The notes below the pieces were generated by a model. That model was not told the DNA's origin, made no database searches, and worked only from the letters and a program-made list of their open reading frames with translations. The translations under genes were made by a program, and so were the position numbers. A DNA stretch of 64,000 nt from Niveibacterium sp. 24ML (GTDB taxonomy: Bacteria > Pseudomonadota > Gammaproteobacteria > Burkholderiales > Rhodocyclaceae): assembly GCF_026586805.1 (NCBI RefSeq), contig NZ_JAPFHA010000005.1:62001-126000 (forward strand), in the 5' to 3' direction. This document shows positions 1-64,000 of this stretch, piece after piece; within the stretch, counting starts at the first letter, position 1, and the number at the start of each line of letters is the position of its first letter.

Positions 1-168
1 GCTGATGCGTTCAACCGCCGAACTGCGGCCGAGCTGTTCCAGTTCGCTGGTGTAGAGCTGCTCCATCACCCAGCGTGACAGGAAGGTGGCCGCGACAATG
101 CCGCCCACCATCAGGAAGAAGATGCGTACCGCGAGCGAGCGCGGCACCAGGCGTGGCTTGAGCTTCAT
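1..168 (-). CDS. sensor histidine kinase, N-terminal part (cut by window edge)
   Basis: Only the first 56 codons lie in the window. The peptide starts MKLKPRLVPRSLAVRIFF and continues with a hydrophobic stretch (about residues 14-30) typical of the first membrane helix of a sensor kinase. The ATG overlaps the stop of the upstream OmpR-type response regulator gene by 4 nt (ATGA), the usual arrangement of a two-component operon. Kinase domains (HisKA, HATPase) are outside the window, so the assignment rests on context and the N-terminal helix. The signal sensed is unknown. Confidence 0.75.
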   Translation of the reverse strand, partial: MKLKPRLVPRSLAVRIFFLMVGGIVAATFLSRWVMEQLYTSELEQLGRSSAVERIS

Positions 169-896
169 GCCGCGGGCTCGCTATCGACCGGCACCGCGAA
201 CACATAGCCTTCGCTGCGCACGGTCTTGATCAGGCGCGGGCTGCGGGCGTCCTCGCCGAGACGGGTGCGCAGGCGGCTGACCTGCAGGTCGATCGAGCGA
301 TCGAAGGGGTCGGCGTCGCGGCCCTTGGTCAGATCCATCAGTTGATCGCGGTTGAGCACGCGGCCCGGGTGGGTGAGAAAGGCGTTGAGCAGGCGGAACT
401 CGGCGCCGGAGAGGGGCACCAGCACGCCGTCCGGCGTGCGCAACTCGCGCGTTTCAACCGTCAGCACCCAGCCTTCGAAGCGGAAGTTGCGCGCCGGCGG
501 GCTGCTCAGGTTGGCGGGCAGCGATTGCGCACGGCGCAGCACGCTGCGGATGCGGGCGAGCAGTTCGCGCGGCTCGAAGGGTTTGGGCAGGTAGTCGTCG
601 GCACCCATTTCAAGGCCGAGGATGCGGTCCACCGGTTCGCCGCGCGCGGTCAGCATGATCACCGGGGTGCGGTCACCGGCGCCCCGCAGTGAGCGGCACA
701 GCGAGAGGCCGTCTTCGCCGGGCATCATCAGATCGAGTACCACCAGATCGATTCGCGATGCGGCCATGACTTCGCGCATCTGGCGACCTTCGCCTGCCAG
801 GCTGACGCGGCATTCGTTGCGGCCAAGATAGGCGGCGAGCAGGGCGCGGATCTCGCGGTCGTCGTCGACGATGAGGATGTGCGGCAGAGTGTCCAT
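165..896 (-). CDS. OmpR-family response regulator
   Basis: A 243-aa two-domain transcription factor. The receiver domain begins ILIVDDD; the phospho-acceptor is D55 in LVVLDLMMP and the conserved lysine is K106 in DDYLPKPF. A C-terminal winged-helix domain (about 135-235) contains the DNA-recognition helix around DRSIDLQVSRLRTRLG and ends with the typical TVRSEGYVF hairpin. I placed the start at the ATG directly before DTLPHILIV because an upstream in-frame start would add 22 residues not seen in the family. It is translationally coupled to the sensor kinase gene and probably autophosphorelays with it. OmpR-like rather than NarL-like is certain; the regulon is not visible. Confidence 0.92.
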   Translation of the reverse strand: MDTLPHILIVDDDREIRALLAAYLGRNECRVSLAGEGRQMREVMAASRIDLVVLDLMMPGEDGLSLCRSLRGAGDRTPVIMLTARGEPVDRILGLEMGADDYLPKPFEPRELLARIRSVLRRAQSLPANLSSPPARNFRFEGWVLTVETRELRTPDGVLVPLSGAEFRLLNAFLTHPGRVLNRDQLMDLTKGRDADPFDRSIDLQVSRLRTRLGEDARSPRLIKTVRSEGYVFAVPVDSEPAA

Positions 897-1121
897 GCTG
901 CATTTATACCGCCATCGACCCCCCGTTTGGGCGAACCCGGTATCGCTTGGTGTCGCGCGCATGAGGCGATACAGAAAGATACACGGCGCCGGGTGAGCGA
1001 AATCTGCCTGCCATGCGCGGGCCCTCTAATGCCGCCGTGTGCTGCCTTGCCCGACGCTGGCGCCAAGCTGCAGCGCATCCGACGCCTGCCGGTTCCGGGC
1101 GCTCAGAGAGACGAGGAAGAC

Positions 1122-1379
1122 ATGCCACAGACCATTCTGCAGAAAGCCGCCCTGCTGACGGCCGCAACGCTCTGCTTCGGCGCCGCGCAGGCGCACGAGG
1201 CCAAGCAGGCCCCGCCGCAGAAACCCGCGTTCAGCGCCAGTATCCCGAGCGGAAAGATTGTCGTGATCGGGCACCGCAAGGCCTTGCAGGCGAAAGCCAA
1301 AGCGCCGAGCGCCACGCCCCCGGCGCCGCTTGCCGCCGCCAGGCCGGCCGCAGCGTCCGCCACGCCGTGTCGCGGCTAG
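1122..1379 (+). CDS. small secreted hypothetical protein
   Basis: An 85-aa ORF starting MPQTILQKAALLTAATLCF, which is a good Sec signal peptide with a likely cleavage after AQA (residue 23). The mature part is short, rich in Ala, Pro and Lys, with a conserved-looking core GKIVVIGHRKAL and an Ala/Pro tail. No catalytic motif is visible. It has its own intergenic region and a purine-rich stretch (gacgaggaaga) just upstream of the ATG that can serve as ribosome binding site. Function unknown; periplasmic location is inferred from the signal peptide. Confidence 0.6.
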   Translation: MPQTILQKAALLTAATLCFGAAQAHEAKQAPPQKPAFSASIPSGKIVVIGHRKALQAKAKAPSATPPAPLAAARPAAASATPCRG

Positions 1380-1449
1380 CCGCGGCGCCTGCCGGCTTGT
1401 AGGGTCTTGCGCCGCGGCGGCCTCACAAAGGCTGGCCGCGGCATTCTTT

Positions 1450-2091
1450 TCATCGTTCGACCGCGGCGGTGTAAGCGTCGCGCAGGTCGCGCTCGCGGCC
1501 GATGCTCATGTCAAGATCGCGCACCAGGCCGTCCTGCAGCCCGTAGCACCAGCCGTGCACGCTGATCTGCTGGCCGCGTTGCCAGGCGTCCTTCATCACC
1601 GTGGTTTGCGCGATGTTCACCACCTGCTCGACCACGTTCAGCTCGCACAGGCGATCGACTTTCAGCTTTTCGTCTTCAATCGTCTCAAGCTGGGCGCGGT
1701 GTTTGTCGCGCACATCCTGAACATGCCGCAGCCAGTTATCCACCAGGCCCAGGCGCAGGTCGGCCAGTGACGCCTTGACGCCGCCGCAACCATAGTGACC
1801 CACTACCAGAATGTGCTTCACCCGCAGCACATCCACCGCATACTGGAGCACCGAGAGGCAGTTCAGGTCGGTATGGACGACCAGATTGGCGACGTTGCGG
1901 TGGACGAACACTTCGCCCGGTGCCAGATTCACGATCTGGTTTGCGGGCACCCGACTGTCGGAACAGCCAATCCAGAGGTACTCGGGGTTCTGCTGGGCAA
2001 CCAGGCGGGAGAAATACTCGGCGTCGGTGGCGATCATGCCGCGCGCCCATTCCTGATTGCGTTCGAGTAGTTGATCGAGTCGTTTCATCAT
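1450..2091 (-). CDS. can: beta-class carbonic anhydrase
   Basis: A 213-aa enzyme that interconverts CO2 and bicarbonate in the cytoplasm. All zinc and catalytic residues of the bacterial beta class are present: C43, D45 and R47 in IGCSDSRVP, then H99 and C102 in VVGHYGCGGV. The HRNVANLV segment and the length match E. coli Can (about 220 aa). Two adjacent ATG codons (MMKRL) make the start ambiguous by one residue. The gene stands alone and points away from the following DUF1840 gene, so it shares the intergenic region 2092-2182 with it. Confidence 0.95.
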   Translation of the reverse strand: MMKRLDQLLERNQEWARGMIATDAEYFSRLVAQQNPEYLWIGCSDSRVPANQIVNLAPGEVFVHRNVANLVVHTDLNCLSVLQYAVDVLRVKHILVVGHYGCGGVKASLADLRLGLVDNWLRHVQDVRDKHRAQLETIEDEKLKVDRLCELNVVEQVVNIAQTTVMKDAWQRGQQISVHGWCYGLQDGLVRDLDMSIGRERDLRDAYTAAVER

Positions 2092-2182
2092 TGATACGCC
2101 AGTGCGGGGGGAGCGCGGATTTTACCTGCTGCCGGGCGGCTTGCCTGTACCGCTACAATCGCAACACTGCTTGGGGGACACC

Positions 2183-2509
2183 ATGGGAATCATCACCTTC
2201 AAATCACGCGCGGCAGGCGACGTCATCATGTTTGGCAAGGTCGCGCAGGCAATGCTCGAACTGATCGGCAAGGATCCGCTCGATGCGCGGGGCATCGTCA
2301 CCGTGGCGCAGCTTCCTGCCGCGATTGCCGCCTTGCGCCAGGCCGCGGCCGCCGACAAGGCGCGTGCGCCGCTGGATGATGAGGAGGCCGACCCCGCCGA
2401 CGCCCCGCGCGGCATGGGCGGCCCGGTTGCGCTGTGGCAGCGCGCTGCGCCCTTGATCGAGTTGATGGAGTACTCGCTCAAGGAGGAACAGCCGGTCATC
2501 TGGGAGTGA
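2183..2509 (+). CDS. DUF1840 family protein
   Basis: A 108-aa protein beginning MGIITFKSRAAGDVIMFG and ending in WQRAAPLIELMEYSLKEEQP. Both segments are typical of the DUF1840 family found mainly in betaproteobacteria. It has no signal peptide or membrane helix and is probably cytoplasmic. The last codons overlap the GTG start of the next gene (GTGA), which suggests translational coupling to a periplasmic binding protein-like gene. The biochemical role of DUF1840 is not known to me. Confidence 0.8.
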   Translation: MGIITFKSRAAGDVIMFGKVAQAMLELIGKDPLDARGIVTVAQLPAAIAALRQAAAADKARAPLDDEEADPADAPRGMGGPVALWQRAAPLIELMEYSLKEEQPVIWE

Positions 2510-3234
2510 AGCACGCTTTTCTGGGCCTGCTACTGGCCCTGGGTGTCTGCAGCGCGCGTGCGGGTGAGGCGCAGGCGCTGCTTACGGTTGTCGGTGACCA
2601 TGCGCCACCCTTCCGTATCTTCGGCGCCAGTGAGCCTGGCGGGATCTACTTCGACCTGGCGCGTGCGCTCGCAAGGCGGGCGGGCTACCGTGTGCGCTTT
2701 GTTGAAGTGCCTTCTGCGCGGGCCTTGGCGATGATGCGGGCGGGCGAGGCCGACTTGATGATCGGCTTGCTGCAAACACCTGATCGTGAAGCCTTCCTGC
2801 ATTACCTCTCGCCCAGTCTGCCGCCGGTCGACAAGCGCATCCTGCTGCGCAGTGGCGTGCCGCTGTCGGTCGAGCAGTACGCTGATCTTCAGCGTCTGAC
2901 GATCGGCGTCGAACGCGGGAAGTCCTACTCGCCCCAGTTCGATCACGACGCGCTTCTGAACAAGGATGTGTCGGACACCTATGCGATCGCGCTGAAGAAG
3001 CTGCAGGCCGGGCGCGTTGATGCCGTGGTGATCCCCGAAGCCGAGGCCGACTGGCTGATGCGCGAGATGGGCCAGCGCTTCCCCAAGGCCAGCTACCGGA
3101 TCAGTGGTTTGCCCACCTTTGTCGTGTTCGCCCGTGCCTCGCCCAACGCCCACCTGTTGCCGCGCCTGGAACAAGCGCTGCGCGAGCTGGCGGCGAACGA
3201 CGAGTTCTCCGCCATCGCCCGCTCGTATCGTTGA
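2506..3234 (+). CDS. periplasmic solute-binding protein family 3 (amino-acid ABC type)
   Basis: A 242-aa secreted protein of the SBP_bac_3 type. A signal peptide (FLGLLLALGVCSARA) precedes a two-lobed domain: the first lobe begins near HAPPFRIFG, followed by GGIYFDLARALARRAGY, and the hinge lies around IGVERGKSY. I chose the GTG at 2506, which overlaps the preceding stop; an AAGGAGG lies about 20 nt upstream. No permease or ATPase gene is nearby, so it may be an orphan sensor-type binding protein rather than a transporter component. The ligand is not predictable. Confidence 0.82.
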   Translation: MKHAFLGLLLALGVCSARAGEAQALLTVVGDHAPPFRIFGASEPGGIYFDLARALARRAGYRVRFVEVPSARALAMMRAGEADLMIGLLQTPDREAFLHYLSPSLPPVDKRILLRSGVPLSVEQYADLQRLTIGVERGKSYSPQFDHDALLNKDVSDTYAIALKKLQAGRVDAVVIPEAEADWLMREMGQRFPKASYRISGLPTFVVFARASPNAHLLPRLEQALRELAANDEFSAIARSYR

Positions 3235-3237
3235 GCC

Positions 3238-4236
3238 TCAGCCGGCCAGCACTTCGTTGACCAGGGCTGCGCCCGCTTCGAAAGCGCTCACGTTCTGCAA
3301 GGTCGTCGTGGCGATCGCGACCAGCGCCTCGCGCGTCAGGAAGCCCTGGTGCGAGGTGATCAGCACGTTCGGGAAGGTCATCAACCGCGCCAGCGTGTCG
3401 TCTTGCAGCGGCTGGTCAGAGAGGTCGTGGAAGAACACGCCTTCCTCCTGCTCGTACACATCCAGCCCGACGCCGCCAACCTGCCCGGACTTGAGCCCGT
3501 CGATCAGCGCCTGGGTGTCGATCAGCCCGCCGCGGCTGGTGTTGGCAATCACCACGCCACGCTTCATCTTCGCGATCGATTCCGCATTGATCAGGTGATG
3601 GCTCTGCTCGCTCAGCGGCAGGTGCAACGAGAGGATGTCCGCTTCGGCCAGCACGCGATCAAGCGAGGCATACTCGAAGCCCACCTCGGCCGCCGCCGCC
3701 GGGTTTTCGTAGGGGTCGTAGGCCAGCAGCTTGCAGCCGAAGCCCTTGGCGATGCGCAACGCGGCCTGCCCGATACGGCCGGCGCCCAGCGCGCCGTAAG
3801 TGCGGCCATGCAGGTTGAAGCCCTCCAGCCCGTCGAGCGAGAAGTTCTGGTCGCGCACCCGGTTGTAGGCGCGGTGCGTCTTGCGGATCAGCGTCAGCAG
3901 CAGCGCAAAGTTGTGCTCGGCCACCGCCTCGGGCGAGTACGCCGGCACCCGCACCACCTTGATCCCCAGCCGCGCCGCGGCCGCGATGTCGATGCCGTTG
4001 AAACCGGCCGCGCGCAGCGCCACCAGCTTCACGCCAAAGCCGGCCAGCTTGGTGAGCACCTTGTCGGTCAGGCGGCAGTTGATGAAGGGGCAGACCGCGT
4101 CAAACCCATGCGCCAGATCCGCCGTCTTGCTGTGCAGGCGCTCTTCGAAGAACTCCAGCTCATGCGCGCCAGCGGCATTGGCTTCGTTCAGCGCGCGTTC
4201 ATCGTAGGGATGGGTGTCAAATACGGCGATTCGCAT
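3238..4236 (-). CDS. ldhA: D-lactate dehydrogenase / 2-hydroxyacid dehydrogenase
   Basis: A 332-aa NAD-dependent D-2-hydroxyacid dehydrogenase, close in length to E. coli LdhA (329 aa). The Rossmann loop reads GALGAGRIG (the second glycine region is intact), the catalytic arginine is in NTSRGGLIDT, an acidic residue follows in LDVYEQEEG, and the catalytic histidine is in LITSHQGFLT. The N-terminal segment MRIAVFDTHPYDE and the FFHD motif favour the fermentative D-lactate dehydrogenase subgroup. It would reduce pyruvate to D-lactate in the cytoplasm. It converges with the preceding gene with only 3 nt between stops. Confidence 0.88.
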   Translation of the reverse strand: MRIAVFDTHPYDERALNEANAAGAHELEFFEERLHSKTADLAHGFDAVCPFINCRLTDKVLTKLAGFGVKLVALRAAGFNGIDIAAAARLGIKVVRVPAYSPEAVAEHNFALLLTLIRKTHRAYNRVRDQNFSLDGLEGFNLHGRTYGALGAGRIGQAALRIAKGFGCKLLAYDPYENPAAAAEVGFEYASLDRVLAEADILSLHLPLSEQSHHLINAESIAKMKRGVVIANTSRGGLIDTQALIDGLKSGQVGGVGLDVYEQEEGVFFHDLSDQPLQDDTLARLMTFPNVLITSHQGFLTREALVAIATTTLQNVSAFEAGAALVNEVLAG

Positions 4237-4259
4237 GGTGGCTCCGGGTGTGGGTTCAA

Positions 4260-4628
4260 TCAGGGGCGGGCGTCGCGGTCGATCACGACGAAGTGTTTGC
4301 GCACGGCTTCGATCACCTCAAAGCTGCCTTCAAAACCGGCGGGGATGAGGCCGGCGTCGCCGGGGCCGTATTCGCGGGTGTGGCCGGCGGTGTCGGCAAT
4401 GCGCAGGCGGCCTTCGAGCACATGGAAGTATTCCTCCTTGCCGGCGGCGAAGGCGATTCGCCAGGCGCCCGGTTCGCAGGCCCAGATGCCGGCGCTGGTG
4501 AGGCCGTCGGCGCTCTCGTGCAGCGTCCAGGTCAGGCGCGCCGGGTTGCCGTGGATCAGGCGATCCGGGCGCGGGCGGTCCGGGCTGGGCGCCGGGAGAG
4601 AGTCGGAAAAGTGGATCAGGGCTGACAT
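4260..4628 (-). CDS. cupin-domain protein (DUF861/EutQ-like)
   Basis: A 122-aa single-domain cupin. Motif 1 is recognisable around KEEYFHVLEGRLRI and motif 2 around YGPGDAGLIPAGFEGSF, preceded by a tryptophan-rich strand (GIWACEPGAWRI), the pattern of the DUF861 cupin_3 family. The start is the ATG at MSALIHFSD; the longer frame upstream has no support. It lies 23 bp downstream of ldhA on the same strand order (ldhA starts at 4236), so it is transcribed towards ldhA and may be co-transcribed. Enzymatic role unknown. Confidence 0.82.
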   Translation of the reverse strand: MSALIHFSDSLPAPSPDRPRPDRLIHGNPARLTWTLHESADGLTSAGIWACEPGAWRIAFAAGKEEYFHVLEGRLRIADTAGHTREYGPGDAGLIPAGFEGSFEVIEAVRKHFVVIDRDARP

Positions 4629-4733
4629 GGCGGATTGCCTGGAAAGGTTTGGTGACAAGACTGGCATCGAACTCGGCGGGCGGCAAGCCGATGGCTGCGC
4701 TAGCATCGCGCCAGCCTGACTTCATTCAATTCA

Positions 4734-4925
4734 ATGCGCCCGCACGACGAAGACCCTTTCGACCCCGCCCCCGAAGCCCCCGAACCGCCCCACGACGGTG
4801 AGTGTTGCGAAAGCAACTGTGGCGAGCAGTGTGTCTGGACGCGCTACAACGCCGCAAGGGCTGAGTTCGAGCGGCAATTTGCCGCCTGGCGGGCGCGCCA
4901 TCCGGCAGATGGTCGCTTTCCCTGA
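4734..4925 (+). CDS. small oxidoreductase-like domain protein (PF09791 type)
   Basis: A 63-aa acidic, proline-rich N-terminus is followed by a four-cysteine segment CCESNCGEQCVW and a helix ending FAAWRARHP. This pattern, proline pair then CC-x3-C-x3-C-x-W, matches the short oxidoreductase-like domain found in many proteobacteria and in mitochondrial proteins. The cysteines suggest metal or redox chemistry, but no activity is established. The stop adjoins the stop of the convergent HD-GYP gene. Confidence 0.7.
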   Translation: MRPHDEDPFDPAPEAPEPPHDGECCESNCGEQCVWTRYNAARAEFERQFAAWRARHPADGRFP

Positions 4926-5540
4926 TCAGCCGGCCTGCGTGGCGCGTAGCGGGCTGCATTCGATCAGGCCGGTGAAGCGGTCGAACAGCCAGGGGTCGAG
5001 CTTGCGGCCCCGCTCGGCTTCAAGCGTTTCCATCGTGTGTTCGTGGGGGCGGGCGTCGCGGTACACCCGCCGAGTGGCGATCGCGTCGTAGCTGTCGGCC
5101 AGGGCGATGATCCGCGCGATGATCGGGATCGATTCGCCGGCCAGGCCGTCCGGGTAGCCGGCGCCATCGAACTGCTCGTGGTGATGGCGGATTGCCAGGC
5201 CCACCTGGTCCGCCTGATCCAGGCCTAGCGTGGCCAGTATCCGTTGGCCGCGCTCAGGATGGGTCCGCATCACCGCCCAGCCCTCGGCATCGAGTGGGCC
5301 CGGGTTGTGCAGCACCTCATCCGGCACGCCCAGCTTGCCGATATCGTGCAGGCAGGCGGCCATTCGCAGCACCTTCAGTTCGCGCTGTGTCAGCCCGCAG
5401 GCAAGGCCAAGCGCGTCGGCCAGGCCGACAACCCGTTCGCAATGCGCGCGGGTGCCTTCGTCGCGCTCGCCCAACGCGGTGGCCAGCGTGCGCGCAACGC
5501 GCAGGGATATCGGATCGTGGGGGCGTCGATTCGCAGACAT
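4926..5540 (-). CDS. HD-GYP domain protein, probable c-di-GMP phosphodiesterase
   Basis: A 204-aa protein made almost only of an HD-GYP domain. The metal-binding HD pair is in AACLHDIGKLGVPDEVL, followed by HHHEQFDGAGYPDGL, which carries the HHE and GYP signatures, and a conserved ALADSYDAI segment. Such enzymes hydrolyse cyclic-di-GMP to pGpG/GMP. There is no receiver or sensor domain, so it may act constitutively or through partners. It is divergent from a second HD-GYP gene at 5697, with 156 bp between the starts. Confidence 0.88.
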   Translation of the reverse strand: MSANRRPHDPISLRVARTLATALGERDEGTRAHCERVVGLADALGLACGLTQRELKVLRMAACLHDIGKLGVPDEVLHNPGPLDAEGWAVMRTHPERGQRILATLGLDQADQVGLAIRHHHEQFDGAGYPDGLAGESIPIIARIIALADSYDAIATRRVYRDARPHEHTMETLEAERGRKLDPWLFDRFTGLIECSPLRATQAG

Positions 5541-5696
5541 CGTCGGGGGGTTCGAGTCGTTGTAGTGGGGAGATTACACCCCGCGCGGCCCGCCATCACC
5601 GCCGGGCTTGATTTCCGTGGTACCGGCGCCATGCCAACGTGCTGTAATCGCAACTCGGAGTGGTGGTGCTCGGTGCGATTGCGCGAAGGAGCCAAC

Positions 5697-6917
5697 ATGA
5701 AGGTACTGCTTGCGGACATGGTGTTTGCCTTGTCCGACGCTGTGGATCTGGTAGGCGTTGACGACGACCTGCACGGCAAGCGGGTTGCCGTGATGGCGGT
5801 TGAATGCGCCGCCGAGATGGGCTACCCGGCCGAACACCGGGCGCGCCTGCTGCACGCCGGCATGCTGCACGACTGCGGCGTGTCCTCGACGCGGGTGCAC
5901 GAGCACCTGGTCGGTGAATTCGACTGGAGCGGCTCGCAAGCCCACTGCCTGCGCGGCGAGGCCTTGCTCGCCACGGTGCCGCAGCTGGCCGAGCTGGCGC
6001 CGATCGTGCGCTGGCACCACACGCATTGGGCCGCGATGCCGGCGGGGCTGGACCCGGCGGTGGCGCGCGACGCCAACCTGATCTTCCTGGTCGACCGCGT
6101 CGATGCGCTGACCGCGCCCTTCTACGGCGAGCCGGACTACCTGCTGCGCAAGGAAGCCGGCCGCGCGCGGATTGCCGCAGACGCCGGCGGCCGTTTCTGC
6201 CCCGAACTGGTGGATGCCTTCATGGCCGCATCGCGGCGCGAATCCTTCTGGCTCTACCTTGAGCGCCGCTACCTGTGGCGCTACCTCCACCGCGCAGCCG
6301 AAAGCGGCCTGCAGGCCGAACTCGACCTGCCCGCCCTGCGCAGCCTTGCGCTGATGTTTGCGCAGATCGTCGATGCCAAGAGCCCCTTCACGCGCGAACA
6401 TTCGCTGGGGGTTGCACGGTTGGCCCTGCATCTGGCGCGGCGCGCGGGGCTGGATGACGACACCTGCGCGCGGATCGAAGTGGCCGCGCTGCTGCACGAC
6501 CTGGGCAAGCTGCGGGTGCCCGACGATGTGCTCGAAAAGCCCGCACCACTCGACGACGCGCAGCGTGCGTCGATGATGCGGCACAGCTTCGAGACCTACC
6601 AGATCCTGCTGTGGATACGCGGGCTCGACGAAATCGCGCTGTGGGCCGCCAGCCACCACGAAAAGCTCGACGGCAGCGGCTACCCCTTCCACCTGAGCGG
6701 CAGCCAGCTACCACTGCCCGCCCGCATCATCGCGGTGGCCGACATCTGCCAGGCGCTGGTGCAGACGCGGCCCTACCGCGCCTCGATGCCCGACGCAGCG
6801 GTGATGGCCGAGTTGCAACGCCTGCAGGCCAGGGGTCTGCTCGATGGGAGCGTGCTTGCGATGCTTGACGCCGAGAGCCTGGACGTCGCACGCGGCGACG
6901 CGCTCAGCCCTGGTTGA
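5697..6917 (+). CDS. dual HD-type protein with C-terminal HD-GYP domain
   Basis: A 406-aa protein with two HD-like domains. The N-terminal half (about 25-200) has HAGMLHDCGVS and a later WHHTHW, a degenerate HD arrangement. The C-terminal half (about 215-400) has a full set: HSLGVARLA, ALLHDLGKLRVPDDVL, then HHEKLDGSGYP and AVADICQAL. The C-terminal domain is predicted to degrade c-di-GMP; the N-terminal one may be regulatory. I chose the ATG at 5697 because AAGGAG lies about 8 nt upstream. The gene end overlaps the end of the convergent membrane-protein gene by 14 nt. Confidence 0.87.
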   Translation: MKVLLADMVFALSDAVDLVGVDDDLHGKRVAVMAVECAAEMGYPAEHRARLLHAGMLHDCGVSSTRVHEHLVGEFDWSGSQAHCLRGEALLATVPQLAELAPIVRWHHTHWAAMPAGLDPAVARDANLIFLVDRVDALTAPFYGEPDYLLRKEAGRARIAADAGGRFCPELVDAFMAASRRESFWLYLERRYLWRYLHRAAESGLQAELDLPALRSLALMFAQIVDAKSPFTREHSLGVARLALHLARRAGLDDDTCARIEVAALLHDLGKLRVPDDVLEKPAPLDDAQRASMMRHSFETYQILLWIRGLDEIALWAASHHEKLDGSGYPFHLSGSQLPLPARIIAVADICQALVQTRPYRASMPDAAVMAELQRLQARGLLDGSVLAMLDAESLDVARGDALSPG

Positions 6918-7692
6918 AGGCTGCCCGCGCGGCAAGGCGCCAGCGCGAATACTGCGCGCGGCCAAGATGCGCGAGCACCGATGCGATCGTCGCGAGCGTG
7001 AAGGCGCCCACCGCCCCAAGGTGCGGCAGCAGCAGCGCGAGCGTGGCGCAGAAGGCCACCACCGAAATCATGCCGCGCACCATGCCTTCGAGCAGGCGTG
7101 CGGCAAACAGCGCGCCTTCGCGGCGCTGCGAGGCGATTGCCATCACGCTCATCATCACCGGGAAGAGCGCGAGCAGCCCGCTGACCAAGGGGCCCAGGCT
7201 TGATGCGGCAAGGGTGATGCCGAGCGTGAGCAGAGCGCCCGCCAGCATCCGCCAGGCCAGCATCGGCTGGCCCGGTTTGCTGGCATTTGCCGCGCCGTGC
7301 GGGAACAGGCTTGGCAAGGCGATCACCGCCGCGAGCCCGAGCAGCAGTGCGAGTCCGTCACCGGGTTTGATCAGCAGTACCAGCGCGGCGGCGGCCGCCC
7401 AGCTGAGCATCGCAACTGCCTGGGCGAGGGGCCAGTCATGCCGCACGGCGGTGCGCGCGTAGGCGAGCGCAAAGGCCGTTGAGGCGGGTACCGCGGCGAG
7501 GGCGCCGATTGCCGCGTCGGCGGCGAAGCCCTTGCCTTGTTCCCAGGCCAGCAGGCCCAGGATCGGGCCGACGATGATCGGCAAGCCGGCAAGAAAACCG
7601 GCGAGCCCCGCACCCCAGCGTCGCCCGGCTTCGGTGACAGCGCCGATCAGCAGCGGCACCAGCGTGAGCTTGAGCAGCAGCAAGCCGCTCAT
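6904..7692 (-). CDS. polytopic inner-membrane protein, function unknown
   Basis: A 262-aa, strongly hydrophobic protein with about eight predicted helices. It starts MSGLLLLKLTLVPLLIG and carries a glycine/proline-rich loop, AGLPIIVGPILGLLAWEQG, near residue 35. I do not recognise a named family with confidence; the pattern resembles small transporter-like or LrgB-like membrane proteins. The start lies 10 nt after the stop of the GST gene on the same strand, so the two are probably in one operon with the alpha/beta hydrolase and ferredoxin genes upstream. Confidence 0.75.
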   Translation of the reverse strand: MSGLLLLKLTLVPLLIGAVTEAGRRWGAGLAGFLAGLPIIVGPILGLLAWEQGKGFAADAAIGALAAVPASTAFALAYARTAVRHDWPLAQAVAMLSWAAAAALVLLIKPGDGLALLLGLAAVIALPSLFPHGAANASKPGQPMLAWRMLAGALLTLGITLAASSLGPLVSGLLALFPVMMSVMAIASQRREGALFAARLLEGMVRGMISVVAFCATLALLLPHLGAVGAFTLATIASVLAHLGRAQYSRWRLAARAAFNQG

Positions 7693-7702
7693 GGCTGTAG
7701 CA

Positions 7703-8311
7703 TCAGGCCGGCGGGTGCGTCTGGACGAAGCTGGGGCGGGCAAGGATCTTGTCGCCCCACGTGGCCAGCGCCGGGTACTTCTGCTTGACCCCGGCTTTAG
7801 GGAAGCGGAAGTCCAGCCAGCCCCACATGCAGCCCACCGCGATATCCGCCAGCGTGATGTTGCCGCCAACGAACCACTCGCGCCCTGCAACGCGGGCTTC
7901 GAGCGCGGCAAGCCCTGCTTCCACCTTGCCCCAGTGCCGCGCGCACCAGGCTTCGCTTTGCTGCGCGGCCGGCCGGCGGCCTTCGAGCAGCACCAGCACG
8001 CCGGCATCGAGCACACCGTCGGCGAGCGCTTCGATCTGCTTCACCTCCACAGCGCCAAGGCGGTCCGAGGGCAGGAAGTAGGGGCTCGCCGAGAGGGTTT
8101 CGAGGTACTCTGCGATGACCGGCGAATCGAACCAGCAGCGGCCGTCGTCGGCGAGCAGCGCGGGCACCTTGCCAAGCGGATTCACCTTGCTCACCGCGCT
8201 GTCAGGCTCATGCGGATTGTCGGCAATCATGGCGAAGGGCAGGCCCTTTTCCAGCAGCAGGACGCGGATCTTGCGGGCGTAGGGGCTGGTCAGCGAAGCA
8301 ATCAGTTGCAT
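7703..8311 (-). CDS. glutathione S-transferase
   Basis: A 202-aa soluble GST. The N-terminal thioredoxin-like domain shows TSPYARKIRVLLLEKGLPF (active-site Ser/Tyr region), the cis-proline loop NPLGKVPAL, and the glutathione-binding FDSPVIAEYLE. The C-terminal helical domain contains ITLADIAVGCMWGWLDFRFP, the N-capping box of the family. It resembles YibF/GstB-type bacterial GSTs. It is the second last gene of a four-gene run on the minus strand. Confidence 0.92.
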   Translation of the reverse strand: MQLIASLTSPYARKIRVLLLEKGLPFAMIADNPHEPDSAVSKVNPLGKVPALLADDGRCWFDSPVIAEYLETLSASPYFLPSDRLGAVEVKQIEALADGVLDAGVLVLLEGRRPAAQQSEAWCARHWGKVEAGLAALEARVAGREWFVGGNITLADIAVGCMWGWLDFRFPKAGVKQKYPALATWGDKILARPSFVQTHPPA

Positions 8312-8333
8312 GGTGCAGTCTCCAGAAGCGGCG

Positions 8334-8978
8334 CTATTCGCGCCAGGCGCGCACGATGATGTCGCGCAGGATGTGCAGGCGGGCGTGGAAGAAATGATCC
8401 GCGCCCGGTATCACGACGACCGGCACTTCAAGCGGTTGCGCCCAGGCAAGCACGTTTTCCAGCGGTACCGTTTCGTCGCGGTTGCCGTGGATCACGATGG
8501 CGTCGGGCGTGACTGCTTCGGTGTCGTAGGTGCGCGCGCCGTCGATGAAGCCCGATGCCGTGCCCACCAGCACCAGCCGCTTCACCGGCCGCCCGGCCTC
8601 GGCGAGGCGCTTGGCGACCCGAGTCTGCACAAACGCACCGAAGGAAAAACCGGCCAGCACCAGCGGCCCGTCGCCATAGTTCGCTTGCGCCCAATCGATC
8701 AGGGCCAGCACGTCGGTGGACTCGCCGTCGCCATGATCGTGCGTCCCGGCCGTGCCACCCACGCCGCGAAAGTTCGGCCGCAGCGTGCAGTAGCCCAGAT
8801 CGCGCATCGTGCGTGCCAGCGTGTGGGCCACCTTGTTGGTGTTGGTGCCACCAAACAGCGGATGCGGGTGGGCAACGATCGCCAGCCCGTGCGCGCCTTC
8901 GGGCGTATCGCGCAGCACCTCGATCGGCCCGACCGGCCCATCGACGAAGATCTTCTCGGTCGGCAGCGCCTTCCTCAT
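8334..8978 (-). CDS. alpha/beta hydrolase
   Basis: A 214-aa cytoplasmic alpha/beta hydrolase of the small COG2945 type. The oxyanion strand reads AIVAHPHPLFGGTNTNKVAHTLA, the nucleophile elbow is GFSFGAFV, an acidic residue follows in IHGNRDETVP, and the catalytic histidine is in GADHFFHARL. These are the hallmarks of this family of probable esterases. The neighbour upstream is a 2Fe-2S ferredoxin-like gene and downstream is a GST. Substrate unknown. Confidence 0.88.
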   Translation of the reverse strand: MRKALPTEKIFVDGPVGPIEVLRDTPEGAHGLAIVAHPHPLFGGTNTNKVAHTLARTMRDLGYCTLRPNFRGVGGTAGTHDHGDGESTDVLALIDWAQANYGDGPLVLAGFSFGAFVQTRVAKRLAEAGRPVKRLVLVGTASGFIDGARTYDTEAVTPDAIVIHGNRDETVPLENVLAWAQPLEVPVVVIPGADHFFHARLHILRDIIVRAWRE

Positions 8979-9030
8979 GCCTGGGCCTCCTGCGTGCGCC
9001 GGGCCGCAAAGCGCGTGAGCATGCGGGCTG

Positions 9031-9342
9031 TCATTTCAGCTTGAGCCGTTCGACGACCTTGCCGCCGACGATGTGCGAATCGACGATCTCGTCGATGTCG
9101 CTCTTGTCGACGTAGGTGTACCAGGTGCCCTCGGGGTACACCACCAGCACCGGGCCTTCGTCGCAGCGATCAAGACAACCGGCCTTGTTCATCCGCACCT
9201 TGCCCGGCCCGCTGAGCTTGAGCGCCTTTATGCGGTCTTTCGCATAGGCCTGCAGTTCAGCCGCGCCGTGGTCGGCACAGCAGGATTCGCCCTCCGGGCG
9301 CTGGTTGCAGCAAAAGAAAACATGGTGCTTGAAGTAACTCAT
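9031..9342 (-). CDS. (2Fe-2S) ferredoxin-domain protein, thioredoxin-like
   Basis: A 103-aa protein starting MSYFKHHVFFCCNQRPEG. Cysteines at the N-terminal CC, in ESCC and in AGCLDRCDEGP form the pattern of thioredoxin-fold 2Fe-2S ferredoxins. The tail YPEGTWYTYVDKSDIDEIV is typical of the stand-alone family common in betaproteobacteria. The start is the ATG before SYFKHH; the upstream frame lacks similarity. It is the first gene of the minus-strand run to 6904. Role in electron transfer is inferred from the fold only. Confidence 0.88.
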   Translation of the reverse strand: MSYFKHHVFFCCNQRPEGESCCADHGAAELQAYAKDRIKALKLSGPGKVRMNKAGCLDRCDEGPVLVVYPEGTWYTYVDKSDIDEIVDSHIVGGKVVERLKLK

Positions 9343-9726
9343 TGAAGAGATCTCGAAAGAGAGGCGGCCGGTGACCGCGCGATTCCTGGATGCGTTGCGA
9401 AGCTGCAGCGGTCGAACTGCCCGCCGAAGACGATAACGAACCCGGATGCTAATCCATGCGCGTGCAGCGTGCCCGAGCAAGCGCGCGTATCTCACGCAAC
9501 TCGCGGCTCGCGAGGCCCGCTTTCGCTGCGCAGGGGCACTCGTCTACCCAAGAGGGAGTCGGCGTCGGCTCGTTTTACATCCAGCCATTTGGCATTCTGA
9601 TTGAATGCGTCAAGCCCTCGATTTCACGAGCTTTATCGCCTATGGCCCACAACCTGCTTGTGTCCTCGCGGCAGCGTTTTGGCCTACCGCTACGTTCCCC
9701 CAAAACTTGAAACTGTGGAGTCTTTG
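9343..9726. other. intergenic region between divergent genes
   Basis: This 384-bp stretch separates the ferredoxin gene from the PEP-CTERM gene. I see no convincing coding region in it. The only regulatory candidate is TTGGCATTCTGATTGAAT at 9589-9606, which has a -24-like GG and a -12-like GA instead of GC, so it is only a near match to a sigma-54 promoter. Confidence 0.5.
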
Positions 9727-10530
9727 ATGAACCGCTTCATCCGTAATTCACTTGCCGCGATTGGTTTTGCGGCGCTGGCAATTCCTGCTCAAGCAGGTCT
9801 GATCATCGGCGGCGACGCAGTCGATAAGGCTTCGGCCACCTCGATCGTTGACATCGTATTTGCCATCGACACCTCCGGCTCGATGATCGACGACATCGCC
9901 GCCATTGGCGCTGCGGCAAACACCGCCGTCAAGAACCTCCAGTGCCCGATGACCGACTGCTACGTCCGTGCGCGTTTCATGGGCATCAGCGGCACATCGG
10001 GTTCGTTGTTCAACGAGTCCGTGCGCAACTACGTGCTCGCCAAGGGCGGTTCACCGATCACCAACAACACCGAAGACAACGGCTGGGCCGTTGTTGATCT
10101 CGTGAAGTACTTCGATTGGGGCTCCGATGCAGCTGCCGGCCAGAAGAACTACCACGCAATCGTGACCATCGGTGACGAAGGCACAGAGAACGGGGAACCG
10201 GTAAACGCCCTTGATTTCGTCGCAGCGAAGGCAGCGAACGAAGCGGCGATCAACGAGAGCGTGCTGCTGTTCTCCTGGGTGACCGATGACCCGTATCCCG
10301 GCGTTCCCAACCTGTTCAAGGCCATGGCCGTGGGCGGTAACCCGGGTAATGGCGATACCTACGGCAACACCGGTGGCGCCTACCTTGCTGGTCTGCAGGG
10401 TGTCGATGTCCAGACCCGTCTGCAGGAAATCATTTGTGACGCCGCCACGGGCAACGACGTGCCGGAACCGGCATCCCTGGGGCTGGTGCTGCTCGGGCTT
10501 GCTGGTCTGAGCCGCATGCGCCGTCGCTAA
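9727..10530 (+). CDS. PEP-CTERM secreted protein with von Willebrand A domain
   Basis: A 267-aa secreted protein. A signal peptide (IGFAALAIPAQA) is followed by a vWA domain with an intact MIDAS start, DTSGSM, near residue 54, and further conserved segments (ITIGDEG-like VTIGDEGTENG). The C-terminus reads VPEPASLGLVLLGLAGL then RMRRR, a complete PEP-CTERM sorting signal: VPEP motif, one hydrophobic helix and an Arg-rich tail. Proteins with this tail are processed by exosortase and released to or anchored at the cell surface, usually with exopolysaccharide. No exosortase gene is in the window. A strong terminator follows. Confidence 0.93.
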   Translation: MNRFIRNSLAAIGFAALAIPAQAGLIIGGDAVDKASATSIVDIVFAIDTSGSMIDDIAAIGAAANTAVKNLQCPMTDCYVRARFMGISGTSGSLFNESVRNYVLAKGGSPITNNTEDNGWAVVDLVKYFDWGSDAAAGQKNYHAIVTIGDEGTENGEPVNALDFVAAKAANEAAINESVLLFSWVTDDPYPGVPNLFKAMAVGGNPGNGDTYGNTGGAYLAGLQGVDVQTRLQEIICDAATGNDVPEPASLGLVLLGLAGLSRMRRR

Positions 10531-10569
10531 ACGGCATTGGCGCGCAGGCGCCATTCGCCCAAAGTGACA

Positions 10570-10600
10570 AAACGGCCCCGCTTCGCGGGGCCGTTTGCTT
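10570..10600 (+). terminator. Rho-independent terminator after the vWA PEP-CTERM gene
   Basis: AACGGCCCCGC (10571-10581) pairs perfectly with GCGGGGCCGTT (10585-10595) around a TTC loop. The stem is flanked by an A on the 5' side and TGCTT on the 3' side. It lies 40 bp after the stop codon and 100 bp before the beta-lactamase start, so it should insulate the two genes. Confidence 0.8.
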
Positions 10601-10681
10601 TGGCGCGCAGCGGGCGAGCCAGGGGAAGGCGTACCAGGCGCAGCTGATATCCTTGAACCAACACTTCGCAGACGTTCCGGC

Positions 10682-11500
10682 ATGACATTCCTCAACGCCC
10701 GAATTGCGCTCCTTGCCTTGCTGTGGCTGCTCGTGTCACCTGTGAGTGCGACAGAAACCTGGCAAGCGCATACCGCGCTGAATCGCCACTTCAAACAGGC
10801 CGGCCTGGTCGGCACCATCGTCGTGTTCGACGATGCCAGCGGCGCCTGGGCCGCATCCGATTCGGCCCGCGCCTACGCCCGCTACCTGCCGGCCTCCACC
10901 TTCAAGATCCCCAACACCCTGATCGCGCTCGAAAGCGGCGTCGTGGCCGACGAGCAGGCGGTGTTCAAGTGGGACGGCAAGCGCCGCTTCCTTGACGCCT
11001 GGAACCAGGACCAGACGCTGCAGTCCGCCTTCCAGGTTTCGGCGGTGTGGACTTACCAGGAGATCGCCCGCAAGGTCGGCGCGCCGGCGATGCAGCAATA
11101 CCTGTGGGCCTTCCGCTACGGCAATGCGCGGCCCACGCCCAAGCTCGACAGCTTCTGGCTCGATGGCGATCTGCGGATCTCGGCGGTCGAGCAGATCGAA
11201 TTCCTGCGCCGTTTCAACGAGGGCGCCTTGCCGCTCTCGCCGCGCACCACCGCAATCGCCCGCCGCATCATGCTGCGCGAAGAGGCCGACGGCCTGCGCC
11301 TGTTCTACAAGACCGGCTGGGCCGACGACGCGAAGCCGCCAATCGGCTGGTTCGTCGGCTGGCTCGAACGGCCCGCCGGCAAGGTCTACTTCGCGCTGAA
11401 CATGGACATGCCCAAGGGTATGGAGCAGGCCCCGCTGCGCGAGAAAATTGCCCGCGCCGTGCTGAACGAACTTGGCTACCTGCCGGCACGCAGCAACTGA
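10682..11500 (+). CDS. class D (OXA-type) beta-lactamase
   Basis: A 272-aa secreted serine beta-lactamase. A signal peptide ([16 protein letters not shown]) leads into the penicillin-binding fold. All class D motifs are present: the active-site serine and lysine in PASTFKIPN, the SxV motif as SAV, the YGN motif in FRYGNARP, a tryptophan in SFWLDGDL, and the KTG motif in FYKTGWAD. It would hydrolyse penicillins in the periplasm; the spectrum cannot be predicted. It is followed after 119 bp by uvrA on the same strand. Composition is like the rest of the chromosome and there are no flanking mobile genes, so it looks intrinsic rather than acquired. Confidence 0.93.
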
Positions 11501-11619
11501 GGCTCGCATTCGGGGCTGGTGTTTTGTACAGTGTCGAGTCCGGCGCGCGAACCAAGTGCACCGGACCCGCTCGAACAGCCATCGCCATCCGCGGCGGCAA
11601 AGACCAAGAAGGCTCCACC

Positions 11620-14600
11620 ATGACACGCCAGGCCCCCGATTCCGCCAACACCATCCAGATCCGTGGTGCGCGCCAGAACAACCTGAAGAATCTGGACATC
11701 GACCTCCCGACCGGCGAGCTGATCGTGGTGACCGGGCCCTCCGGCTCGGGCAAGAGTTCGCTGGTGTTCGACACGCTCTACGCCGAGGGCCAGCGCCGTT
11801 ACGTCGAGACCTTCTCGCCCTACGCGCGGCAGTTCCTTGACCGCATGGACAAGCCGCAGGTCGATCGCATCGACGGCGTGCCGCCCGCCATCGCCATCGA
11901 CCAGACCAACCCGGTGCGCACCTCGCGCTCCACGGTCGGCACGATGACCGAGCTGAACGACCACCTGAAACTGCTGTTCGCGCGCTGCGGCCACCTGCAT
12001 TGCAAGCGCTGCGGCGCGCCGGTGAAGCGCGATAGCGCCGAGACCATCGCGGCGGCGCTCACCGAGCGCACCAAAGACGAGGACCCGCGCCTCGCGCTGG
12101 TCGCGCCGGTGGCGATTCCCGCCAACTTCAGCGAGGCCGAGATCCGCGCCGCGCTCGAAGCGCAGGGCTACGCGCGGATGCAGCCGGTGGGCGAGCGCAC
12201 GATGGCGGTCGTGGTCGACCGCTTCCGTTTTTCCAACGCCGAACCCGCGCGTCTGGCCGAGGCGCTGGAGGCGGCGCTGCGGCTGGCGAACGGCCGTGTC
12301 GAGGTGCATGTCGGCGGCGAGGTCGTCGCGGATGCGAGCAAGCCGGTGTGGAAGTTCTCCAGCGACCTGCACTGCGCCGAGTGCGACATCCACTACGCCG
12401 ACCCCACACCGGCGCATTTCTCCTTCAACAGCGCGGTCGGCGCCTGCGAGGCCTGCCGCGGTTTCGGCCGCGTCATCGGCATCGACCCCGGCCTGATCAT
12501 CCCCGACGAGTCAAAGAGCCTCGCCGACGGCGCGATCAAGCCCTGGCAGACCGAGAGCTACAAGGAATGCCAGACCGACCTCGCCAAGTTCGCCAAGAAG
12601 CATGGCGTGGCGATGGACATCCCCTGGCGCGACCTGCCCGAGGAACACCGCCGCTGGGTCTTCGAGGGCGACGAGGGTTGGGTGAATTGGGACAAGTCCT
12701 GGCCCGGCAAGTGGTACGGCGTGCGCCACTTCTTCGACTGGCTGGAGACCAAGGCCTACAAGATGCACATCCGGGTGCTGCTGTCGCGCTACCGCGCCTA
12801 CACGCCCTGCACCGTGTGCGACGGCGCGCGGCTCAAGACCGAGCCGCTGCTGTGGCGTGTCGGCACCCGCGAAGACGCGGACCGTGCGCTGGCACCTAAC
12901 CTGCACCGCTTCCGCCCGCACGGGGTGGCGATGCGCGCCGAGGTGTTCGACACGCTGCCCGGCCTCAATGTGCAGGACGTGATGCAGCTGCCGATCGCGC
13001 GTGCCAAGCAGTTTTTCGACACCCTCGCGCTTCCCGGCAACCTCGACCAGGCCACCGAGCAGCTGCTGGGCGAAATCCGCAGCCGCCTCGGCTTCCTCTG
13101 CGATGTCGGGCTCTCCTACCTCACGCTGGATCGCCAGAGCCGCACGCTCTCCGGCGGCGAGGTGCAGCGCATCAACCTCACCACCGCGCTGGGCACCTCG
13201 CTGGTGAATACGCTCTTCGTGCTCGACGAGCCGTCGATCGGCCTGCACCCGCGCGACATGGACCGCATCAACGGCGTCATGCACCGCCTGCGCGACGCCG
13301 GCAACTCGCTGATCGTGGTCGAGCATGACCCGGCGGTGATGTTCGCCGCCGACCGCATCCTCGACATCGGCCCCGGCCCCGGCAAGCAGGGCGGCGAGAT
13401 CGTGTTCTGGGGCACACCGGACGAACTCCGTGCCCGTACCGACACGCTCACTGCCCAGTACCTCGGCGGCCACCGCCGCGTCGATGCGGGCCTCGCGCCG
13501 CGCGAAGTGGCCGAGTGGACGCCGCGCCTCACCTTGCGCGGTGCGCGCGCCAACAACCTGCGCGGCGTCGATCTCGCGCTGCCGCTGCACCGCTTCGTCG
13601 CGGTCACCGGCGTGTCAGGTTCCGGCAAGTCCACGCTGATCCAGGACGTGCTCTACCCGGCGCTGCAGAAGCACTTCGGCCAGGCCAGCGAGGCGCCCGG
13701 CGCCTTCGACGCGATCGACGGGCTGGACGAAATCACCGGCGTGGTGATGGTCGATCAAACGCAGATCGGCAAGACCACGCGCTCCAACCCGGCCAGCTAT
13801 GTCGGCGCCTTCGACAGCATCCGCAAGCGCTACGCCGCGCTGCCCGAAGCCGCACAGCGCGGCTACACAGCGGGCACTTTCTCCTTCAACGCCGGCGACG
13901 GCCGCTGCCCCACCTGCGGCGGCAACGGCTTCGAGCATGTCGAGATGCAGTTCCTCTCCGACGTCTACATCCGCTGCCCGGACTGCGACGGCCGCCGCTT
14001 CCGTGCCGAGGTCATGGAGGTGAAGCTCGAAGGCCGCTCGATCGCCGACGTGCTCGACATGACCGTGGCCGAAGCGCTGGACTTCTTCTCGAAAGACGCC
14101 GAGCTGGCGCGCGCGCTGCAGCCGTTGGTCGACGTGGGGCTGGATTACCTCACGCTCGGCCAGCCGGTGCCCACGCTCTCCGGCGGCGAGGCGCAGCGCC
14201 TCAAGCTCGCCGGTCACCTCGCGCAAACCGCCGAGGCGCTGCACCGCAAGGGCAGCAAGGCGAAGAAGGCGGCACCCAAGGAACATCTACTTTTCCTGTT
14301 CGATGAGCCGACCACCGGCCTGCACTTCGACGACGTCGCCAAGCTGCTGCGCGCGCTCTCCAAGCTCGTCGATGCCGGCCACTCGGTGCTGGTCATCGAG
14401 CACAACCTCGACGTGATCGCCGCCGCCGACTGGGTGGTGGACCTCGGCCCCGAGGGCGGCGACGGCGGCGGTGCCATCGTGTTCGAAGGCAGCTCGGCGG
14501 CGTTGCTCGATGCCGACACCCACACCGGCCGCGCGCTTGCCGACTACCGCGCGCGCATTGCTGCGCCGGCGGGGTTCACCACAAAGGCCCAAAGAGCCAC

Positions 14601-17364
14601 TAAGGGCCACGAAGAAAAGCCGGGTAGTTCCTTTGTGGCCCTTGGCGGCCCTTCGTGCCTTCGTGGTGAAGCATTGCTCGCCGCCGAGCCCCGAGCGCAG
14701 TACGTCCCTGCGCGGCGCGACGCGATTGGTGTGGAGCGTGCGCGCGAGCACAACCTGAAGAACGTCTCGGTCGAGATTCCGCACCGCCGCTTTACTGTGG
14801 TTACCGGCGTGTCGGGTTCGGGCAAATCCACGCTGGCCTTCGACATCGTCTTCGCCGAAGGCCAGCGCCGCTACCTCGAATCGCTCAACGCCTACGCGCG
14901 GCAGTTCGTGCAGCCGGCCTCAAAACCGGACGTCGACGCGATCTACGGCATTCCGCCCACGGTGGCGATCGAGCAGCGAACCAGCCGTGGCGGGCGCAAG
15001 AGCACGGTGGGCACGCTCACCGAAATCCACCACTTCCTGCGCCTGATGTTCGTGAAGCTGGGCACCCAGCATTGCCCGGATTGCGACTGCGCGATCGAGC
15101 CGCAATCGCCCGACGCCATCGCCGCGCGCCTGCTGCGCGATTACAAGGGCCGCGAGGTCACGCTGGCCGCGCCGCTGGTCATCAACCGCAAGGGCCTCTA
15201 CACCGACCTCGCGAAGTGGGCCGCCAGCAAGGGCTACGGCCAGCTGCGGGTGGATGGCGACTTGCTGCCTACCAAGCCCTGGCCGCGGCTGGACCGCTTC
15301 AAGGAACACATCATCGAACTGCCGGTCGCCACGCTGAAAGTCGGCGCCCGCAACGAGCCCGAGCTGCGCGAAGCGCTCGCCAAAGCGCTGGAGTTCGGCA
15401 AGGGCGTGCTGCACCTCATCCACGACGAACAGGTCGTCGTGTTCTCCACCAAGCGCGCGTGCCCGTCTTGCGGCACCAGCTTCCCGGAACTCGACCCGCG
15501 CCTGTTCTCGTACAACTCCAAGCACGGCTGGTGCCCTGACTGCATGGGCACCGGCCACACGCTGCCCAAGTGGCTGCGCGACGCCATGCGCGACCCCGAG
15601 GGCGACGCCACCGCGGCCGAATTCACCGGCCTGCGCTACGAAGGCGAAGCGGGCGAAGACGAAGAGGTCGAGCCCGAAACCGAATGCGCCGCCTGCGAAG
15701 GCGCGCGCCTCAACCCCACCGCGCTCGCGGTGCGCTACCGCGACAACAGCATTGCGGACTATGCGCACCTGTCGGTCGAGGGGCTGGCGGACTGGGTCGG
15801 CACGCTCAAACTCGCGGGCCGCGAGGCCGAAATCGGCCGCGACATCGTCAGCGAACTCAAGTCACGCCTCGCCTTCCTGAAAGACGTGGGCCTCGGCTAC
15901 CTCGCGCTGGACCGCGCCGCGCCCACGCTCTCCGGCGGCGAGGCGCAGCGCATCCGCCTCGCCTCGCAGCTGGGCACCAACCTGCGCGGCGTCTGCTACG
16001 TGCTCGACGAACCCTCGATCGGCCTGCACCCGCGCGACAACGCCATGCTGCTCGACACGCTGCACGCGCTCGAAGCCAAGGGCAACACCGTGGTCGTCGT
16101 CGAGCACGACGAAGAGACCATCCGCCGCGCCCACCATGTCATCGACATGGGCCCTGGCGCCGGCACCCGCGGCGGCAACATCGTTGCAGAGGGCGACGCG
16201 GCGGCGCTGATGGCGGTGCCCGAATCGGTCACCGGCCGCACGCTGCGCGCGCCACTCGCACACCCGCTGCAACCGGCGCGGGTAGTCGATGCCGAGACGC
16301 CCATGGTCACCGTCGAAGGCGCAGCGCTGCACAATCTCAAGAACGTCACCGCGCAGATCCCGCTCGGCCGCCTCATCGTCGTCACCGGCGTGTCGGGCTC
16401 GGGCAAGTCCACGCTCGCGCGCGACGTGCTGCACAAGAACCTGCGCCGCCTCGTGGCCACGCAGGCCTTCAACAGCCGCACCAAGGGCGCGAAGGTGGTG
16501 CTGGAAGGCTGCGAGGCCATCATCGGCTGGCAGCCGGTCGGCCGCGTGCTCGAAGTCGACCAGACCCCCATCGGAAAGACGCCGCGCTCCTGCCCGGCCA
16601 CCTACATCGGCTTCTGGGACGCTATCCGCAAGCTCTACGCGGACAGCGAAACCGCGCGCCTGCGCGGCTGGGCACCGGGCCGCTTCTCCTTCAACACCGC
16701 CGGCGGCCGCTGCGATGCCTGCGACGGCCAGGGCCAGCGCACCGTCGAAATGAGCTTCCTGCCGGATGTGAAAGTGCCCTGCGACGTCTGCAACGGCGCG
16801 CGCTTCAACACCGACACCCTCACCGCCACCTGGCGCGGCAAGAGCATTGCCGACGTGCTGGCGATGGAGATCGACGAAGCGGTCGACTTCTTCGCCGCCC
16901 ACCCGACGATCCAGCACCCGCTCAAACTCCTGCAGGACGTCGGCCTCGGCTACCTCACCCTCGGCCAACCCTCACCCACGCTCTCAGGCGGCGAGGCGCA
17001 GCGCATCAAGCTCGTCACCGAACTGGTCAAGGTCAAGACCGACCCCGCCGCGCGCGCCCGCGCCAAAACGCCGCACACCCTCTACGTGCTCGACGAACCC
17101 ACCGTCGGCCTGCACATGGCCGACGTCGAAAAGCTCATCCACGTCCTCCACCGCCTCGTCGACGCCGGCAACACCGTGCTCGTCATCGAACACGACCTCG
17201 ACGTCATGGCCGAAGCCGACTGGATCGTGGATCTAGGCCCCGAAGGCGGCGACGGCGGCGGCGAAATCGTCTTCGCCGGGCCGGTGGCGAAATGCGTTAA
17301 GGCGAAGACGCATACGGGGAAGGCGTTGAAGGGGTTCCTCGCCTCACGGGTACGAGAAGCGTAG
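11620..17364 (+). CDS. uvrA: double-length excinuclease ABC subunit UvrA (tandem UvrA-UvrA)
   Basis: A 1914-aa protein containing two complete UvrA units, each about 940 aa. Four ABC ATPase sites are visible: Walker A motifs G(P/V)SGSGKS at about residues 39, 664, 1063 and 1590, and LSGGE signatures at about 510, 852, 1437 and 1788. Zinc-finger CxxC pairs occur in both halves (CAEC/CEAC, CTVC, CPTC/CPDC, then CPSC/CPDC, CAAC, CDAC/CDVC). UvrA scans DNA for bulky lesions with UvrB in nucleotide excision repair; a bacterial UvrA normally has about 940 aa and works as a dimer, so this chain is a covalent dimer. Residues 986-1017 at the junction are encoded by an inverted repeat. I chose the ATG before [17 protein letters not shown]. 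Confidence 0.93.
14575..14670. repeat. palindromic repeat inserted in frame between the UvrA halves
   Basis: A 96-bp inverted repeat. The arms are 14575-14614 and 14631-14670 (33 of 40 positions identical, several others G-U compatible) around a 16-nt centre. It begins TTCACCACAAAGGC and ends CTTCGTGGTGAA. This type of sequence (TTCACCAC...GTGGTGAA) usually lies between genes. Here it contributes exactly 32 codons (FTTKAQ...CLRGE) to the linker between the two UvrA units and keeps the frame. Its length, 96 nt, is a multiple of three. Confidence 0.85.
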
Positions 17365-17462
17365 GTTGGGCTGAGCGATGGGAAACCCCGCCGACGTGTT
17401 GCATTGCTCGACGACAGCTAAGTAAGGACAATTCGGTCCATCCACTCAATCCGAGTCCAACT

Positions 17463-18215
17463 ATGGCAGTTGTCACCCCTGAACAGATCCTTGACGACCT
17501 TTGTGATTCCGTTTCCGAAGCGCTGCGTGACGGCTATTTGAAGCTCGTCAGTTACGGTAAAGGCCAGGCGCGGCGGGAGTCGACGGAGAACGAAGAAAAG
17601 ATCGGCAGTATCCTGCAGGCAACGGTCTCAAAGAATCCGCTCTTCAAAGGTGCGATGACATTCTCTGTTGCCCAGAATGGCAGCTGGTACGACTTTCTTG
17701 TGGAGTCGGGAGATGGGGGTATTTGGCTGCCCATCAACCTGAAGGTGTCTAGTTTGCGAGGAAACGACAACGTCGCATCGAAGGCCGGCCTCTACTATGC
17801 GATGACAGGTCAGCGCCCGGCGAATGCTGAAATCGCCAATTGGGAAGTCTTCTTCCAGAACCTCGCGGCCAACCTCAAACGTGAAGGCGCCACGAGCGAT
17901 TACTATTTTCTCGTGGTCGAGAAGAGCAAAAAGGGTGTTGGGCGCGTCTTCTGGACAAGTTTGCTAAAGCTATGTGATGCACGCCCCAATGGGAGCAATC
18001 CACCGTTCCAAGCCAAGTGGAGCGCCAACATTGAGCGTTCCAGCCGATCGCGCAGCGAGGCGGTTGATTATCTGTTGAACGTTGTCGGACAGACCTTCGT
18101 CCTGCGGGCGAGGGCTTTGGACTCGTTTAAAAAGCACGTTGTGCCGTGCCTTAGCACAACGGTGCAGACGGAATGGAGCGGAGACGGTCCCGAGGTCGAG
18201 GGAGAAGTAGATTGA
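17463..18215 (+). CDS. putative type II restriction endonuclease
   Basis: A 250-aa protein without signal peptide, adjacent to and overlapping (by 4 nt) a DNA adenine methyltransferase gene. The segment WYDFLVES followed by WLPINLKVSS (residues about 78-100) resembles the PD-(D/E)xK nuclease core: an acidic residue, then a strand with xxK; the second acidic position reads N (INLK). Length and layout recall EcoRV (245 aa), but I cannot claim homology. An upstream-cleaving nuclease role is inferred from the pairing with the methylase. The gene and its partner are visibly poorer in G+C than their neighbours, which suggests horizontal transfer. Confidence 0.6.
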   Translation: MAVVTPEQILDDLCDSVSEALRDGYLKLVSYGKGQARRESTENEEKIGSILQATVSKNPLFKGAMTFSVAQNGSWYDFLVESGDGGIWLPINLKVSSLRGNDNVASKAGLYYAMTGQRPANAEIANWEVFFQNLAANLKREGATSDYYFLVVEKSKKGVGRVFWTSLLKLCDARPNGSNPPFQAKWSANIERSSRSRSEAVDYLLNVVGQTFVLRARALDSFKKHVVPCLSTTVQTEWSGDGPEVEGEVD

Positions 18216-19438
18216 AGCGCAGACTTGATGTTGAGCGGTTGGGACAAGTCTTTACACCGCCGGCCGTTGTGAAACTCATGTTGGGCTTGCGCCAATGCCG
18301 GGGCCGCATTCTGGAGCCCAGTTGCGGCGACGGGGCGTTCTCGCGTCATCTGCCGGGCTGCGTGGCGATCGAGTTGGACCGACGTGTCGCGCCAGATTAC
18401 GCGATTTGTGGCGACTTCTTCGCATATCCGACAAGCGAGAGATTTAGCACTGTGCTGGGCAACCCGCCCTACGTGAAGTATCAGGACATCAGCATTGAGA
18501 CGCGGCGCCTGTTGGACGGTTCGCTTTTTGACGGCCGCAGCAACCTAGCGTTGTTCTTCATCGAGAAGGCGGTACGGCATCTTCAGCCGCACGGCGAACT
18601 TATCTTCATTGTGCCCCGCGAATTCATCAAACTGACGGCGGCGCGCAAGCTCAATCGTTGGCTATATGAAAACGGGACGATAACGCACTGGATCGAAACA
18701 GGCGACACGCGGCTCTTTGATGGTGCAGTCCCGAACTGCGCGATCTTTCGTTATGAGCTAGGCAACTTCACGCGGCAGACGCAGTTCCGCGAATGGCATG
18801 GAGACTGGCAGACGCGAGACTTCGTAGAGATGGATGGTCAGCTGACCTTCCCGCGTGAGCATCTGTCCGTACCCCTTGCCAGCCTATTTGAGGTCAAGGT
18901 GGGGGCGGTCTCGGGAGCCGATGGCGTTTTCGAGCACCCTGAGGGTAATGTGGAGTTTGTTTGCTCGAAGACGATCGATACGGGCCAGACTCGCCGCATG
19001 CTCTACAACGTTAAGCACGACGCACTTCAACCCTATCGCGCGCAGCTACTGCAGCGCCGGGTGCGCAAGTTTGATGACGCAAATTGGTGGATGTGGGGCC
19101 GAGCCTTCCACGACGCACCTGGCCGCCCCAGAATTTACGTCAATGGTCGCACTCGGCGTGCTGCCCCTTTCTTCACGCATCCTTGTGAGGCCTATGACGG
19201 CTCGATCCTTGCGCTCTTTCCCAAAGTCGAAGGCATGGACTTGGCCTATGCGATTAATCTCCTGAATAGCGCTGTCCCATGGCCGGACTTGGGGTTCGTT
19301 GTCGACGGCCGATTTGTCTTCAGTCAGCGCAGCCTGCAAACGCTCCTCCTGCCGGAGAGCTTCAATGCACTGCGTAGGCCTCGAGCTGTCTTGCATGAAG
19401 GTCAAGGTGCGGCCGCGCGTATCCGCAAGCGAGCCTGA
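18212..19438 (+). CDS. type II DNA adenine-N6 methyltransferase (gamma type)
   Basis: A protein of about 408 aa with the motifs of an N6-adenine DNA methyltransferase: motif X LGQVFTPPAVV, SAM-binding motif I ILEPSCGDGAFS, and catalytic motif IV LGNPPYVKYQ. The C-terminal half (about 230-400) is the target-recognition region. The order X-I-IV-TRD at the C-terminus is the gamma class (TaqI/Eco57I-like). I placed the start at the TTG that overlaps the stop of the preceding gene because motif X begins ten residues later; an upstream ATG at 18173 would add 13 Arg-rich residues. It should protect DNA from the adjacent nuclease. Recognition sequence unknown. Confidence 0.87.
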   Translation: MKRRLDVERLGQVFTPPAVVKLMLGLRQCRGRILEPSCGDGAFSRHLPGCVAIELDRRVAPDYAICGDFFAYPTSERFSTVLGNPPYVKYQDISIETRRLLDGSLFDGRSNLALFFIEKAVRHLQPHGELIFIVPREFIKLTAARKLNRWLYENGTITHWIETGDTRLFDGAVPNCAIFRYELGNFTRQTQFREWHGDWQTRDFVEMDGQLTFPREHLSVPLASLFEVKVGAVSGADGVFEHPEGNVEFVCSKTIDTGQTRRMLYNVKHDALQPYRAQLLQRRVRKFDDANWWMWGRAFHDAPGRPRIYVNGRTRRAAPFFTHPCEAYDGSILALFPKVEGMDLAYAINLLNSAVPWPDLGFVVDGRFVFSQRSLQTLLLPESFNALRRPRAVLHEGQGAAARIRKRA

Positions 19439-19569
19439 GCCTGTGTGATGAGACCGCGGGCATGCGCGCGGGTGGGTCGGACCTTCGCCACACGGGGTAG
19501 CGTGACGACACGGCGGGTGTTCCCAACGACCGACTCGACCCCAACGCAGCATCGACAGGTGTACCGATC

Positions 19570-20016
19570 ATGCCCACAGGCACTATCCGACTTCACCGTG
19601 TGCTGCGCGCGACGCCCGAGCGCGTCTATCGCGCGTTTCTGGATGCCGATGTGATGGCGAAGTGGCTACCGCCATATGGCTTCACCTGCAAGGTCCACCA
19701 ACTCGACGCCACGGTTGGCGGCACTTACCGGATGAGCTTCACGAATTTCTCGAATGGCCACGGGCATTCCTTCGGTGGCGAGTATCTGGAGCTGGTGCCG
19801 TTCGAGAAGCTTCGCTACACCGACAAGTTCGACGACCCGAACCTGCCCGGCGAGATGCAGACGACGGTGACGCTGAAGCCCGTGTCCTGCGGCACCGAGA
19901 TCAGCGTGGTGCAGGAAGGCGTTCCGGAGGTGATTCCGGTCGAGATGTGCTACCTCGGCTGGCAGGAGTCACTCGCGCAACTGGCGACGCTCGTCGAGCC
20001 CGATATCCCGGGCTGA
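19570..20016 (+). CDS. SRPBCC/AHSA1-domain protein
   Basis: A 148-aa soluble START-like (Bet v1-fold) protein. Typical features are RATPERVYRAFLDADVMAKWLPP, GGTYRMSF and the long C-terminal helix ending LGWQESLAQLATLVEP. Proteins of this family bind hydrophobic ligands or act as Aha1-like partners; a role cannot be assigned. It is a single gene with a free-standing ATG and lies 130 bp after the methyltransferase gene. Confidence 0.87.
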   Translation: MPTGTIRLHRVLRATPERVYRAFLDADVMAKWLPPYGFTCKVHQLDATVGGTYRMSFTNFSNGHGHSFGGEYLELVPFEKLRYTDKFDDPNLPGEMQTTVTLKPVSCGTEISVVQEGVPEVIPVEMCYLGWQESLAQLATLVEPDIPG

Positions 20017-20337
20017 GGCGCGATCCGCCCCTCACCGCAGAATCGCCCGCCCGTTTTACCGGCAGGTGGGCGACACGTCATAGCCGAGCGGCAGCTCGTA
20101 GGTGGGGCTGAGCAACGCGAAGCCCAACAGCTTCCGCTAATTCGAGGTTGCGTTGTGAATGTGTTGGTCTTCTCTGCTCTCATACCGCGCTACGTTTCCG
20201 ACGGCCTGAATGACGAGAGGATCTCCAAGTGGCGCGGGTCGTTTCGACCCGCGCTGAGGCAAGGGTTGCCAAGGCTTTGGCACCAAAATGAGGGGCTACG
20301 CCCCCGGCGCAAGCTTGCAGGGGGCGTTTGAGCGAAC
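20017..20337. other. intergenic region with hairpins
   Basis: A 321-bp gap between convergent genes with no convincing ORF. It has a perfect 10-bp stem, GCGCGGGTCG (20232-20241) with CGACCCGCGC (20245-20254), separated by TTT, and further GC-rich short palindromes at 20294-20330. Neither is followed by a T-run, so they are possible Rho-dependent ends or repeat remnants. Confidence 0.5.
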
Positions 20338-21564
20338 TCAGCTCTGCGGGCCGTAGCCGCAGGTCGTCGCGTGTGCGGCATCACTGTAGACAGGGTAGCC
20401 CCAGGTCGCGCCGATGAAGTACATGCAACCGATGCGACCGTCTGCATTGCGGATCAAACGGTAGAAGTTCGCTCCGGAGACGAAGCGGTCATCGCCGATG
20501 CTGTAGAAGATGGTTGCGTTTTCCGGAGACGTTTCTTCGCTCATCAAGAGCCTGCCGTGATGGTCAACCGTGAAAAGCTTGGCTCGGGTTGCGCCGCTCC
20601 AGTCGGCGTACTCGTAGCGACCCGAAAGGGTGTGCGGATGCTCGACGCGGTTGGGGAAGGGGATAGCCAGCAGCTTGCGCTGGCTGGCCAGCCAGGTGAG
20701 GTTATCGGTGGTGAAGGCGTAGTTCGTAGTTCCCAGGTGGTCCGCGGCGGGGATGCGCCGGTAATCAACCGATACGTCGAACTCGCGAAGCAGGTTGACG
20801 ACGAAGTCGCCATCTGCGACCCGTACGATCTCGTCGGCCACACCGTTGAAAACACGGAAGGGCGTCTCTTTGAGTTTGCGAAATCCTTTGCCGTATTCGC
20901 TTGCCGGAGGCGAACTGAAGAGTCCCGAGAACGCGCCGCCTGCAGGCATGACAGCCGAGAATCGGTGGGGGAAGGCGGCCGCCATCGCGTAGGCACCATA
21001 GCCACCCATACTGAAACCGCTCAGGCTGATTCGTGTCGGGTCAATCAGGTACTTGGATTGAGCGTCTTTGATGACGGCGTCGATGAACGCTTCGTCGTGG
21101 CCCCATCCGCCTTCAAGCGGTGAGACGACGATTGCCGGAACATCAGCAATTCCGTGAGCAATTGCATAGTTGACGCCATCACCGCGGAGTTCTTCCATCG
21201 TCTTCTGGCCGGAGGCCGAGGAGCCATGGAGGTACACCACCATTGGCCATACGCGTCCTCGCATGTCGAACCGACCAGAGGGCGTGTTGGCAAAGCCTTT
21301 TGGCAAGTACACCAGGTACTGCGACGACATCCCGACCGGCGTGGCCAGTGTCTGCGTTACGAAGCTTCCTGCAGACGCCGTGGGGGTCGTTTGATCCGCC
21401 GCTGCAACGGCGCGTGCTTGCACGCTTGGTTCCGCGGACGCTTGGGCTGTGGGGTTGCTGGCGGGTGTGTCTCCACCTCCACCGCAAGCCGCCAGCGCCG
21501 TTACCGATAGAAGCAGCGCAATGCGTAGACTCGCCGAAGCGGCGAAAAGTCGATCGATCTTCAT
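20338..21564 (-). CDS. lipoprotein alpha/beta hydrolase (esterase/PHB depolymerase-like)
   Basis: A 408-aa predicted lipoprotein. The N-terminus MKIDRLFAASASLRIALLLS ends in lipobox LAAC followed by Gly residues, then a Thr/Ala/Pro linker to about residue 75. The hydrolase domain has MVVYLHGSSASGQK (oxyanion), the nucleophile elbow GFSMGGYG, an Asp in GVADEIV, and a His in PAADHLG. A C-terminal extension of about 130 residues, containing WSGATRAKLF and GCMYFIGATWGYP, has no family I recognise. It probably hydrolyses esters at the outer membrane or cell surface. It lies next to the IS element. Confidence 0.82.
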   Translation of the reverse strand: MKIDRLFAASASLRIALLLSVTALAACGGGGDTPASNPTAQASAEPSVQARAVAAADQTTPTASAGSFVTQTLATPVGMSSQYLVYLPKGFANTPSGRFDMRGRVWPMVVYLHGSSASGQKTMEELRGDGVNYAIAHGIADVPAIVVSPLEGGWGHDEAFIDAVIKDAQSKYLIDPTRISLSGFSMGGYGAYAMAAAFPHRFSAVMPAGGAFSGLFSSPPASEYGKGFRKLKETPFRVFNGVADEIVRVADGDFVVNLLREFDVSVDYRRIPAADHLGTTNYAFTTDNLTWLASQRKLLAIPFPNRVEHPHTLSGRYEYADWSGATRAKLFTVDHHGRLLMSEETSPENATIFYSIGDDRFVSGANFYRLIRNADGRIGCMYFIGATWGYPVYSDAAHATTCGYGPQS

Positions 21565-21831
21565 TCCAACTCTCCTGTCATCGTTATATGTTGTCCAACG
21601 GCACGACGGCACATTGTTGCGGGGACGTCGAGTCCGCATTGCATGGTATTGGCACCTGAATGTTGATTGCATTTCAGTGCGAGCAGGACGTGAGCTTTTA
21701 CACACGTGACCTCACTCACATGAACAGGTGCTGACAACGCGCAAAGCACGGCGAGTGCGAGCACCAGAGTCGGCGACCGTCTTGAAGGGCGACTGCCGTC
21801 CTGTGGCAATCAACTTAGCCTGTGTTCACAA

Positions 21832-22583
21832 TTAGTCAAATCGTTTGACTGCGCATGCCAGTTGCACAAAGGACAAGTAGCTGGCATCAAGCTTGTCGTA
21901 GCGGGTGGCGATCCGTCGGTATTGCTTGATGCGATTGAAGAAGCGCTCGATCAGGTTGCGTCGCCGGTAGAGCTTGCGGCTGAACCGACGCGGCTCAATG
22001 CGATTGGCGCGGGGTGGAATCACCGCCTTGGCGCCGTTCGCTTTGATCGCATCAACGAAGGCGTCGGCGTCGTATCCCTTGTCGGCGATGAGCGCCCCGA
22101 GCGGCAATGCTTCAACCAGCTCGTGTGCGCAGGCGATATCGGCAATCTGTCCGGCAGTCAGGATCACCCGCAAGGGATGCCCCAGCGCATCGACCGCCAA
22201 ATGCAGCTTGGTGCTCAATCCGCCACGGGATCGGCCGAGCGCTTGCGGCCCGGCTTTTTTTGGGCGCCGGCCGCATGCTGATGGGCCCGCACGATGGTCG
22301 AGTCGATCAGCACTTGCTTGAGTTGCGCGTCAGCGGCCAACGCCTGAGCAATGCGTTCCCACAGGCCAGCATCGCGCCAGCGTGCGAAGCGAACATAGGT
22401 CGAGTGCCAGTTGCCCAGTTGGGTGGGGAGATCGCGCCATGGGCTACCGGTCCGCGCGATCCAGAGCACTGCTTCGACAAATTTCCGATTGTCCGCTGCG
22501 GTTCGACCTCGATCGCCTGCTTTCCCGGGAAGAAACCCTTCGATCTTCTTCCACTGCCTATCACTCAACACGCTGCGATTCAT
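21832..22583 (-). CDS. IS5-family transposase, made by -1 frameshift
   Basis: Two overlapping frames encode one DDE transposase. The first frame (22583 down to 22215, 122 aa, MNRSVLSDRQWKKIEGFLP) holds the N-terminal part and the first DDE aspartate in VLIDSTIVRAHQHA. The second frame (ending 21832) holds the second aspartate in ALIADKGYDADAF and the glutamate in RRRNLIERFFNRIKQYRR. An A7 run (T7 at 22255-22261 on the plus strand) sits at the overlap; a -1 shift there gives GAQKKAGPQALGRSRGGLS, the continuous IS5/IS427-group sequence. Both frames are intact, so the element may be active. Confidence 0.85.
22255..22261 (-). other. A7 slippery site for transposase frameshift
   Basis: Seven consecutive A on the minus strand (CAAAAAAAGCC). 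Reading without shift gives a short protein ending PVAD-stop; slipping back one base continues into the second frame. This is the typical expression control of IS5/IS427-group transposases. Confidence 0.75.
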
Positions 22584-22700
22584 CCTGATTTCTGCGCAAA
22601 GAGCAGGATGTAAACACAAATCATCAAATGTGAACAGATCCTGGTGATGGGGGCGAGGATGCGCCACCTATCACGATGCGCGCGCCCCGATCCGGTTCAA

Positions 22701-24959
22701 TCAGTACAAGCGCACCGCGCTGTCGAACTGCCAGGTGCGGCGGATCTCGATCACGTCGTACTGGCGCGCGAGGATGCGCGAAAAGGCGGGGTAGGGGGCG
22801 TGGCTTTGCACGATGCGGCGCACCGCTTCGTCTACCTCGGGCAGGCCGCTGGACACCTCGATCTTAATCGACTCGACGCTGCCATCGCTGCGCATGGCCA
22901 CCGTCACCATCGGCGGCGTGTGGCGGAGTTTGCCGAGCTCCTGCACGGTGTCGGTCGGGGTGTTGAGCTGGATGCGGCGCGCCCAGGCTTCGGCGTACTG
23001 CACCAGCGCGGCGTTCGGATCGGTGCGGCCCCACAGCCGCACGCGGCGCGCGGTGCTCAGCGAGTAGGGCAGATCGTTCGGCGTGGGCGATGCCTGGGTG
23101 GCGGCCTGGCGCCGGGCGGCTTCTTCGTCGAGCTGGCGGCCCATGGCACGGCGGCGCGCTTCGCGCTGCTCGTTTTCGTCCTGCTCGGCTTTCGCCGCCG
23201 CCGCGCGCGCGGCATCGCGCCGCGCCGCTTCCTGGCGCTCACTTTCCACTTTGGCCGCTGCGACCCGGGCGGCATCGCGTCGCTCGCCGTCAAGGCGTTC
23301 GGCCTCTGCGCGCGCGGCGGCCTGACGTGCCTCTTCGATACGCCTGGCCTCGGCCTGCGCAGCTGCCACCCGGGCGGCCTCACGGCGCTCGGCTTCAAGC
23401 CTTGCCGCTTCGGCGCGTTCGGCCGTCTGGCGCGCTTCTTCCTGACGCTGGGCTTCGGCCTTGGCGGCGGCCACCCGCGCGGCTTCGCGTCGTTCGGCCT
23501 CGGCACGCGCTGCCGCCTGGCGTGCGTCTTCCTGCCGCTGGGCTTCGAGTTGCGCGGCGGCAAGGCGGGCCGCTTGTCGGCGTTCGGCTTCCAGCCGCTG
23601 TTGCTCGGCCCGTGCGGCGGCTTGCCGCGCTTCTTCCTGCCGCAGCGCTTCGGCCTTGGCGGCGGCAAGCAGTGCTGCCTCGCGGCGCGCCGCCTCAAGG
23701 CGTTCGGCCTCGGCGCGCGCAGCGGCAAGGCGGGCGTCTTCGAGGCGCTGCGCCTCCAGTCTGGCTGCCGCCTGGCGGGCCGCTTCGCGGCGCTCGGCCT
23801 CGGCACGCGCGGCGGCCTCGCGGGCTTCGTCCAGGCGCTTGGCTTCGGCCTTCGCGGTGGCCAGCCGGGTCGCTTCGCGCCCCTCGGCCTCAAGGCGGTC
23901 GGCTTCGGTGCGCAGGGCGGCTTCGCGGGCTTCTTGCAGGCGTTGCGCTTCGAGCTTCGCCGCAGTCTGCCTTGCGGCCTCACGCTGCGCGGTTTCGAGG
24001 CGCTTCGCCTCGGCGCGCGCGGCGGCTTCGCGCGCTTCTTCCTGCCGTTGGGCTTCAAGCCGGGCGGCTGCAAGCCGCTCGGCCTCGCGTGCCGCGGCGG
24101 CCTGCCGTTCGGCTTCCCGCTTCTGTGCTTCGCGCTCTGCGGCGATCTTGCGTGCAGCCTCGTTACGTTCGGCCGCCTGTCGTTCGGCTTCGGCCTGGGC
24201 GTCCGCGCGCCGGGCTTCTTCAAGCCTTTGCGCTTCCAGCTTTGCTGCCGCAAGACGCGCCGCTTCGCTACGTTCGACTTCCATTCGCGCCGCCTCGGCG
24301 AGTACCGGGTCCGATTGCTCCGCAGGGGCGGCTGCAGCGCCGGTGGGTGCCACGGCGCCGGGAGGCTGGACGATCGCTTCGGCCACGGCCGGCGCGGTGT
24401 CGCTGGGGGCGGATTCGCCTGCGTCCTGCGCCGAAGGGTCGCGCAATGCGCCGGGTGAGCGGGTATTGCTGGCGCCGGGATTGGCCGGTGGGGGCGGTAC
24501 AAGGAAGGCCGGGTTCTCCGACTTTTCCAGCGCAATCAGCGCCACGCTCGGCGTTGTTGGCGGGGCGGTGGCGGGGGCCGGGCTCTCGGGGATCAACTGG
24601 TGGCCTGAATCCGGCGTCTTCGAAGCGGGCGCTTTTGCGATGCGGCTGAGCCGCGGCAGATTCAGGATCGGGGCCTGGCGCTCGGGCGGCGGCGTGGCCG
24701 CATCATCGCTGCGTGCCTGACCGTCGGAATCAAGCCTTTGCGGGGCGGTGATCGGTGGTAGCGCGGTGAGTCCGTTTTCGACTGGCGCAGGCTTCAAGAC
24801 CACCCGCAAGTCTTGCGCCGCGGCCCAGCGCTGCTGCCAGGGGATCTGCAGGCCAGGCAGGCCGAAGCCCTGCCCCCCGAAACTCAGGCTCAAAAGCAGC
24901 GCGTGCGCGAGCAGCGAGATCAGCAGCGAGAAGGTCAGCCGTCTGCGTTCAGCGTTCAT
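22701..24959 (-). CDS. TonB/TolA-like protein with a long repetitive alpha-helical stalk
   Basis: A 752-aa protein. An N-terminal membrane anchor (about 8-28, FSLLISLLAHALLLSLSF) with a basic start is followed by a Pro/Ala-rich linker (about 85-215), then a charged Ala/Arg/Glu/Gln helix (about 220-640), and a C-terminal globular domain (about 650-752). The helix consists of about nine imperfect 35-residue units (some 30), e.g. REAARVAAAKAEAQRQEEAR at the unit start. The C-terminus has MVTVAMRSDGSVESIKIEVS and VDEAVRRIVQ, the TonB_C/TolA_C pattern. It should span the periplasm and transmit energy to the outer membrane. No ExbBD or TolQR lie nearby. Confidence 0.85.
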   Translation of the reverse strand: MNAERRRLTFSLLISLLAHALLLSLSFGGQGFGLPGLQIPWQQRWAAAQDLRVVLKPAPVENGLTALPPITAPQRLDSDGQARSDDAATPPPERQAPILNLPRLSRIAKAPASKTPDSGHQLIPESPAPATAPPTTPSVALIALEKSENPAFLVPPPPANPGASNTRSPGALRDPSAQDAGESAPSDTAPAVAEAIVQPPGAVAPTGAAAAPAEQSDPVLAEAARMEVERSEAARLAAAKLEAQRLEEARRADAQAEAERQAAERNEAARKIAAEREAQKREAERQAAAAREAERLAAARLEAQRQEEAREAAARAEAKRLETAQREAARQTAAKLEAQRLQEAREAALRTEADRLEAEGREATRLATAKAEAKRLDEAREAAARAEAERREAARQAAARLEAQRLEDARLAAARAEAERLEAARREAALLAAAKAEALRQEEARQAAARAEQQRLEAERRQAARLAAAQLEAQRQEDARQAAARAEAERREAARVAAAKAEAQRQEEARQTAERAEAARLEAERREAARVAAAQAEARRIEEARQAAARAEAERLDGERRDAARVAAAKVESERQEAARRDAARAAAAKAEQDENEQREARRRAMGRQLDEEAARRQAATQASPTPNDLPYSLSTARRVRLWGRTDPNAALVQYAEAWARRIQLNTPTDTVQELGKLRHTPPMVTVAMRSDGSVESIKIEVSSGLPEVDEAVRRIVQSHAPYPAFSRILARQYDVIEIRRTWQFDSAVRLY
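23060..24260 (-). repeat. ~105-bp imperfect tandem repeats in the TonB-like gene
   Basis: The stalk region is composed of about nine units of 35 codons (a few of 30) with the unit pattern REAARxAAAKxEAQRxEEAR followed by QAAARAEAERLEAER. The spacing of 35 residues is five heptads, as expected for a continuous coiled coil. The DNA units are divergent in third positions. Boundaries are approximate. Confidence 0.7.
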
Positions 24960-25109
24960 GCATTGGGCCGGCGGGGTTTCCGGCCGGTGGAGTCAAGGGA
25001 GCCGAGTGCCTTGGCGGGCGCGCGGAAACGGCAAGCATAGTGCCAAAGCGCGGGGCCGACGTGGACGCGGGCGCATGCTGTTGTTGTTTGCGCAATCGCG
25101 CGGCGGTTT

Positions 25110-26108
25110 TCAGGGCAGTGGCGGAATCGACAGGAAGAAATCCCAGATCACGTCGTTGGCGATGATCGCCTGGCTCGGTTGCTGCCCGGAGCGCGTGGCG
25201 CCACCGCCGGGCCAGCTGTGCTTGCCGTCTTCGGTGACGCACAGCTCGACCTTGGCGCCGCCCTTGCAGCCCTCGTGCACTTCGCAGCGCGCGCCGGCAC
25301 GGACGAGCACTGCGCGTGGGGTGCCGCTGCACTGGTTGCGTGCGACCCAGTTCGAGATGGTTTGCGGCACGGACACGAACTGCGTGACCTTGCTCTCGTC
25401 GCGGAATGCACCCGGCCCAGCGCCCCCCTCGAACAGCACATGGTCATCGTTGCGGGCGTGGATATGCAGGATCGAAATCGGCCGCGCCGGCGCGCAGGAG
25501 AGGGTGTTGTCGGTGCCCGCAACCGCCGCGATGCCAGCGAAGAGATCGCTTGCCTCGCAGGCCAGCCGGTGGCTCAACATGCCGCCGTTGGACATGCCGA
25601 TTGCGAAGATGCGTCCGGCGTCGACCGCGTAGCGCCGCTGCAGGTCGGCGACCACGGTACGCGCGAAGGCGACATCGTCGACCCGCGCATCGCGCGCCTT
25701 GCCGCAACACGCCCCGGCGTTCCAGGTCGCAAGCTTGTCGCCCAGCGCGCCGGTGCCGTTGGGGAAGGCGACGATGAAGCCGGCACGATCGCTCTTGCCG
25801 ACGATGCCGTAGTGCTCGTCCTTGGCTATGTGCTGCATGTCGCCGCCGCCACCATGGAAAGCGAGAATCAGCGGCGTTGGCCGCGCAGGGTTGTAGCTGG
25901 CCGGGAGATGCACCAGGTAGCGCCGCGCCGTGCCGCCGACGTCGATGCTGTGCTCGCTGGTGCTGCCCGCGGTCGCAGCCGGATTTCGCCGCTGCTTCAG
26001 AAACTCGCGTAGCGGCCCGTCGGCGTGGGCCTTGGCGCTCAGCAGTCCGGCGATCGCAATCAAGCCGATTGCGCAGCGCAGGGCATGGCGGTCAAGTAGT
26101 CGCGGCAT
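25110..26108 (-). CDS. secreted polysaccharide/ester hydrolase (LpqC/PHB depolymerase family, CE1-like)
   Basis: A 332-aa protein with a signal peptide (CAIGLIAIAGLLSAKAHA). The hydrolase core has LILAFHGGGGDMQHI (oxyanion), the GMSNGGMLS nucleophile elbow, HARNDDHVLFEGG carrying the acid, and a histidine in DGKHSWPGGG. This arrangement is that of LpqC/feruloyl-esterase-like enzymes of the PHB depolymerase superfamily. I chose the ATG at 26108 because GAGGAG lies about 8 nt upstream, although two further in-frame ATGs exist at 26123 and 26141. It follows another esterase and a GH31 glycosidase on the same strand, which suggests plant-polymer side-chain removal. Confidence 0.85.
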   Translation of the reverse strand: MPRLLDRHALRCAIGLIAIAGLLSAKAHADGPLREFLKQRRNPAATAGSTSEHSIDVGGTARRYLVHLPASYNPARPTPLILAFHGGGGDMQHIAKDEHYGIVGKSDRAGFIVAFPNGTGALGDKLATWNAGACCGKARDARVDDVAFARTVVADLQRRYAVDAGRIFAIGMSNGGMLSHRLACEASDLFAGIAAVAGTDNTLSCAPARPISILHIHARNDDHVLFEGGAGPGAFRDESKVTQFVSVPQTISNWVARNQCSGTPRAVLVRAGARCEVHEGCKGGAKVELCVTEDGKHSWPGGGATRSGQQPSQAIIANDVIWDFFLSIPPLP

Positions 26109-26229
26109 GGTGGTGCTCCTCATTGCAAAGCCGTTCCTCATCGGGCGCGGGTGCCACGGGCAATCGGCCCCCATGCTATCGGCGCGGGTGGCGGCTGTCA
26201 TGCGCCGAGATGAGCCGTGCCCTGCGGTG

Positions 26230-27393
26230 TTACGGCTGCTCTGCCCGGAACACGTCACAACTGCGCGCATCGGGCAGTGCTGCCGCTGGCGCGTTGAGCA
26301 GCGCGGCCGGAAAAGCCGTGCGCCATTGCTCGGGTGAATGCGTGTGTGGCCACCAGCGCAGCGTCACCGTGTGGCCTTTGGCGTGCAGGCGTAGCGCGAA
26401 GCACGCCGTGGCGAGCGCAAACGGCGGTTCGAGCGCGCCCGCGCTGAGGTCGAAACGCGCGCCCGGCGCATCGGGAATGGCGTATTGCGACACCATGATC
26501 GGCGACATCACGATGGCGCGCCCGAACAGTTCGGGGTGGCGCAGCGCCATTGCGGCGGCCCAGTCCGCACCGTTTGAAAAGCCGGCAAGCGTTCGGTCTG
26601 CGGGTGTGTTGCTGGCGCCGAAGTTTGATTCGGCCCAGGGCAGAAGCGTTTCGATGATGAAGCGTTCATGCGCCGCAAAGCGCGCGGGGTTGCTCGGCAG
26701 GCCCTCGTGCTTCGGAAAGTCCACGTACTCGGCAAAGCGCTCCGCCGGATCGGCCTCGATCCCGACCACCACCATTGCCGGCAGGCGGCCCGACTGCATG
26801 GCCGTGAGCAGTTCGTCGCCAAAGTGCGCCGCACCGTCTGCGATGTAGATGACCGGGTAGCGCTGGCTGGCTGCGTGTCCTGGCGGCAGCCAGACCTTCA
26901 CCTGGCGGCCTTGCGCAAAATGACGGCTCGGCAGCGTGACGGTTTCGACTGCGCCTCGTTGGGCGCTGCGCGGCAGGGCTTCGGGGCCGCTGAAGTGAAT
27001 TGTGTCGTGAAGCTCATCGCCTCCTGCGCGGGTGGCGATGAAGGTGAAGCGCTCGGTCAGCGATGCAAGATGCGGAACCCGCACACTGGCCGCCCATTCG
27101 TCCACTGCAACGGGATGCAGTGCGAGTGCGTAGTTGCCATAAGTGCCTTCAACCTGCACCGCGGAGGCGGCCCCGCGCCAGCGAAGATTTAGCGTATCGC
27201 CACGGTGGAGAATCCGCCCGCCGCTAAAGTCATGCGGCGGCTCGGGCCTGTTCGTCGCGCTTGTCAGGCAGGCGAGGTAGGGCATAGCCGTGCTGGCCGA
27301 GCAGTCCGGCAAGCTGCTCTGATCCGCACTGGCCTTGGCGAGCCAGAATCCTGTGAGCAGCGCAAGGCAGGCCGGCGTGAGCCTTTGGCGCAT
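26230..27393 (-). CDS. esterase of the enterochelin esterase/Fes (esterase D) type
   Basis: About 387 aa from MRQRLTPACLALLTGFW, which looks like a signal peptide (cleavage near AKASA). An N-terminal beta domain (about 45-145) precedes the hydrolase: WLPPGHAASQRYPVIYIADG, nucleophile AGFSNGADW, and a catalytic histidine in WPHTHSPEQW. The start is uncertain: an in-frame upstream region to 27543 encodes a hydrophobic stretch (GQVALGLFFALAMSIAAP), and I see no strong ribosome binding site at either position. Part of the minus-strand run with GH31 and the LpqC-like esterase. Substrate is unknown; acyl-sugar or acetyl ester is a guess from context. Confidence 0.78.
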   Translation of the reverse strand: MRQRLTPACLALLTGFWLAKASADQSSLPDCSASTAMPYLACLTSATNRPEPPHDFSGGRILHRGDTLNLRWRGAASAVQVEGTYGNYALALHPVAVDEWAASVRVPHLASLTERFTFIATRAGGDELHDTIHFSGPEALPRSAQRGAVETVTLPSRHFAQGRQVKVWLPPGHAASQRYPVIYIADGAAHFGDELLTAMQSGRLPAMVVVGIEADPAERFAEYVDFPKHEGLPSNPARFAAHERFIIETLLPWAESNFGASNTPADRTLAGFSNGADWAAAMALRHPELFGRAIVMSPIMVSQYAIPDAPGARFDLSAGALEPPFALATACFALRLHAKGHTVTLRWWPHTHSPEQWRTAFPAALLNAPAAALPDARSCDVFRAEQP

Positions 27394-27523
27394 CCGGTGG
27401 GGAAGGGCGCAATTCAAACGCGACTGGCGGCCGGAGATCGGCGCCGCGATCGACATCGCCAAGGCGAAAAACAGCCCGAGGGCTACCTGGCCCATGCTCA
27501 TGCTGCGTTCCATCGGCGCTGCC

Positions 27524-30196
27524 CTACCCGGCAATCCGGCCAAGATTCGTCACCCATGCATCGGCCGCGCGCGCGCTGAGCGTCACTGCATTGCTGCTTC
27601 CAGCCAGCCGAACTTCGAAGCGCGGCGCTTCAGGTGCGTCGGGATAGCTGCCCGTGCGTAGCCCGATCATCAGTTCGCCCTTGGCCTCGTCCCACTTGAG
27701 TTCGGTGGTGGCGTATTCGCCGTGCTCGTAGTGGTAGCCGTCGCCGGCGTCTTCGTAGAGCGTGAAGCTGGCGTCGGCGCCGGGGTAGACCCGCAGTTCC
27801 AGCGCCCGCCCAATCTGTTCCTCGCTGCGGGTGACGGCGTCGCCAAGCGGCAGGATGCTGCCTGCGCGGACGAAGAGCGGGATCTGCGAAATCGGCGTTG
27901 GCACCGTGAGCGTCTGCCCGCCGGTGTGGTGTTCGCCGCTGTGGAAGTCGACCCAGTTGCAGCCGGCGGGCAGGTAGACCTGGCGCCTTGGCGGGACGAG
28001 TTCGCTCTTCGGTGCGTGGCCGGGCCGGCGCCAGGACAGGCTGATCTGCGCGGCGCCCTGGTGGTGGAAGTAGTCGACGCGCAGGGGCAGCGCTGTGCCG
28101 GCCAGCAGGGTGCGGCGCACCGTCCAGGTAGCGAAGCCCTGCTTGTGCCAGCCGTCGATCAGCAGTTCGTCGCCCAGCCACAGGCGGCGGCCGTCGTTGC
28201 CGGCGAGCAGGAATTCGTAGTCGCCGCTTTCGGGCACTGTGAGTTCGGCTTCCCAGCGCAGGCTGTAGTCGGCGAAGGGCAAGCCCGGCGGCGGGCCGCC
28301 AGCCCAGTTGCCGCTCAGTTCGTCCATGCGTTTGTCGAACACCGGCGTGTCGAAGTCGCAGCCGGTGAAGCCGCGCCATGCGAGTCCGGGCGCGCCGTCG
28401 GGCGCACGCAGGTGTTCAGCCGGGATCACTTCGGCTTCGCGGCGTGGCTCGAAGAACATCGGTTCGAGCACCGGGCAGACCATGATCGCCGGGCCGAACA
28501 TGAACTGGTCGGCGATGCCGTAGGTGGCCGGGTCGGCGCGGAAATCCATCGCGAGCGGGCGCATCAGCGTGCCGCCGTTCTGCGTGATGTCCCAGGCGAT
28601 CGAGTAGATGTAGGGCAGCAGCCGGTAGCGCAGTTGTGCGGCGGCGAGCAGGGCTTCGTAGGTGTCGCTGCCCGGTTCGCCGAAGTGCCATGGCTCGCGC
28701 GCTGTGTTGGTGCCGTGCGAGCGGAACAGCGGGCAGAAGGCGCCGTACTGGAACCAGCGCACGTAAAGCTCCCGGTAGGCCGGATCGGCGTTGCCATCGG
28801 GGAAGCGGGCGCCGAGCCCGGTGGTGAAGAAGCCGCCGATGTCGGTGGTCCAGTAGGGCATGCCGGCGGCGGCGAAGTTCAGGCCCGCGGCGACCTGTTC
28901 GCGCAGCACCTTCCAGGTGGCCGCGATGTCGCCGGACCAGCTTGCCGCCGCGTAGCGCTGTTGCCCGGCAAAGCCCGAGCGCGACAAGGTGAACACCCGC
29001 TTGCCGCTGTTCATGGCGCGCTGGCCTTCGTACACCCCGCGTGCGGTGTACAGCGAATAGCCGTTGAGTACGCGGCGCCAACTGCCGAGCGCGGTGTCGC
29101 GCTGCGCGTAGCAGGCCTTCACACCGTCCATCAGATCGTGGGTGGAGACGAACTCCGGCTCGGTGCCGTCCATCCACAAGGCATCGACGCCTTTGTCGAT
29201 GAGCCCGCGCTTCACATGCTTCCAGTAGATCGCGCGGCCTTGTTCGTTGAAGGCGTCGTAGATGTGGCCCTTGGCCCAGTGTGGCGATTCGAACAGCTCG
29301 CCGGCCGCCTTGAGCTCATCGAACAGCGCGCAGCCTTCGCCCACCACCGGCCACAGCGTGGTCATCAGGCGCAGGTGATGCTGCGCGTGCAGCGCGCGGA
29401 TCATCCCCTCCGGGTCGGGGAAGACGGTGTCGTCCCACTCCATGCAGCTCCAGGGTTTGTCGCCCCAGTACTTCCAGTCCTGGATCAGCGCGTCGATCGG
29501 GAAGCCGGTGTCGCGGAATCGCTGCGCTGTGGCGAGCAGCTCGGCGCGGTCGACATAGCGTTCCTTCGATTGCCAGTAGCCGTAGGCCCAGCGGGGGAAC
29601 AGCGGCGCCGCGCCGGTGAGCTGGCGGAAGCCGGCGACGATGCGGTCGAAGTCCGGCCCCCACACGACGTAGTAGCGGATGCCGTCGGCGCAGTCGCTCG
29701 CGAAGCTAAATTTTCCGTCTGCACTTTTGAATCGCGTCAGCGCCATCGAATCCCACAGGATGCCGAAACCTGCGGTGGACACGAGAAACGGCACGGCAAT
29801 GCCCTGGTTCGACTGCGCCAGCAAGACCTCGCGATTGCGCCAGTCCCACGCGCCGCCGGGGTACTGGCCGAGTCCGAACAGCGCGTGAGCCGGGTCCGCC
29901 TGAAAGGTCTGTGAAACCGCAAGTGCCTCGTCGCCGGGCAAGCACTGGTGCTCGCCTGCCGTGAGCCATGTCGTGCCATCGGGGCCGGTGAAATGCAGCG
30001 TCTCATCTTGCCACCGCAGGCGCAGCGGGGCGTTCTCGTCGATGGCGCCTGCAAGCAGCGCGGCGGCTTGCGGCAAAACGAACAAGGAGTCCGTGAGCAC
30101 GTGGCCGTCCGGTGTGATGCTGACGCTGATGATGTTTGCGGTCACCGCGTGGGCCGACAAGTGTGCAGACCGAACGCGCTTGCTCAGGATGATCAT
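27524..30196 (-). CDS. GH31 alpha-glycosidase (alpha-xylosidase-like) with inserted PA14 domain
   Basis: An 890-aa glycoside hydrolase of family 31. The catalytic nucleophile is D343 in ALWMDGTEPE and the acid/base is D423 in SWSGDIAA; other signatures are SRSGFAGQQRYAA and GGFFTTGLG. A PA14-like domain (about 610-730: YSLRWEAELTVPESGDYEFL and DGRRLWLGDELLIDGW) is inserted before the C-terminal beta domain, where sugar binding could aid specificity. There is no signal peptide, so it should act in the cytoplasm on imported oligosaccharides. The neighbouring esterases fit a hemicellulose role. Xylosidase versus glucosidase activity is not decidable here. Confidence 0.9.
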   Translation of the reverse strand: MIILSKRVRSAHLSAHAVTANIISVSITPDGHVLTDSLFVLPQAAALLAGAIDENAPLRLRWQDETLHFTGPDGTTWLTAGEHQCLPGDEALAVSQTFQADPAHALFGLGQYPGGAWDWRNREVLLAQSNQGIAVPFLVSTAGFGILWDSMALTRFKSADGKFSFASDCADGIRYYVVWGPDFDRIVAGFRQLTGAAPLFPRWAYGYWQSKERYVDRAELLATAQRFRDTGFPIDALIQDWKYWGDKPWSCMEWDDTVFPDPEGMIRALHAQHHLRLMTTLWPVVGEGCALFDELKAAGELFESPHWAKGHIYDAFNEQGRAIYWKHVKRGLIDKGVDALWMDGTEPEFVSTHDLMDGVKACYAQRDTALGSWRRVLNGYSLYTARGVYEGQRAMNSGKRVFTLSRSGFAGQQRYAAASWSGDIAATWKVLREQVAAGLNFAAAGMPYWTTDIGGFFTTGLGARFPDGNADPAYRELYVRWFQYGAFCPLFRSHGTNTAREPWHFGEPGSDTYEALLAAAQLRYRLLPYIYSIAWDITQNGGTLMRPLAMDFRADPATYGIADQFMFGPAIMVCPVLEPMFFEPRREAEVIPAEHLRAPDGAPGLAWRGFTGCDFDTPVFDKRMDELSGNWAGGPPPGLPFADYSLRWEAELTVPESGDYEFLLAGNDGRRLWLGDELLIDGWHKQGFATWTVRRTLLAGTALPLRVDYFHHQGAAQISLSWRRPGHAPKSELVPPRRQVYLPAGCNWVDFHSGEHHTGGQTLTVPTPISQIPLFVRAGSILPLGDAVTRSEEQIGRALELRVYPGADASFTLYEDAGDGYHYEHGEYATTELKWDEAKGELMIGLRTGSYPDAPEAPRFEVRLAGSSNAVTLSARAADAWVTNLGRIAG

Positions 30197-30405
30197 GGTT
30201 TACCCCTATCCGTGCCGGTTCTCTCGTCGGTGAACGCCGAGGCTGCAACAGGGGAAAACTGTGCTTTCTGGCAAAAATGACGGTTGCGTGACGCACGTCT
30301 GCTCTTGCTCAAGGCCGCCGGAAGCTCGCCCCTCTAATCTGCGCTACCCCGACCCCCCCTGTAAGCACTTCGTGCTTGCGGCAATCGACACGATAAGGAC
30401 CCCCC

Positions 30406-31539
30406 ATGCCAAACGCAATCCGACGCGCGCTCCTTGCCATTGCCATCTTCGCCAGCCTTGCCGCAAAGGCCAGCGAAACCCATGGCGTGACCGAAAAGGA
30501 AATCCTCATCGGCCAGACGGCCGCGCAGAGCGGCGCCGCCGCAGAGCTGGGCCGCGATGTGCGGATCGGCATCGACGCCTGCTTCAAGGAAGTGAACGCC
30601 AAGGGTGGCGTCAATGGCAGGCAGCTCAAGCTGGTGTCGCTCGACGACGGTTATGACCCCGCGCGCGCTGCGGCCAACGCCAAGCAGCTGATCGAGAAGG
30701 ACAAGGTTTTCGCCCTGCTCGGCAATGTCGGCACGCCGACTGCACTGGCGGTGCTGCCGATCATGAACGAAGCCAAGGTGCCGCTGGTGGGGCCGTACAC
30801 CGGGGCCGAATCGCTGCGCGGGCCGGACAGCGGCCTTATCTTCCATGTGCGCGCCAGCTACGGGGACGAGGCGCAGGCGATCATCAAGTCGATTGCCAAC
30901 CCGGCCGGCCGACGCCTGGCGGTGATGTACCAGAACGATGCCTTCGGCAAGGCCGGCCTCGCCGACGTCGAGCGCGAACTGGCGCGGCTGAAGGTTGGAC
31001 TGGTCGCCAAGGCCACCGTGGAACGCAATTCCACCGATGTCAGCGCCGCGGTGGACGCGATCACCCGCGCCAACGCCGATGGCGTGATCGTCATGAGTGC
31101 CTACAAATCCACCGCCGCCTTCGTGCGCGAGATCAAGCGCCGCGATCCGCAGTCGACCATGCAGTACTGGGCGGTGTCCTTCGTGGGCGGCAAGCAGCTG
31201 GCCACCGAACTGGGGCAGGACGGCCGCGGCGTAACCGTGTCGCAAGTCGTGCCCTTCCCCTGGGGCGATGTGATTCCGGTGGTGCGCGAGCACGCCAAGG
31301 CGGTGCCCGCCGAGCAGGTGTCCTTTGCCACGCTTGAGGGCTACATCGCTGCCCGCGTGATGGTCGAAGGCCTCAAGCGCGCCGGCCGCAACCCCACCCG
31401 GGATGGCCTGGTGCAGGCGCTGGGCGCCGCCGGCAAGATCGACGTCGGCGGCTTCGCGGTGCAGTACTCACCGAACGAGCGCAAGGGCTCGCACATGGTT
31501 GATCTGACCATGATCGGCCGTAACGGCTTCATTCGCTGA
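30406..31539 (+). CDS. periplasmic branched-chain-type substrate-binding protein (peripla_BP_6)
   Basis: A 377-aa secreted protein. Signal peptide (LLAIAIFASLAAKA), then the Leu/Ile/Val-binding fold: ILIGQTAAQSGAAAELGRDV, GVNGRQLKLVSLDDGYDP, VPLVGPYTGAESLRGPDS and a hinge around RLAVMYQNDAFGKAGLADVE. Related proteins feed LivHMGF-type importers; no permease or ATPase gene is in the window, so its transporter is elsewhere or it works as a sensor input. Ligand unknown. AAGGAC upstream of the ATG can be the ribosome binding site. Confidence 0.88.
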   Translation: MPNAIRRALLAIAIFASLAAKASETHGVTEKEILIGQTAAQSGAAAELGRDVRIGIDACFKEVNAKGGVNGRQLKLVSLDDGYDPARAAANAKQLIEKDKVFALLGNVGTPTALAVLPIMNEAKVPLVGPYTGAESLRGPDSGLIFHVRASYGDEAQAIIKSIANPAGRRLAVMYQNDAFGKAGLADVERELARLKVGLVAKATVERNSTDVSAAVDAITRANADGVIVMSAYKSTAAFVREIKRRDPQSTMQYWAVSFVGGKQLATELGQDGRGVTVSQVVPFPWGDVIPVVREHAKAVPAEQVSFATLEGYIAARVMVEGLKRAGRNPTRDGLVQALGAAGKIDVGGFAVQYSPNERKGSHMVDLTMIGRNGFIR

Positions 31540-31651
31540 TCGGCTTCGCCACGCCGGGGGTGAGACTCGCCCCGGCTTGGCGGATAATCGGCGCGGATGC
31601 GACGCCGCACCGCCCGGTGCCGATGTGTCGCCGCTTCGATCAGGAGTCTGA

Positions 31652-31999
31652 ATGCCGCGCCGCTACTGCCTTGTTATCGCATTGCTGCTTTGCACTGCCG
31701 CGCCGCTCGCGAGCGCTGCGCCGCTCAAGATCCTTGGCTTCGAAGACATGTCCTGCGTGGCCTGGAATGCGTCGAAGTCCGATGCCGAATTGCGTGCGCA
31801 GTACATTGCCTGGGTGCGCGGCTTCCTCAGCGGCCACAACTACGGGCGGCAGGGCGAGCAGGTGTCGGTGATCTCCAACGGTACCGTCGAGACCTACGTC
31901 AATCGCTACTGCGCCGAGAAAACCCGCAGCAGCTTCGCCGAAGCGGCGCAGCGGATGAGCGATCAGTACTCCGGCCGCAACGCGGCCATCACCAAATGA
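31652..31999 (+). CDS. small secreted protein, Rap1a/HdeA-like pattern
   Basis: A 115-aa protein with a signal peptide (VIALLLCTAAPLASA) and a short mature domain. The mature part has two cysteines, C35 in DMSCVAW and C87 in NRYCAEK, and a central YIAWVRGFLSGHN helix. This looks like small immunity or HdeA-like periplasmic proteins that form one disulfide, but the assignment is by pattern only. AGGAG lies 6 nt before the ATG. A strong bidirectional terminator follows directly. Confidence 0.65.
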   Translation: MPRRYCLVIALLLCTAAPLASAAPLKILGFEDMSCVAWNASKSDAELRAQYIAWVRGFLSGHNYGRQGEQVSVISNGTVETYVNRYCAEKTRSSFAEAAQRMSDQYSGRNAAITK

Positions 32000-32025
32000 A
32001 AAAAGGCCGCAGAAGCGGCCTTTTT
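32000..32025. terminator. bidirectional Rho-independent terminator
   Basis: AAAAAGGCCGC (32000-32010), loop AGAA, GCGGCCTTTTT (32015-32025): a perfect stem with an A-run on one side and a T-run on the other. It terminates the small secreted protein gene in one direction and pssA in the other. Confidence 0.9.
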
Positions 32026-32039
32026 CGTAGGCGTTGCGC

Positions 32040-32657
32040 TCAGAGCTTGGGGATGCGGATGCGGCTAATCATCAGTGAGCCGGAAACCGCAAACATCAGC
32101 GCCAGCGGGTGCAGCATGAAGCCGCCAATCGTCACCACGCCGCCCCACAGCGCGGCGCCAAGCGCATCGTTCGCCGCCGCCGCGGCCAGCACCGCCACCA
32201 GCGCGAACGAGGTGGGAATCGGCGTGCCTTCGAAGTGCTTCACCTTGCCCGCATCGTCGCTCATCGATTCGGCGGTGACGTTGTAGCGCGCCAGGCGGGA
32301 CACGCCGCAGGCCACGAAAAAGACCAGGATGACGCGGTCCCACAGGCCCTGCATGCCGGCCGCGTAAGCGATTGCCGCCGGTGCCACGCCGAAGGAGATG
32401 ACGTCGGCGAGCGAGTCGAGCTCACGCCCCATCGCCGAGCTCTTCTGCCGCCAGCGCGCGATGCGGCCGTCGAGCACATCGAACACCAGCGCCAGCGGGA
32501 TCAGCGCGCAGGCGAAGTAGAAGTGCTTCACCTCCTGCAACTGCAGGTAGCTCATCACCGCAAACAACGCCCCGACGCCGCAGCAGGCATTGCCCAGCGT
32601 GAACCAGTCCGCGAGGTGGAACTCGCGGATCATCGAAAAGGGCTTGGGTTTGTTCAT
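32040..32657 (-). CDS. pssA: CDP-diacylglycerol-serine O-phosphatidyltransferase
   Basis: A 205-aa integral membrane protein that transfers the phosphatidyl group from CDP-diacylglycerol to serine. The CDP-alcohol phosphotransferase motif is present as DGRIAR followed by MGRELDSLADVISFG (D-x2-D-G-x2-A-R...D-x3-D). About six membrane helices are predicted. The start is the ATG before NKPKPFSMIREF; 14 upstream in-frame residues are not supported. It lies 28 bp downstream of psd, so the two successive steps of phosphatidylethanolamine synthesis are cotranscribed. Confidence 0.93.
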   Translation of the reverse strand: MNKPKPFSMIREFHLADWFTLGNACCGVGALFAVMSYLQLQEVKHFYFACALIPLALVFDVLDGRIARWRQKSSAMGRELDSLADVISFGVAPAAIAYAAGMQGLWDRVILVFFVACGVSRLARYNVTAESMSDDAGKVKHFEGTPIPTSFALVAVLAAAAANDALGAALWGGVVTIGGFMLHPLALMFAVSGSLMISRIRIPKL

Positions 32658-32685
32658 GACTTCAGAAGCTCCGTGAAGCGTGCGC

Positions 32686-33537
32686 TCAGGCGGCGCCAAG
32701 CGAGGCCATCGCCTCGCCCATGCGGATCGCGCCGGTGGGGGCCCACGCCGGGTTGAAACGCAGCGGGCCCTTGGGGAAGAGCATCACGACGGTGGAGCCG
32801 AGCAGGAAGCGGCCCATTTCGGCACCCTTTTCCAGCACGATGTTCTGGTCGTCGTAGCGCCATTCGCGCACTTGGCCGGGGCGCGGCGGATTGACCACGC
32901 CATGCCACACGGTGGCCATGCTGCCGACGATGGTGGCGCCCACCAGCGTCAGCACGAAGGGGCCGGCATCGGATTCGAATACGCACACCACCCGCTCGTT
33001 GCGCGCGAACAGGCCCGGCACGCCACGCGCAGTGGTCGGGTTCACCGAAAACAGATCGCCCGGCACATGAATCATCCGCGTCAGGCGGCCCCTGGCTGGC
33101 ATGTGGATGCGGTGGTAATCGCGCGGGCTCAGGTAGAGCGTGGCGAAGTGGCCGTCGTCGAATTGCTTCGCCAGCTGCGCATCGCCGCCGACCAGCGCGG
33201 TGGTCGAGTACTGGTGGCCCTTGGCCTGGAAGATCTGGTCGCGTTCGATCGGGCCGAACTGGCTGATCGCGCCATCCACCGGGCACAGCAGATCGGCGTC
33301 GGCGAAGGGGCGCGCATCGGGCTTGAGGGCGCGGGTGAAGAACTCGTTGAAGCTCGGGTAGCTGGTGATGTCCGGGTTGGCCGCCTCGGCCATGTTCACC
33401 TGGTAGCGGGCGACGAAGCGGCGGATCACGGCGTGCGTCAGCCCGCCGCCCTGCCAGGACGCAAACGCGCCGGCGAGCCGGGTCAATGCCAGTTTGGGCA
33501 GCAGGTATTGGGGCAGGACTTTATGGCGGTCGGACAC
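32686..33537 (-). CDS. psd: phosphatidylserine decarboxylase proenzyme
   Basis: A 283-aa pyruvoyl enzyme that makes phosphatidylethanolamine. The self-cleavage/pyruvoyl motif LGST is intact (RFLLGSTVVM), and the family motifs YLSPRDYHRIHMP, FARNERV and VDGAISQFG are present. The ATG-like start is GTG at 33537 (MSDRHKVLP) with AGGAAG about 4-9 nt upstream. It is the third gene of a minus-strand run that starts with glycerate kinase and polyphosphate glucokinase; the spacing to the next gene, pssA, is 28 bp. Confidence 0.95.
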   Translation of the reverse strand: MSDRHKVLPQYLLPKLALTRLAGAFASWQGGGLTHAVIRRFVARYQVNMAEAANPDITSYPSFNEFFTRALKPDARPFADADLLCPVDGAISQFGPIERDQIFQAKGHQYSTTALVGGDAQLAKQFDDGHFATLYLSPRDYHRIHMPARGRLTRMIHVPGDLFSVNPTTARGVPGLFARNERVVCVFESDAGPFVLTLVGATIVGSMATVWHGVVNPPRPGQVREWRYDDQNIVLEKGAEMGRFLLGSTVVMLFPKGPLRFNPAWAPTGAIRMGEAMASLGAA

Positions 33538-33574
33538 GGGGCTTCCTGTTCGGTGTTGGGGGGCGTGGGCAGGC

Positions 33575-34324
33575 TCAGGCGCGCGGCAGCTGGGTTTCGG
33601 CGTAGAGCGCCGCGCCCACGATACCGGCCTGGTTGAGGAAGCTGGCTGCCACGACCGGCGCTTTCACGGTGATCTGTTCGGAGAACTTTTCCAGCTTCGC
33701 GCTGGCGCCACCGCCGAGGATGATCAGATCGGGCCAGAACAGCGCCTCCATCGTGCTCAGGTAGGTGTTGAAGCGGATGCCCCAGCCCTTCCATTTCAGG
33801 CCGTCGCGGTCGCGTGCCGCTTCCGACGCGAAGACCTCTGCTTCCAGCCCGTTGGCGAGCAGGATGTGGCCCAGCTCGGTGTTCGGCAGCAATTGCCCGT
33901 TGGTGAAGAAGGCGGTGCCCAGGCCGGTGCCGATGGTCACGATCAGCACCACGCCGTTATGGTCGCGCCCGGCGCCGAAGCGCATCTCGGCCAGCCCGGC
34001 CACGTCGGCGTCGTTCGCGAGGTAGCAGGGGCAGCCCGTCTGCTCGGCAAAGTAGTCGGCCACCGACAGCCCGATGAAGGATTTGTCGATGTTGGCGGCG
34101 GTGCGCGCCACGCCATGCTGGATCGCCGCCGGGAAGCCGATGCCGACCGGGCCATCCCAGTCGTGCTGGCGCACCAGTTCGCGCAGCGTCAGGCCCACCG
34201 CTTCAGGCGTGGCAGGTTGCGGGGTTTCAAGGCGGATACGTTCGCTCAGCAGTTGGCCGGTTTCGGTATCGACGATTGCGCCCTTGATGCCCGAACCACC
34301 GATGTCTACGCCCAGAATTTTCAT
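33575..34324 (-). CDS. ppgK: polyphosphate glucokinase (ROK family)
   Basis: A 249-aa ROK-family sugar kinase. The phosphate-binding loop is [20 protein letters not shown], and the second loop GTGLGTAFF and the glucose-binding [13 protein letters not shown] are intact. The length and the SGIKGA variant favour strictly polyphosphate-dependent glucokinases rather than ATP glucokinases. It would phosphorylate glucose using polyphosphate in the cytoplasm. It is located 37 bp upstream of psd and 67 bp downstream of the glycerate kinase gene. Confidence 0.88.
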
Positions 34325-34391
34325 GTGAGGTCTCCGCTGCCCGCGTGGCCAGTTTTTTCAAGCCCCGGATTATCACCGACGCGGCGCCGGT

Positions 34392-35543
34392 TTAGCCAAA
34401 CCGCGTGCGGTTTTCCTCGCCCAGCGCGAGCAGCGCCGCGATGTTGCGGGCCACCTGGCGCAGGTTCTCGCCGGCCTGCGCGATCGCCGCCTCCAGGCTC
34501 TGCGGCGTCTGGAGTGCGGCGAAGGCGGCGTCAAAGCCGAGGCGGCGCAGATCGTCCGGGCTGCACGCGATGCTGCCCCCAATCGCGATCACCGGCTTGC
34601 CGTGGCCTTGCGCGATGCGGGCGACGCCGCTGGCGGCCTTGCCGGCAAGCGTTTGCGTGTCGATGCGCCCCTCGCCGGTGATCACCAGATCGGCATCGCG
34701 AATCGCCGCATCCAGCCCGAGCAACTCACCCAGCACCTCGATACCGGGCCGCAGCGTCACGCCGAGGCCGGCGATTAATCCCGCGCCGATGCCGCCGCCC
34801 GCGCCCGCGCCGGGCAGGCTGGCCACGTCCGCGCCGAGGTCACGCTGCACAATGGCCGCAAAGTGCGCCAGCGCGGCGTCCAGTTGCGCCACCATCGCCG
34901 GCGTGGCGCCTTTCTGCGGGCCGTATACCGCCGACGCGCCTTGCGCCCCCAGCAGCGGATTGCGCACATCGCACGCCACGTCGATCACGCAGTCGGCCAG
35001 CCTTGGGTCGAGCGATGTGGCGTCGATGCGGGCAAGCTTGGCCAGCGCCGCACCGCCCTGGGGGATTTCGTGCCCGGCCTCGTCCAGCAAGCGCATCCCG
35101 AGCGCCTGCAGCAAACCGGCGCCGCCATCGTTGCTGGCGCTGCCGCCGATGCCCAGCATCAGGTGCCGCGCGCCGGCATCCAGCGCGGCGCGGATCAGCT
35201 CGCCGGTGCCGAAGCTGCTGGCGCGCAGCGGGTCGCGCTGCGGCGGTGGCAGCAGTGCAAGGCCGCTGGCGGCCGCCATCTCAACGATGGCGGTGCCGCT
35301 GGCCGTGAGCCCGAAGTGCGCGCTCATCGGCTCACCGAGGGGGCCGGACACGGTGCGTGCCAGGCGCTGCCCGCCCAGCGCGGCGAGCAGGGTGTCCACC
35401 GTGCCTTCGCCGCCGTCGGCCAGCGGCAGCTGCACACACTGGGCTGCGGGCAGGGCATCGTGGATGCCGGCGGCAATTGCGGCGGCAACCGCTTGCGCCG
35501 AAAGGCATTCCTTGAACGAATCCGGGGCGATGACAATTTTCAT
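34392..35543 (-). CDS. garK: glycerate 2-kinase
   Basis: A 383-aa kinase of the GarK/GlxK family, which phosphorylates D-glycerate to 2-phosphoglycerate. Conserved N-terminus MKIVIAPDSFKECLSA, ADGGEGTVDTLL, a glycine-rich loop GIGGSASNDGGAG and LVITGEGRIDTQTLAGK are all present. The first gene of the run glycerate kinase, ppgK, psd, pssA on the minus strand. It is divergent from the permease gene at 35638, with 94 bp between starts. Confidence 0.93.
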   Translation of the reverse strand: MKIVIAPDSFKECLSAQAVAAAIAAGIHDALPAAQCVQLPLADGGEGTVDTLLAALGGQRLARTVSGPLGEPMSAHFGLTASGTAIVEMAAASGLALLPPPQRDPLRASSFGTGELIRAALDAGARHLMLGIGGSASNDGGAGLLQALGMRLLDEAGHEIPQGGAALAKLARIDATSLDPRLADCVIDVACDVRNPLLGAQGASAVYGPQKGATPAMVAQLDAALAHFAAIVQRDLGADVASLPGAGAGGGIGAGLIAGLGVTLRPGIEVLGELLGLDAAIRDADLVITGEGRIDTQTLAGKAASGVARIAQGHGKPVIAIGGSIACSPDDLRRLGFDAAFAALQTPQSLEAAIAQAGENLRQVARNIAALLALGEENRTRFG

Positions 35544-35637
35544 GGTGGACAGGCCGGCGGGAGCAGTGCGCAGACTCTAGCAAGCCAAGCCGGGAAGGCG
35601 CCCCTACAATTGCAGCCAGACCTTTCCGCGCGACCCC

Positions 35638-36777
35638 ATGAGACAGCTGCTCTTGATCCCCGCCCGCATCGCGGCGCGCCTGCGCCAGGACGAACTGCTG
35701 CTGATCCTGGTGCTGCTGTGCGTGGCCTTGAGCGTGATGGAGCCGGCGGCGGTAGCCGGCTACCACCGGCTGATCGACTGGCCGACGATCGCGGCACTCG
35801 CCGGCCTCTTGCTGCTCACGACCGGGCTGGAGGAAAGCGGCTTCCTCCAGCACGCCGCGTTTCATGTTGTCACCCGCATGCACACCGAGCGCCACCTCGC
35901 CTTGCTGCTGGTGGCGGTGTCGGCGGCGCTGGCGACGGTGCTGACCAACGACATCGCCTTGTTCATCGTGGTGCCGCTGACGCTGGGCCTGCATGGCATG
36001 GCGGCGCTGCCCACTTCGCGGCTGGTGATCTTCGAGGCGCTCGCGGTGAACGCCGGCTCGGTGCTCACGCCGATGGGCAACCCGCAGAACCTCTTCCTGT
36101 GGCATCGCTCGGGCGTGTCCTTCGGCAGCTTTGTCGGCGAGATGCTGCCGCTTGCGGCAATTTTGCTCGGCACGCTCTTCGTCTTCACCTGGCTCGCCTT
36201 CCCGGCGCGGCGGATCGACACGCATGAAGACATCGCGCCGCCGCCGCTCGCGCGCCGCCTGCTGTGGGCGAGCCTGTTGCTGTACCCGGCTTTCCTGCTG
36301 CTGCTCGATGCGCGCCAGCCCTGGCTGGGCCTTGCGCTGGTCGGCGGCGTCTTCCTGCTCGCCTTCCGCGCGGTGGTGAAGGAAGTCGATTGGGCGCTGA
36401 TCCTGGTCTTCATGCTGATGTTCATCGACCTGCGTCTGGTGGCGGCGCTGCCTGTCGTGCAAGACGCAGTGGCGGCGATTGGCCTGCACGAGCCGCAACG
36501 GCTCTACCTCGCAGGCGTCGCGGTCTCGCAGCTGATCAGCAATGTGCCGGGCGCGATCCTGCTCGCACAGCACAGCGACAACTGGCGCGTGATCGCGTGG
36601 GCGGTGAACGTTGGTGGCTTTGGCCTGCTGATCGGCTCGCTCGCCAACCTGATCGCGCTGCGCCTGCTGGGCGACCGGCGTGCCTGGCTCGGCTTTCACG
36701 CCTGGTCGCTGCCCTTCCTTGCGCTGGTCGCCAGCCTCGTCTGGGCCTGGCTGTTCTGGCGCGGGGTGGCGCGATGA
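35638..36777 (+). CDS. SLC13/ArsB-type ion or anion permease
   Basis: A 379-aa membrane protein with about ten helices. The most diagnostic stretches are ALATVLTNDIALFIVVPLT and VNAGSVLTPMGNPQNLFLW, which resemble the two re-entrant hairpin motifs of the ion transporter (ArsB/NhaD/SLC13) superfamily; a second half repeats the pattern at VSQLISNVPGAILLAQHS. It could be a sodium-coupled dicarboxylate or an anion exporter; the substrate cannot be read off. The stop overlaps the start of the following protease gene (ATGA). Confidence 0.85.
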   Translation: MRQLLLIPARIAARLRQDELLLILVLLCVALSVMEPAAVAGYHRLIDWPTIAALAGLLLLTTGLEESGFLQHAAFHVVTRMHTERHLALLLVAVSAALATVLTNDIALFIVVPLTLGLHGMAALPTSRLVIFEALAVNAGSVLTPMGNPQNLFLWHRSGVSFGSFVGEMLPLAAILLGTLFVFTWLAFPARRIDTHEDIAPPPLARRLLWASLLLYPAFLLLLDARQPWLGLALVGGVFLLAFRAVVKEVDWALILVFMLMFIDLRLVAALPVVQDAVAAIGLHEPQRLYLAGVAVSQLISNVPGAILLAQHSDNWRVIAWAVNVGGFGLLIGSLANLIALRLLGDRRAWLGFHAWSLPFLALVASLVWAWLFWRGVAR

Positions 36778-37652
36778 TCGCGCGCAGCCTGTGTGCGGCG
36801 CTGCTCTTGGGCTTTGCGCTGCCGGCGGCGGCGATCCTCGGTGGCGTGCCGGACGGCGACGCGCCGGATTCCCCGGCGCGGCGAGTGGACCCGGACGGCT
36901 GCGCATCGCCCTGGGCGGGGGCGGTCAGCGTGCTGATCGGAAACGGTGTGTTCTCCGGCGTCGTGATTGCCGACCGCTGGGTGCTCACCGCCGGCCATGT
37001 GGCCGCGGGGCAGCGGCATTCGCCCGCGGCGGTGCGGGTGAGGGTGCCGTGTGGCCCGCTGCTCGCCAGCGTGGCCGAGGTGGTGCCGCATCCGGCTTTT
37101 GCCGGTTACAAGTCCGATCGCATCAATTTCGACGATCTGAGCCTGCTGCGCCTGAGCGAGCCGCTGCCACCCGACGTGCCGCGCTACCCCTTGTTCGAGC
37201 GCGCACCGATGCGCGGTATGTTGCTGACCTTGGTGGGCTACGGCGCGGGCGGCAACCCGCGCGAAGGCAGCACGGTGCCGGCGAAGGCCGACACCAAGCG
37301 GGTTGGCGAGAACGCGCTGGACCAGCTCGTGCAGCGTGCCGACAAAGTGGCGGCCGCTTACCTGTGGGACTTTGACAGCAGCGACCCGGCGGCCAGCCTG
37401 CTCGGCGGGCCGGGCCTGGGCAACCAGCGCGAGGCGACGGTGGCGGGCGGCGATTCGGGCAGCCCGGCCTTCGTGAAGGATGGCGCGGGCTGGGCGCTGC
37501 TGGGCATCAACACCTTCCAGATCCAGTTGCCGGCCAAGCCGCCGAAGATCTCGATGCCGCCGCCGAAGTTTGGCTCCGGCGGGGGTGGCATGCTGGTCGC
37601 GCCCTACGCGGCGTGGATCCGCAGCGTGATCGAGGCCGCGCCCTCGCCCTGA
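36774..37652 (+). CDS. secreted trypsin-like serine protease
   Basis: A 292-aa protein with a signal peptide (LCAALLLGFALPAAA). The chymotrypsin-type triad is clear: His in LTAGHVAAG, Asp in INFDDLSLLRL, and Ser in GGDSGSPAF. A cysteine pair around DGCASPWAG and VRVPCGPL may form a disulfide. The start overlaps the last codon of the permease gene. It is terminated by a strong hairpin. Substrate and localisation beyond the periplasm or outside are unknown. Confidence 0.92.
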   Translation: MIARSLCAALLLGFALPAAAILGGVPDGDAPDSPARRVDPDGCASPWAGAVSVLIGNGVFSGVVIADRWVLTAGHVAAGQRHSPAAVRVRVPCGPLLASVAEVVPHPAFAGYKSDRINFDDLSLLRLSEPLPPDVPRYPLFERAPMRGMLLTLVGYGAGGNPREGSTVPAKADTKRVGENALDQLVQRADKVAAAYLWDFDSSDPAASLLGGPGLGNQREATVAGGDSGSPAFVKDGAGWALLGINTFQIQLPAKPPKISMPPPKFGSGGGGMLVAPYAAWIRSVIEAAPSP

Positions 37653-37657
37653 AAACG

Positions 37658-37689
37658 CCGAGGGGGGCCGGTTTCCCGGCCCCCCTCGG
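37658..37689. terminator. bidirectional terminator-like hairpin
   Basis: A perfect 14-bp inverted repeat: CCGAGGGGGGCCGG (37658-37671) with CCGGCCCCCCTCGG (37676-37689), loop TTTC. It sits between the convergent protease and PEP-CTERM genes and can stop both. It is flanked by short A and T runs. Confidence 0.8.
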
Positions 37690-37709
37690 TTCTGGCTGCG
37701 GCGTGCCGC

Positions 37710-38324
37710 TTAGCGGGCGCGGCGGCGGCGCGCGGCAGCGCCGATGAGGCCCAGGCCAGCCAGCAGCATGGCGTAGGTTTCGGGTTCCGGCACGGCGTGC
37801 ACTGCGGTGAGCGTGAAGGTCACGTCACCTGCGCCGCTGCGGGTCGATTCAAAGGTGTACAGATCGCTGTGCGCACCGGGGTGGCCGAGCGTTTCGCTGT
37901 AGGCGGTGGTGAAAGCCGGCGTATTGCTCTCCGCCCACACGTAGCTGAAGGCATTGCCGGTGGGGGCGTCGCCGCTGTGCGGCGCGACAACGTGCTGAGC
38001 GTTGATGCCGGCCGTCAGCAGCGAGAACGAACCAATCAAAGGCACGCTGACCACTTGGGTGGCGGCGCTCAGGTCCACATCCCAGTACTTGAGTTGCGGC
38101 GTCGAAAAGAAGTCGAGCGACGAGGTGGCGGTTGCCAGATTCCAGGTCCACTGCAGCTTCAGGTTGGTCATCGTGTCGGTGATGACGGTGGGCGTAAGGT
38201 CGAGCGACAAGGCTGCCGGCATCGGCGTGACTTTGCCCGCCGGGACGGCGAGAGCGTGCGCGTTGCTGGCAGCAAAACCGGCTGTCAGCAGCGAAAGCGC
38301 AAGGGCGAGAGGCTTGAGGCGCAT
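37710..38324 (-). CDS. PEP-CTERM secreted protein
   Basis: A 204-aa secreted protein. Signal peptide at the start (ALALSLLTAGFAASNAHA); the middle is a beta-rich domain without recognisable catalytic motif; the end is VPEPETYAMLLAGLGLIGA followed by RRRRAR, a complete PEP-CTERM tail. It is expected to be handled by exosortase at the inner membrane. The start is the ATG before RLKPLALALS with AGGAG just upstream. A sigma-54-type promoter lies 64-77 bp upstream. Function unknown. Confidence 0.88.
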   Translation of the reverse strand: MRLKPLALALSLLTAGFAASNAHALAVPAGKVTPMPAALSLDLTPTVITDTMTNLKLQWTWNLATATSSLDFFSTPQLKYWDVDLSAATQVVSVPLIGSFSLLTAGINAQHVVAPHSGDAPTGNAFSYVWAESNTPAFTTAYSETLGHPGAHSDLYTFESTRSGAGDVTFTLTAVHAVPEPETYAMLLAGLGLIGAAARRRRAR

Positions 38325-38333
38325 CAGAAGACT

Positions 38334-38734
38334 CCTAGGGGGTATTCGTGATTGTCGGAACAACAAACAAAGCTTGCAGCGCAATAAGCAAGTCCAGTGC
38401 CCGTTTCCCCTGCAAGCTCGCGTCCCGCATTGGTCGGACGCTTCGGTGGGCTAGGGCGATCCGCCCGTCGTGCGGCCAAGGCAGGCGCCGCGCGCCGCTG
38501 CGGGGAAGATGACGACGGCAGATCCTGCGGCACTGCAGCAATGCTTTGTGGTGGGCGGCGCGGCACGAAGCCGACGACTGTAAAAATGACCGACGCCGAT
38601 CCGCGCCAGACATCCTGTTTGCCGGATCGGATCTGCGGCCCCTTTCTGCCGCGTGCGCGCGGGCCTGTGCCCGTGGCCATGACAAGTGTCGCGGGCTCGC
38701 CCACAATCGCAGGCTTTGGTTTGCAGGAGTCGAC
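38334..38734. other. divergent intergenic region
   Basis: About 400 bp between the PEP-CTERM gene and the MscS-like gene. It contains the sigma-54-type promoter at 38388-38401. I see no convincing coding region in the rest, although the high GC content leaves several stop-free frames. Confidence 0.5.
38388..38401 (-). promoter_or_regulatory. sigma-54-type promoter for the PEP-CTERM gene
   Basis: On the minus strand, GGCACTGGACTTGC (38401 down to 38388) matches the core GGCAC-N5-TTGC exactly, with the -24 GG and the -12 GC at the required distance. Transcription would start near 38376, about 50 bp before the ATG of the PEP-CTERM gene. The orientation is right for that gene. RpoN-dependent control of PEP-CTERM genes is known in related bacteria. 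Confidence 0.7.
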
Positions 38735-41200
38735 GTGCAGCGAGGTTTCGCCGGAAGGCTGATCGTATGGAGTCTGGCCGTCGCGGTGCCGGCGCTGGGG
38801 TGGGCGGCGGTGCCGGCGATTCCCGGGATCACGTCGGTGCCGGGCGCGGCGGCGCCCGCGGCGGAGGCATCAGCGCCGGTTTCCGCCGGCATGGATGAAG
38901 CGGGCATCCGGGCCCGGTTGAGCGCGGCCGAGGAGGAGCTGGCCCGCGTCACTTCCGGCGATGCCGCAGGCGCCAGCGCACCGCCCGATGTGCCCAAGGA
39001 CGAAGTCTACGCGCGCACCTTCATGCTGCAGACCCTGGTGTCGGCGTATCAGGCCCAGCTTGATGCGCTGCAGCGACTTGCTTTGCAGCGCAACGCCGCG
39101 GCAAACGGGGAGGGCCTGTTGAGGCCCGGTGAGGGGCTGCCCGAGAAGCCGCCGTATCCGGTGCCCGTGGTCGACGATCTGCGCCAGCGCCTGCAGACCG
39201 CGTCGCAGCAGATCGACGTGATGGAAATTGAGCACGGGCTGGCCGAGACCAATCTGGCGGCGGTTCGCGTTGCGCACCAGCGCGCCGAGAAGGCGCTGCG
39301 CGAAAGCACCGAAGCGCTCGAACGCAACCGGGATCCGGCGGCCACCGCGCGCTTGAAGTGGCGCTATCGTCTGGCCGAGCTTGAGCTCAGAAGCTATGGC
39401 GCGCTGTTGCAGGGGCGGGAGCTCGAACGGCAGTCGCTCGACCTTGAACGTGCGCAGGCCAATGCGCGCTTTCGCGCGCTGCAGGAACTGCTGACCCAGG
39501 CCGAGCGTGACATCCGTTTCGATCAGAAGGACCTGGACACGCTGATCGCCCGCGGCGAGAACCGGCGTCGCGAACTGGCGGTCGAGATCAATGCGGCGCG
39601 TCTGGAGGTGAAGGCGCATCAAGAGCGGATTGCCAAGCTGGAGGCGGAGGTTCTGCCGCAGCAGGCCGCCGTCAAGCAGGCGAGCGACGCGCTCGATGCG
39701 GCGCTGGTGGCCCGGACCGGCGAGACCGCAGCGTCGGCGGCGCGTCAGAAGGCAGTGCAGGCGCACGAGCTGGCCCTGAACAAGGCCCGCGCGCAGGCCG
39801 ATGCCACCCGCGCGGCTCTGGAGCTGGAGCGCTTCCGCGCCGAAACCGCCCTGCTGCGGGTCGAATCGCTGAGCCGGCTTGAAATGTCGATGCAGCTGCA
39901 GCGCACCTTCTGGGAGCTGCGCTTTGCCGCATCGCAGCCGGGCGCGTCGGCGGAAGCGACCAAGCGCTTGCATGAAGGCACGGCAGCGCTGCTGACCCGG
40001 CTTGCCGAACCCGAAAACATGGTGCGCGCCGAACTCAAGCTGACCATGAATCAAGCCACGGCGGTGCAGGGTCGCCTGAGTGATCTGAACGACACGCTGA
40101 TGGTGGATGACCGTGCCTACCTTGCCAGCATTCGAGAGCGCATCGACATCCACATCCGCGCCCTGGCCGAGCTGGCGCAGCTGCGCCAGCTGGTGGAGCG
40201 CTGGGTGGCGGAGTTCGACAGCCAGGCAGCGGATCGCAGCGCGCGCGCAAAGTGGGACGACGTCCGCCACGGCATCGAAAGCCGGATCGATGCGATGTGG
40301 TCTTACGAGCTGACCACGGTTGATGAGAGCCTGGTGGTGGATGGCCAGATGGTGCCGATCAAGCGTGGCATCACCGTTGGCAAGGTGGCGATTGCCCTGC
40401 TGACCCTGGTGCTGGGCTTCTGGCTCGCGCGGCGCCTGGCGGTGCTGATCATCCATAACGTCCATCGGCGCCTTGGCACGCCGCTGCCAACGCTGCAGAC
40501 AGCGAGCAACTGGATCCTCTCGGTGGTCTTCGTGATCCTGGTGGTGATCAGTCTTGCGATGGTGCGGATACCGCTGACGGTGTTTGCCTTCCTCGGCGGC
40601 GCCATTGCGATCGGCCTTGGTTTCGGCATGCAGACCCTGCTCAAGAACCTGATGAGCGGGCTCATGTTGCTGGCCGAGCGCCCGTTCAAGCTCGGTGACT
40701 TCGTCGAGGTGGGCGGCATGCGTGGCACGGTCACCGACATCGGCGTGCGGGCGAGCACGATCCGCAACGCGGACGGCATCGAGACGCTGGTGCCGAACGC
40801 CAGCTTCGTCGAGCAGAACGTCACCAACTGGACCTATTCGTCATCCAAGGTGCGTTTCGCGGTGCTGGTGGGTGTGGCCTACGGCACGCCCACGCGGACG
40901 GTGGCCGACATGCTGCTCGAGATCGCCGGGCGCCACGGCAAGATCCTCAAGGATCCGGCGCCCGAGGTGCTGTTTGAGGACTTTGCCGCTGACGCGCTCA
41001 ACTTCGGCCTCTACTTCTGGCTCGATCTGGAGACCGGCGCAACCGGCCGCGCGGTGTGCAGCGATGTACGCTTCATGATCGACAAAGCCTTCGGCGACGC
41101 CGGCATCTCGATTGCCTTCCCGCAGCGCGATGTGCATCTGGACAGCGCCAGGCCGCTTGAAGTCCGCCTGATTGGCCCGGCGCCGGGGGCCGAGGCCTAG
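38735..41200 (+). CDS. large MscS-family mechanosensitive channel
   Basis: An 821-aa secreted-then-membrane protein starting at GTG (38735) with AGGAG six nt upstream. Signal peptide, a long coiled-coil periplasmic region (about 55-520, rich in Glu/Ala/Arg), then membrane helices from about 550 and the MscS domain with FGMQTLLKNLMSGLMLLAE, GDFVEVGGMRGTVTDIG and VPNASFVEQNVTNW. This is the architecture of the MscK/KefA or MscM group rather than small MscS. It should release solutes upon membrane tension. The stop adjoins an inverted repeat. Confidence 0.9.
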   Translation: MQRGFAGRLIVWSLAVAVPALGWAAVPAIPGITSVPGAAAPAAEASAPVSAGMDEAGIRARLSAAEEELARVTSGDAAGASAPPDVPKDEVYARTFMLQTLVSAYQAQLDALQRLALQRNAAANGEGLLRPGEGLPEKPPYPVPVVDDLRQRLQTASQQIDVMEIEHGLAETNLAAVRVAHQRAEKALRESTEALERNRDPAATARLKWRYRLAELELRSYGALLQGRELERQSLDLERAQANARFRALQELLTQAERDIRFDQKDLDTLIARGENRRRELAVEINAARLEVKAHQERIAKLEAEVLPQQAAVKQASDALDAALVARTGETAASAARQKAVQAHELALNKARAQADATRAALELERFRAETALLRVESLSRLEMSMQLQRTFWELRFAASQPGASAEATKRLHEGTAALLTRLAEPENMVRAELKLTMNQATAVQGRLSDLNDTLMVDDRAYLASIRERIDIHIRALAELAQLRQLVERWVAEFDSQAADRSARAKWDDVRHGIESRIDAMWSYELTTVDESLVVDGQMVPIKRGITVGKVAIALLTLVLGFWLARRLAVLIIHNVHRRLGTPLPTLQTASNWILSVVFVILVVISLAMVRIPLTVFAFLGGAIAIGLGFGMQTLLKNLMSGLMLLAERPFKLGDFVEVGGMRGTVTDIGVRASTIRNADGIETLVPNASFVEQNVTNWTYSSSKVRFAVLVGVAYGTPTRTVADMLLEIAGRHGKILKDPAPEVLFEDFAADALNFGLYFWLDLETGATGRAVCSDVRFMIDKAFGDAGISIAFPQRDVHLDSARPLEVRLIGPAPGAEA

Positions 41201-41343
41201 GGAAGGCCTGAATAAGTGGCTGCGACGGCGCATCGCTGCGTTGCGGCGTGCTCGCTCCCGCGCCTATCCCTTTGATATGCCTTGGTCGCTGCGCGCGCGG
41301 CGCCTTGCGCTGCATCCCTCTCGCTCACTCATTCATACCTTCC
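41201..41343. repeat. 143-bp inverted repeat spanning the gap between mscS-like and lysR genes
   Basis: The left end GGAAGGCCTGAATAAGTG (41201-41218) starts directly after the channel stop codon and the right end, complement GGAAGGTATGAATGAGTG (41326-41343), is inside the last codons of the LysR gene; 15 of 18 positions match. The interior is GC-rich with weaker pairing. It looks like a small non-autonomous or REP-like element. The right arm supplies the last residues (GRYE) and the stop of the LysR protein. Confidence 0.65.
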
Positions 41344-42264
41344 CTGGCGCGGGCTTTCGGCGCCGGGCGCGGTGGGCAGCCGGCGCGCAAGATACTGGCG
41401 CAGTGCCTCGATCGCATGGCGCACCTTTGCCGGCTGCGCCTCGCGCTGCGGTGTCACCGCCCACACCCCGATCGGCGGCAGTGACCATTCAGGCAGCACC
41501 CGCACCAGCGCGCCGCTGGCCAGATCGGCCGCCACGTCGGCCTCGACCTGGCGCGAAATGCCGAGGCCTTCGCGCGTCAGCGCCAGCACCGCCTGCTGGC
41601 TGTTGCTCGCGCTGCGGCCAAGGATGCGGACCTGGCGCTGCGCGTTGCCGCATCGCAGATCAAGCATTTGCGGCTCGCCCAGCGGGGTGAGGATCAGCCA
41701 GTCGAGCTGCGCGAGGTCTTCCGGCTCGCGCGGCACGCCCGCCTGCGCAAGCCATCCCGGCGTGGCGCACAGCAACTCGTTCCACTGCGCCAGCGGCCGC
41801 GCCACCAGCGAGGAATCGGCGAGGCGGCCGACGCGGATCGCCAGATCGATGCGTGATTCGATCAGATCGATCCGCTCGTCCGCTGCGAAGATCCGCAGGC
41901 TCAGCTGCGGATTGGCGCGCAGCAGGGGCGCCAGCGCCACCCCCAGGTGGGCGCCGGCAAAGCTCATCGGTGCGGCGATGCGCAGCTCGCCGACCGGCGC
42001 GTCGCGTTGTTCGGCCAGGCGCTGCTCGGCGCGTTCGGCCGCCGCCAGCATCTCTGCGCAGCCTTCGTAGAAGCTGCTGCCGGCGGCGCTGAGCGTTAGG
42101 CGGCGGGTCGAACGGTGCAGCAGCACCACGCCGGTTTGCGCTTCCAGTGCGCGGATCGTCTGGCTCACCGCCGAGGTGCTCATGCCCATCACCCGCGCGG
42201 CGGCGCTCATCGAACCGAGTTCGACCACGCGCGCGAATGCGGCCATTGCCTTGAATTTGTCCAT
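41329..42264 (-). CDS. LysR-family transcriptional regulator
   Basis: A 311-aa regulator with an N-terminal winged helix-turn-helix (residues 1-60: AAFARVVELGSMSAAARVMG then STSAVSQTIRALEAQ) and an effector domain from about 90 (ELRIAAPMSFAGAHLGV). It resembles the CrgA/AaeR-type subgroup. It is divergent from an NAD(P)-binding protein gene with 145 bp between starts, the usual regulator-target arrangement. The last four residues and stop come from the inverted repeat at 41201-41343. Inducer unknown. Confidence 0.93.
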   Translation of the reverse strand: MDKFKAMAAFARVVELGSMSAAARVMGMSTSAVSQTIRALEAQTGVVLLHRSTRRLTLSAAGSSFYEGCAEMLAAAERAEQRLAEQRDAPVGELRIAAPMSFAGAHLGVALAPLLRANPQLSLRIFAADERIDLIESRIDLAIRVGRLADSSLVARPLAQWNELLCATPGWLAQAGVPREPEDLAQLDWLILTPLGEPQMLDLRCGNAQRQVRILGRSASNSQQAVLALTREGLGISRQVEADVAADLASGALVRVLPEWSLPPIGVWAVTPQREAQPAKVRHAIEALRQYLARRLPTAPGAESPRQGRYE

Positions 42265-42289
42265 CGGGTTTCCGCCTTGCCGAGCTTAT

Positions 42290-42347
42290 TGTGAAGCCAT
42301 GATTCACAGTCATTGCAGTCTAGCCCGACTAATCACGCAATTGTGAA
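42290..42347. promoter_or_regulatory. candidate LysR operator
   Basis: In the divergent region, TGTGAA (42290-42295) is followed after 7 bp by TTCACA (42303-42308), a dyad with T-N11-A spacing character, and a further half site TTGTGAA is at 42341-42347. Position between the divergent starts and the dyad fit a LysR-type binding site. No binding has been shown. Confidence 0.5.
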
Positions 42348-42409
42348 GCGCCTATCGTTCGCCGTGTCGCGCCGGGTTTGCCGGCGCCCCCACACGAAAG
42401 GGTCTTCAC

Positions 42410-43051
42410 ATGAAAATCGCACTCATCGGCGCCACCGGTTTTGTTGGCGCAGCACTGCTGACCGAAGCGCTGGCGCGCGGCCATCAAGTGACCGCGCTGG
42501 TCCGTGACATCACCAAGCTGCCGGCACACCCGCAGCTCAGCGCACGCGCGGTGGACGTTTTCGACGCCGCCGCGCTGGCCGGCGCCTTGCGCGGTCACGA
42601 CGCGGTGCTGAGCGCCTACAACCCCGGTTGGGGTACGCCGGACATCCGCACGAAGATGGCCGATGGCGGCGCCGCCATCATCAACGCGACGCGTGCCGCC
42701 GCAGTGCCGCGCCTGCTGGTGGTGGGCGGTGCCGGCAGCCTGGAAGTGGCGCCCGGCCTGCAGGCGCTGGATACGCCGGATTTCCCCGCCGCATGGAAGG
42801 ACGGCGCCGAGGGTACGCGCGACTTCCTGATCCGCCTGCGTGATACGCAGGACCTGGACTGGAGCTTCCTCTCGCCGGCCTTCGATCTGTTCCCGGGCGA
42901 GCACCGCGGCAGCTACCGCGTCGGCGGCGATCAGGCTTTCTTTGATGCCGAGGGCAAGAGCCGCATTTCGGCGGCTGACTATGCGCTGGCGATGATCGAC
43001 GAGCTGGAAGTGCCGCGCCACACCGGGCGCCGGTTCTGCGTCGCGTACTGA
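42410..43051 (+). CDS. NAD(P)H-binding protein (NmrA/YwnB-like)
   Basis: A 213-aa short Rossmann protein. The dinucleotide loop is KIALIGATGFVGAALLTEAL, and LVVGGAGSLEVAPG and WSFLSPAFDLFPG follow, as in the YwnB/NmrA-like group of atypical SDR proteins. The catalytic Tyr-Lys pair of classical SDRs is missing, so it may act as a sensor or a flavin/quinone-reductase type. The gene is likely regulated by the divergent LysR protein. Confidence 0.88.
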   Translation: MKIALIGATGFVGAALLTEALARGHQVTALVRDITKLPAHPQLSARAVDVFDAAALAGALRGHDAVLSAYNPGWGTPDIRTKMADGGAAIINATRAAAVPRLLVVGGAGSLEVAPGLQALDTPDFPAAWKDGAEGTRDFLIRLRDTQDLDWSFLSPAFDLFPGEHRGSYRVGGDQAFFDAEGKSRISAADYALAMIDELEVPRHTGRRFCVAY

Positions 43052-43060
43052 TCGAGCGTC

Positions 43061-43086
43061 GGGGCGGCGCCGTTTTCAGCCGCCCC
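43061..43086 (+). terminator. possible terminator hairpin
   Basis: GGGGCGGC (43061-43068) pairs with GCCGCCCC (43079-43086) around a ten-base loop containing TTTT. It lies just after the NAD(P)-binding gene. There is no T-run after the stem, so the call is moderate. Confidence 0.4.
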
Positions 43087-43197
43087 GCGCGACGTATTCC
43101 GCTGTTGTTTGAAGATTTGCCCACCTTGAAGCTGTTTGTCCCGTGAAAATGCCAGGCGCATCACCTGCAAACAAACTTCCAGAAAGGTGTATCAAGC

Positions 43198-44130
43198 ATG
43201 GCTTGCAGATCAATCCTGAACGCGTCGGCGCTGCTGACCCTGCTGCTGGTGACGGCCTGCGGGGGCGGCGGTGGTGAAGCGACACCGGCTGCGACGACCA
43301 CGACGCCGCCGATTGCGCAAACGCCGGTCACCGAGGCCGCGACCGCCGGCGCCCGCCTGCAGGCGAGCGCCGCAGGCTATGCGCTGGACACACCCGACGT
43401 ACCGGTCAGCGCTTACCAGCAGACACGCTGGAAGGCCTTTCTGGTGGCCGGCAACACGCAGGAACCGGTGTTCGACAACTTCGTGCTGAGTTTCAGCAAG
43501 TGGCTGGGCCAGCGCGGCGTGTCGTCGATCGAGATCCTGCAGGCCAAGAGCCCCAACGTAACCCTGCGCAGCAGTTCCGAGAACATCCTCAGCGCATTGG
43601 TGCGTGGCGCGCCGGGGCCCAACGAAGGCTGCCTCGTCTACATGACCTCGCATGGATCGGGCGATAGCCCGCAGGCCAAGGGTGGCTTGTGGCTGGCGCC
43701 GGCCGGCGGCCGCGAAGAAACCCTCACGCCCGTCGCTCTCAACGAGATGCTGGGCAATTCATGCGGCACGCGGCCGACCGTGGTGGTGCTCTCCGGCTGC
43801 TACACCGGGGTCTACATGAATGATGCAATTGCCGCGCCCAACCGCATCGTGCTGACCGCCGCGCGGGCAGACCGCACCTCCTTCGGTTGCGAGGCCACCG
43901 GTGACTACACCTTCTTCGACAAGTGCGTGCTGCAGAATCTGGACACCGCCGGCACGGTGCAGAAGCTGACCGAAAAAGTGCGTGCCTGCGTCGGCAAGCG
44001 CGAAGCCGATGAGAAGTTCACGCCATCCGAGCCACAGGCCTTCTTCGGGCGCGACATGCGTGACCTTGCTTTGCCCGCCCTGCCCGCTGCCACCGCCAGT
44101 GAGCTGGCAGCGCTCGATTCGCAGCCCTGA
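43198..44130 (+). CDS. C13 peptidase-like (legumain/caspase-type) lipoprotein
   Basis: A 310-aa predicted lipoprotein (lipobox LVTAC followed by Gly-rich and Thr/Pro-rich linker to about residue 45). The cysteine-peptidase dyad of clan CD is visible: His in VYMTSHGSGD and Cys in VVVLSGCYTGVY, with hydrophobic strands before each. Bacterial peptidase C13 proteins with this layout are periplasmic or surface proteins of unknown role. An AGAAAGG stretch upstream of the ATG is the ribosome binding site. It precedes a stem-loop and a 530-bp gap before the Anbu locus. Confidence 0.78.
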   Translation: MACRSILNASALLTLLLVTACGGGGGEATPAATTTTPPIAQTPVTEAATAGARLQASAAGYALDTPDVPVSAYQQTRWKAFLVAGNTQEPVFDNFVLSFSKWLGQRGVSSIEILQAKSPNVTLRSSSENILSALVRGAPGPNEGCLVYMTSHGSGDSPQAKGGLWLAPAGGREETLTPVALNEMLGNSCGTRPTVVVLSGCYTGVYMNDAIAAPNRIVLTAARADRTSFGCEATGDYTFFDKCVLQNLDTAGTVQKLTEKVRACVGKREADEKFTPSEPQAFFGRDMRDLALPALPAATASELAALDSQP

Positions 44131-44140
44131 TTGGCGGTGT

Positions 44141-44168
44141 GCCGCGTGCGCAATGCCGCGCACGCGGC
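44141..44168 (+). terminator. strong GC hairpin after C13-like gene
   Basis: GCCGCGTGCGC (44141-44151), loop AATGCC, GCGCACGCGGC (44158-44168): a perfect 11-bp stem located about 10 bp after the stop codon. No T-run follows. Confidence 0.45.
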
Positions 44169-44660
44169 GCTCAGTTGGATGTTGCTGCCTTTCGGCAGCC
44201 AGTGAGCTGCCTCTTGCGGAATGCCAGGATGCCCGGTTTGGCAACGAGAAAGTCTCCCGCGCAGTGCAGGCAAGGTGACAGTCGTATTTGAGGATCAGCT
44301 TCAACGGTGCCGGCGCGCGGCGAGAACGGGCACAACACAGTAGGCCGTAGCGCCGGGCGCGTGGGGAACATGGCGGGAACCGGAACGGCGACCCGAGCGT
44401 CTAGTCACGGTCGATCTCAGTGCGAAGCTGATTGCTGGCGCGCGGCATTCAGGGCGGCGCACCTTTCCGGTGCGGCCGTGCGCGAGGGAATTTGATGCGC
44501 CAGCTTGGTGCCTGGTGATCGATGGGGTGTCGACAATGGTGCCGTGACGTGCGTTTGGCACACCGGAAGTGCACATTTCCCCGCGAAACCGGGCTGGCAC
44601 GGTTTTCGCAACCACGATGAAGCCGGTCCGCAACGAAGCGGGCCGTACGCGGAGGCGAGC
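44169..44660. other. intergenic leader of the Anbu locus
   Basis: A stretch of about 490 bp before the ATP-grasp gene. An open frame from 44505 fuses with the ATP-grasp gene but shows no similarity to the family before the ATG at 44661, so it is probably leader. I see no other gene. Confidence 0.5.
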
Positions 44661-46082
44661 ATGGGAGCAAGTGGGGCGTTCTTCGACGAAATGAGCGGGG
44701 CTGACGGTACGACCCGTCCGCACTACGCGGCTTTCGAGCGCTGGTTGAACAGTACGGCGCCCGAGCGCATCGAGCGCAAGCGCGTGCAGGCCGACGCGCT
44801 GTTCCGGCGCGCGGGCATCACCTTCGCCGTGTATGGCGAAGCAGCGGGTACCGAACGGCTGATTCCGTTCGACATGATTCCGCGCATCATCCCGGCGGAC
44901 GAGTGGACACAGCTCTCGGCCGGCTTGCGGCAGCGGATCCGCACCCTCAACGCCTTCCTGCACGACATCTACCACGATCAGGAAATCCTCAAGGCCGGCA
45001 TCATCCCGGCCGAACAGGTGCTCAAGAACGCCCAGTACCGCCCCGAGATGCACGGCGTGGATGTGGCCGGTGGCATCTACTCGCACATTTCCGGCGTTGA
45101 TATCGTGCGTGCCGGCGCCGGCGAGTTCTACGTGCTCGAAGACAACCTGCGCGTGCCCTCCGGCGTGTCCTACATGATCGAAGACCGCCGCATGATGATG
45201 CGGCTCTTCCCGGACGTTTTCGCCAAGCACCGTGTCGCACCCGTCGAGCACTATCCCGATCTGCTGCTCGATACCTTGCGGACGGTGGCGCCCAACGGCG
45301 TGCTTGACCCGACCGTCGTCCTGCTGACGCCGGGCAGTTACAACAGCGCCTACTTCGAGCACGCCTTCCTTGCCCAGCAGATGGGGATCGAACTGGTTGA
45401 AGGGCGTGATCTGTTCGTCACCAATGAAGGCGTGTTCATGAGCACGACCCGCGGACGCCGCCGGGTCGACGTGATCTACCGCCGCATCGATGACGACTTC
45501 CTCGATCCGCAGGCCTTCCGCAAGGATTCGATGCTCGGCGTGCCCGGCCTGTTTGCCGCCTACCGCGCCGGCAAAGTGACGCTTGCCAACGCCATCGGCA
45601 CCGGCGTGGCCGACGACAAGTCGATCTACCCCTATGTGCCCGACATGGTGCGCTTCTACCTTGGCGAGAAGCCGCTGCTCAACAACGTGCCGACCTACAT
45701 GTTGCGCAAGCCGGAGGATCTGGCCTACACGCTGGAGCACCTGCCCGAGCTGGTGGTCAAGGAAGTCCACGGCGCCGGCGGCTACGGCATGCTGGTCGGG
45801 CCCGCCTCGACCAAGGCCGAGATCGAAGCCTTCCGCGCCCGCATCATCGCCGAGCCGGAAAAGTACATTGCGCAGCCCACGCTGGCGCTGTCGACCTGCC
45901 CCACCTTCGTTGACTCGGGCGTTGCGCCGCGCCACCTCGATCTGCGGCCGTTCGTGCTTTCTGGCAGCGAGGTTCACTTCGTGCCCGGCGGCCTCACGCG
46001 GGTCGCGCTCAAGGCCGGTTCGCTGGTGGTGAACTCCTCGCAGGGCGGGGGTACCAAAGACACCTGGGTTCTGGAGTCCTGA
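44661..46082 (+). CDS. circularly permuted ATP-grasp protein
   Basis: A 473-aa protein of the CP_ATPgrasp family (DUF404/407). Recognisable segments are FDEMSGADGTTRPHYAAFERWL, DVAGGIYSHISGVDIVRAGAGE, VLEDNLRVPSGVSYM and VVKEVHGAGGYGMLVGPAS. GGAGG lies 6 nt upstream of the ATG. Together with the alpha-E gene (starting 1 nt after its stop) and the Anbu gene, it belongs to a conserved locus thought to make a small peptide-like product by ATP-dependent ligation; the product is unknown. Confidence 0.92.
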   Translation: MGASGAFFDEMSGADGTTRPHYAAFERWLNSTAPERIERKRVQADALFRRAGITFAVYGEAAGTERLIPFDMIPRIIPADEWTQLSAGLRQRIRTLNAFLHDIYHDQEILKAGIIPAEQVLKNAQYRPEMHGVDVAGGIYSHISGVDIVRAGAGEFYVLEDNLRVPSGVSYMIEDRRMMMRLFPDVFAKHRVAPVEHYPDLLLDTLRTVAPNGVLDPTVVLLTPGSYNSAYFEHAFLAQQMGIELVEGRDLFVTNEGVFMSTTRGRRRVDVIYRRIDDDFLDPQAFRKDSMLGVPGLFAAYRAGKVTLANAIGTGVADDKSIYPYVPDMVRFYLGEKPLLNNVPTYMLRKPEDLAYTLEHLPELVVKEVHGAGGYGMLVGPASTKAEIEAFRARIIAEPEKYIAQPTLALSTCPTFVDSGVAPRHLDLRPFVLSGSEVHFVPGGLTRVALKAGSLVVNSSQGGGTKDTWVLES

Positions 46083-46083
46083 C

Positions 46084-47031
46084 ATGCTGTCCCGCACCGC
46101 AGACAACCTCTACTGGATGGCGCGCTACATGGAGCGCGCCGAGAACCTCGCGCGCGTGCTCGATGTGCACCACCGCCTCTCGCTGCTGCCGCAAAGCGCC
46201 GGCGAGATCGAGCGGCAGTGGACCGCCACACTCGACATCATGGGCATGCTCGGCAGCTTCCGTGAGCGCGAGCTTGCCGTGTCCACCGACACGGTAATGC
46301 ACTTCATGATGTTCGATCGCGACAATCCGTCGAGCATCGTTTCCTGCCTGCGTGCCGCGCGCGAAAACGCGCATACCGTACGCGGCACGCTGACATCCGA
46401 ACTGTGGGAGGCGATCAACGCCACCTGGCTCAAGCTCAACGATTTCGCGCCCGCACGCCTGGCCGAAACCGGGCCGACCGAGTTCTTCGACTGGGTCAAG
46501 CACCGCTCGCACCTCTCACGCGGCGTGACGGTGGGCACCATGTTGCGGGACGAAGCCTTCCACTTTACCCGCCTTGGTACCTACATCGAGCGCGCCGACA
46601 ATACCTTGCGCATTCTCGATGTGAAGTACCACCTGCTGCTGGGCGCGCACGCGCCCAACGACAGCGCCGTCGATTACTACCAGTGGAGCGCGCTGCTGCA
46701 CTCGGTATCCGCCTTCGAGATCTACCGTCGCGTCTATCGCGACCAGATCACGCCGACCCGCGTCGCCGAGCTGCTGCTGCTGCGGCCCGACATGCCGCGC
46801 TCGCTGGCTTACTGCATGCGCGAGGTCTACGGCCTGCTGCAGGCGGTGGCCAACGGGCGTTCGTCCGAAACGCAAAGGCGCGCAGGCGAACTGGAGGCGA
46901 GCCTGCGCTTTGGCCGCGTCGAGGAACTGATTGCCGACGGGCTGCACGAATACCTCGATACCGCGCTCAACCGCATTCTCGATCTCGGCCAGCGCATCTC
47001 GAACGACTTTCTCGTCCCGGTCACCACCTGA
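46084..47031 (+). CDS. alpha-E domain protein (DUF403)
   Basis: A 315-aa mostly helical protein. It starts MLSRTADNLYWMARYMERAE and contains FYPxxERADNTLRILDVKYH-like TYIERADNTLRILDVKYH and a repeated RRAGELEASLRFG region, diagnostic of alpha-E. It is almost always encoded beside the circularly permuted ATP-grasp protein, as here. No enzymatic residues known. The next small ORF begins 12 nt after its stop with a strong Shine-Dalgarno sequence. Confidence 0.92.
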   Translation: MLSRTADNLYWMARYMERAENLARVLDVHHRLSLLPQSAGEIERQWTATLDIMGMLGSFRERELAVSTDTVMHFMMFDRDNPSSIVSCLRAARENAHTVRGTLTSELWEAINATWLKLNDFAPARLAETGPTEFFDWVKHRSHLSRGVTVGTMLRDEAFHFTRLGTYIERADNTLRILDVKYHLLLGAHAPNDSAVDYYQWSALLHSVSAFEIYRRVYRDQITPTRVAELLLLRPDMPRSLAYCMREVYGLLQAVANGRSSETQRRAGELEASLRFGRVEELIADGLHEYLDTALNRILDLGQRISNDFLVPVTT

Positions 47032-47042
47032 GGAGGCATGTC

Positions 47043-47222
47043 ATGAACGATTCTCGTCCGCTGACCCCAACCGCGCCCTCAAGCGTCCAGGCTGCGCCGC
47101 TGCTCGCGCTGTGGCGCGATCGCCTCGAAGATACGCCGGTCGGCTTGCAGTCCGAGGCGGTTCGATTTGCACCCGAGCCCTGGCAGGTGACCCCCGCCGA
47201 ACGCGACGCCTTGCCGGGTTGA
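47043..47222 (+). CDS. 59-aa hypothetical protein in the Anbu locus
   Basis: A short ORF, MNDSRPLTPTAPSSVQAAPL, with GAGGAGG at 47030-47036, 7 nt before the ATG, which is a near-perfect ribosome binding site. It is Pro/Ala-rich and has no signal peptide or cysteine. It occupies the place where related loci usually have a transglutaminase-like gene, but shows no similarity to one. Could be a small partner or a substrate-like peptide of the neighbouring enzymes; this is speculation. Confidence 0.5.
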   Translation: MNDSRPLTPTAPSSVQAAPLLALWRDRLEDTPVGLQSEAVRFAPEPWQVTPAERDALPG

Positions 47223-47325
47223 TCCACGCGCGCGGCGGCCCCATCGGGCCGCCGCGCAGATGCTGCTGGCCGCAGGGCGCCAACGCGGCGACAATGCCGC
47301 ATTTCCTCGACTCACCCCCGTATCC

Positions 47326-48081
47326 ATGACTTACTGCGTCGGCATGCTTCTCGACGCTGGCATCGTGTGCCTTTCCGATTCGCGCACCAATGCCGGCGTT
47401 GACCACATCAATTCCTTCCGCAAGCTCAACGTCTTCGAGCGTCCGGGGGAACGGGTCATGGTCCTGATGACGGCCGGCAACCTGGCCATCACGCAGTCCA
47501 TCGTCACGATGCTCAACGAGCGCCTCGCCAGCACCGAAGGCAACAGCCTGTGGAGCGTGCCCAATCTCTTCGAAGCCGCCCGTCATGTCGGCGAGACGAT
47601 CCGCGAAGTGCACCGGCGCGATGCCGAATCGCTGCAGGCCTTCGGCATCGACTTCTCTGCCAGCCTGATCCTCGCCGGGCAGATCCGCGGTGAGCGGCCG
47701 CGCCTTTTCAGCATCTACGCCGCCGGCAACTTCATCGAAGCCACGCCCGAAACGCCCTACTTCCAGATCGGTGAATCCAAGTACGGCAAGCCGATCATCG
47801 ACCGGGTCATCAACCGCAGCACGACGCTCGACGAAGCGACCAAGTGCGCATTGATCTCGATGGACTCGACGATCCGCTCCAACCTCTCGGTCGGGCTGCC
47901 GCTCGATCTTGCGCTGATCCGCACCGACGAATGCCGCATCGCCATGCACCACTCGATCGACCAGCGCGACCCCTACTTCAGCATCGTCCGCAGCGAATGG
48001 GGCCAGGCCTTGCGTGATGCCTTCAACGCCTTGCCAAACCCTGACTGGTTGCGCAAGCCGGGCGCGACGAATCCGTCCTGA
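47326..48081 (+). CDS. Anbu: proteasome-type (HslV-like) protease
   Basis: A 251-aa Ntn-hydrolase. After Met removal the nucleophile would be Thr2 (MTYCVGMLLDAGIVCLSDSR), followed by the conserved TNAGVD and SFRKLNVFE. Other segments, MTAGNLAITQS and FGIDFSASLILAGQI, match the bacterial Anbu (betaproteobacterial proteasome homologue) family. Anbu forms an oligomeric threonine protease of unclear role, usually in operon with ATP-grasp, alpha-E and transglutaminase-like genes; here the last is absent. Confidence 0.93.
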   Translation: MTYCVGMLLDAGIVCLSDSRTNAGVDHINSFRKLNVFERPGERVMVLMTAGNLAITQSIVTMLNERLASTEGNSLWSVPNLFEAARHVGETIREVHRRDAESLQAFGIDFSASLILAGQIRGERPRLFSIYAAGNFIEATPETPYFQIGESKYGKPIIDRVINRSTTLDEATKCALISMDSTIRSNLSVGLPLDLALIRTDECRIAMHHSIDQRDPYFSIVRSEWGQALRDAFNALPNPDWLRKPGATNPS

Positions 48082-48255
48082 GCCTGTCGCCACCGGGCGA
48101 CGCCGCGGGCGGGCGACCGTCGCAGGTGCCTGCTTAGGCCACTGATTAGCAAGGCATTCGCTTTCGGTGGAAAGCGTGATGTAGCCGGAAAAGTGTCACG
48201 GATTCACGACGCTCGTGAAGGCTATAGTCACCGTTCCCTCCAACGGACTGCGCCC

Positions 48256-48738
48256 ATGTCATCGCGCTCGAAATCCAGGCATCACGACCAGGTCGAGATC
48301 GGGCGCGTCCGTCGCGTCGTCCGCTTTGGTTTCATCGAGTGGGACTGGCTCTCGTCGATCAAGCTGCCGGTTGGCACGCGGGTCCGGGTGATTGGCGGCA
48401 AGGGTTACGGCGGGCGCACCTTCTGCACTGCCTTGCGCGAAAAAGGCATCTGCGCGGACTGGCGCGTGCCGCGCGATCATGGCCTCCCCGGCTTCCATCG
48501 CAACGCCGTGGTGCTGGTCGGCCGCGTGCCGGAGATCGAGCACGCGCGCGGCCTGCTGCTCAGCGCGGGGGTTAGCGGCAAGGCGATCGAGGCGCTCGCG
48601 ATCCGTATCAGCGAACTGGAGCTGGGCGAGTTCATTACCCTGCGTGGTTTCAGCGCCCACTTCACGCTGATCGCCAAGGCCGCACCCAAGCCCTTACCGA
48701 TTTCAAGCGGTCAGACCACCGAGGCGCACGGCGCCTGA
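48256..48738 (+). CDS. hypothetical protein, basic and beta-rich
   Basis: A 160-aa protein with a basic N-terminus (SSRSKSRHHDQVEIGRVRR) followed by a compact domain containing FGFIEWDWLSSIKLPVGTRVRV and GGKGYGGRTFC. No family was recognised. The start is the ATG at 48256; an in-frame GTG at 48193 would add 21 residues. It lies 174 bp after Anbu on the same strand but with an own leader, so co-transcription is unclear. Confidence 0.6.
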   Translation: MSSRSKSRHHDQVEIGRVRRVVRFGFIEWDWLSSIKLPVGTRVRVIGGKGYGGRTFCTALREKGICADWRVPRDHGLPGFHRNAVVLVGRVPEIEHARGLLLSAGVSGKAIEALAIRISELELGEFITLRGFSAHFTLIAKAAPKPLPISSGQTTEAHGA

Positions 48739-48765
48739 ACCCCGCTGCCCCGTTGCGGCCTCCGC

Positions 48766-49308
48766 CTACGGGCTTGGGGCCGGCGCGGCAAGCGCCGCAG
48801 GCTTGCTGGCCTGGGTGGGGTCGTAGCCGAAGCGCCACGCCGCGTAGCCGCTGACCGTCAGCGGTACTAGCGGTGCGCCGGCGCCCGGTGGGGTCGGGGC
48901 GCCCACCATTGCTGGCCCGAGTGTGCGTTTCGGCGTGCGCATCGGTTCGCCGGGGGCGATGACCGCCACCCCCATGATGCCGCCGCCCGGTGCCGGTATC
49001 GGCGCCCATTCCGCGCGGCCGGTCAGCGGGTTGCGCGGAATGCGGCGCAGATGGCGCACGGTGTGCGGGAAGCGCGGGTCCTGCAGCAGATGTCGCAGCT
49101 CGCGCGGGTAGGTCGGCGCGCCCTTGGGGCTGGCTTCGTAGTAGCGCTTGAAGGCGCGGCTCAGTTCATCGCCTTGCGCTTGCAGTTCCGCCTCCTGGCT
49201 GCGCTGGGCCACGGTGGCGGCCAGTTCCATCGTCTTTGCCGATACCGCGCCAAGTATCGCCAGCAGGATCAGCAGGCCGATGTAGCTGAAGCCGCGCTGC
49301 TGCTTCAT
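48766..49308 (-). CDS. pseudopilin-like protein, last gene of T2SS-like operon
   Basis: A 180-aa protein with a prepilin-like start MKQQRGFSYIGLLILLAIL. The peptidase cleavage site (G then F) and the hydrophobic helix are intact, but position 5 of the mature protein is Gly, not Glu. A helical segment to about residue 60 is followed by a Pro-rich and beta-containing region, including WAPIPAPGGGIMGVAV. It is the third pseudopilin of the operon; its start overlaps the stop of the preceding one (ATGA). A minor pseudopilin role at the tip is inferred. Confidence 0.8.
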   Translation of the reverse strand: MKQQRGFSYIGLLILLAILGAVSAKTMELAATVAQRSQEAELQAQGDELSRAFKRYYEASPKGAPTYPRELRHLLQDPRFPHTVRHLRRIPRNPLTGRAEWAPIPAPGGGIMGVAVIAPGEPMRTPKRTLGPAMVGAPTPPGAGAPLVPLTVSGYAAWRFGYDPTQASKPAALAAPAPSP

Positions 49309-49679
49309 AGCTCGGAGAAGGCCCGTCCATCGCGGGTGGCGCCGCTGGCGCTGCTGTGCAGATCGTAGACGCCGCCGTGGCGCCCGCCTGGCGGGGCAAC
49401 CAGTGTCCACGCGTTATTGCTCTCGCGCACCGGGTCGTAGGGCAGGTCGCGCAGGTAGCGCCGCTCGACCAGCGCCTCGAGTGATTCGGGGTAGCGGCCG
49501 CGGTCGGCGAGATGCTTGTCGATGGCGTCGCGGGTGGTGCGCAGGTTCTCCACCAGCACCCGCTCCCGCGCCAGCTCGGCACTGCCGAAATAGCGCGGCA
49601 AGGCCAGCGTGAGCAGCAACGCCACGATGGCCAGCACCACCAGCAGTTCGATCAGTGTGAAGCCTTGCTTGCGCGCCAT
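49305..49679 (-). CDS. type II secretion pseudopilin (GspG/H-like)
   Basis: A 124-aa pseudopilin beginning MARKQGFTLIELLVVLAIVA, with cleavage before F, Glu at mature position 5 and a long hydrophobic helix. The soluble part is a small alpha/beta domain (AIDKHLADRGRYPESLEAL and YLRDLPYDPV), which is GspG-like in layout. The start at 49679 follows the upstream stop by 2 nt; an alternative ATG at 49688 overlaps it. It shares an ATGA overlap with the following gene. Confidence 0.87.
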   Translation of the reverse strand: MARKQGFTLIELLVVLAIVALLLTLALPRYFGSAELARERVLVENLRTTRDAIDKHLADRGRYPESLEALVERRYLRDLPYDPVRESNNAWTLVAPPGGRHGGVYDLHSSASGATRDGRAFSEL

Positions 49680-49681
49680 GC

Positions 49682-50158
49682 TTACCATTCCGAGTAGGGC
49701 GTACCGTCGAGGCCGATGCCGGGCGACTGCGAAAACACGTCGAACACATCTTCACCGGCGCGCGGATGATCGGGCCCGCTCGCGTAGCTGCGGGTTGCCC
49801 AGGTGGCGGCTGGTTCGGCGTAGCTGTCGGGGTTGGTCGGGTCACGCGGGATGCGGCGCAGGAAGTAGATCTTGCCGCCCTTGGGCGTCTTGATGTCGGG
49901 CACGCCCTGCACCAGCACGTCGAGTGTCGGTGGATAGCCCGAAGCGCCGGCGCGCGGTGCGATGCGGCCATCGTCGCTGGCCTGTTTGTAGGCGTCGATC
50001 GCGTTGCGCAGCGTGCGCAGCGCGCTGCGCAGTTCGGCCTCGCGCGCGCGCTGCAGCGAGAGCTCGGCCACCGGCATCACCAGCGCGGCGAGCAGCGCCA
50101 TGATGGCGAGCGTCACCAGCAACTCGATCAGCGTGAAGCCGGCCGTGCGGGCTTTCAT
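49682..50158 (-). CDS. type II secretion pseudopilin (GspG-like)
   Basis: A 158-aa pseudopilin with a canonical start MKARTAGFTLIELLVTLAIM (cleavage GF, Glu5). The soluble part contains AIDAYKQASDDGRI and FLRRIPRDPTNPDSYAEP, which is the PxxP calcium-loop type of GspG-like proteins. It overlaps the secretin stop by 4 nt. It is the first of three consecutive pseudopilins after the secretin gene. Confidence 0.9.
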   Translation of the reverse strand: MKARTAGFTLIELLVTLAIMALLAALVMPVAELSLQRAREAELRSALRTLRNAIDAYKQASDDGRIAPRAGASGYPPTLDVLVQGVPDIKTPKGGKIYFLRRIPRDPTNPDSYAEPAATWATRSYASGPDHPRAGEDVFDVFSQSPGIGLDGTPYSEW

Positions 50159-52203
50159 CGTGCCGCTGCACCTTCACCGACAAGCGCGAAGCGGTACTCG
50201 CGCGCCGCCACGGCGGGTAGTTCGGCGGCGCTGGCGGGGGGCACGGCAAGCTGCGTGGCGCTACGCAGCGCAAGGCGGCCATCGCCATTGCGCGCAGCCG
50301 GCGCGACGGGTGTGGCGGGGGCTGGTGCTGGTGCCGCGGGCGCGGCCGTGGGGGCCGCTTGCGTGGCGGGTTGCGCCGGTTGTGTGGCGGCCGGGGCGCT
50401 GGGCGGCGGTGGCGGCACCACGCTGGCGCCGCTTGCCGGCGGCGGAATCTCGCCCAGGCTCAGCGCCTTGAGGCTGGCCTCGGTGCCGGCTTCGAACTCG
50501 GCATCGCGCGCCGCGGGCCGCTGTGCCGGGCGCACGATGCGCGGCGTGATCGAGAGCACCACTTCCGATTGGCGCGATTCGTCGGTCTGCGAGCCGAACA
50601 GCCGGCTCATGCCGGGAATGTCGCCAAGGCCCGGAATCCGCACGCCGCCGCTGCTCTGGCTATCGTCGATGAGGCCGGCGAGCACCTGGTTCTCACCATC
50701 GTGCAGGCGCAGCATGGTGTCAGCGTTGCGGGTGCCGAGCTGGTATAGCACGGTGCCGTCTTTCTGCTGGGTGCGGTCGATGATGTTGCTGACCTCCAGC
50801 GCCATCTTGATCGTGACTTCGCCATCGGGCGAGACGGTCGGTTCCACTTCGAGCTTGAGCCCTACGTCGAGGTAAGACACCGAACCGGCAACAAACCCGG
50901 TCGAGGTGGTGGTGTTGGTGACGCTGGGCACCTTCTGGCCGACCACGATCTTGGCCTTCTCGCGGTTGAGCACGCGGATGCGCGGATTGGCCAGCACGCG
51001 CACGTCCGACACGGTGCGGTTGGCGTTGATCGAGAGCGGGTCGATTGCCACGCCGATATCGCCGGTGCCCAGGTCGAGCAGATCCTTGAGCGTGAGCGAC
51101 TTGCCGTTCGAGGCCAGCGGCGTCAGCGTCGCGCGGCCCGGATACTCGATGCCGAGTTTGAGGAATCGCGTGCGCTGTACTTCGAGGATCTCCACTTCGA
51201 GCATCACCTCGGGCGGCGCCTGGTCGTGCAGCAGGATCAGGCGTTCGGCCATGCGTAGCGCTTCGGGCGTGTCGCGCACGATCAGCATGTTCTGCTTTTC
51301 GTCCACCACCACATCGCGGGTTTTCAGGATCGTGCGCAGCGTGTTGGCCACGTTCTTCGCGTCGCCGTTGGCGAGCATGAAGGTCTTCACCGCAAGCGCC
51401 TGGTAGTCGCGCAGCTTCTGCGTGGTGGCCGGGTAGATCAGCACCGAGCTGGCGTCGAGCACCCGCTGTTCGAGCTGGTTGGTCAGCAGTGTCAGCGCGA
51501 GCGCGTTGGCCACGGTGCTGTTGCGCAGGAAGATCGTGGTGCGCTGGTCGCCGCGCACTTCGCGGTCGAGCACGAAGTTCAGGCCCGATGCGCGCGAGAT
51601 CACCTCGAACACCTGGTTCAGTTGCGCGTCGCGGAACTCGATCGAGATCGGCTTGCGGAAGGCTTCCGAGAGCCGCTGCTCGCTCGCGCCGCGCGGCTGT
51701 GCACGGCGCTGCTCGATCTGGCCGTTCAGCTCCACCGCCGCCGGGTAGGCGGGGTTCTCGCTCAGCACGATGCGCAGCCGCGCCTGGGCACCATCCAGAT
51801 CGCCCTGCGAGTACGCGCTCTGCGCTTCGGCAAGGTACTGCGCATGGCGGTTGTCGCGCTCCATCGCGCGCAGGCCGCGGATCGCGCGGGCGTTGTTCTC
51901 GTCGGCACGCAGCACGCGCATGAAGATCGGCGTTGCTTCGCCGCTGCGCCCGCCGGCCTGCGCCCGTTCGGCTTCGGCGAGCCACAGTGCCACCGCCTGA
52001 TCGCGCGCCTTCAGGTAGCTCAGGCGGTATTCGGCGTTGTTCGGATCGGCGGCGATCGCGGCGCGGTATTGCTCCAGCGCGGCTTCGTACTGCTTCTGCT
52101 CGCTCAGCTCGATGCCGGCGCGAAACGCCTTCTGGCCGGCGCAGCCGGTCAGCAGTAAAGCCGCGAGCAAGGCGCTTGCGGCAAGACGGGGGAATCTAGT
52201 CAT
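50155..52203 (-). CDS. secretin (GspD/MshL-like) lipoprotein
   Basis: A 682-aa outer-membrane secretin. Lipobox LLTGC gives an acylated N-terminus; TPR-like helices (about 25-155) follow, including AALEQYRAAIAADPNNAEY. N-domains (about 185-330, LNQVFEVISRASGLNFVLDR, FMLANGDAKNVANTLRTIL) precede the secretin barrel (about 370-560; VLANPRIRVLNREKAKIVVG, SVSYLDVGLKLEVEP, GLIDDS and VVLSITPRIV). A Pro/Ala-rich tail ends the protein. It forms the exit pore for folded proteins. It overlaps the preceding gene by 8 nt. Confidence 0.93.
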   Translation of the reverse strand: MTRFPRLAASALLAALLLTGCAGQKAFRAGIELSEQKQYEAALEQYRAAIAADPNNAEYRLSYLKARDQAVALWLAEAERAQAGGRSGEATPIFMRVLRADENNARAIRGLRAMERDNRHAQYLAEAQSAYSQGDLDGAQARLRIVLSENPAYPAAVELNGQIEQRRAQPRGASEQRLSEAFRKPISIEFRDAQLNQVFEVISRASGLNFVLDREVRGDQRTTIFLRNSTVANALALTLLTNQLEQRVLDASSVLIYPATTQKLRDYQALAVKTFMLANGDAKNVANTLRTILKTRDVVVDEKQNMLIVRDTPEALRMAERLILLHDQAPPEVMLEVEILEVQRTRFLKLGIEYPGRATLTPLASNGKSLTLKDLLDLGTGDIGVAIDPLSINANRTVSDVRVLANPRIRVLNREKAKIVVGQKVPSVTNTTTSTGFVAGSVSYLDVGLKLEVEPTVSPDGEVTIKMALEVSNIIDRTQQKDGTVLYQLGTRNADTMLRLHDGENQVLAGLIDDSQSSGGVRIPGLGDIPGMSRLFGSQTDESRQSEVVLSITPRIVRPAQRPAARDAEFEAGTEASLKALSLGEIPPPASGASVVPPPPPSAPAATQPAQPATQAAPTAAPAAPAPAPATPVAPAARNGDGRLALRSATQLAVPPASAAELPAVAAREYRFALVGEGAAAR

Positions 52204-52708
52204 TGAAATCGGCACCAATCGCCAGCGTCTGGCGTTGCTTGTTCGGGACATATTCAAGTTCCATCACCGGCGGGCGGATGCTGAGCACCCGCCAATCGGC
52301 ATCGAGCCGTTCGCCGGCATGGGCGATCAGGCTCGCGTCGCCCATCGCAAGAAACACTTCCCACTGCCCGCCCGCGAGCTGTTTGCCGATCACGCGGTAA
52401 GGCGGGCTCGGCGTGGCAGGTGCCGGCGGGGCAAGGGGTTCGGGTGGTGGTGGCGGGGGTGCCGGTGGCCGCACCGAGCCGAAGAAACCATCCGGGCTGC
52501 TGCCGTAGCCGCTGCGCGGGGCAATCGGGAGGATCGGCGTGTCGGGGCTCGCTGGGCTGCGTGCCGCTTGGGCCGCGGCGTGCGTGCGGGGGGCGGCTTC
52601 GACGACCGCCTGTGCCGCGCTGCCGGGGCCGCTGCGGTCCGCTATCACCAGGATCGCGAGGATCAGGAAGATCGCGGGCAGGATCAGACGACGCTGTGCC
52701 GGCTTCAT
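52196..52708 (-). CDS. GspC/PilP-like inner membrane protein
   Basis: A 170-aa bitopic protein. One membrane helix (LILPAIFLILAILVIA, residues 7-22), a Pro/Ala-rich linker (about 35-95) and a C-terminal beta domain, PYRVIGKQLAGGQWEVFLAMGDAS then LIAHAGERLDADWRV and VMELEY. This organisation is that of GspC homology-region or PilP lipoproteins that connect the inner-membrane platform to the secretin. Assignment is by context and layout. It overlaps the secretin start by 8 nt. Confidence 0.7.
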   Translation of the reverse strand: MKPAQRRLILPAIFLILAILVIADRSGPGSAAQAVVEAAPRTHAAAQAARSPASPDTPILPIAPRSGYGSSPDGFFGSVRPPAPPPPPPEPLAPPAPATPSPPYRVIGKQLAGGQWEVFLAMGDASLIAHAGERLDADWRVLSIRPPVMELEYVPNKQRQTLAIGADFND

Positions 52709-53232
52709 TCGGCGGCCTCCAGCAAGAGCACGAAGGCCAGTTGGGCTTCCACCTGATCCTGCGCTGCGCTTTCGCGCTGCAGTTCGATCTTTTCGAGCGC
52801 GAGGCCGGGGTACTGTTCAAGCAGGCTGAAGGCAAAGCGGCGGATCACAGCGGGCTGCCCGCTCACCGGCAGGCTCAGTTCAAAGCGCGAGAAGCCGGCC
52901 GCGGTGGGCGCGTTGCTGCGGTAGTCCACCCGCGTGGTCTGCAAGCCCGCATCGGCCGCGGCACGCCACAGCGCTCGCGCGACGTCGGACTTCTCGGCCT
53001 CGGGGCGCAGCACCGCACGGAAGGCGGCCAGCGGGTCTTGCGGCGCCGGCGCTGCGATTGCCGCGGGTTGCGCAATGCGTGCCTGCAACTGATCGCGCTC
53101 GCGCGCTTGCGCAGGCAGCACGAGCGCCGCGAACCAGACGATGCCGCCGAGCAGCAAGCTGCCGATCAGCAAGGGCAGCGCATGGCGCGCGAGCGCCAGT
53201 TCCAGCGCAAGGCGAAGCTGCTGCGCGCTCAT
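52705..53232 (-). CDS. PilO/GspM-like inner membrane protein
   Basis: A 175-aa protein with one N-terminal helix (about 20-38, PLLIGSLLLGGIVWFAALVL), a short coiled-coil (RERDQLQARIA) and a ferredoxin-like C-terminal domain containing FSRFELSLPVSGQPAVIRR and FSLLEQYPGLALEKIELQRE. This is the PilO/GspM architecture. It forms the platform with the PilN-like protein. Start overlaps the upstream stop by 4 nt. Confidence 0.75.
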   Translation of the reverse strand: MSAQQLRLALELALARHALPLLIGSLLLGGIVWFAALVLPAQARERDQLQARIAQPAAIAAPAPQDPLAAFRAVLRPEAEKSDVARALWRAAADAGLQTTRVDYRSNAPTAAGFSRFELSLPVSGQPAVIRRFAFSLLEQYPGLALEKIELQRESAAQDQVEAQLAFVLLLEAAE

Positions 53233-53735
53233 GGCCGCCACTCCAGATCGAAGGCTGCCTGCACGCGCGCAGGCGAATCGAGCCGTACCTGGCTGACCGG
53301 CCGCAGCCGCACGAACACCGCCTGCTTGCCCAGCGCATCGGCGAAGTCGAACAGCGCGTCGGCGCGCTCGCTTTCGGCTACGACGCGCAGGTTGCGCTGG
53401 CGTGCGCGCGGCTCGATGCGCAGCAGGGCCACATCGGCTGGCCGCGCGGCATCCAGCGCGTCGAGCAGGGCCGGCCAGGGCAGGTTCAGCTGCGTAATCG
53501 CGGCATTCACCAACTCGGCCTGTTCGGGCGTGGGCTGCGGGAACTGCACACGCGGCGCGGCCGGCGTGCTGCTGGCAAGCTGCTGCGCGCGTAGCACGGC
53601 GAGCGCGGATTCGCGCTGCTTTGCCAGCTGCCCCAGCGCGCCGAGGATGATCGCGAGCACCAGCAGGCCCAGCAGGGCCGGCGCGGCGATGCGCCAGCGC
53701 GCGGCGGGGGCGAAGTCGATCCGCACGCGGCTCAT
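53229..53735 (-). CDS. PilN-like inner membrane protein
   Basis: A 168-aa protein starting MSRVRIDFAPAARWRIAAP. It has one membrane helix (about 15-34), a short coiled coil to about residue 50 and a C-terminal alpha/beta domain, LNLPWPALLDALDAARPADVALLRIEP, that is like PilN/GspL periplasmic domains. The order PilM, PilN, PilO, PilP in one operon supports this. Both ends overlap neighbours by 4 nt. Confidence 0.75.
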   Translation of the reverse strand: MSRVRIDFAPAARWRIAAPALLGLLVLAIILGALGQLAKQRESALAVLRAQQLASSTPAAPRVQFPQPTPEQAELVNAAITQLNLPWPALLDALDAARPADVALLRIEPRARQRNLRVVAESERADALFDFADALGKQAVFVRLRPVSQVRLDSPARVQAAFDLEWRP

Positions 53736-54472
53736 GCCATGCCCCCACGCGCGGCGGCCGGCGGCAGCGCGGCGCCGACGACCGGGCTGCCGTCGGCGAG
53801 CCGTGCCGGCGCCGCGCTGTCGCCGAACAGCCAGACCGGCGTGCCCGCCGCATGGGCGGATTGCAGCGCGGTTTCGCGATCCAGGCAGGCCGCCAGTGAA
53901 TCTTCGCCAAGCCGGGTCGAGCGCACGCCCACGCAGCTGCCGTGCGCGAACAGCCCCACCGTCAGCGCGTCGCCGTCGCTGCTGGCGAGCCAGTGCGGCG
54001 CGCGTGCGGCGCCAAGCGGGCGCTGGCTGCACCACACCCACAACGGCTGCAGGCTGTGCAGGCGCCGCCGTGCATCGGCAAGGCCGGCGCGGATTGCGGC
54101 GGCGCGCTCCTGCCGCAGGCCGCAAACCAGATCAGTGCTGCCCAGCAGGGCGCCGTCGCTTTGCAGCAGCCAGTCCGCCGGGTCATCGCCGAAGGCGGCG
54201 CCAAAGCGCGCCGCGATGCTTGCTTGCAACTCGGCACGGCCACGCGTGCCGGCCAGCCGCGGCAGCACCAGGTAGCGGCAATGCGCATCGCTGAGCACGC
54301 CTTCGATGCCGCGCCAGCGTGGCTGGGTTTGCGCAAGGGCTGCGCAGGCCGCGCGCAGCGATGCGGCATCGCTGAAGGCGGCGTGCTGGCGGCTGCCATC
54401 GGCGCCGCAAAGGCTGACGGCGTCGCGCCCGATCCAGAGTTGTGCGCGTGGCGCAATGAGCGGCGACTTCAT
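53732..54472 (-). CDS. PilM/GspL-cytoplasmic-domain-like protein (degenerate)
   Basis: A 246-aa cytoplasmic protein between the ATPase gene and the PilN-like gene, the position of PilM or the cytoplasmic part of GspL. Visible features are WIGRDAVSLCGADGSRQHAAF and LSDAHCRYLVLPRL, compatible with an actin-like fold, but no ATP-binding motif is clear, so it may not bind nucleotide. Assigned from context. It couples ATPase GspE to the platform. Confidence 0.6.
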   Translation of the reverse strand: MKSPLIAPRAQLWIGRDAVSLCGADGSRQHAAFSDAASLRAACAALAQTQPRWRGIEGVLSDAHCRYLVLPRLAGTRGRAELQASIAARFGAAFGDDPADWLLQSDGALLGSTDLVCGLRQERAAAIRAGLADARRRLHSLQPLWVWCSQRPLGAARAPHWLASSDGDALTVGLFAHGSCVGVRSTRLGEDSLAACLDRETALQSAHAAGTPVWLFGDSAAPARLADGSPVVGAALPPAAARGGMA

Positions 54473-56154
54473 GCTTCGTCCTGCAAGGTGACGCGCAGCA
54501 CTTCCTGCAGCGTGGTAGCGCCGCTGAGCGCCAGCGCGAGGGCGGCGTCGCGCAGGCTGCGCGTGCCGCCCCGCGTGGCGGCGGCCTTCACCGAGCTGAT
54601 CGGCGCGCGTGCGAGGATGGCCTCGCGCAGCGGATCGGTGAGGGTGAGGATTTCGGCGATCGCGCGCCGCCCGCGGTAGCCGGTGCCACGGCAATCACCA
54701 CAGCCGCGGCCACGGCGGAAGCGGTGCGTGCGCCAGGCATCGGGCGCGAAGCCCATGGCGCGCCGCTCGGCTTCGTCCGGCAGGTAGTCGACCGCGCAGT
54801 GCTCGCACACCGCGCGCAGCAGGCGCTGCGCCCAGATGCCGTTGAGCGCCGAAACCAGCGCGTGCGGATCAACGCCCATGTGGGCGAAGCGCGAGAACAC
54901 GTCGAACACGCTGTTGGCGTGTACCGTCGATAGCACAAGGTGGCCGGTGAGGGCGGACTGCACCGCGATCTCGGCGGTTTCGGCGTCGCGGATTTCGCCC
55001 ACCATGATGGTGTCCGGGTCGTGGCGCAGGATCGAGCGCAGGCCGCGCGCGAACGAGAGGCCCTTCTTCTCGTTCACCGGAATCTGCAGCACGCCGGGCA
55101 GTTCGTACTCGACCGGGTCTTCGATGGTGACGATCTTCTCGCGCCCGGTGCGGGTTTCGGAGATCGCCGCGTAGAGCGAGGTGGTCTTGCCGCTGCCGGT
55201 GGGGCCGGTCACCAGCAACATGCCGTAGGGCAGGGCGGCGAGGCGCCGGATGCGCGCCAGGGGGTCGGCCTCGAAGCCGAGCAGATCGAGCGTCAGTGCG
55301 CTGCCTTCGGGCACCAGCTGGCGCTTGTCGAGGATGCGCAGCACTGCGTCTTCACCGTGGATGCTGGGCATCACCGAAACGCGCAGATCGGTGGTGCGGC
55401 CACCGGTCGAGACGCGGAAGCGCCCGTCCTGCGGCAGGCGGCGCTCGGCGATGTCCAGTTCGGCGAGCACCTTGATGCGTGAGATTGCCTGCTCGGCGAC
55501 GTTGCGGCCGGCGATGCGGGTGGCGACGTCGAGCACACCGTCGATGCGGTACTTCACTTCCATGCCCGCGGGGCCGCATTCGAAGTGGATGTCGCTGGCG
55601 CCGGCGCGCAGCGCGTCGTACAGCGTGGAGTTCACCAGCCGCACCACCGGTGAGCCGTCTTCGCTGATCGAGACCAGCGAGAGCTCTTCGCCGCGCGAAT
55701 CGTGTTCGCCTGCGCTCTCGCCCTGGGCGCCGCTGTCGAGCGCGCGCGCTGCCGATTCAGCGGTGCCGAGCAGTGCCCGCAGATCGCTGACCGCCGCCAG
55801 GGCAAAGCGCACCGGTTGCGGATAGCGCGCCTCGATCCAGTTGAGCAGTGCGGTGTCGTAGGGGTCGCCGACGACCACGAAGGCGGCGCCATCGCGCCGC
55901 AGTTCAACGCAGCCGCGTGCCAGCGCGCGTGAGAGCGCGATGGTGTCGAAGTCCATCACGCCGGCCAGCAACTGTTCGCTGTCGAAGTAGGGCAGATGCA
56001 GCGCATCGGCCACGCAGCGGGCGGTGTCGTGCGCATCGCGTTCAAGCACCTCGGCAAGTGCTTCGAGCAGCGGCTGGCCGCTCGCGGCGGCCCGCTGGCG
56101 TGCCTCGCGCAGGGCGTCGGCGTGTAGCGGCGGCAGCGGCGCGCGCGCGTTCAT
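54469..56154 (-). CDS. type II secretion/type IV pilus assembly ATPase GspE/PilB
   Basis: A 561-aa hexameric ATPase. N-terminal MshEN-like helical domain (about 1-120), N2 domain, then the ATPase core: Walker A LLVTGPTGSGKTTSLYAAI at about 310-325, the Asp box TIEDPVEYELPGVLQIPVN, Walker B TIMVGEIRDAETAEIAVQSA and the His box GHLVLSTVHANS. A zinc-binding tetracysteine, CEHC and CGDCRGTGYRGR, lies near 480-515. It powers pseudopilus assembly in the operon. Both ends overlap neighbours by 4 nt. Confidence 0.95.
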   Translation of the reverse strand: MNARAPLPPLHADALREARQRAAASGQPLLEALAEVLERDAHDTARCVADALHLPYFDSEQLLAGVMDFDTIALSRALARGCVELRRDGAAFVVVGDPYDTALLNWIEARYPQPVRFALAAVSDLRALLGTAESAARALDSGAQGESAGEHDSRGEELSLVSISEDGSPVVRLVNSTLYDALRAGASDIHFECGPAGMEVKYRIDGVLDVATRIAGRNVAEQAISRIKVLAELDIAERRLPQDGRFRVSTGGRTTDLRVSVMPSIHGEDAVLRILDKRQLVPEGSALTLDLLGFEADPLARIRRLAALPYGMLLVTGPTGSGKTTSLYAAISETRTGREKIVTIEDPVEYELPGVLQIPVNEKKGLSFARGLRSILRHDPDTIMVGEIRDAETAEIAVQSALTGHLVLSTVHANSVFDVFSRFAHMGVDPHALVSALNGIWAQRLLRAVCEHCAVDYLPDEAERRAMGFAPDAWRTHRFRRGRGCGDCRGTGYRGRRAIAEILTLTDPLREAILARAPISSVKAAATRGGTRSLRDAALALALSGATTLQEVLRVTLQDEA

Positions 56155-57320
56155 TGCAGGCTCCCGGCGAGGTCGAAGATCGGCAGGTAGAGCAGCACCA
56201 CGATGACGCCAACGGTGACGCCGATCGCGGCCATCAGCAGCGGCTCGAAGAGACGCGAGAAGCGGTCGATCCAGCGGCCCAGTTCGGCATCGTGGTGGCG
56301 CGCGGCGCGGATGAACATTTCGCCCAGGCGTGCGCTGCGTTCGCCGGCGCGCAGCAGGCGCAGCGCCACCGGTGTCACCAGGCTGGCGGCCGCCAGCGCG
56401 TCGGTTACCGATTCGCCGCGCCGCAGGGCGGCGCTCACGGTGCGCAGGCGCGGCAGCATGGCGGGCGTGGCGACGCCTTCGGCGAGCGCCAGCGCCTGCA
56501 AGGCCGGCAGGCCCCCGTTGAGGAGGGTGCCGAGCGCGAGGTAGAGCTGCGCGATGCGGAAGCGTTCGATGCGTGGGCCGACGCCGGGCAGGTGGCGCAG
56601 CGCGGCTTCCAGTTGCCCCTGCTGCCAGGCGCGGCGCAGCAGATAGCCACCGCCGATCAGCAGCAGGAGCAGTGCGCCGATAACCCCTGCGGCATGGGTG
56701 GCGAGGAACTCGCCGATGTCGAGCATCACGCGCGAGAGCAGCGGCAGCTTGTTTGCGCTGCCGCGATACACGGTGGCGAACTTGGGCACCACGTAGCCCA
56801 GCAGGAAGAGGCTCACCGCGCCGCCAACGCCGAGCAGCACCATCGGGTAGATCAGCGCGCCGCTGATGCGCTGGCGCAGGGCATCGAAGCGGTTGCGGTA
56901 TTCGAGATAGCGGCTGAGCGCATCCTGCAGGTGGCTGGTGCGCTCGGCGGCACGCACCAAGCCGATGAAGAGCGGCGGAAAGTCTTCGTCGGCCGCAGCG
57001 AGCGCTTGCGAGAAGGACTGCCCTTCGCGCAGCCGCGCCAGCAGCGCGCGAGTGACCCGCTGTGATTCGCCGTGGCCGCCGCGGGCGTCGAGCGCTTCGA
57101 TGGCTTCGGCCAGCTCCAGCCCGGCGTCGAGCAGTTCGATCAGCTCTTGCGCGAACAGGCTCAGATCGAAGCGGCTGCCGCGCCGGCCGCTGGCGCGGGT
57201 GACGGTGAGCGCGGTGAGCTGACGCGCTGCGAGCAGGCGGCGTGCTTCGCCTTCGTCGAGCGCGTCGACGATCAGTGTCTGGACCTGGTCGGCCCCCAGG
57301 GCGCGCACCTCAAAACGCAT
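56151..57320 (-). CDS. type II secretion inner-membrane platform protein GspF/PilC
   Basis: A 389-aa protein with two GspF repeats. The first half contains LFAQELIELLDAGLELAEAIE, then FIGLVRAAERTSHLQDALSRYLEYR and hydrophobic helix ALIYPMVLLGVGGAVSLFLL; the second half contains LGTLLNGGLPALQALALAEGVATPAMLPRL and LIRAGERSARLGEMF. Both are typical of GspF/PilC. It forms the inner-membrane base for pilin assembly. It lies 11 nt after gspG and overlaps gspE by 4 nt. Confidence 0.95.
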   Translation of the reverse strand: MRFEVRALGADQVQTLIVDALDEGEARRLLAARQLTALTVTRASGRRGSRFDLSLFAQELIELLDAGLELAEAIEALDARGGHGESQRVTRALLARLREGQSFSQALAAADEDFPPLFIGLVRAAERTSHLQDALSRYLEYRNRFDALRQRISGALIYPMVLLGVGGAVSLFLLGYVVPKFATVYRGSANKLPLLSRVMLDIGEFLATHAAGVIGALLLLLIGGGYLLRRAWQQGQLEAALRHLPGVGPRIERFRIAQLYLALGTLLNGGLPALQALALAEGVATPAMLPRLRTVSAALRRGESVTDALAAASLVTPVALRLLRAGERSARLGEMFIRAARHHDAELGRWIDRFSRLFEPLLMAAIGVTVGVIVVLLYLPIFDLAGSLQ

Positions 57321-57331
57321 CGGCTGCGCGC

Positions 57332-57757
57332 TCAGGGGGCAATGATGTCGGCGTCGTCGCCGCTGCCGCCGGGTACGCCGTCGCGGCCGAGCGAGAGGAT
57401 GTCGTATTCCCCGCGGGTGCCGGGCTTGCGGTACTGGTAGGCATGGCCCCAGGGGTCGACCGGGATGTCCTTGAGCAGGTAGGGGCCGTTCCAGCGCTTG
57501 AGCCCGGCCGGTGCGGTGCGCAGGGCTTGCAGGCCCTGCGCGGCGTCCGGGTAGCTGCCGACGTCGAGGCGGTAGGCATCGAGCGCGCGCGAGAAGGATT
57601 CGATCTGCGCCTTCGCGGTGGTGATCTCGGACTTGCTGACATGGCCGAACACGCGCGGCCCGACCAGCGCGGCGAGCATGCCGATGATGGCGACGACGAC
57701 AAGCAGTTCGAGCAGGGTGAAACCGTGTTGTTCGGGGTGAGCCTGGGTCTTCTTCAT
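57332..57757 (-). CDS. gspG: major pseudopilin GspG
   Basis: A 141-aa major pseudopilin, first gene of the eleven-gene operon. The prepilin start is MKKTQAHPEQHGFTLLELLV with cleavage after HG, Glu5, and a long hydrophobic helix. The soluble domain has the GspG calcium-site elements DVGSYPDAAQGLQAL, WNGPYLLKDIPVDPWGHAYQY and DILSLGRDGVPGGSGDDADI. It should assemble the pseudopilus that drives export. 112 bp with overlapping hairpins separate it from the upstream amylase gene. Confidence 0.95.
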   Translation of the reverse strand: MKKTQAHPEQHGFTLLELLVVVAIIGMLAALVGPRVFGHVSKSEITTAKAQIESFSRALDAYRLDVGSYPDAAQGLQALRTAPAGLKRWNGPYLLKDIPVDPWGHAYQYRKPGTRGEYDILSLGRDGVPGGSGDDADIIAP

Positions 57758-57776
57758 GTTGCGGTGATTCCGGTGA

Positions 57777-57860
57777 GCCGTTTGCGCAACGGGCGGCGAC
57801 CCGCTGCGCAAACGGCACCGCCTGCGGGGCGGTGCCGTTGCGGGCTGCTTGCGCAGCCCG
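57777..57860 (-). promoter_or_regulatory. set of three overlapping hairpins between amylase and gspG
   Basis: Perfect inverted repeats: IR1 57777-57788 with 57805-57816, IR2 57811-57822 with 57828-57839 and IR3 57841-57848 with 57853-57860. IR1 and IR2 share 57811-57816 so they cannot both form in one RNA. No T-run follows on the minus strand. It may attenuate transcription from the amylase gene into the secretion operon or stabilise the amylase mRNA. Confidence 0.55.
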
Positions 57861-57869
57861 TTTGCTGCA

Positions 57870-60800
57870 TCAGAACTTGAAGTTGCCGTCGGCGCGATCG
57901 ATCACGGCGCTGCAGCTTGCAGGCGTGCTCAGTTCGCGGTTGCCGGAACTCGTCGTCTGGTTGCTCTCCCACACTGCGGTTGAGCCGTTCCACTTCACAT
58001 ACTTGTACTGCACCGCGGTGCTCACCGGCAAGGTTGTTGTGCCACTCCAGGGGACGTTGGCACCCGAGCCCTGGATCGCCAGCAGGTAGCCCGAAGCCGG
58101 CGTCCAGTTGCCCAGCGCCGTCTGGTTGCCGACGACGTAGAGGTTCTGGCCGGTGACGGTGGCCGCGTTGGCGATGGTGAACTTCACCTGGCAGGCGGTC
58201 GCCGCCGGTGTCGTGACCGACAAGGCGGTGCTGGCGGCCGAGGTGTTACCGACGGCATCGTAGGCCCGTACCGTGTAGCTGTAGGCGGTGTTGGGCGAAA
58301 CGGTGGTGTCGGTGTAGCTCGTGGTGGCGGTGCTGCCCACCTTCACGCCGGCGCGCAGCACGTCGTACCCGGTGACGCCGACGTTATCCGTCGACGCCGT
58401 CCAGGAGAGCGACACGCTGGTCGGCGTGGCGGCGGTCTTGGTCAACGCGGTCGGTACCGTCGGCGGTGTGACGTCGCCGCCGCTGCAGGGGTTGGTCTTG
58501 GTGACCACACCCGCGTTGATGGCCGAGATGCCGCTGGTGAGCGCGTAGTTGTTGCCGCCGTTGTTATCCCAGGTGCCGGCGCCGTTGTTGAACACTGCGG
58601 CGAGGCTTGTGGCCGCACCCAGCGAAACGGTTTGCATCTTCCAGCCGGTACAGGCCGGATCCATCGCCACGCCGGGTACCGCCGTCCAGCTGCCGCCGGT
58701 GGGGGCGTAGTGGACGTTGGTGCTGGCCCAGCCGCTCGGGATCTTGTGATAGATCGTCGCGGTGTTGCCGCCCGAGGTCGTCACCGACAGCGCCGTGCTG
58801 GCCGCCGAGGTGTTGCCGACCGCATCCTGCGCCTTGATCGTGTAGCTGTAGGTGGTGCCGCCCACAAGGCCGGAGTCGGTGTAGCTGGTGGCTGCGGTGG
58901 TGGCGATCTGCGTGCCGTTGCGCAGCACCAGGTAGGTGGCGACGCCGACGTTGTCGGTCGATGCCGTCCAGCTGACCGTGGCGCCGGTGGTCGTGATGTT
59001 CGACGGCGTCAGACCGCTCGGCACCGTGGGTGCCTGCGTGTCGGTCATCGCCGGTGTCGTCACGCTCACCGTTGCGCTGTCGCCCGACTTGTTGCCCGCG
59101 GCATCGTAGGCCTGCACCTTGTAGGTGTAGGTGGTCGATGCGGCGAGGCCATTGTCGGTGAAGCCGGTGCCGGTGGTCACGTTACCCACCTGCACGCCGC
59201 CACGGAACACGTAGTAGCCCATCACGCCGACGTTGTCAGTCGATGCCGTCCAGGTGACGCGCACGCTGTTGGCATCGATCGGTGTGGCGGTGATGCCGGT
59301 CGGTACCGTGGGCGCTTGCGTATCCGGCACGCAGGGGCTGGTGCCGCTGGTGACGCCACCGTTCTCGACCACCTGGATGCCGGTACCGAGGCTGTAGTTC
59401 TTGCCGGCGTTGTTGTCCCAGGTGCCCGATCCGTTGTTGAACGCAGCGGTGAGGCCGGCTGCACTGCCAAGGTTGGCGGTGTAGACCTTCCAGCCGGTAC
59501 ATGCAGCCGCCATCGTGACGCCCGGTACGGCCGTCCAGGTGCCGCCGATCGGCGAGTAGTGCAGGTTGGCCACCGTCCAGCTTGCTGCCGGCTTGTAGTA
59601 AACCGTGGCAACGTTGCCGGCCTGCGTGGTTACCGAGCCCGCAGCGCTGGCGGGGCCAATGTTGCCGGCCGCATCCACGGCCTTGACCGTGTAGCTGTAG
59701 GTGGTCGAAGGCATCAGCGCGCTGTCGTTGTAGCTGGTGCCGGAGCTGGTGCCCACCTGCACACCGCCACGGAACACCTGATACTGGGCCACGCCGTAGT
59801 TGTCGGTCGCCGCCGGCCAGCTGATGGTTGCCGAGCTGGCCGTCAGGTTCGAGCCAACCGGGGTGCCTGGCGCGGTCGGGGCGATCGTATCCGGCACCTT
59901 GGTCGTCACCGACATGCTGCCGCTCTTGGCCGACTGGTTGCCGGCGGCATCCACCGCGAGCACCTGATAGCTGTAGGCGGTGGAAGCGGTGAGGCCGCTG
60001 TCGGTGTAGCTGGCAGTTGCACTGGTGCCGACCATCACGCCATCGCGGAAGACCTGATAGCCGGTCACGCCGACGTTGTCGGTCGACGCGGCCCAGCTCA
60101 GCTTGACGCTGCGGTCGGTGGTGGTGCCGGCGGCCGGCGTGCCCGGGGTGGTGGGCGCAGTGCTGTCGATGACCAGGAAGGGGTAGACGCCCGGCACGCT
60201 GCCGTTCACATCTTCGACATAGCCGGACCCGGTTGCGCTGGGCGAGTAGGTGCCGGCGCCAACGTAGACCTGCTGGATCTCGGACTTGGTGACGTTGCCC
60301 TTCGCGTCGGTCATCTCGACGTAGTAGTCGAGCAACTGGTCGCGGTACTCAGTGAGGTAGGTGTAGTAGAGGTTGCCGATCTCCTGCGCGGGCACCACGG
60401 CCAGGGTGTCTTGCGTGGTCTTGTTCCAGGCCACGCCGTTCATCACCGGCTTGAGGTCGCGCATCTGCATCGTGTAGGACTTCCACGCGCCGACGTTGGC
60501 GGGGGTGATCGAGAGCCCGGGCTTGCCGACCATCGCCGCCGGGTCATAAACCTTGTAGGTGTCGTCGGTGGCGTCAATCGTCTTCTTGGTGTGCGGGCGC
60601 ACCATCACCTTCGCGCTGGCTACGCCCGAAACGTCGTAGCCATAGGTGTAGATCGCGAAGTCCTTGCTGTAGTGCTGGACGGTGTAGCCCTCGGCCTTGG
60701 AACCGTTCACCGAACCCGGGTTGTACGGATAGCGCTGCGGCCACCACAGCGAGGGGCCGGTCTTGTCCTTGGCCAGATTGGTGGTGACGTAGGGCTTGGA

Positions 60801-62600
60801 GAAGGCGAGCGAGTTGTTGAACGCAAGCGTCGGCTTGACGCTGTCGTCCTTGTTTTCGTCGTAGTAACCGAAGCCCGAATCCATGGCCGGCAGCAGGAAG
60901 TACCAGGCGAGCTCAGCCGGGTTGGCGCCGCCTGCGTAGTCCTTGCTCGCGTCGCCCTTGACCGGGTAGGACATCATCCACGGGTTGAGCTGGTTGCCCG
61001 CGTGGGTCACTTCCTTGTCGAGTGCGGTGGTCGGCGACCAGTAGCTCGGGTGTGCATCAAGCCAGATCTGCTCAGCCGTCTTGGCGTAGTTCTGGGCTGC
61101 CTGCAGCAGTGCAAAGTTACGCTCCAGGTAGTGCCAGCCGTGTTCGAGCGAGACGGTCGCGCCTTCCGGATTGCCCTTGAGATCCTTCTTCGGCGCCAGG
61201 TTCATTCCGGTGGCGGTGTTGAAGCTGGCGAACTGCCCGGCCCAGATCATCGGTGGCAGGTGCCAGTGATACCAGGTCGGGTCCGAAGATGAATCGCGGG
61301 TATCGACCCAGGAGCCATCCTGCACATGCGCGATGTCGCTGGCCGGAATTGGGAAGGCCTTGAGGTACTCGTCGATCCCGAGGCAGTAACCGTTGCCCGC
61401 GCAGGTGGTGCTGTAGCCCGACTGCCAGGTGTTGATCGATCCGGCACGGCCGTCACCGTTGTCGCCGTCGTGCGCGATCACGAAGAATTGGCGCGGTTCG
61501 AGCGCGGCGTAGGGCGTCAGCTCGTCAACCGAGATCTGCCCTTCCCAACCTTCTTCCCAGGAGCCGTTCTGGCTCACCGGAATGCCGGCGACTTGCGTGA
61601 CAGCGCCGCTTGCCGGGTCGACGTGGCGCACGTTGTGCGGGGTCGAGGCAAACGGGAACTTGTTGACGATCACCTGTTTCTCGTGCGCCATGCCGTTGGC
61701 AACCCAGGTGCCGGTGGTCGAGGTGTTGCGCAGGTCGGCACGGTTTGGCGGCGAAACCAGGGTGTCGCCGGTCGCGTCAAAGCGCGCGTACGGGTAGTCC
61801 TTCAGCGTGCGCGAGAAGTGGTTGTTGCCGAGCACCGACCACTGCACGCCCAGCTTGGCCAGCGTCGGGATCAGGCGATCCGAGAAACCCAGCTCGGTCG
61901 GGAAGAAGCCCTTCGAGGACTTGTAGCTGCCGCCCAGGAAGTAGGACTGCGCCTGGGTGACGTTCTGGAAAATCAGGTCCTTGAGGAAGTAGTCCGGCCC
62001 CACCAGCGGCCCCATCGTGTGGTGGCCGGTGAAGTGGATCAGATCCAGCGTGCGGTTGTTGTTCGTCGTCTTGAGGCCGTCGTAGGTGTTCTTCCACGCC
62101 GTGCCCCAGCTCGGGTTGTTGTAGCGCGCAATGTTGTTGAGCTCGTTGAGGCTCTGCACGTTGTTGATCACCGCGCCCGACATCGTGACGTGAATCTGCC
62201 CCTTGCCGCCACCGAAGCCCTGCAGCTCATTGGCCACCTGCATCGGCCAGCCCATGTAGGCGCCCGACTTGGCATCCTGGTCGTAGTACTTGTTACTTTC
62301 CAGCGCGTCGTGCGGCATGATGCCGCCGCCCTGCGATGCCGGCAGGAAGTAGCTGTAGCCGGCGGGAGGGCTCTTCTTGAGGTTGATCACCTCGCCGTCG
62401 TAGGTGTAGCGCACCGGCGAACCGATCGCGGTGCTGTTGTACTTCGCCGCCACATCGACCGCGTAGAACGGCCAGAAATTCGGCATATGGTTGTGATACA
62501 CGTGCGCGGCAGGAATGCCGGCCTCCACCTCTGCCACCGTCAGCCCGGTCGCGAACAGCGTCGCGACGCACAGGGCAAGTGGCTTCATGCGAAAACGCAT
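57870..62600 (-). CDS. secreted multi-domain amylase, GH119-like, FN3-CBM25-CBM20
   Basis: A 1576-aa secreted enzyme (signal MKPLALCVATLFATGLTV, start at 62600 with GGAG upstream). The N-terminal domain (about 30-800) starts HVYHNHMPNFWPFYAVD and has E236 in FFPTELGFSD and D378 in VIAHDGDNGDG, 142 residues apart; as I recall, the predicted nucleophile and acid of GH119 (related to GH57) are also about 142 apart. Then FN3 (x2, about 815-995), CBM25 (about 997-1090), FN3 (x2), CBM25 (about 1277-1371), FN3, and CBM20 (about 1470-1576; FTIANAATVTGQNLYVVGNQ, ALGNWTPASG, YKYVKWNG). Such a set fits raw-starch digestion. It is directly upstream of the secretion operon. Confidence 0.88.
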   Translation of the reverse strand: MRFRMKPLALCVATLFATGLTVAEVEAGIPAAHVYHNHMPNFWPFYAVDVAAKYNSTAIGSPVRYTYDGEVINLKKSPPAGYSYFLPASQGGGIMPHDALESNKYYDQDAKSGAYMGWPMQVANELQGFGGGKGQIHVTMSGAVINNVQSLNELNNIARYNNPSWGTAWKNTYDGLKTTNNNRTLDLIHFTGHHTMGPLVGPDYFLKDLIFQNVTQAQSYFLGGSYKSSKGFFPTELGFSDRLIPTLAKLGVQWSVLGNNHFSRTLKDYPYARFDATGDTLVSPPNRADLRNTSTTGTWVANGMAHEKQVIVNKFPFASTPHNVRHVDPASGAVTQVAGIPVSQNGSWEEGWEGQISVDELTPYAALEPRQFFVIAHDGDNGDGRAGSINTWQSGYSTTCAGNGYCLGIDEYLKAFPIPASDIAHVQDGSWVDTRDSSSDPTWYHWHLPPMIWAGQFASFNTATGMNLAPKKDLKGNPEGATVSLEHGWHYLERNFALLQAAQNYAKTAEQIWLDAHPSYWSPTTALDKEVTHAGNQLNPWMMSYPVKGDASKDYAGGANPAELAWYFLLPAMDSGFGYYDENKDDSVKPTLAFNNSLAFSKPYVTTNLAKDKTGPSLWWPQRYPYNPGSVNGSKAEGYTVQHYSKDFAIYTYGYDVSGVASAKVMVRPHTKKTIDATDDTYKVYDPAAMVGKPGLSITPANVGAWKSYTMQMRDLKPVMNGVAWNKTTQDTLAVVPAQEIGNLYYTYLTEYRDQLLDYYVEMTDAKGNVTKSEIQQVYVGAGTYSPSATGSGYVEDVNGSVPGVYPFLVIDSTAPTTPGTPAAGTTTDRSVKLSWAASTDNVGVTGYQVFRDGVMVGTSATASYTDSGLTASTAYSYQVLAVDAAGNQSAKSGSMSVTTKVPDTIAPTAPGTPVGSNLTASSATISWPAATDNYGVAQYQVFRGGVQVGTSSGTSYNDSALMPSTTYSYTVKAVDAAGNIGPASAAGSVTTQAGNVATVYYKPAASWTVANLHYSPIGGTWTAVPGVTMAAACTGWKVYTANLGSAAGLTAAFNNGSGTWDNNAGKNYSLGTGIQVVENGGVTSGTSPCVPDTQAPTVPTGITATPIDANSVRVTWTASTDNVGVMGYYVFRGGVQVGNVTTGTGFTDNGLAASTTYTYKVQAYDAAGNKSGDSATVSVTTPAMTDTQAPTVPSGLTPSNITTTGATVSWTASTDNVGVATYLVLRNGTQIATTAATSYTDSGLVGGTTYSYTIKAQDAVGNTSAASTALSVTTSGGNTATIYHKIPSGWASTNVHYAPTGGSWTAVPGVAMDPACTGWKMQTVSLGAATSLAAVFNNGAGTWDNNGGNNYALTSGISAINAGVVTKTNPCSGGDVTPPTVPTALTKTAATPTSVSLSWTASTDNVGVTGYDVLRAGVKVGSTATTSYTDTTVSPNTAYSYTVRAYDAVGNTSAASTALSVTTPAATACQVKFTIANAATVTGQNLYVVGNQTALGNWTPASGYLLAIQGSGANVPWSGTTTLPVSTAVQYKYVKWNGSTAVWESNQTTSSGNRELSTPASCSAVIDRADGNFKF
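58180..60160 (-). repeat. FN3 and CBM25 domain repeats of the amylase
   Basis: Within the coding sequence, five FN3 domains share the pattern SWTASTDNVGVxGYxVxR with DSGLxxxTxYSYxVxAxDAAGN, and two CBM25 domains share YYxPxxxWTxxNxHYxPxGGxWTAVPGVxMxxACTGWK. The domains are arranged FN3-FN3-CBM25-FN3-FN3-CBM25-FN3, a duplicated module. The repeats at DNA level are partly similar. Confidence 0.8.
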
Positions 62601-63120
62601 GGTCTTCTCCTCTGGAACCTTCTGTTGTTTTGGGCCTGCTCCGCGGGTGCGACGGGTGCTGCCCCGGTCCGTTCGATGCGGCCGGCGAGTAGGGTTGAGG
62701 GGCCTTGCGGGGGCGCGCTGCGCTGCTGGAGCAGGGGGCAAACGGAAAGCGCGTGCAAGGCGGCACTGCGCCGCTCGCAGCGCGAGCGGACAAAGGCGGA
62801 CATGGGCTTGGCGGCGGCCGCGGCGCTAGCGCGGCGGCATCGGGCGCAGGGTTCGGGCGAGCATTGGCCGCGGCGGCGAAGCCGGGCGTGACGACGGAAG
62901 TGGGCAGTCGAGCGCTGCGCGCGCGCATCTGAGCTTCATGCTGAAGACTCCATGGATCAATCCTGGACCATTGCCGGAGAAGCCCTACCACGACGCGCAA
63001 TCCGACCCGGGAGGGTCGGCACGTGGATCCGCAACGGAAGTGCCGGGTACCTTGATGGCACCTCGAATGTGTAGATAACAGTTAATCAGTGGATTTGTAA
63101 AATTTCAAGAAAATCTCATG

Positions 63121-63136
63121 TTGCATTGCGGTGCAA
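63121..63136. promoter_or_regulatory. LacI-type operator-like dyad
   Basis: TTGCATTGCGGTGCAA at 63121-63136: arms TTGCA and TGCAA around six bases, like many LacI-family operators. It lies 7 bp from the CRP-like site. Factor unknown. Confidence 0.45.
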
Positions 63137-63142
63137 TATCGG

Positions 63143-63158
63143 TGTGAAATAAGTCACA
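63143..63158. promoter_or_regulatory. CRP/FNR-type dyad, perfect
   Basis: TGTGAAATAAGTCACA at 63143-63158: TGTGA-N6-TCACA, an exact match to the E. coli CRP consensus. It lies 543 bp upstream of the amylase start and 168 bp upstream of the following gene. A role in catabolite control of starch degradation is plausible. Confidence 0.6.
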
Positions 63159-63195
63159 ACCAACAGCAAAGCCAAGCGGATGTAAGATGGTGCGC

Positions 63196-63213
63196 TGCAG
63201 CAAATTTGTTGCA
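63196..63213. promoter_or_regulatory. near-perfect 18-bp palindrome
   Basis: TGCAGCAAATTTGTTGCA at 63196-63213 is a palindrome except for one base pair, with an AAATTT centre. It may be an operator for the gene at 63326. Confidence 0.4.
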
Positions 63214-63325
63214 AAAACTAATTGCCCGATAAACAAAACTGCATCGCAGCGTGTCCGCGATGCATCAGTTCGCCACCTCGGCGCCGATAAACAGACCAGG
63301 ACACTCTGCCGCCCCCAGGCCCAGA

Positions 63326-64000
63326 ATGGATTCACAGAGCACCCCCCTCGCGCCGGATCCCGAACTGCTTGCCGCCGAAGCGCTCTACTTCGAGGGCCGG
63401 CTGGACGAGGCGATCACATGCCTGGAGGCAGCAGCCGATCGCGCGCAAGGCGCCGGCGATCTGCGCGGCGCGGCGCGCCGTGCCGCGCGCCGAGGGCGCT
63501 ATCTGGGCGTGCGCAACCGCAATGTCGACGCCTTGCTCGGCATGGTGGGTGCGGCGGTGCTGGCGCACCGGAGCGCCGACCCGGTGGCGATGGCGGAACT
63601 GCGCCAGGCGATGGGCCTGGTCCTTGCGATCCTCGGCCTCAAGCCGCTGGCGCGCGCGGCCAACGCCGCGGCGATACGTGATTTCGCAGCGCAGGGCGAC
63701 ACCGAGGCGGTCCTTCGCTCGCGCCTCGATTTCAGCTTCGTGCTGGGGATGTGCGGCGAGTTTGAGGCCTGCTGTGAGCTTGCCGAGCCCCTGCTGGCCG
63801 AATTCGTCAGCCGGGGCGACCTGATCCCGGCCATCGCGACGGCCAACAACCACGCGTCTGCGCTGGTCGAGCTCGGCCGCTTCGATGCCGCGCAGGATTT
63901 GCTCGCGCCCTGGATTGCCCATGACGCCGTGCCCAGCCACCACAAGCTGCGCTGCTACGAAACCCTGCTGACGGTGGCGCTCGCGGCGCGCCAGTTCGAC
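63326..64000 (+). CDS. TPR-like helical repeat protein, 5' part (runs off window)
   Basis: 225 codons without stop from the ATG at 63326 to the window end. The sequence starts MDSQSTPLAPDPELLAAEAL and continues with helix pairs such as EGRLDEAITCLEAAADRA and LVELGRFDAAQDLLAPWIA, the pattern of tetratricopeptide repeats. No signal peptide. The C-terminal domain is outside the window; proteins with this N-terminus often continue into a GGDEF or kinase domain, but I cannot tell. Confidence 0.65.
   Translation, partial: MDSQSTPLAPDPELLAAEALYFEGRLDEAITCLEAAADRAQGAGDLRGAARRAARRGRYLGVRNRNVDALLGMVGAAVLAHRSADPVAMAELRQAMGLVLAILGLKPLARAANAAAIRDFAAQGDTEAVLRSRLDFSFVLGMCGEFEACCELAEPLLAEFVSRGDLIPAIATANNHASALVELGRFDAAQDLLAPWIAHDAVPSHHKLRCYETLLTVALAARQFD

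Follow-up and report, generated by a model that had tools for sequence, protein, structure and literature searches.

Can a protein that carries an asparagine where restriction enzymes of the PD-(D/E)xK fold usually carry an acid serve as the nuclease of a restriction-modification system? The question is raised by two overlapping genes in a stretch of 64,000 nucleotides of Niveibacterium sp. 24ML (hereafter the window), which a first-pass annotation had read as a restriction-modification pair lying in DNA of unusual base composition. The putative nuclease gene, R (17463..18215, + strand), opens with ATG and encodes 250 amino acids, and the methyltransferase gene, M (18212..19438, + strand), opens with TTG and encodes 408 amino acids; both frames are intact and they overlap by four bases, just as that annotation had placed them. 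An in-frame ATG at 18173 would lengthen M to 421 amino acids, but the TTG start is favoured because the four closest relatives (L047, L028 = L048, L030 = L049 and L031 = L050) have the same TTGA stop/start overlap, which upholds the proposed coupling of M to R through a TTG start. A purine-rich stretch directly 5' of the TTG (18198..18207, + strand) may be its ribosome-binding site.

The contrast in base composition is real: 17463-19438 has a GC of 0.571, and the window as a whole has 0.668 (z -3.2), a value as low being reached by one of 311 same-size steps in the window; GC3 is 0.65-0.67 in the pair and 0.86 in the upstream frame. The low-GC stretch extends beyond the pair to about 22.7 kb (17365..22700; GC 0.592 against 0.675 in the rest of the window) and holds the R-M pair and, by reading, an SRPBCC-like gene and transposase frames, the last belonging to a transposase-like gene that is split between two overlapping - strand frames (21832-22667). 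The pair is flanked by the SRPBCC-like gene and by a uvrA-like frame of 2105 amino acids (both names by reading). This uvrA-like frame (11047-17364) is of double length; in five of six other genomes of the genus its best match lies within frames of 1924-1943 amino acids, in which a second stretch matches as well. In G398, of the same genus, window positions 19500-19965 are matched at 91% near the same uvrA-like gene, and neither R nor M was found within the 1.5 kb examined near that gene, while G402, also of the same genus, carries a relative of M (66%) about 1.3 kb from it without R; the R-M locus is therefore variable within the genus.

The gamma-type adenine methyltransferase of the first-pass annotation is indeed a gamma-class, TaqI-type N6-adenine DNA methyltransferase, matching Pfam Eco57I (E 4.1e-16), the PADLOC MTase_II model PDLC03282 over residues 3-384 (E 1.7e-119) and the TaqI methyltransferase in the PDB over residues 9-156 (E 5e-15). 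Its motifs follow the gamma order, with motif I (EPSCGDGAF) before NPPY and both before the C-terminal half, and both motifs are present in the intact reading frame.

The window R alone matched only BTG in Pfam (E 0.087), nothing in NCBIfam or PADLOC, and PDB chains at E 0.084 at best. Twenty R relatives (alignment A1) reached E 0.082 in Pfam, in single members, and nothing in PADLOC, and their profile reached E 0.37 at best against the PDB; among 71 relatives there were single-member matches in NCBIfam (best 2.3e-4), weak matches of three members to the PADLOC REase_II model PDLC03575 (best E 2.8e-4) and matches of one member each to two further PADLOC models, and the profile of the 71 met no PDB chain at E up to 10. 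Ten relatives searched against PADLOC gave one weak REase_II match (PDLC03396, E 0.0088, in L192) and none to PDLC03575, the three members that match this model possibly lying outside the ten. In PHROG, the phage protein cluster phrog_3978, labelled 'endonuclease', was matched by 20 of the 20 members of A1 (best E 1.6e-138) and by the window R itself (E 2.7e-12). The earlier statement that the protein has no clear family thus stands for useful scores in Pfam, NCBIfam and PADLOC; PHROG has an endonuclease group.

The relatives of R span several bacterial phyla, one archaeal bin (Altarchaeum), mycoplasma prophages and cyanophages. A single-sequence scan with R alone found nothing in the genome contigs or the viral contigs, nor did M alone in the viral contigs; searching with an alignment recovered 84 R relatives among 155 candidates in the genome contigs, of which 80 were kept, and 74 of 91 candidates in the viral contigs, some of them near-copies. 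Cellular carriers, many of them metagenome bins, include Aromatoleum, Pseudothauera, Uliginosibacterium and Dactylopiibacterium as well as Helicobacter, Campylobacter, Bacteroidales, Saccharibacteria, mycoplasmas, the Altarchaeum bin and others. Among annotated phages 47 records match R, and the 20 of these that were listed include mycoplasma prophages, in which the R relative precedes a gene annotated as a cytosine-specific methyltransferase, and Prochlorococcus and Synechococcus phages, in which it is annotated 'restriction endonuclease' and lies beside a 'DNA adenine methylase'. No plasmid matched R at E 0.01, M at E 1e-30 or a Campylobacter R at E 1e-4. Within the host family, the Rhodocyclaceae, 20 of 395 genomes have a match to R at E 0.01; 16 of the matches are near-full-length (window included), one is a fragment (G552) and three are weak; two of the weak ones (L044 and L046, E 0.007) lie over frames reading as hisG and are spurious, and the third (L045, E 0.007) was left out. 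A separate sample of the phylum gave two matches in 398 genomes, one from the window genome itself and a second with E 1.7e-4. Two long Pseudothauera frames of 710 and 724 amino acids (L055 and L057), considered as fusions, look by eye like open frames over the upstream gene and were set aside. In Helicobacter saguini (L090:2768-6127) an R-like domain lies in frame inside an apparent DNA topoisomerase I (a frame of 1119 amino acids), with the D, N and K residues present and the Glu region apparently lost, and an insertion or an assembly fault is possible there.

R relatives mostly have a putative methyltransferase for a neighbour. Counting as linked any methyltransferase-motif ORF that overlaps R or lies within 150 bases of it, a test that relies on a short motif and position and not on full homology, R is adjoined by such an ORF in 68 of the 80 loci from cells and 64 of the 74 from viruses, and among control ORFs more than 1500 bases from R the motif occurs in 2 of 202 and 0 of 82, respectively; the pairing proposed from the window alone is thereby supported. 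The partners differ between the two settings, being mostly of the NPPY type in cells (66 of 80 loci, two of them with the partner on the other strand from R, against two of the DPPY type) and mostly of the DPPY, beta-like type in the viral loci (60 of 74, against four NPPY). Of the 12 cellular misses, four are at a contig end (L068, L100, L104, L126), two show by eye pieces of the same methyltransferase in broken frames (L089, L105), two are partial R matches (L110, L125), one is the domain inside the topoisomerase I-like frame (L090), and three are stand-alone R genes (L051:3405-4190, L052:3971-4897 and L058:1781-2656), for which no adjacent methyltransferase was found among the neighbouring ORFs examined. 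The ten viral misses comprise two at a contig end (L133, L144), one partial match (L171) and seven loci without a partner (L147, L148, L157, L159, L192, L196, L197). In the host family, 13 of the 16 near-full-length R genes adjoin M and three have no adjacent methyltransferase.

In all, the partners of R fall into three classes, gamma m6A, beta (RsrI/CcrM-like) and, in mycoplasma prophages, m5C, and a nuclease family paired with different classes of methyltransferase is what protection from restriction predicts. Separate and linked genes for nuclease and methyltransferase, as expected of a type II system, are found here both in the four-base overlap and in the conserved linkage. The mycoplasma prophage loci (L003:2399-4285, L004 and L005) stand outside the 80 and 74 loci counted above; the m5C methyltransferase of the first of them matches, over nearly its full length, PDB entry 4dkj, the CpG enzyme M.MpeI. 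In Prochlorococcus phage P-HM2 (L006:2279-3677) the pair of R and a beta-class methyltransferase is situated among replication genes.

The PD-(D/E)xK fold suspected for R emerged from structure prediction. An AlphaFold2 model built with alignment A2 (71 sequences; pLDDT 91.9, pTM 0.88) has the core of that fold, and its best solved matches are SwaI, HincII and EcoRV, with Foldseek E-values of 4.3e-6 (SwaI, 5tgq), 1.3e-4 and 0.021, respectively; the 19 Foldseek rows under E 0.001 have TM-scores of 0.33-0.60, and many HincII rows have an rmsd above 10 A. VIA-align ranked the same three enzymes highest, SwaI with Z 13.9 (197 residues, 3.8 A), HincII with Z 11.2 (188 residues, 3.6 A) and EcoRV with Z 10.7 (182 residues, 4.5 A), followed by human Rep15, a Rab-binding protein (Z 8.0), NlaIV (7.3) and archaeal Hjc resolvases (6.2-6.5). 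The presence of the Hjc enzymes lower in the fold lists could suggest that R, as a member of this broad superfamily, is a repair nuclease or resolvase whose coupling to M serves some purpose other than restriction, but they align over 107-108 residues as compared with 197 for SwaI at a far higher Z, and the linkage of R to three methyltransferase classes argues against it as well, so that we consider this reading very improbable.

The active site is where R departs from the canonical pattern. The motif in the window R is D77-x14-N92-x-K94, with INLK at residues 91-94, and the residues were counted, gaps left aside, in an alignment of the R matches that 178 of 200 loci gave, reduced to 143 distinct sequences (window included) by dropping identical aligned rows. 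The predicted 'PD' aspartate, Asp77 (WYDF; codon 17691..17693, + strand), is Asp in 136 of 136 sequences. At the Asn92-Leu93-Lys94 codons (17736..17744, + strand), where NxK replaces (D/E)xK, position 92 is Asn in 130 of 137 sequences, Gln in six and Asp in one, from an alphaproteobacterial bin (L101), and Lys94 is Lys in all 137. Glu44 (codon 17592..17594, + strand), which lies on the core helix (residues 36-57 in the model) and is predicted to bind metal, is Glu in 130 of 133 and Gln in three (L033, L039, L109); in the stand-alone R genes of L052 and L058 this conserved Glu is Gln. R therefore has the 'PD' aspartate and the lysine of the superfamily, and Asn92 stands in for the acidic residue two before the lysine. 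The substitution of asparagine for the acid, first noticed in the window, proves to be a property of nearly the whole family. A further conserved element, the loop NGSNPPFQ (residues 176-183; 17988..18011, + strand), whose columns are conserved in 141 aligned sequences, is a candidate for DNA recognition by its position only.

Asn at position 92 would be expected to weaken metal binding. One rival reading is that R has degenerated into an inactive nuclease that survives by chance or as a DNA-binding partner, with M the only gene that matters. The asparagine in place of the canonical acid speaks for such a loss, as does the retention of a homologue of M without R in most genomes of the family. 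However, an amide kept in 136 of 137 sequences alongside an invariant aspartate and lysine is a pattern of conservation and not of decay, and phages carry R beside a methyltransferase; we therefore think a dead nuclease unlikely, though it is the least improbable of the rivals to restriction.

The reading that we prefer, and regard as very probable, is that R and M form a functional type II restriction-modification system in which R has a variant PD-(D/E)xK active site. M would add N6-methyladenine to a short site in the DNA of the cell, and R, probably a homodimer of the EcoRV/HincII/SwaI type, would cut the same site when it is unmodified. Glu44 and Asp77 would supply two carboxylates for metal binding and Lys94 the usual lysine, with Asn92 as a putative neutral ligand where an acid normally helps to hold the first metal. 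The opposite arrangement, in which R would depend on modification and cut DNA that M or other enzymes have methylated, is the least probable of the explanations weighed here, as cutting M-modified DNA would presumably be self-destructive with M encoded beside R.

Two features lie beyond what the first-pass annotation contained: the broad distribution of the R family, and a mostly solitary relative of M that occurs throughout the host family and has a second copy in the window genome. In that family, 371 of 395 genomes contain a homologue of M at E 1e-40 or better (288 of 295 good genomes, 66 of 68 genera), usually without R, which is present in 16 of the 395; in a sample of the order, ten of 300 genomes match M and nine of the ten belong to the host family. 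The second copy (G000:C9:19795-21000; L202:5775-7142), solitary and 56% identical to M, lies directly before a gshA-like gene, the position of seven of the ten copies whose surroundings were examined, the others being elsewhere (L205, L211, L213); gshB-, apbE- and PTS-like genes follow the gshA-like one in several of these loci (all names by reading). In a tree of 89 NPPY-type methyltransferases, 64 R-linked and 25 solitary with identical rows removed, and with viral methyltransferases (L127 and L188 excepted) and R-linked rows shorter than 330 amino acids left out, NPPY is present in 25 of the 25 solitary copies and the motif I pattern in 23. The label R-linked or solitary takes nine changes on this tree, at least six of them by well-supported branches, and the copies interleave, long branches (L127, L188, L101), uneven composition and the midpoint root being caveats on this topology. 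One R-linked M, from a bin labelled Nitrospira (L091), groups with solitary host-family copies, by transfer or through a misbinned contig.

Since R-linked and solitary copies interleave, the host family may, judging from the sequences, have domesticated a methyltransferase of the M type. The N-terminal half of the homologues is mostly more alike to the window M than the C-terminal, recognition half, whose identity is 49-64% in the ten copies sampled and 35-80% in those linked to R, values that would fit one specificity shared by the R-linked and solitary copies. R, M and the solitary methyltransferase may all act at one site. The more exact proposal, that the solitary methyltransferase of the Rhodocyclaceae is the domesticated modification enzyme of precisely this restriction system, its specificity retained, is tentative and in our judgement rather doubtful. 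If it were true, the host family would be born immune to the R nuclease, with the core methyltransferase as protector, and restriction genes could therefore be gained, lost or carried alone. The solitary R genes were considered as proof of such protection and discarded, as the methyltransferase is present in 371 of 395 genomes regardless, and in one of the three carriers (G418, 79% complete) none was seen.

Palindrome counts around dnaA were examined for a trace of the recognition site, in 30 loci of the family and 28 controls taken from the search of the order, with L239 and L248 (family) and L270 and L275 (control) left out and upstream stretches shorter than 150 bases omitted, so that upstream counts cover 19 family and 24 control loci and downstream counts 28 and 26. 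No clear cluster was seen among the 80 words of four or six bases. Downstream of dnaA, CTGCAG was observed 17 times against 2.8 expected, in 11 of 28 loci (control 6 against 1.8), TATATA 12 times against 1.5 (control 10 against 4.3) and TCGA 77 times against 43.7 (control 39 against 26.5), the last being below expectation upstream; because the control loci show an excess of these words as well, and because the loci are related, the counts give no claim on the site. A CpG-containing site, considered from the likeness of the mycoplasma-phage partner to 4dkj, has too thin a basis to be claimed.

Restriction enzymes of the PD-(D/E)xK fold are usually recognised by their acidic residues, and a broad nuclease family with Asn or Gln at one of those positions obtained low scores or none in Pfam, NCBIfam and PADLOC. 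Such a family would test metal-dependent cleavage with one carboxylate fewer, and the tie of M to a core methyltransferase offers a concrete case of how a restriction system may give rise to an epigenetic housekeeping enzyme. A literature search of partial coverage found no paper plainly on the R nuclease family or on the core methyltransferase of the Rhodocyclaceae.

Among known systems, the type IIP enzymes R.SwaI, R.HincII and R.EcoRV have the predicted fold in common with R over 182-197 residues but no sequence match with it; since the profile meets no solved chain by sequence at E up to 10, any kinship would be one of predicted fold. Asp90 of EcoRV presumably stands at the position of Asn92 in R. 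An amide at the (D/E) position is not without precedent, because MspI and HinP1I have Asn and Gln there; neither of them, nor PvuII, is among the Foldseek and VIA-align matches listed for the R model. Passages of a review of the fold assign MspI and EcoRV alike to its beta branch, and put the N of MspI at the lysine, at odds with the (D/E) position just given (PMC4081073). M.TaqI is, like M, a gamma-class m6A methyltransferase and resembles it in the catalytic half, but because the alignment ends at residue 156 the recognition half of M is not TaqI-like by sequence. As for the solitary relatives of M, the portions consulted of the main text of a survey of orphan methyltransferases make no mention of Rhodocycl-, Azoarcus, Thauera or Dechloro- (PMC4752239). 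Conserved orphan methyltransferases, Dam and CcrM as well as those of the survey, are comparable to the M homologue, which is kept across the family and mostly lacks a restriction gene, but they belong to a different methyltransferase family, and the window genome has, besides its solitary copy, an M that is linked to R.
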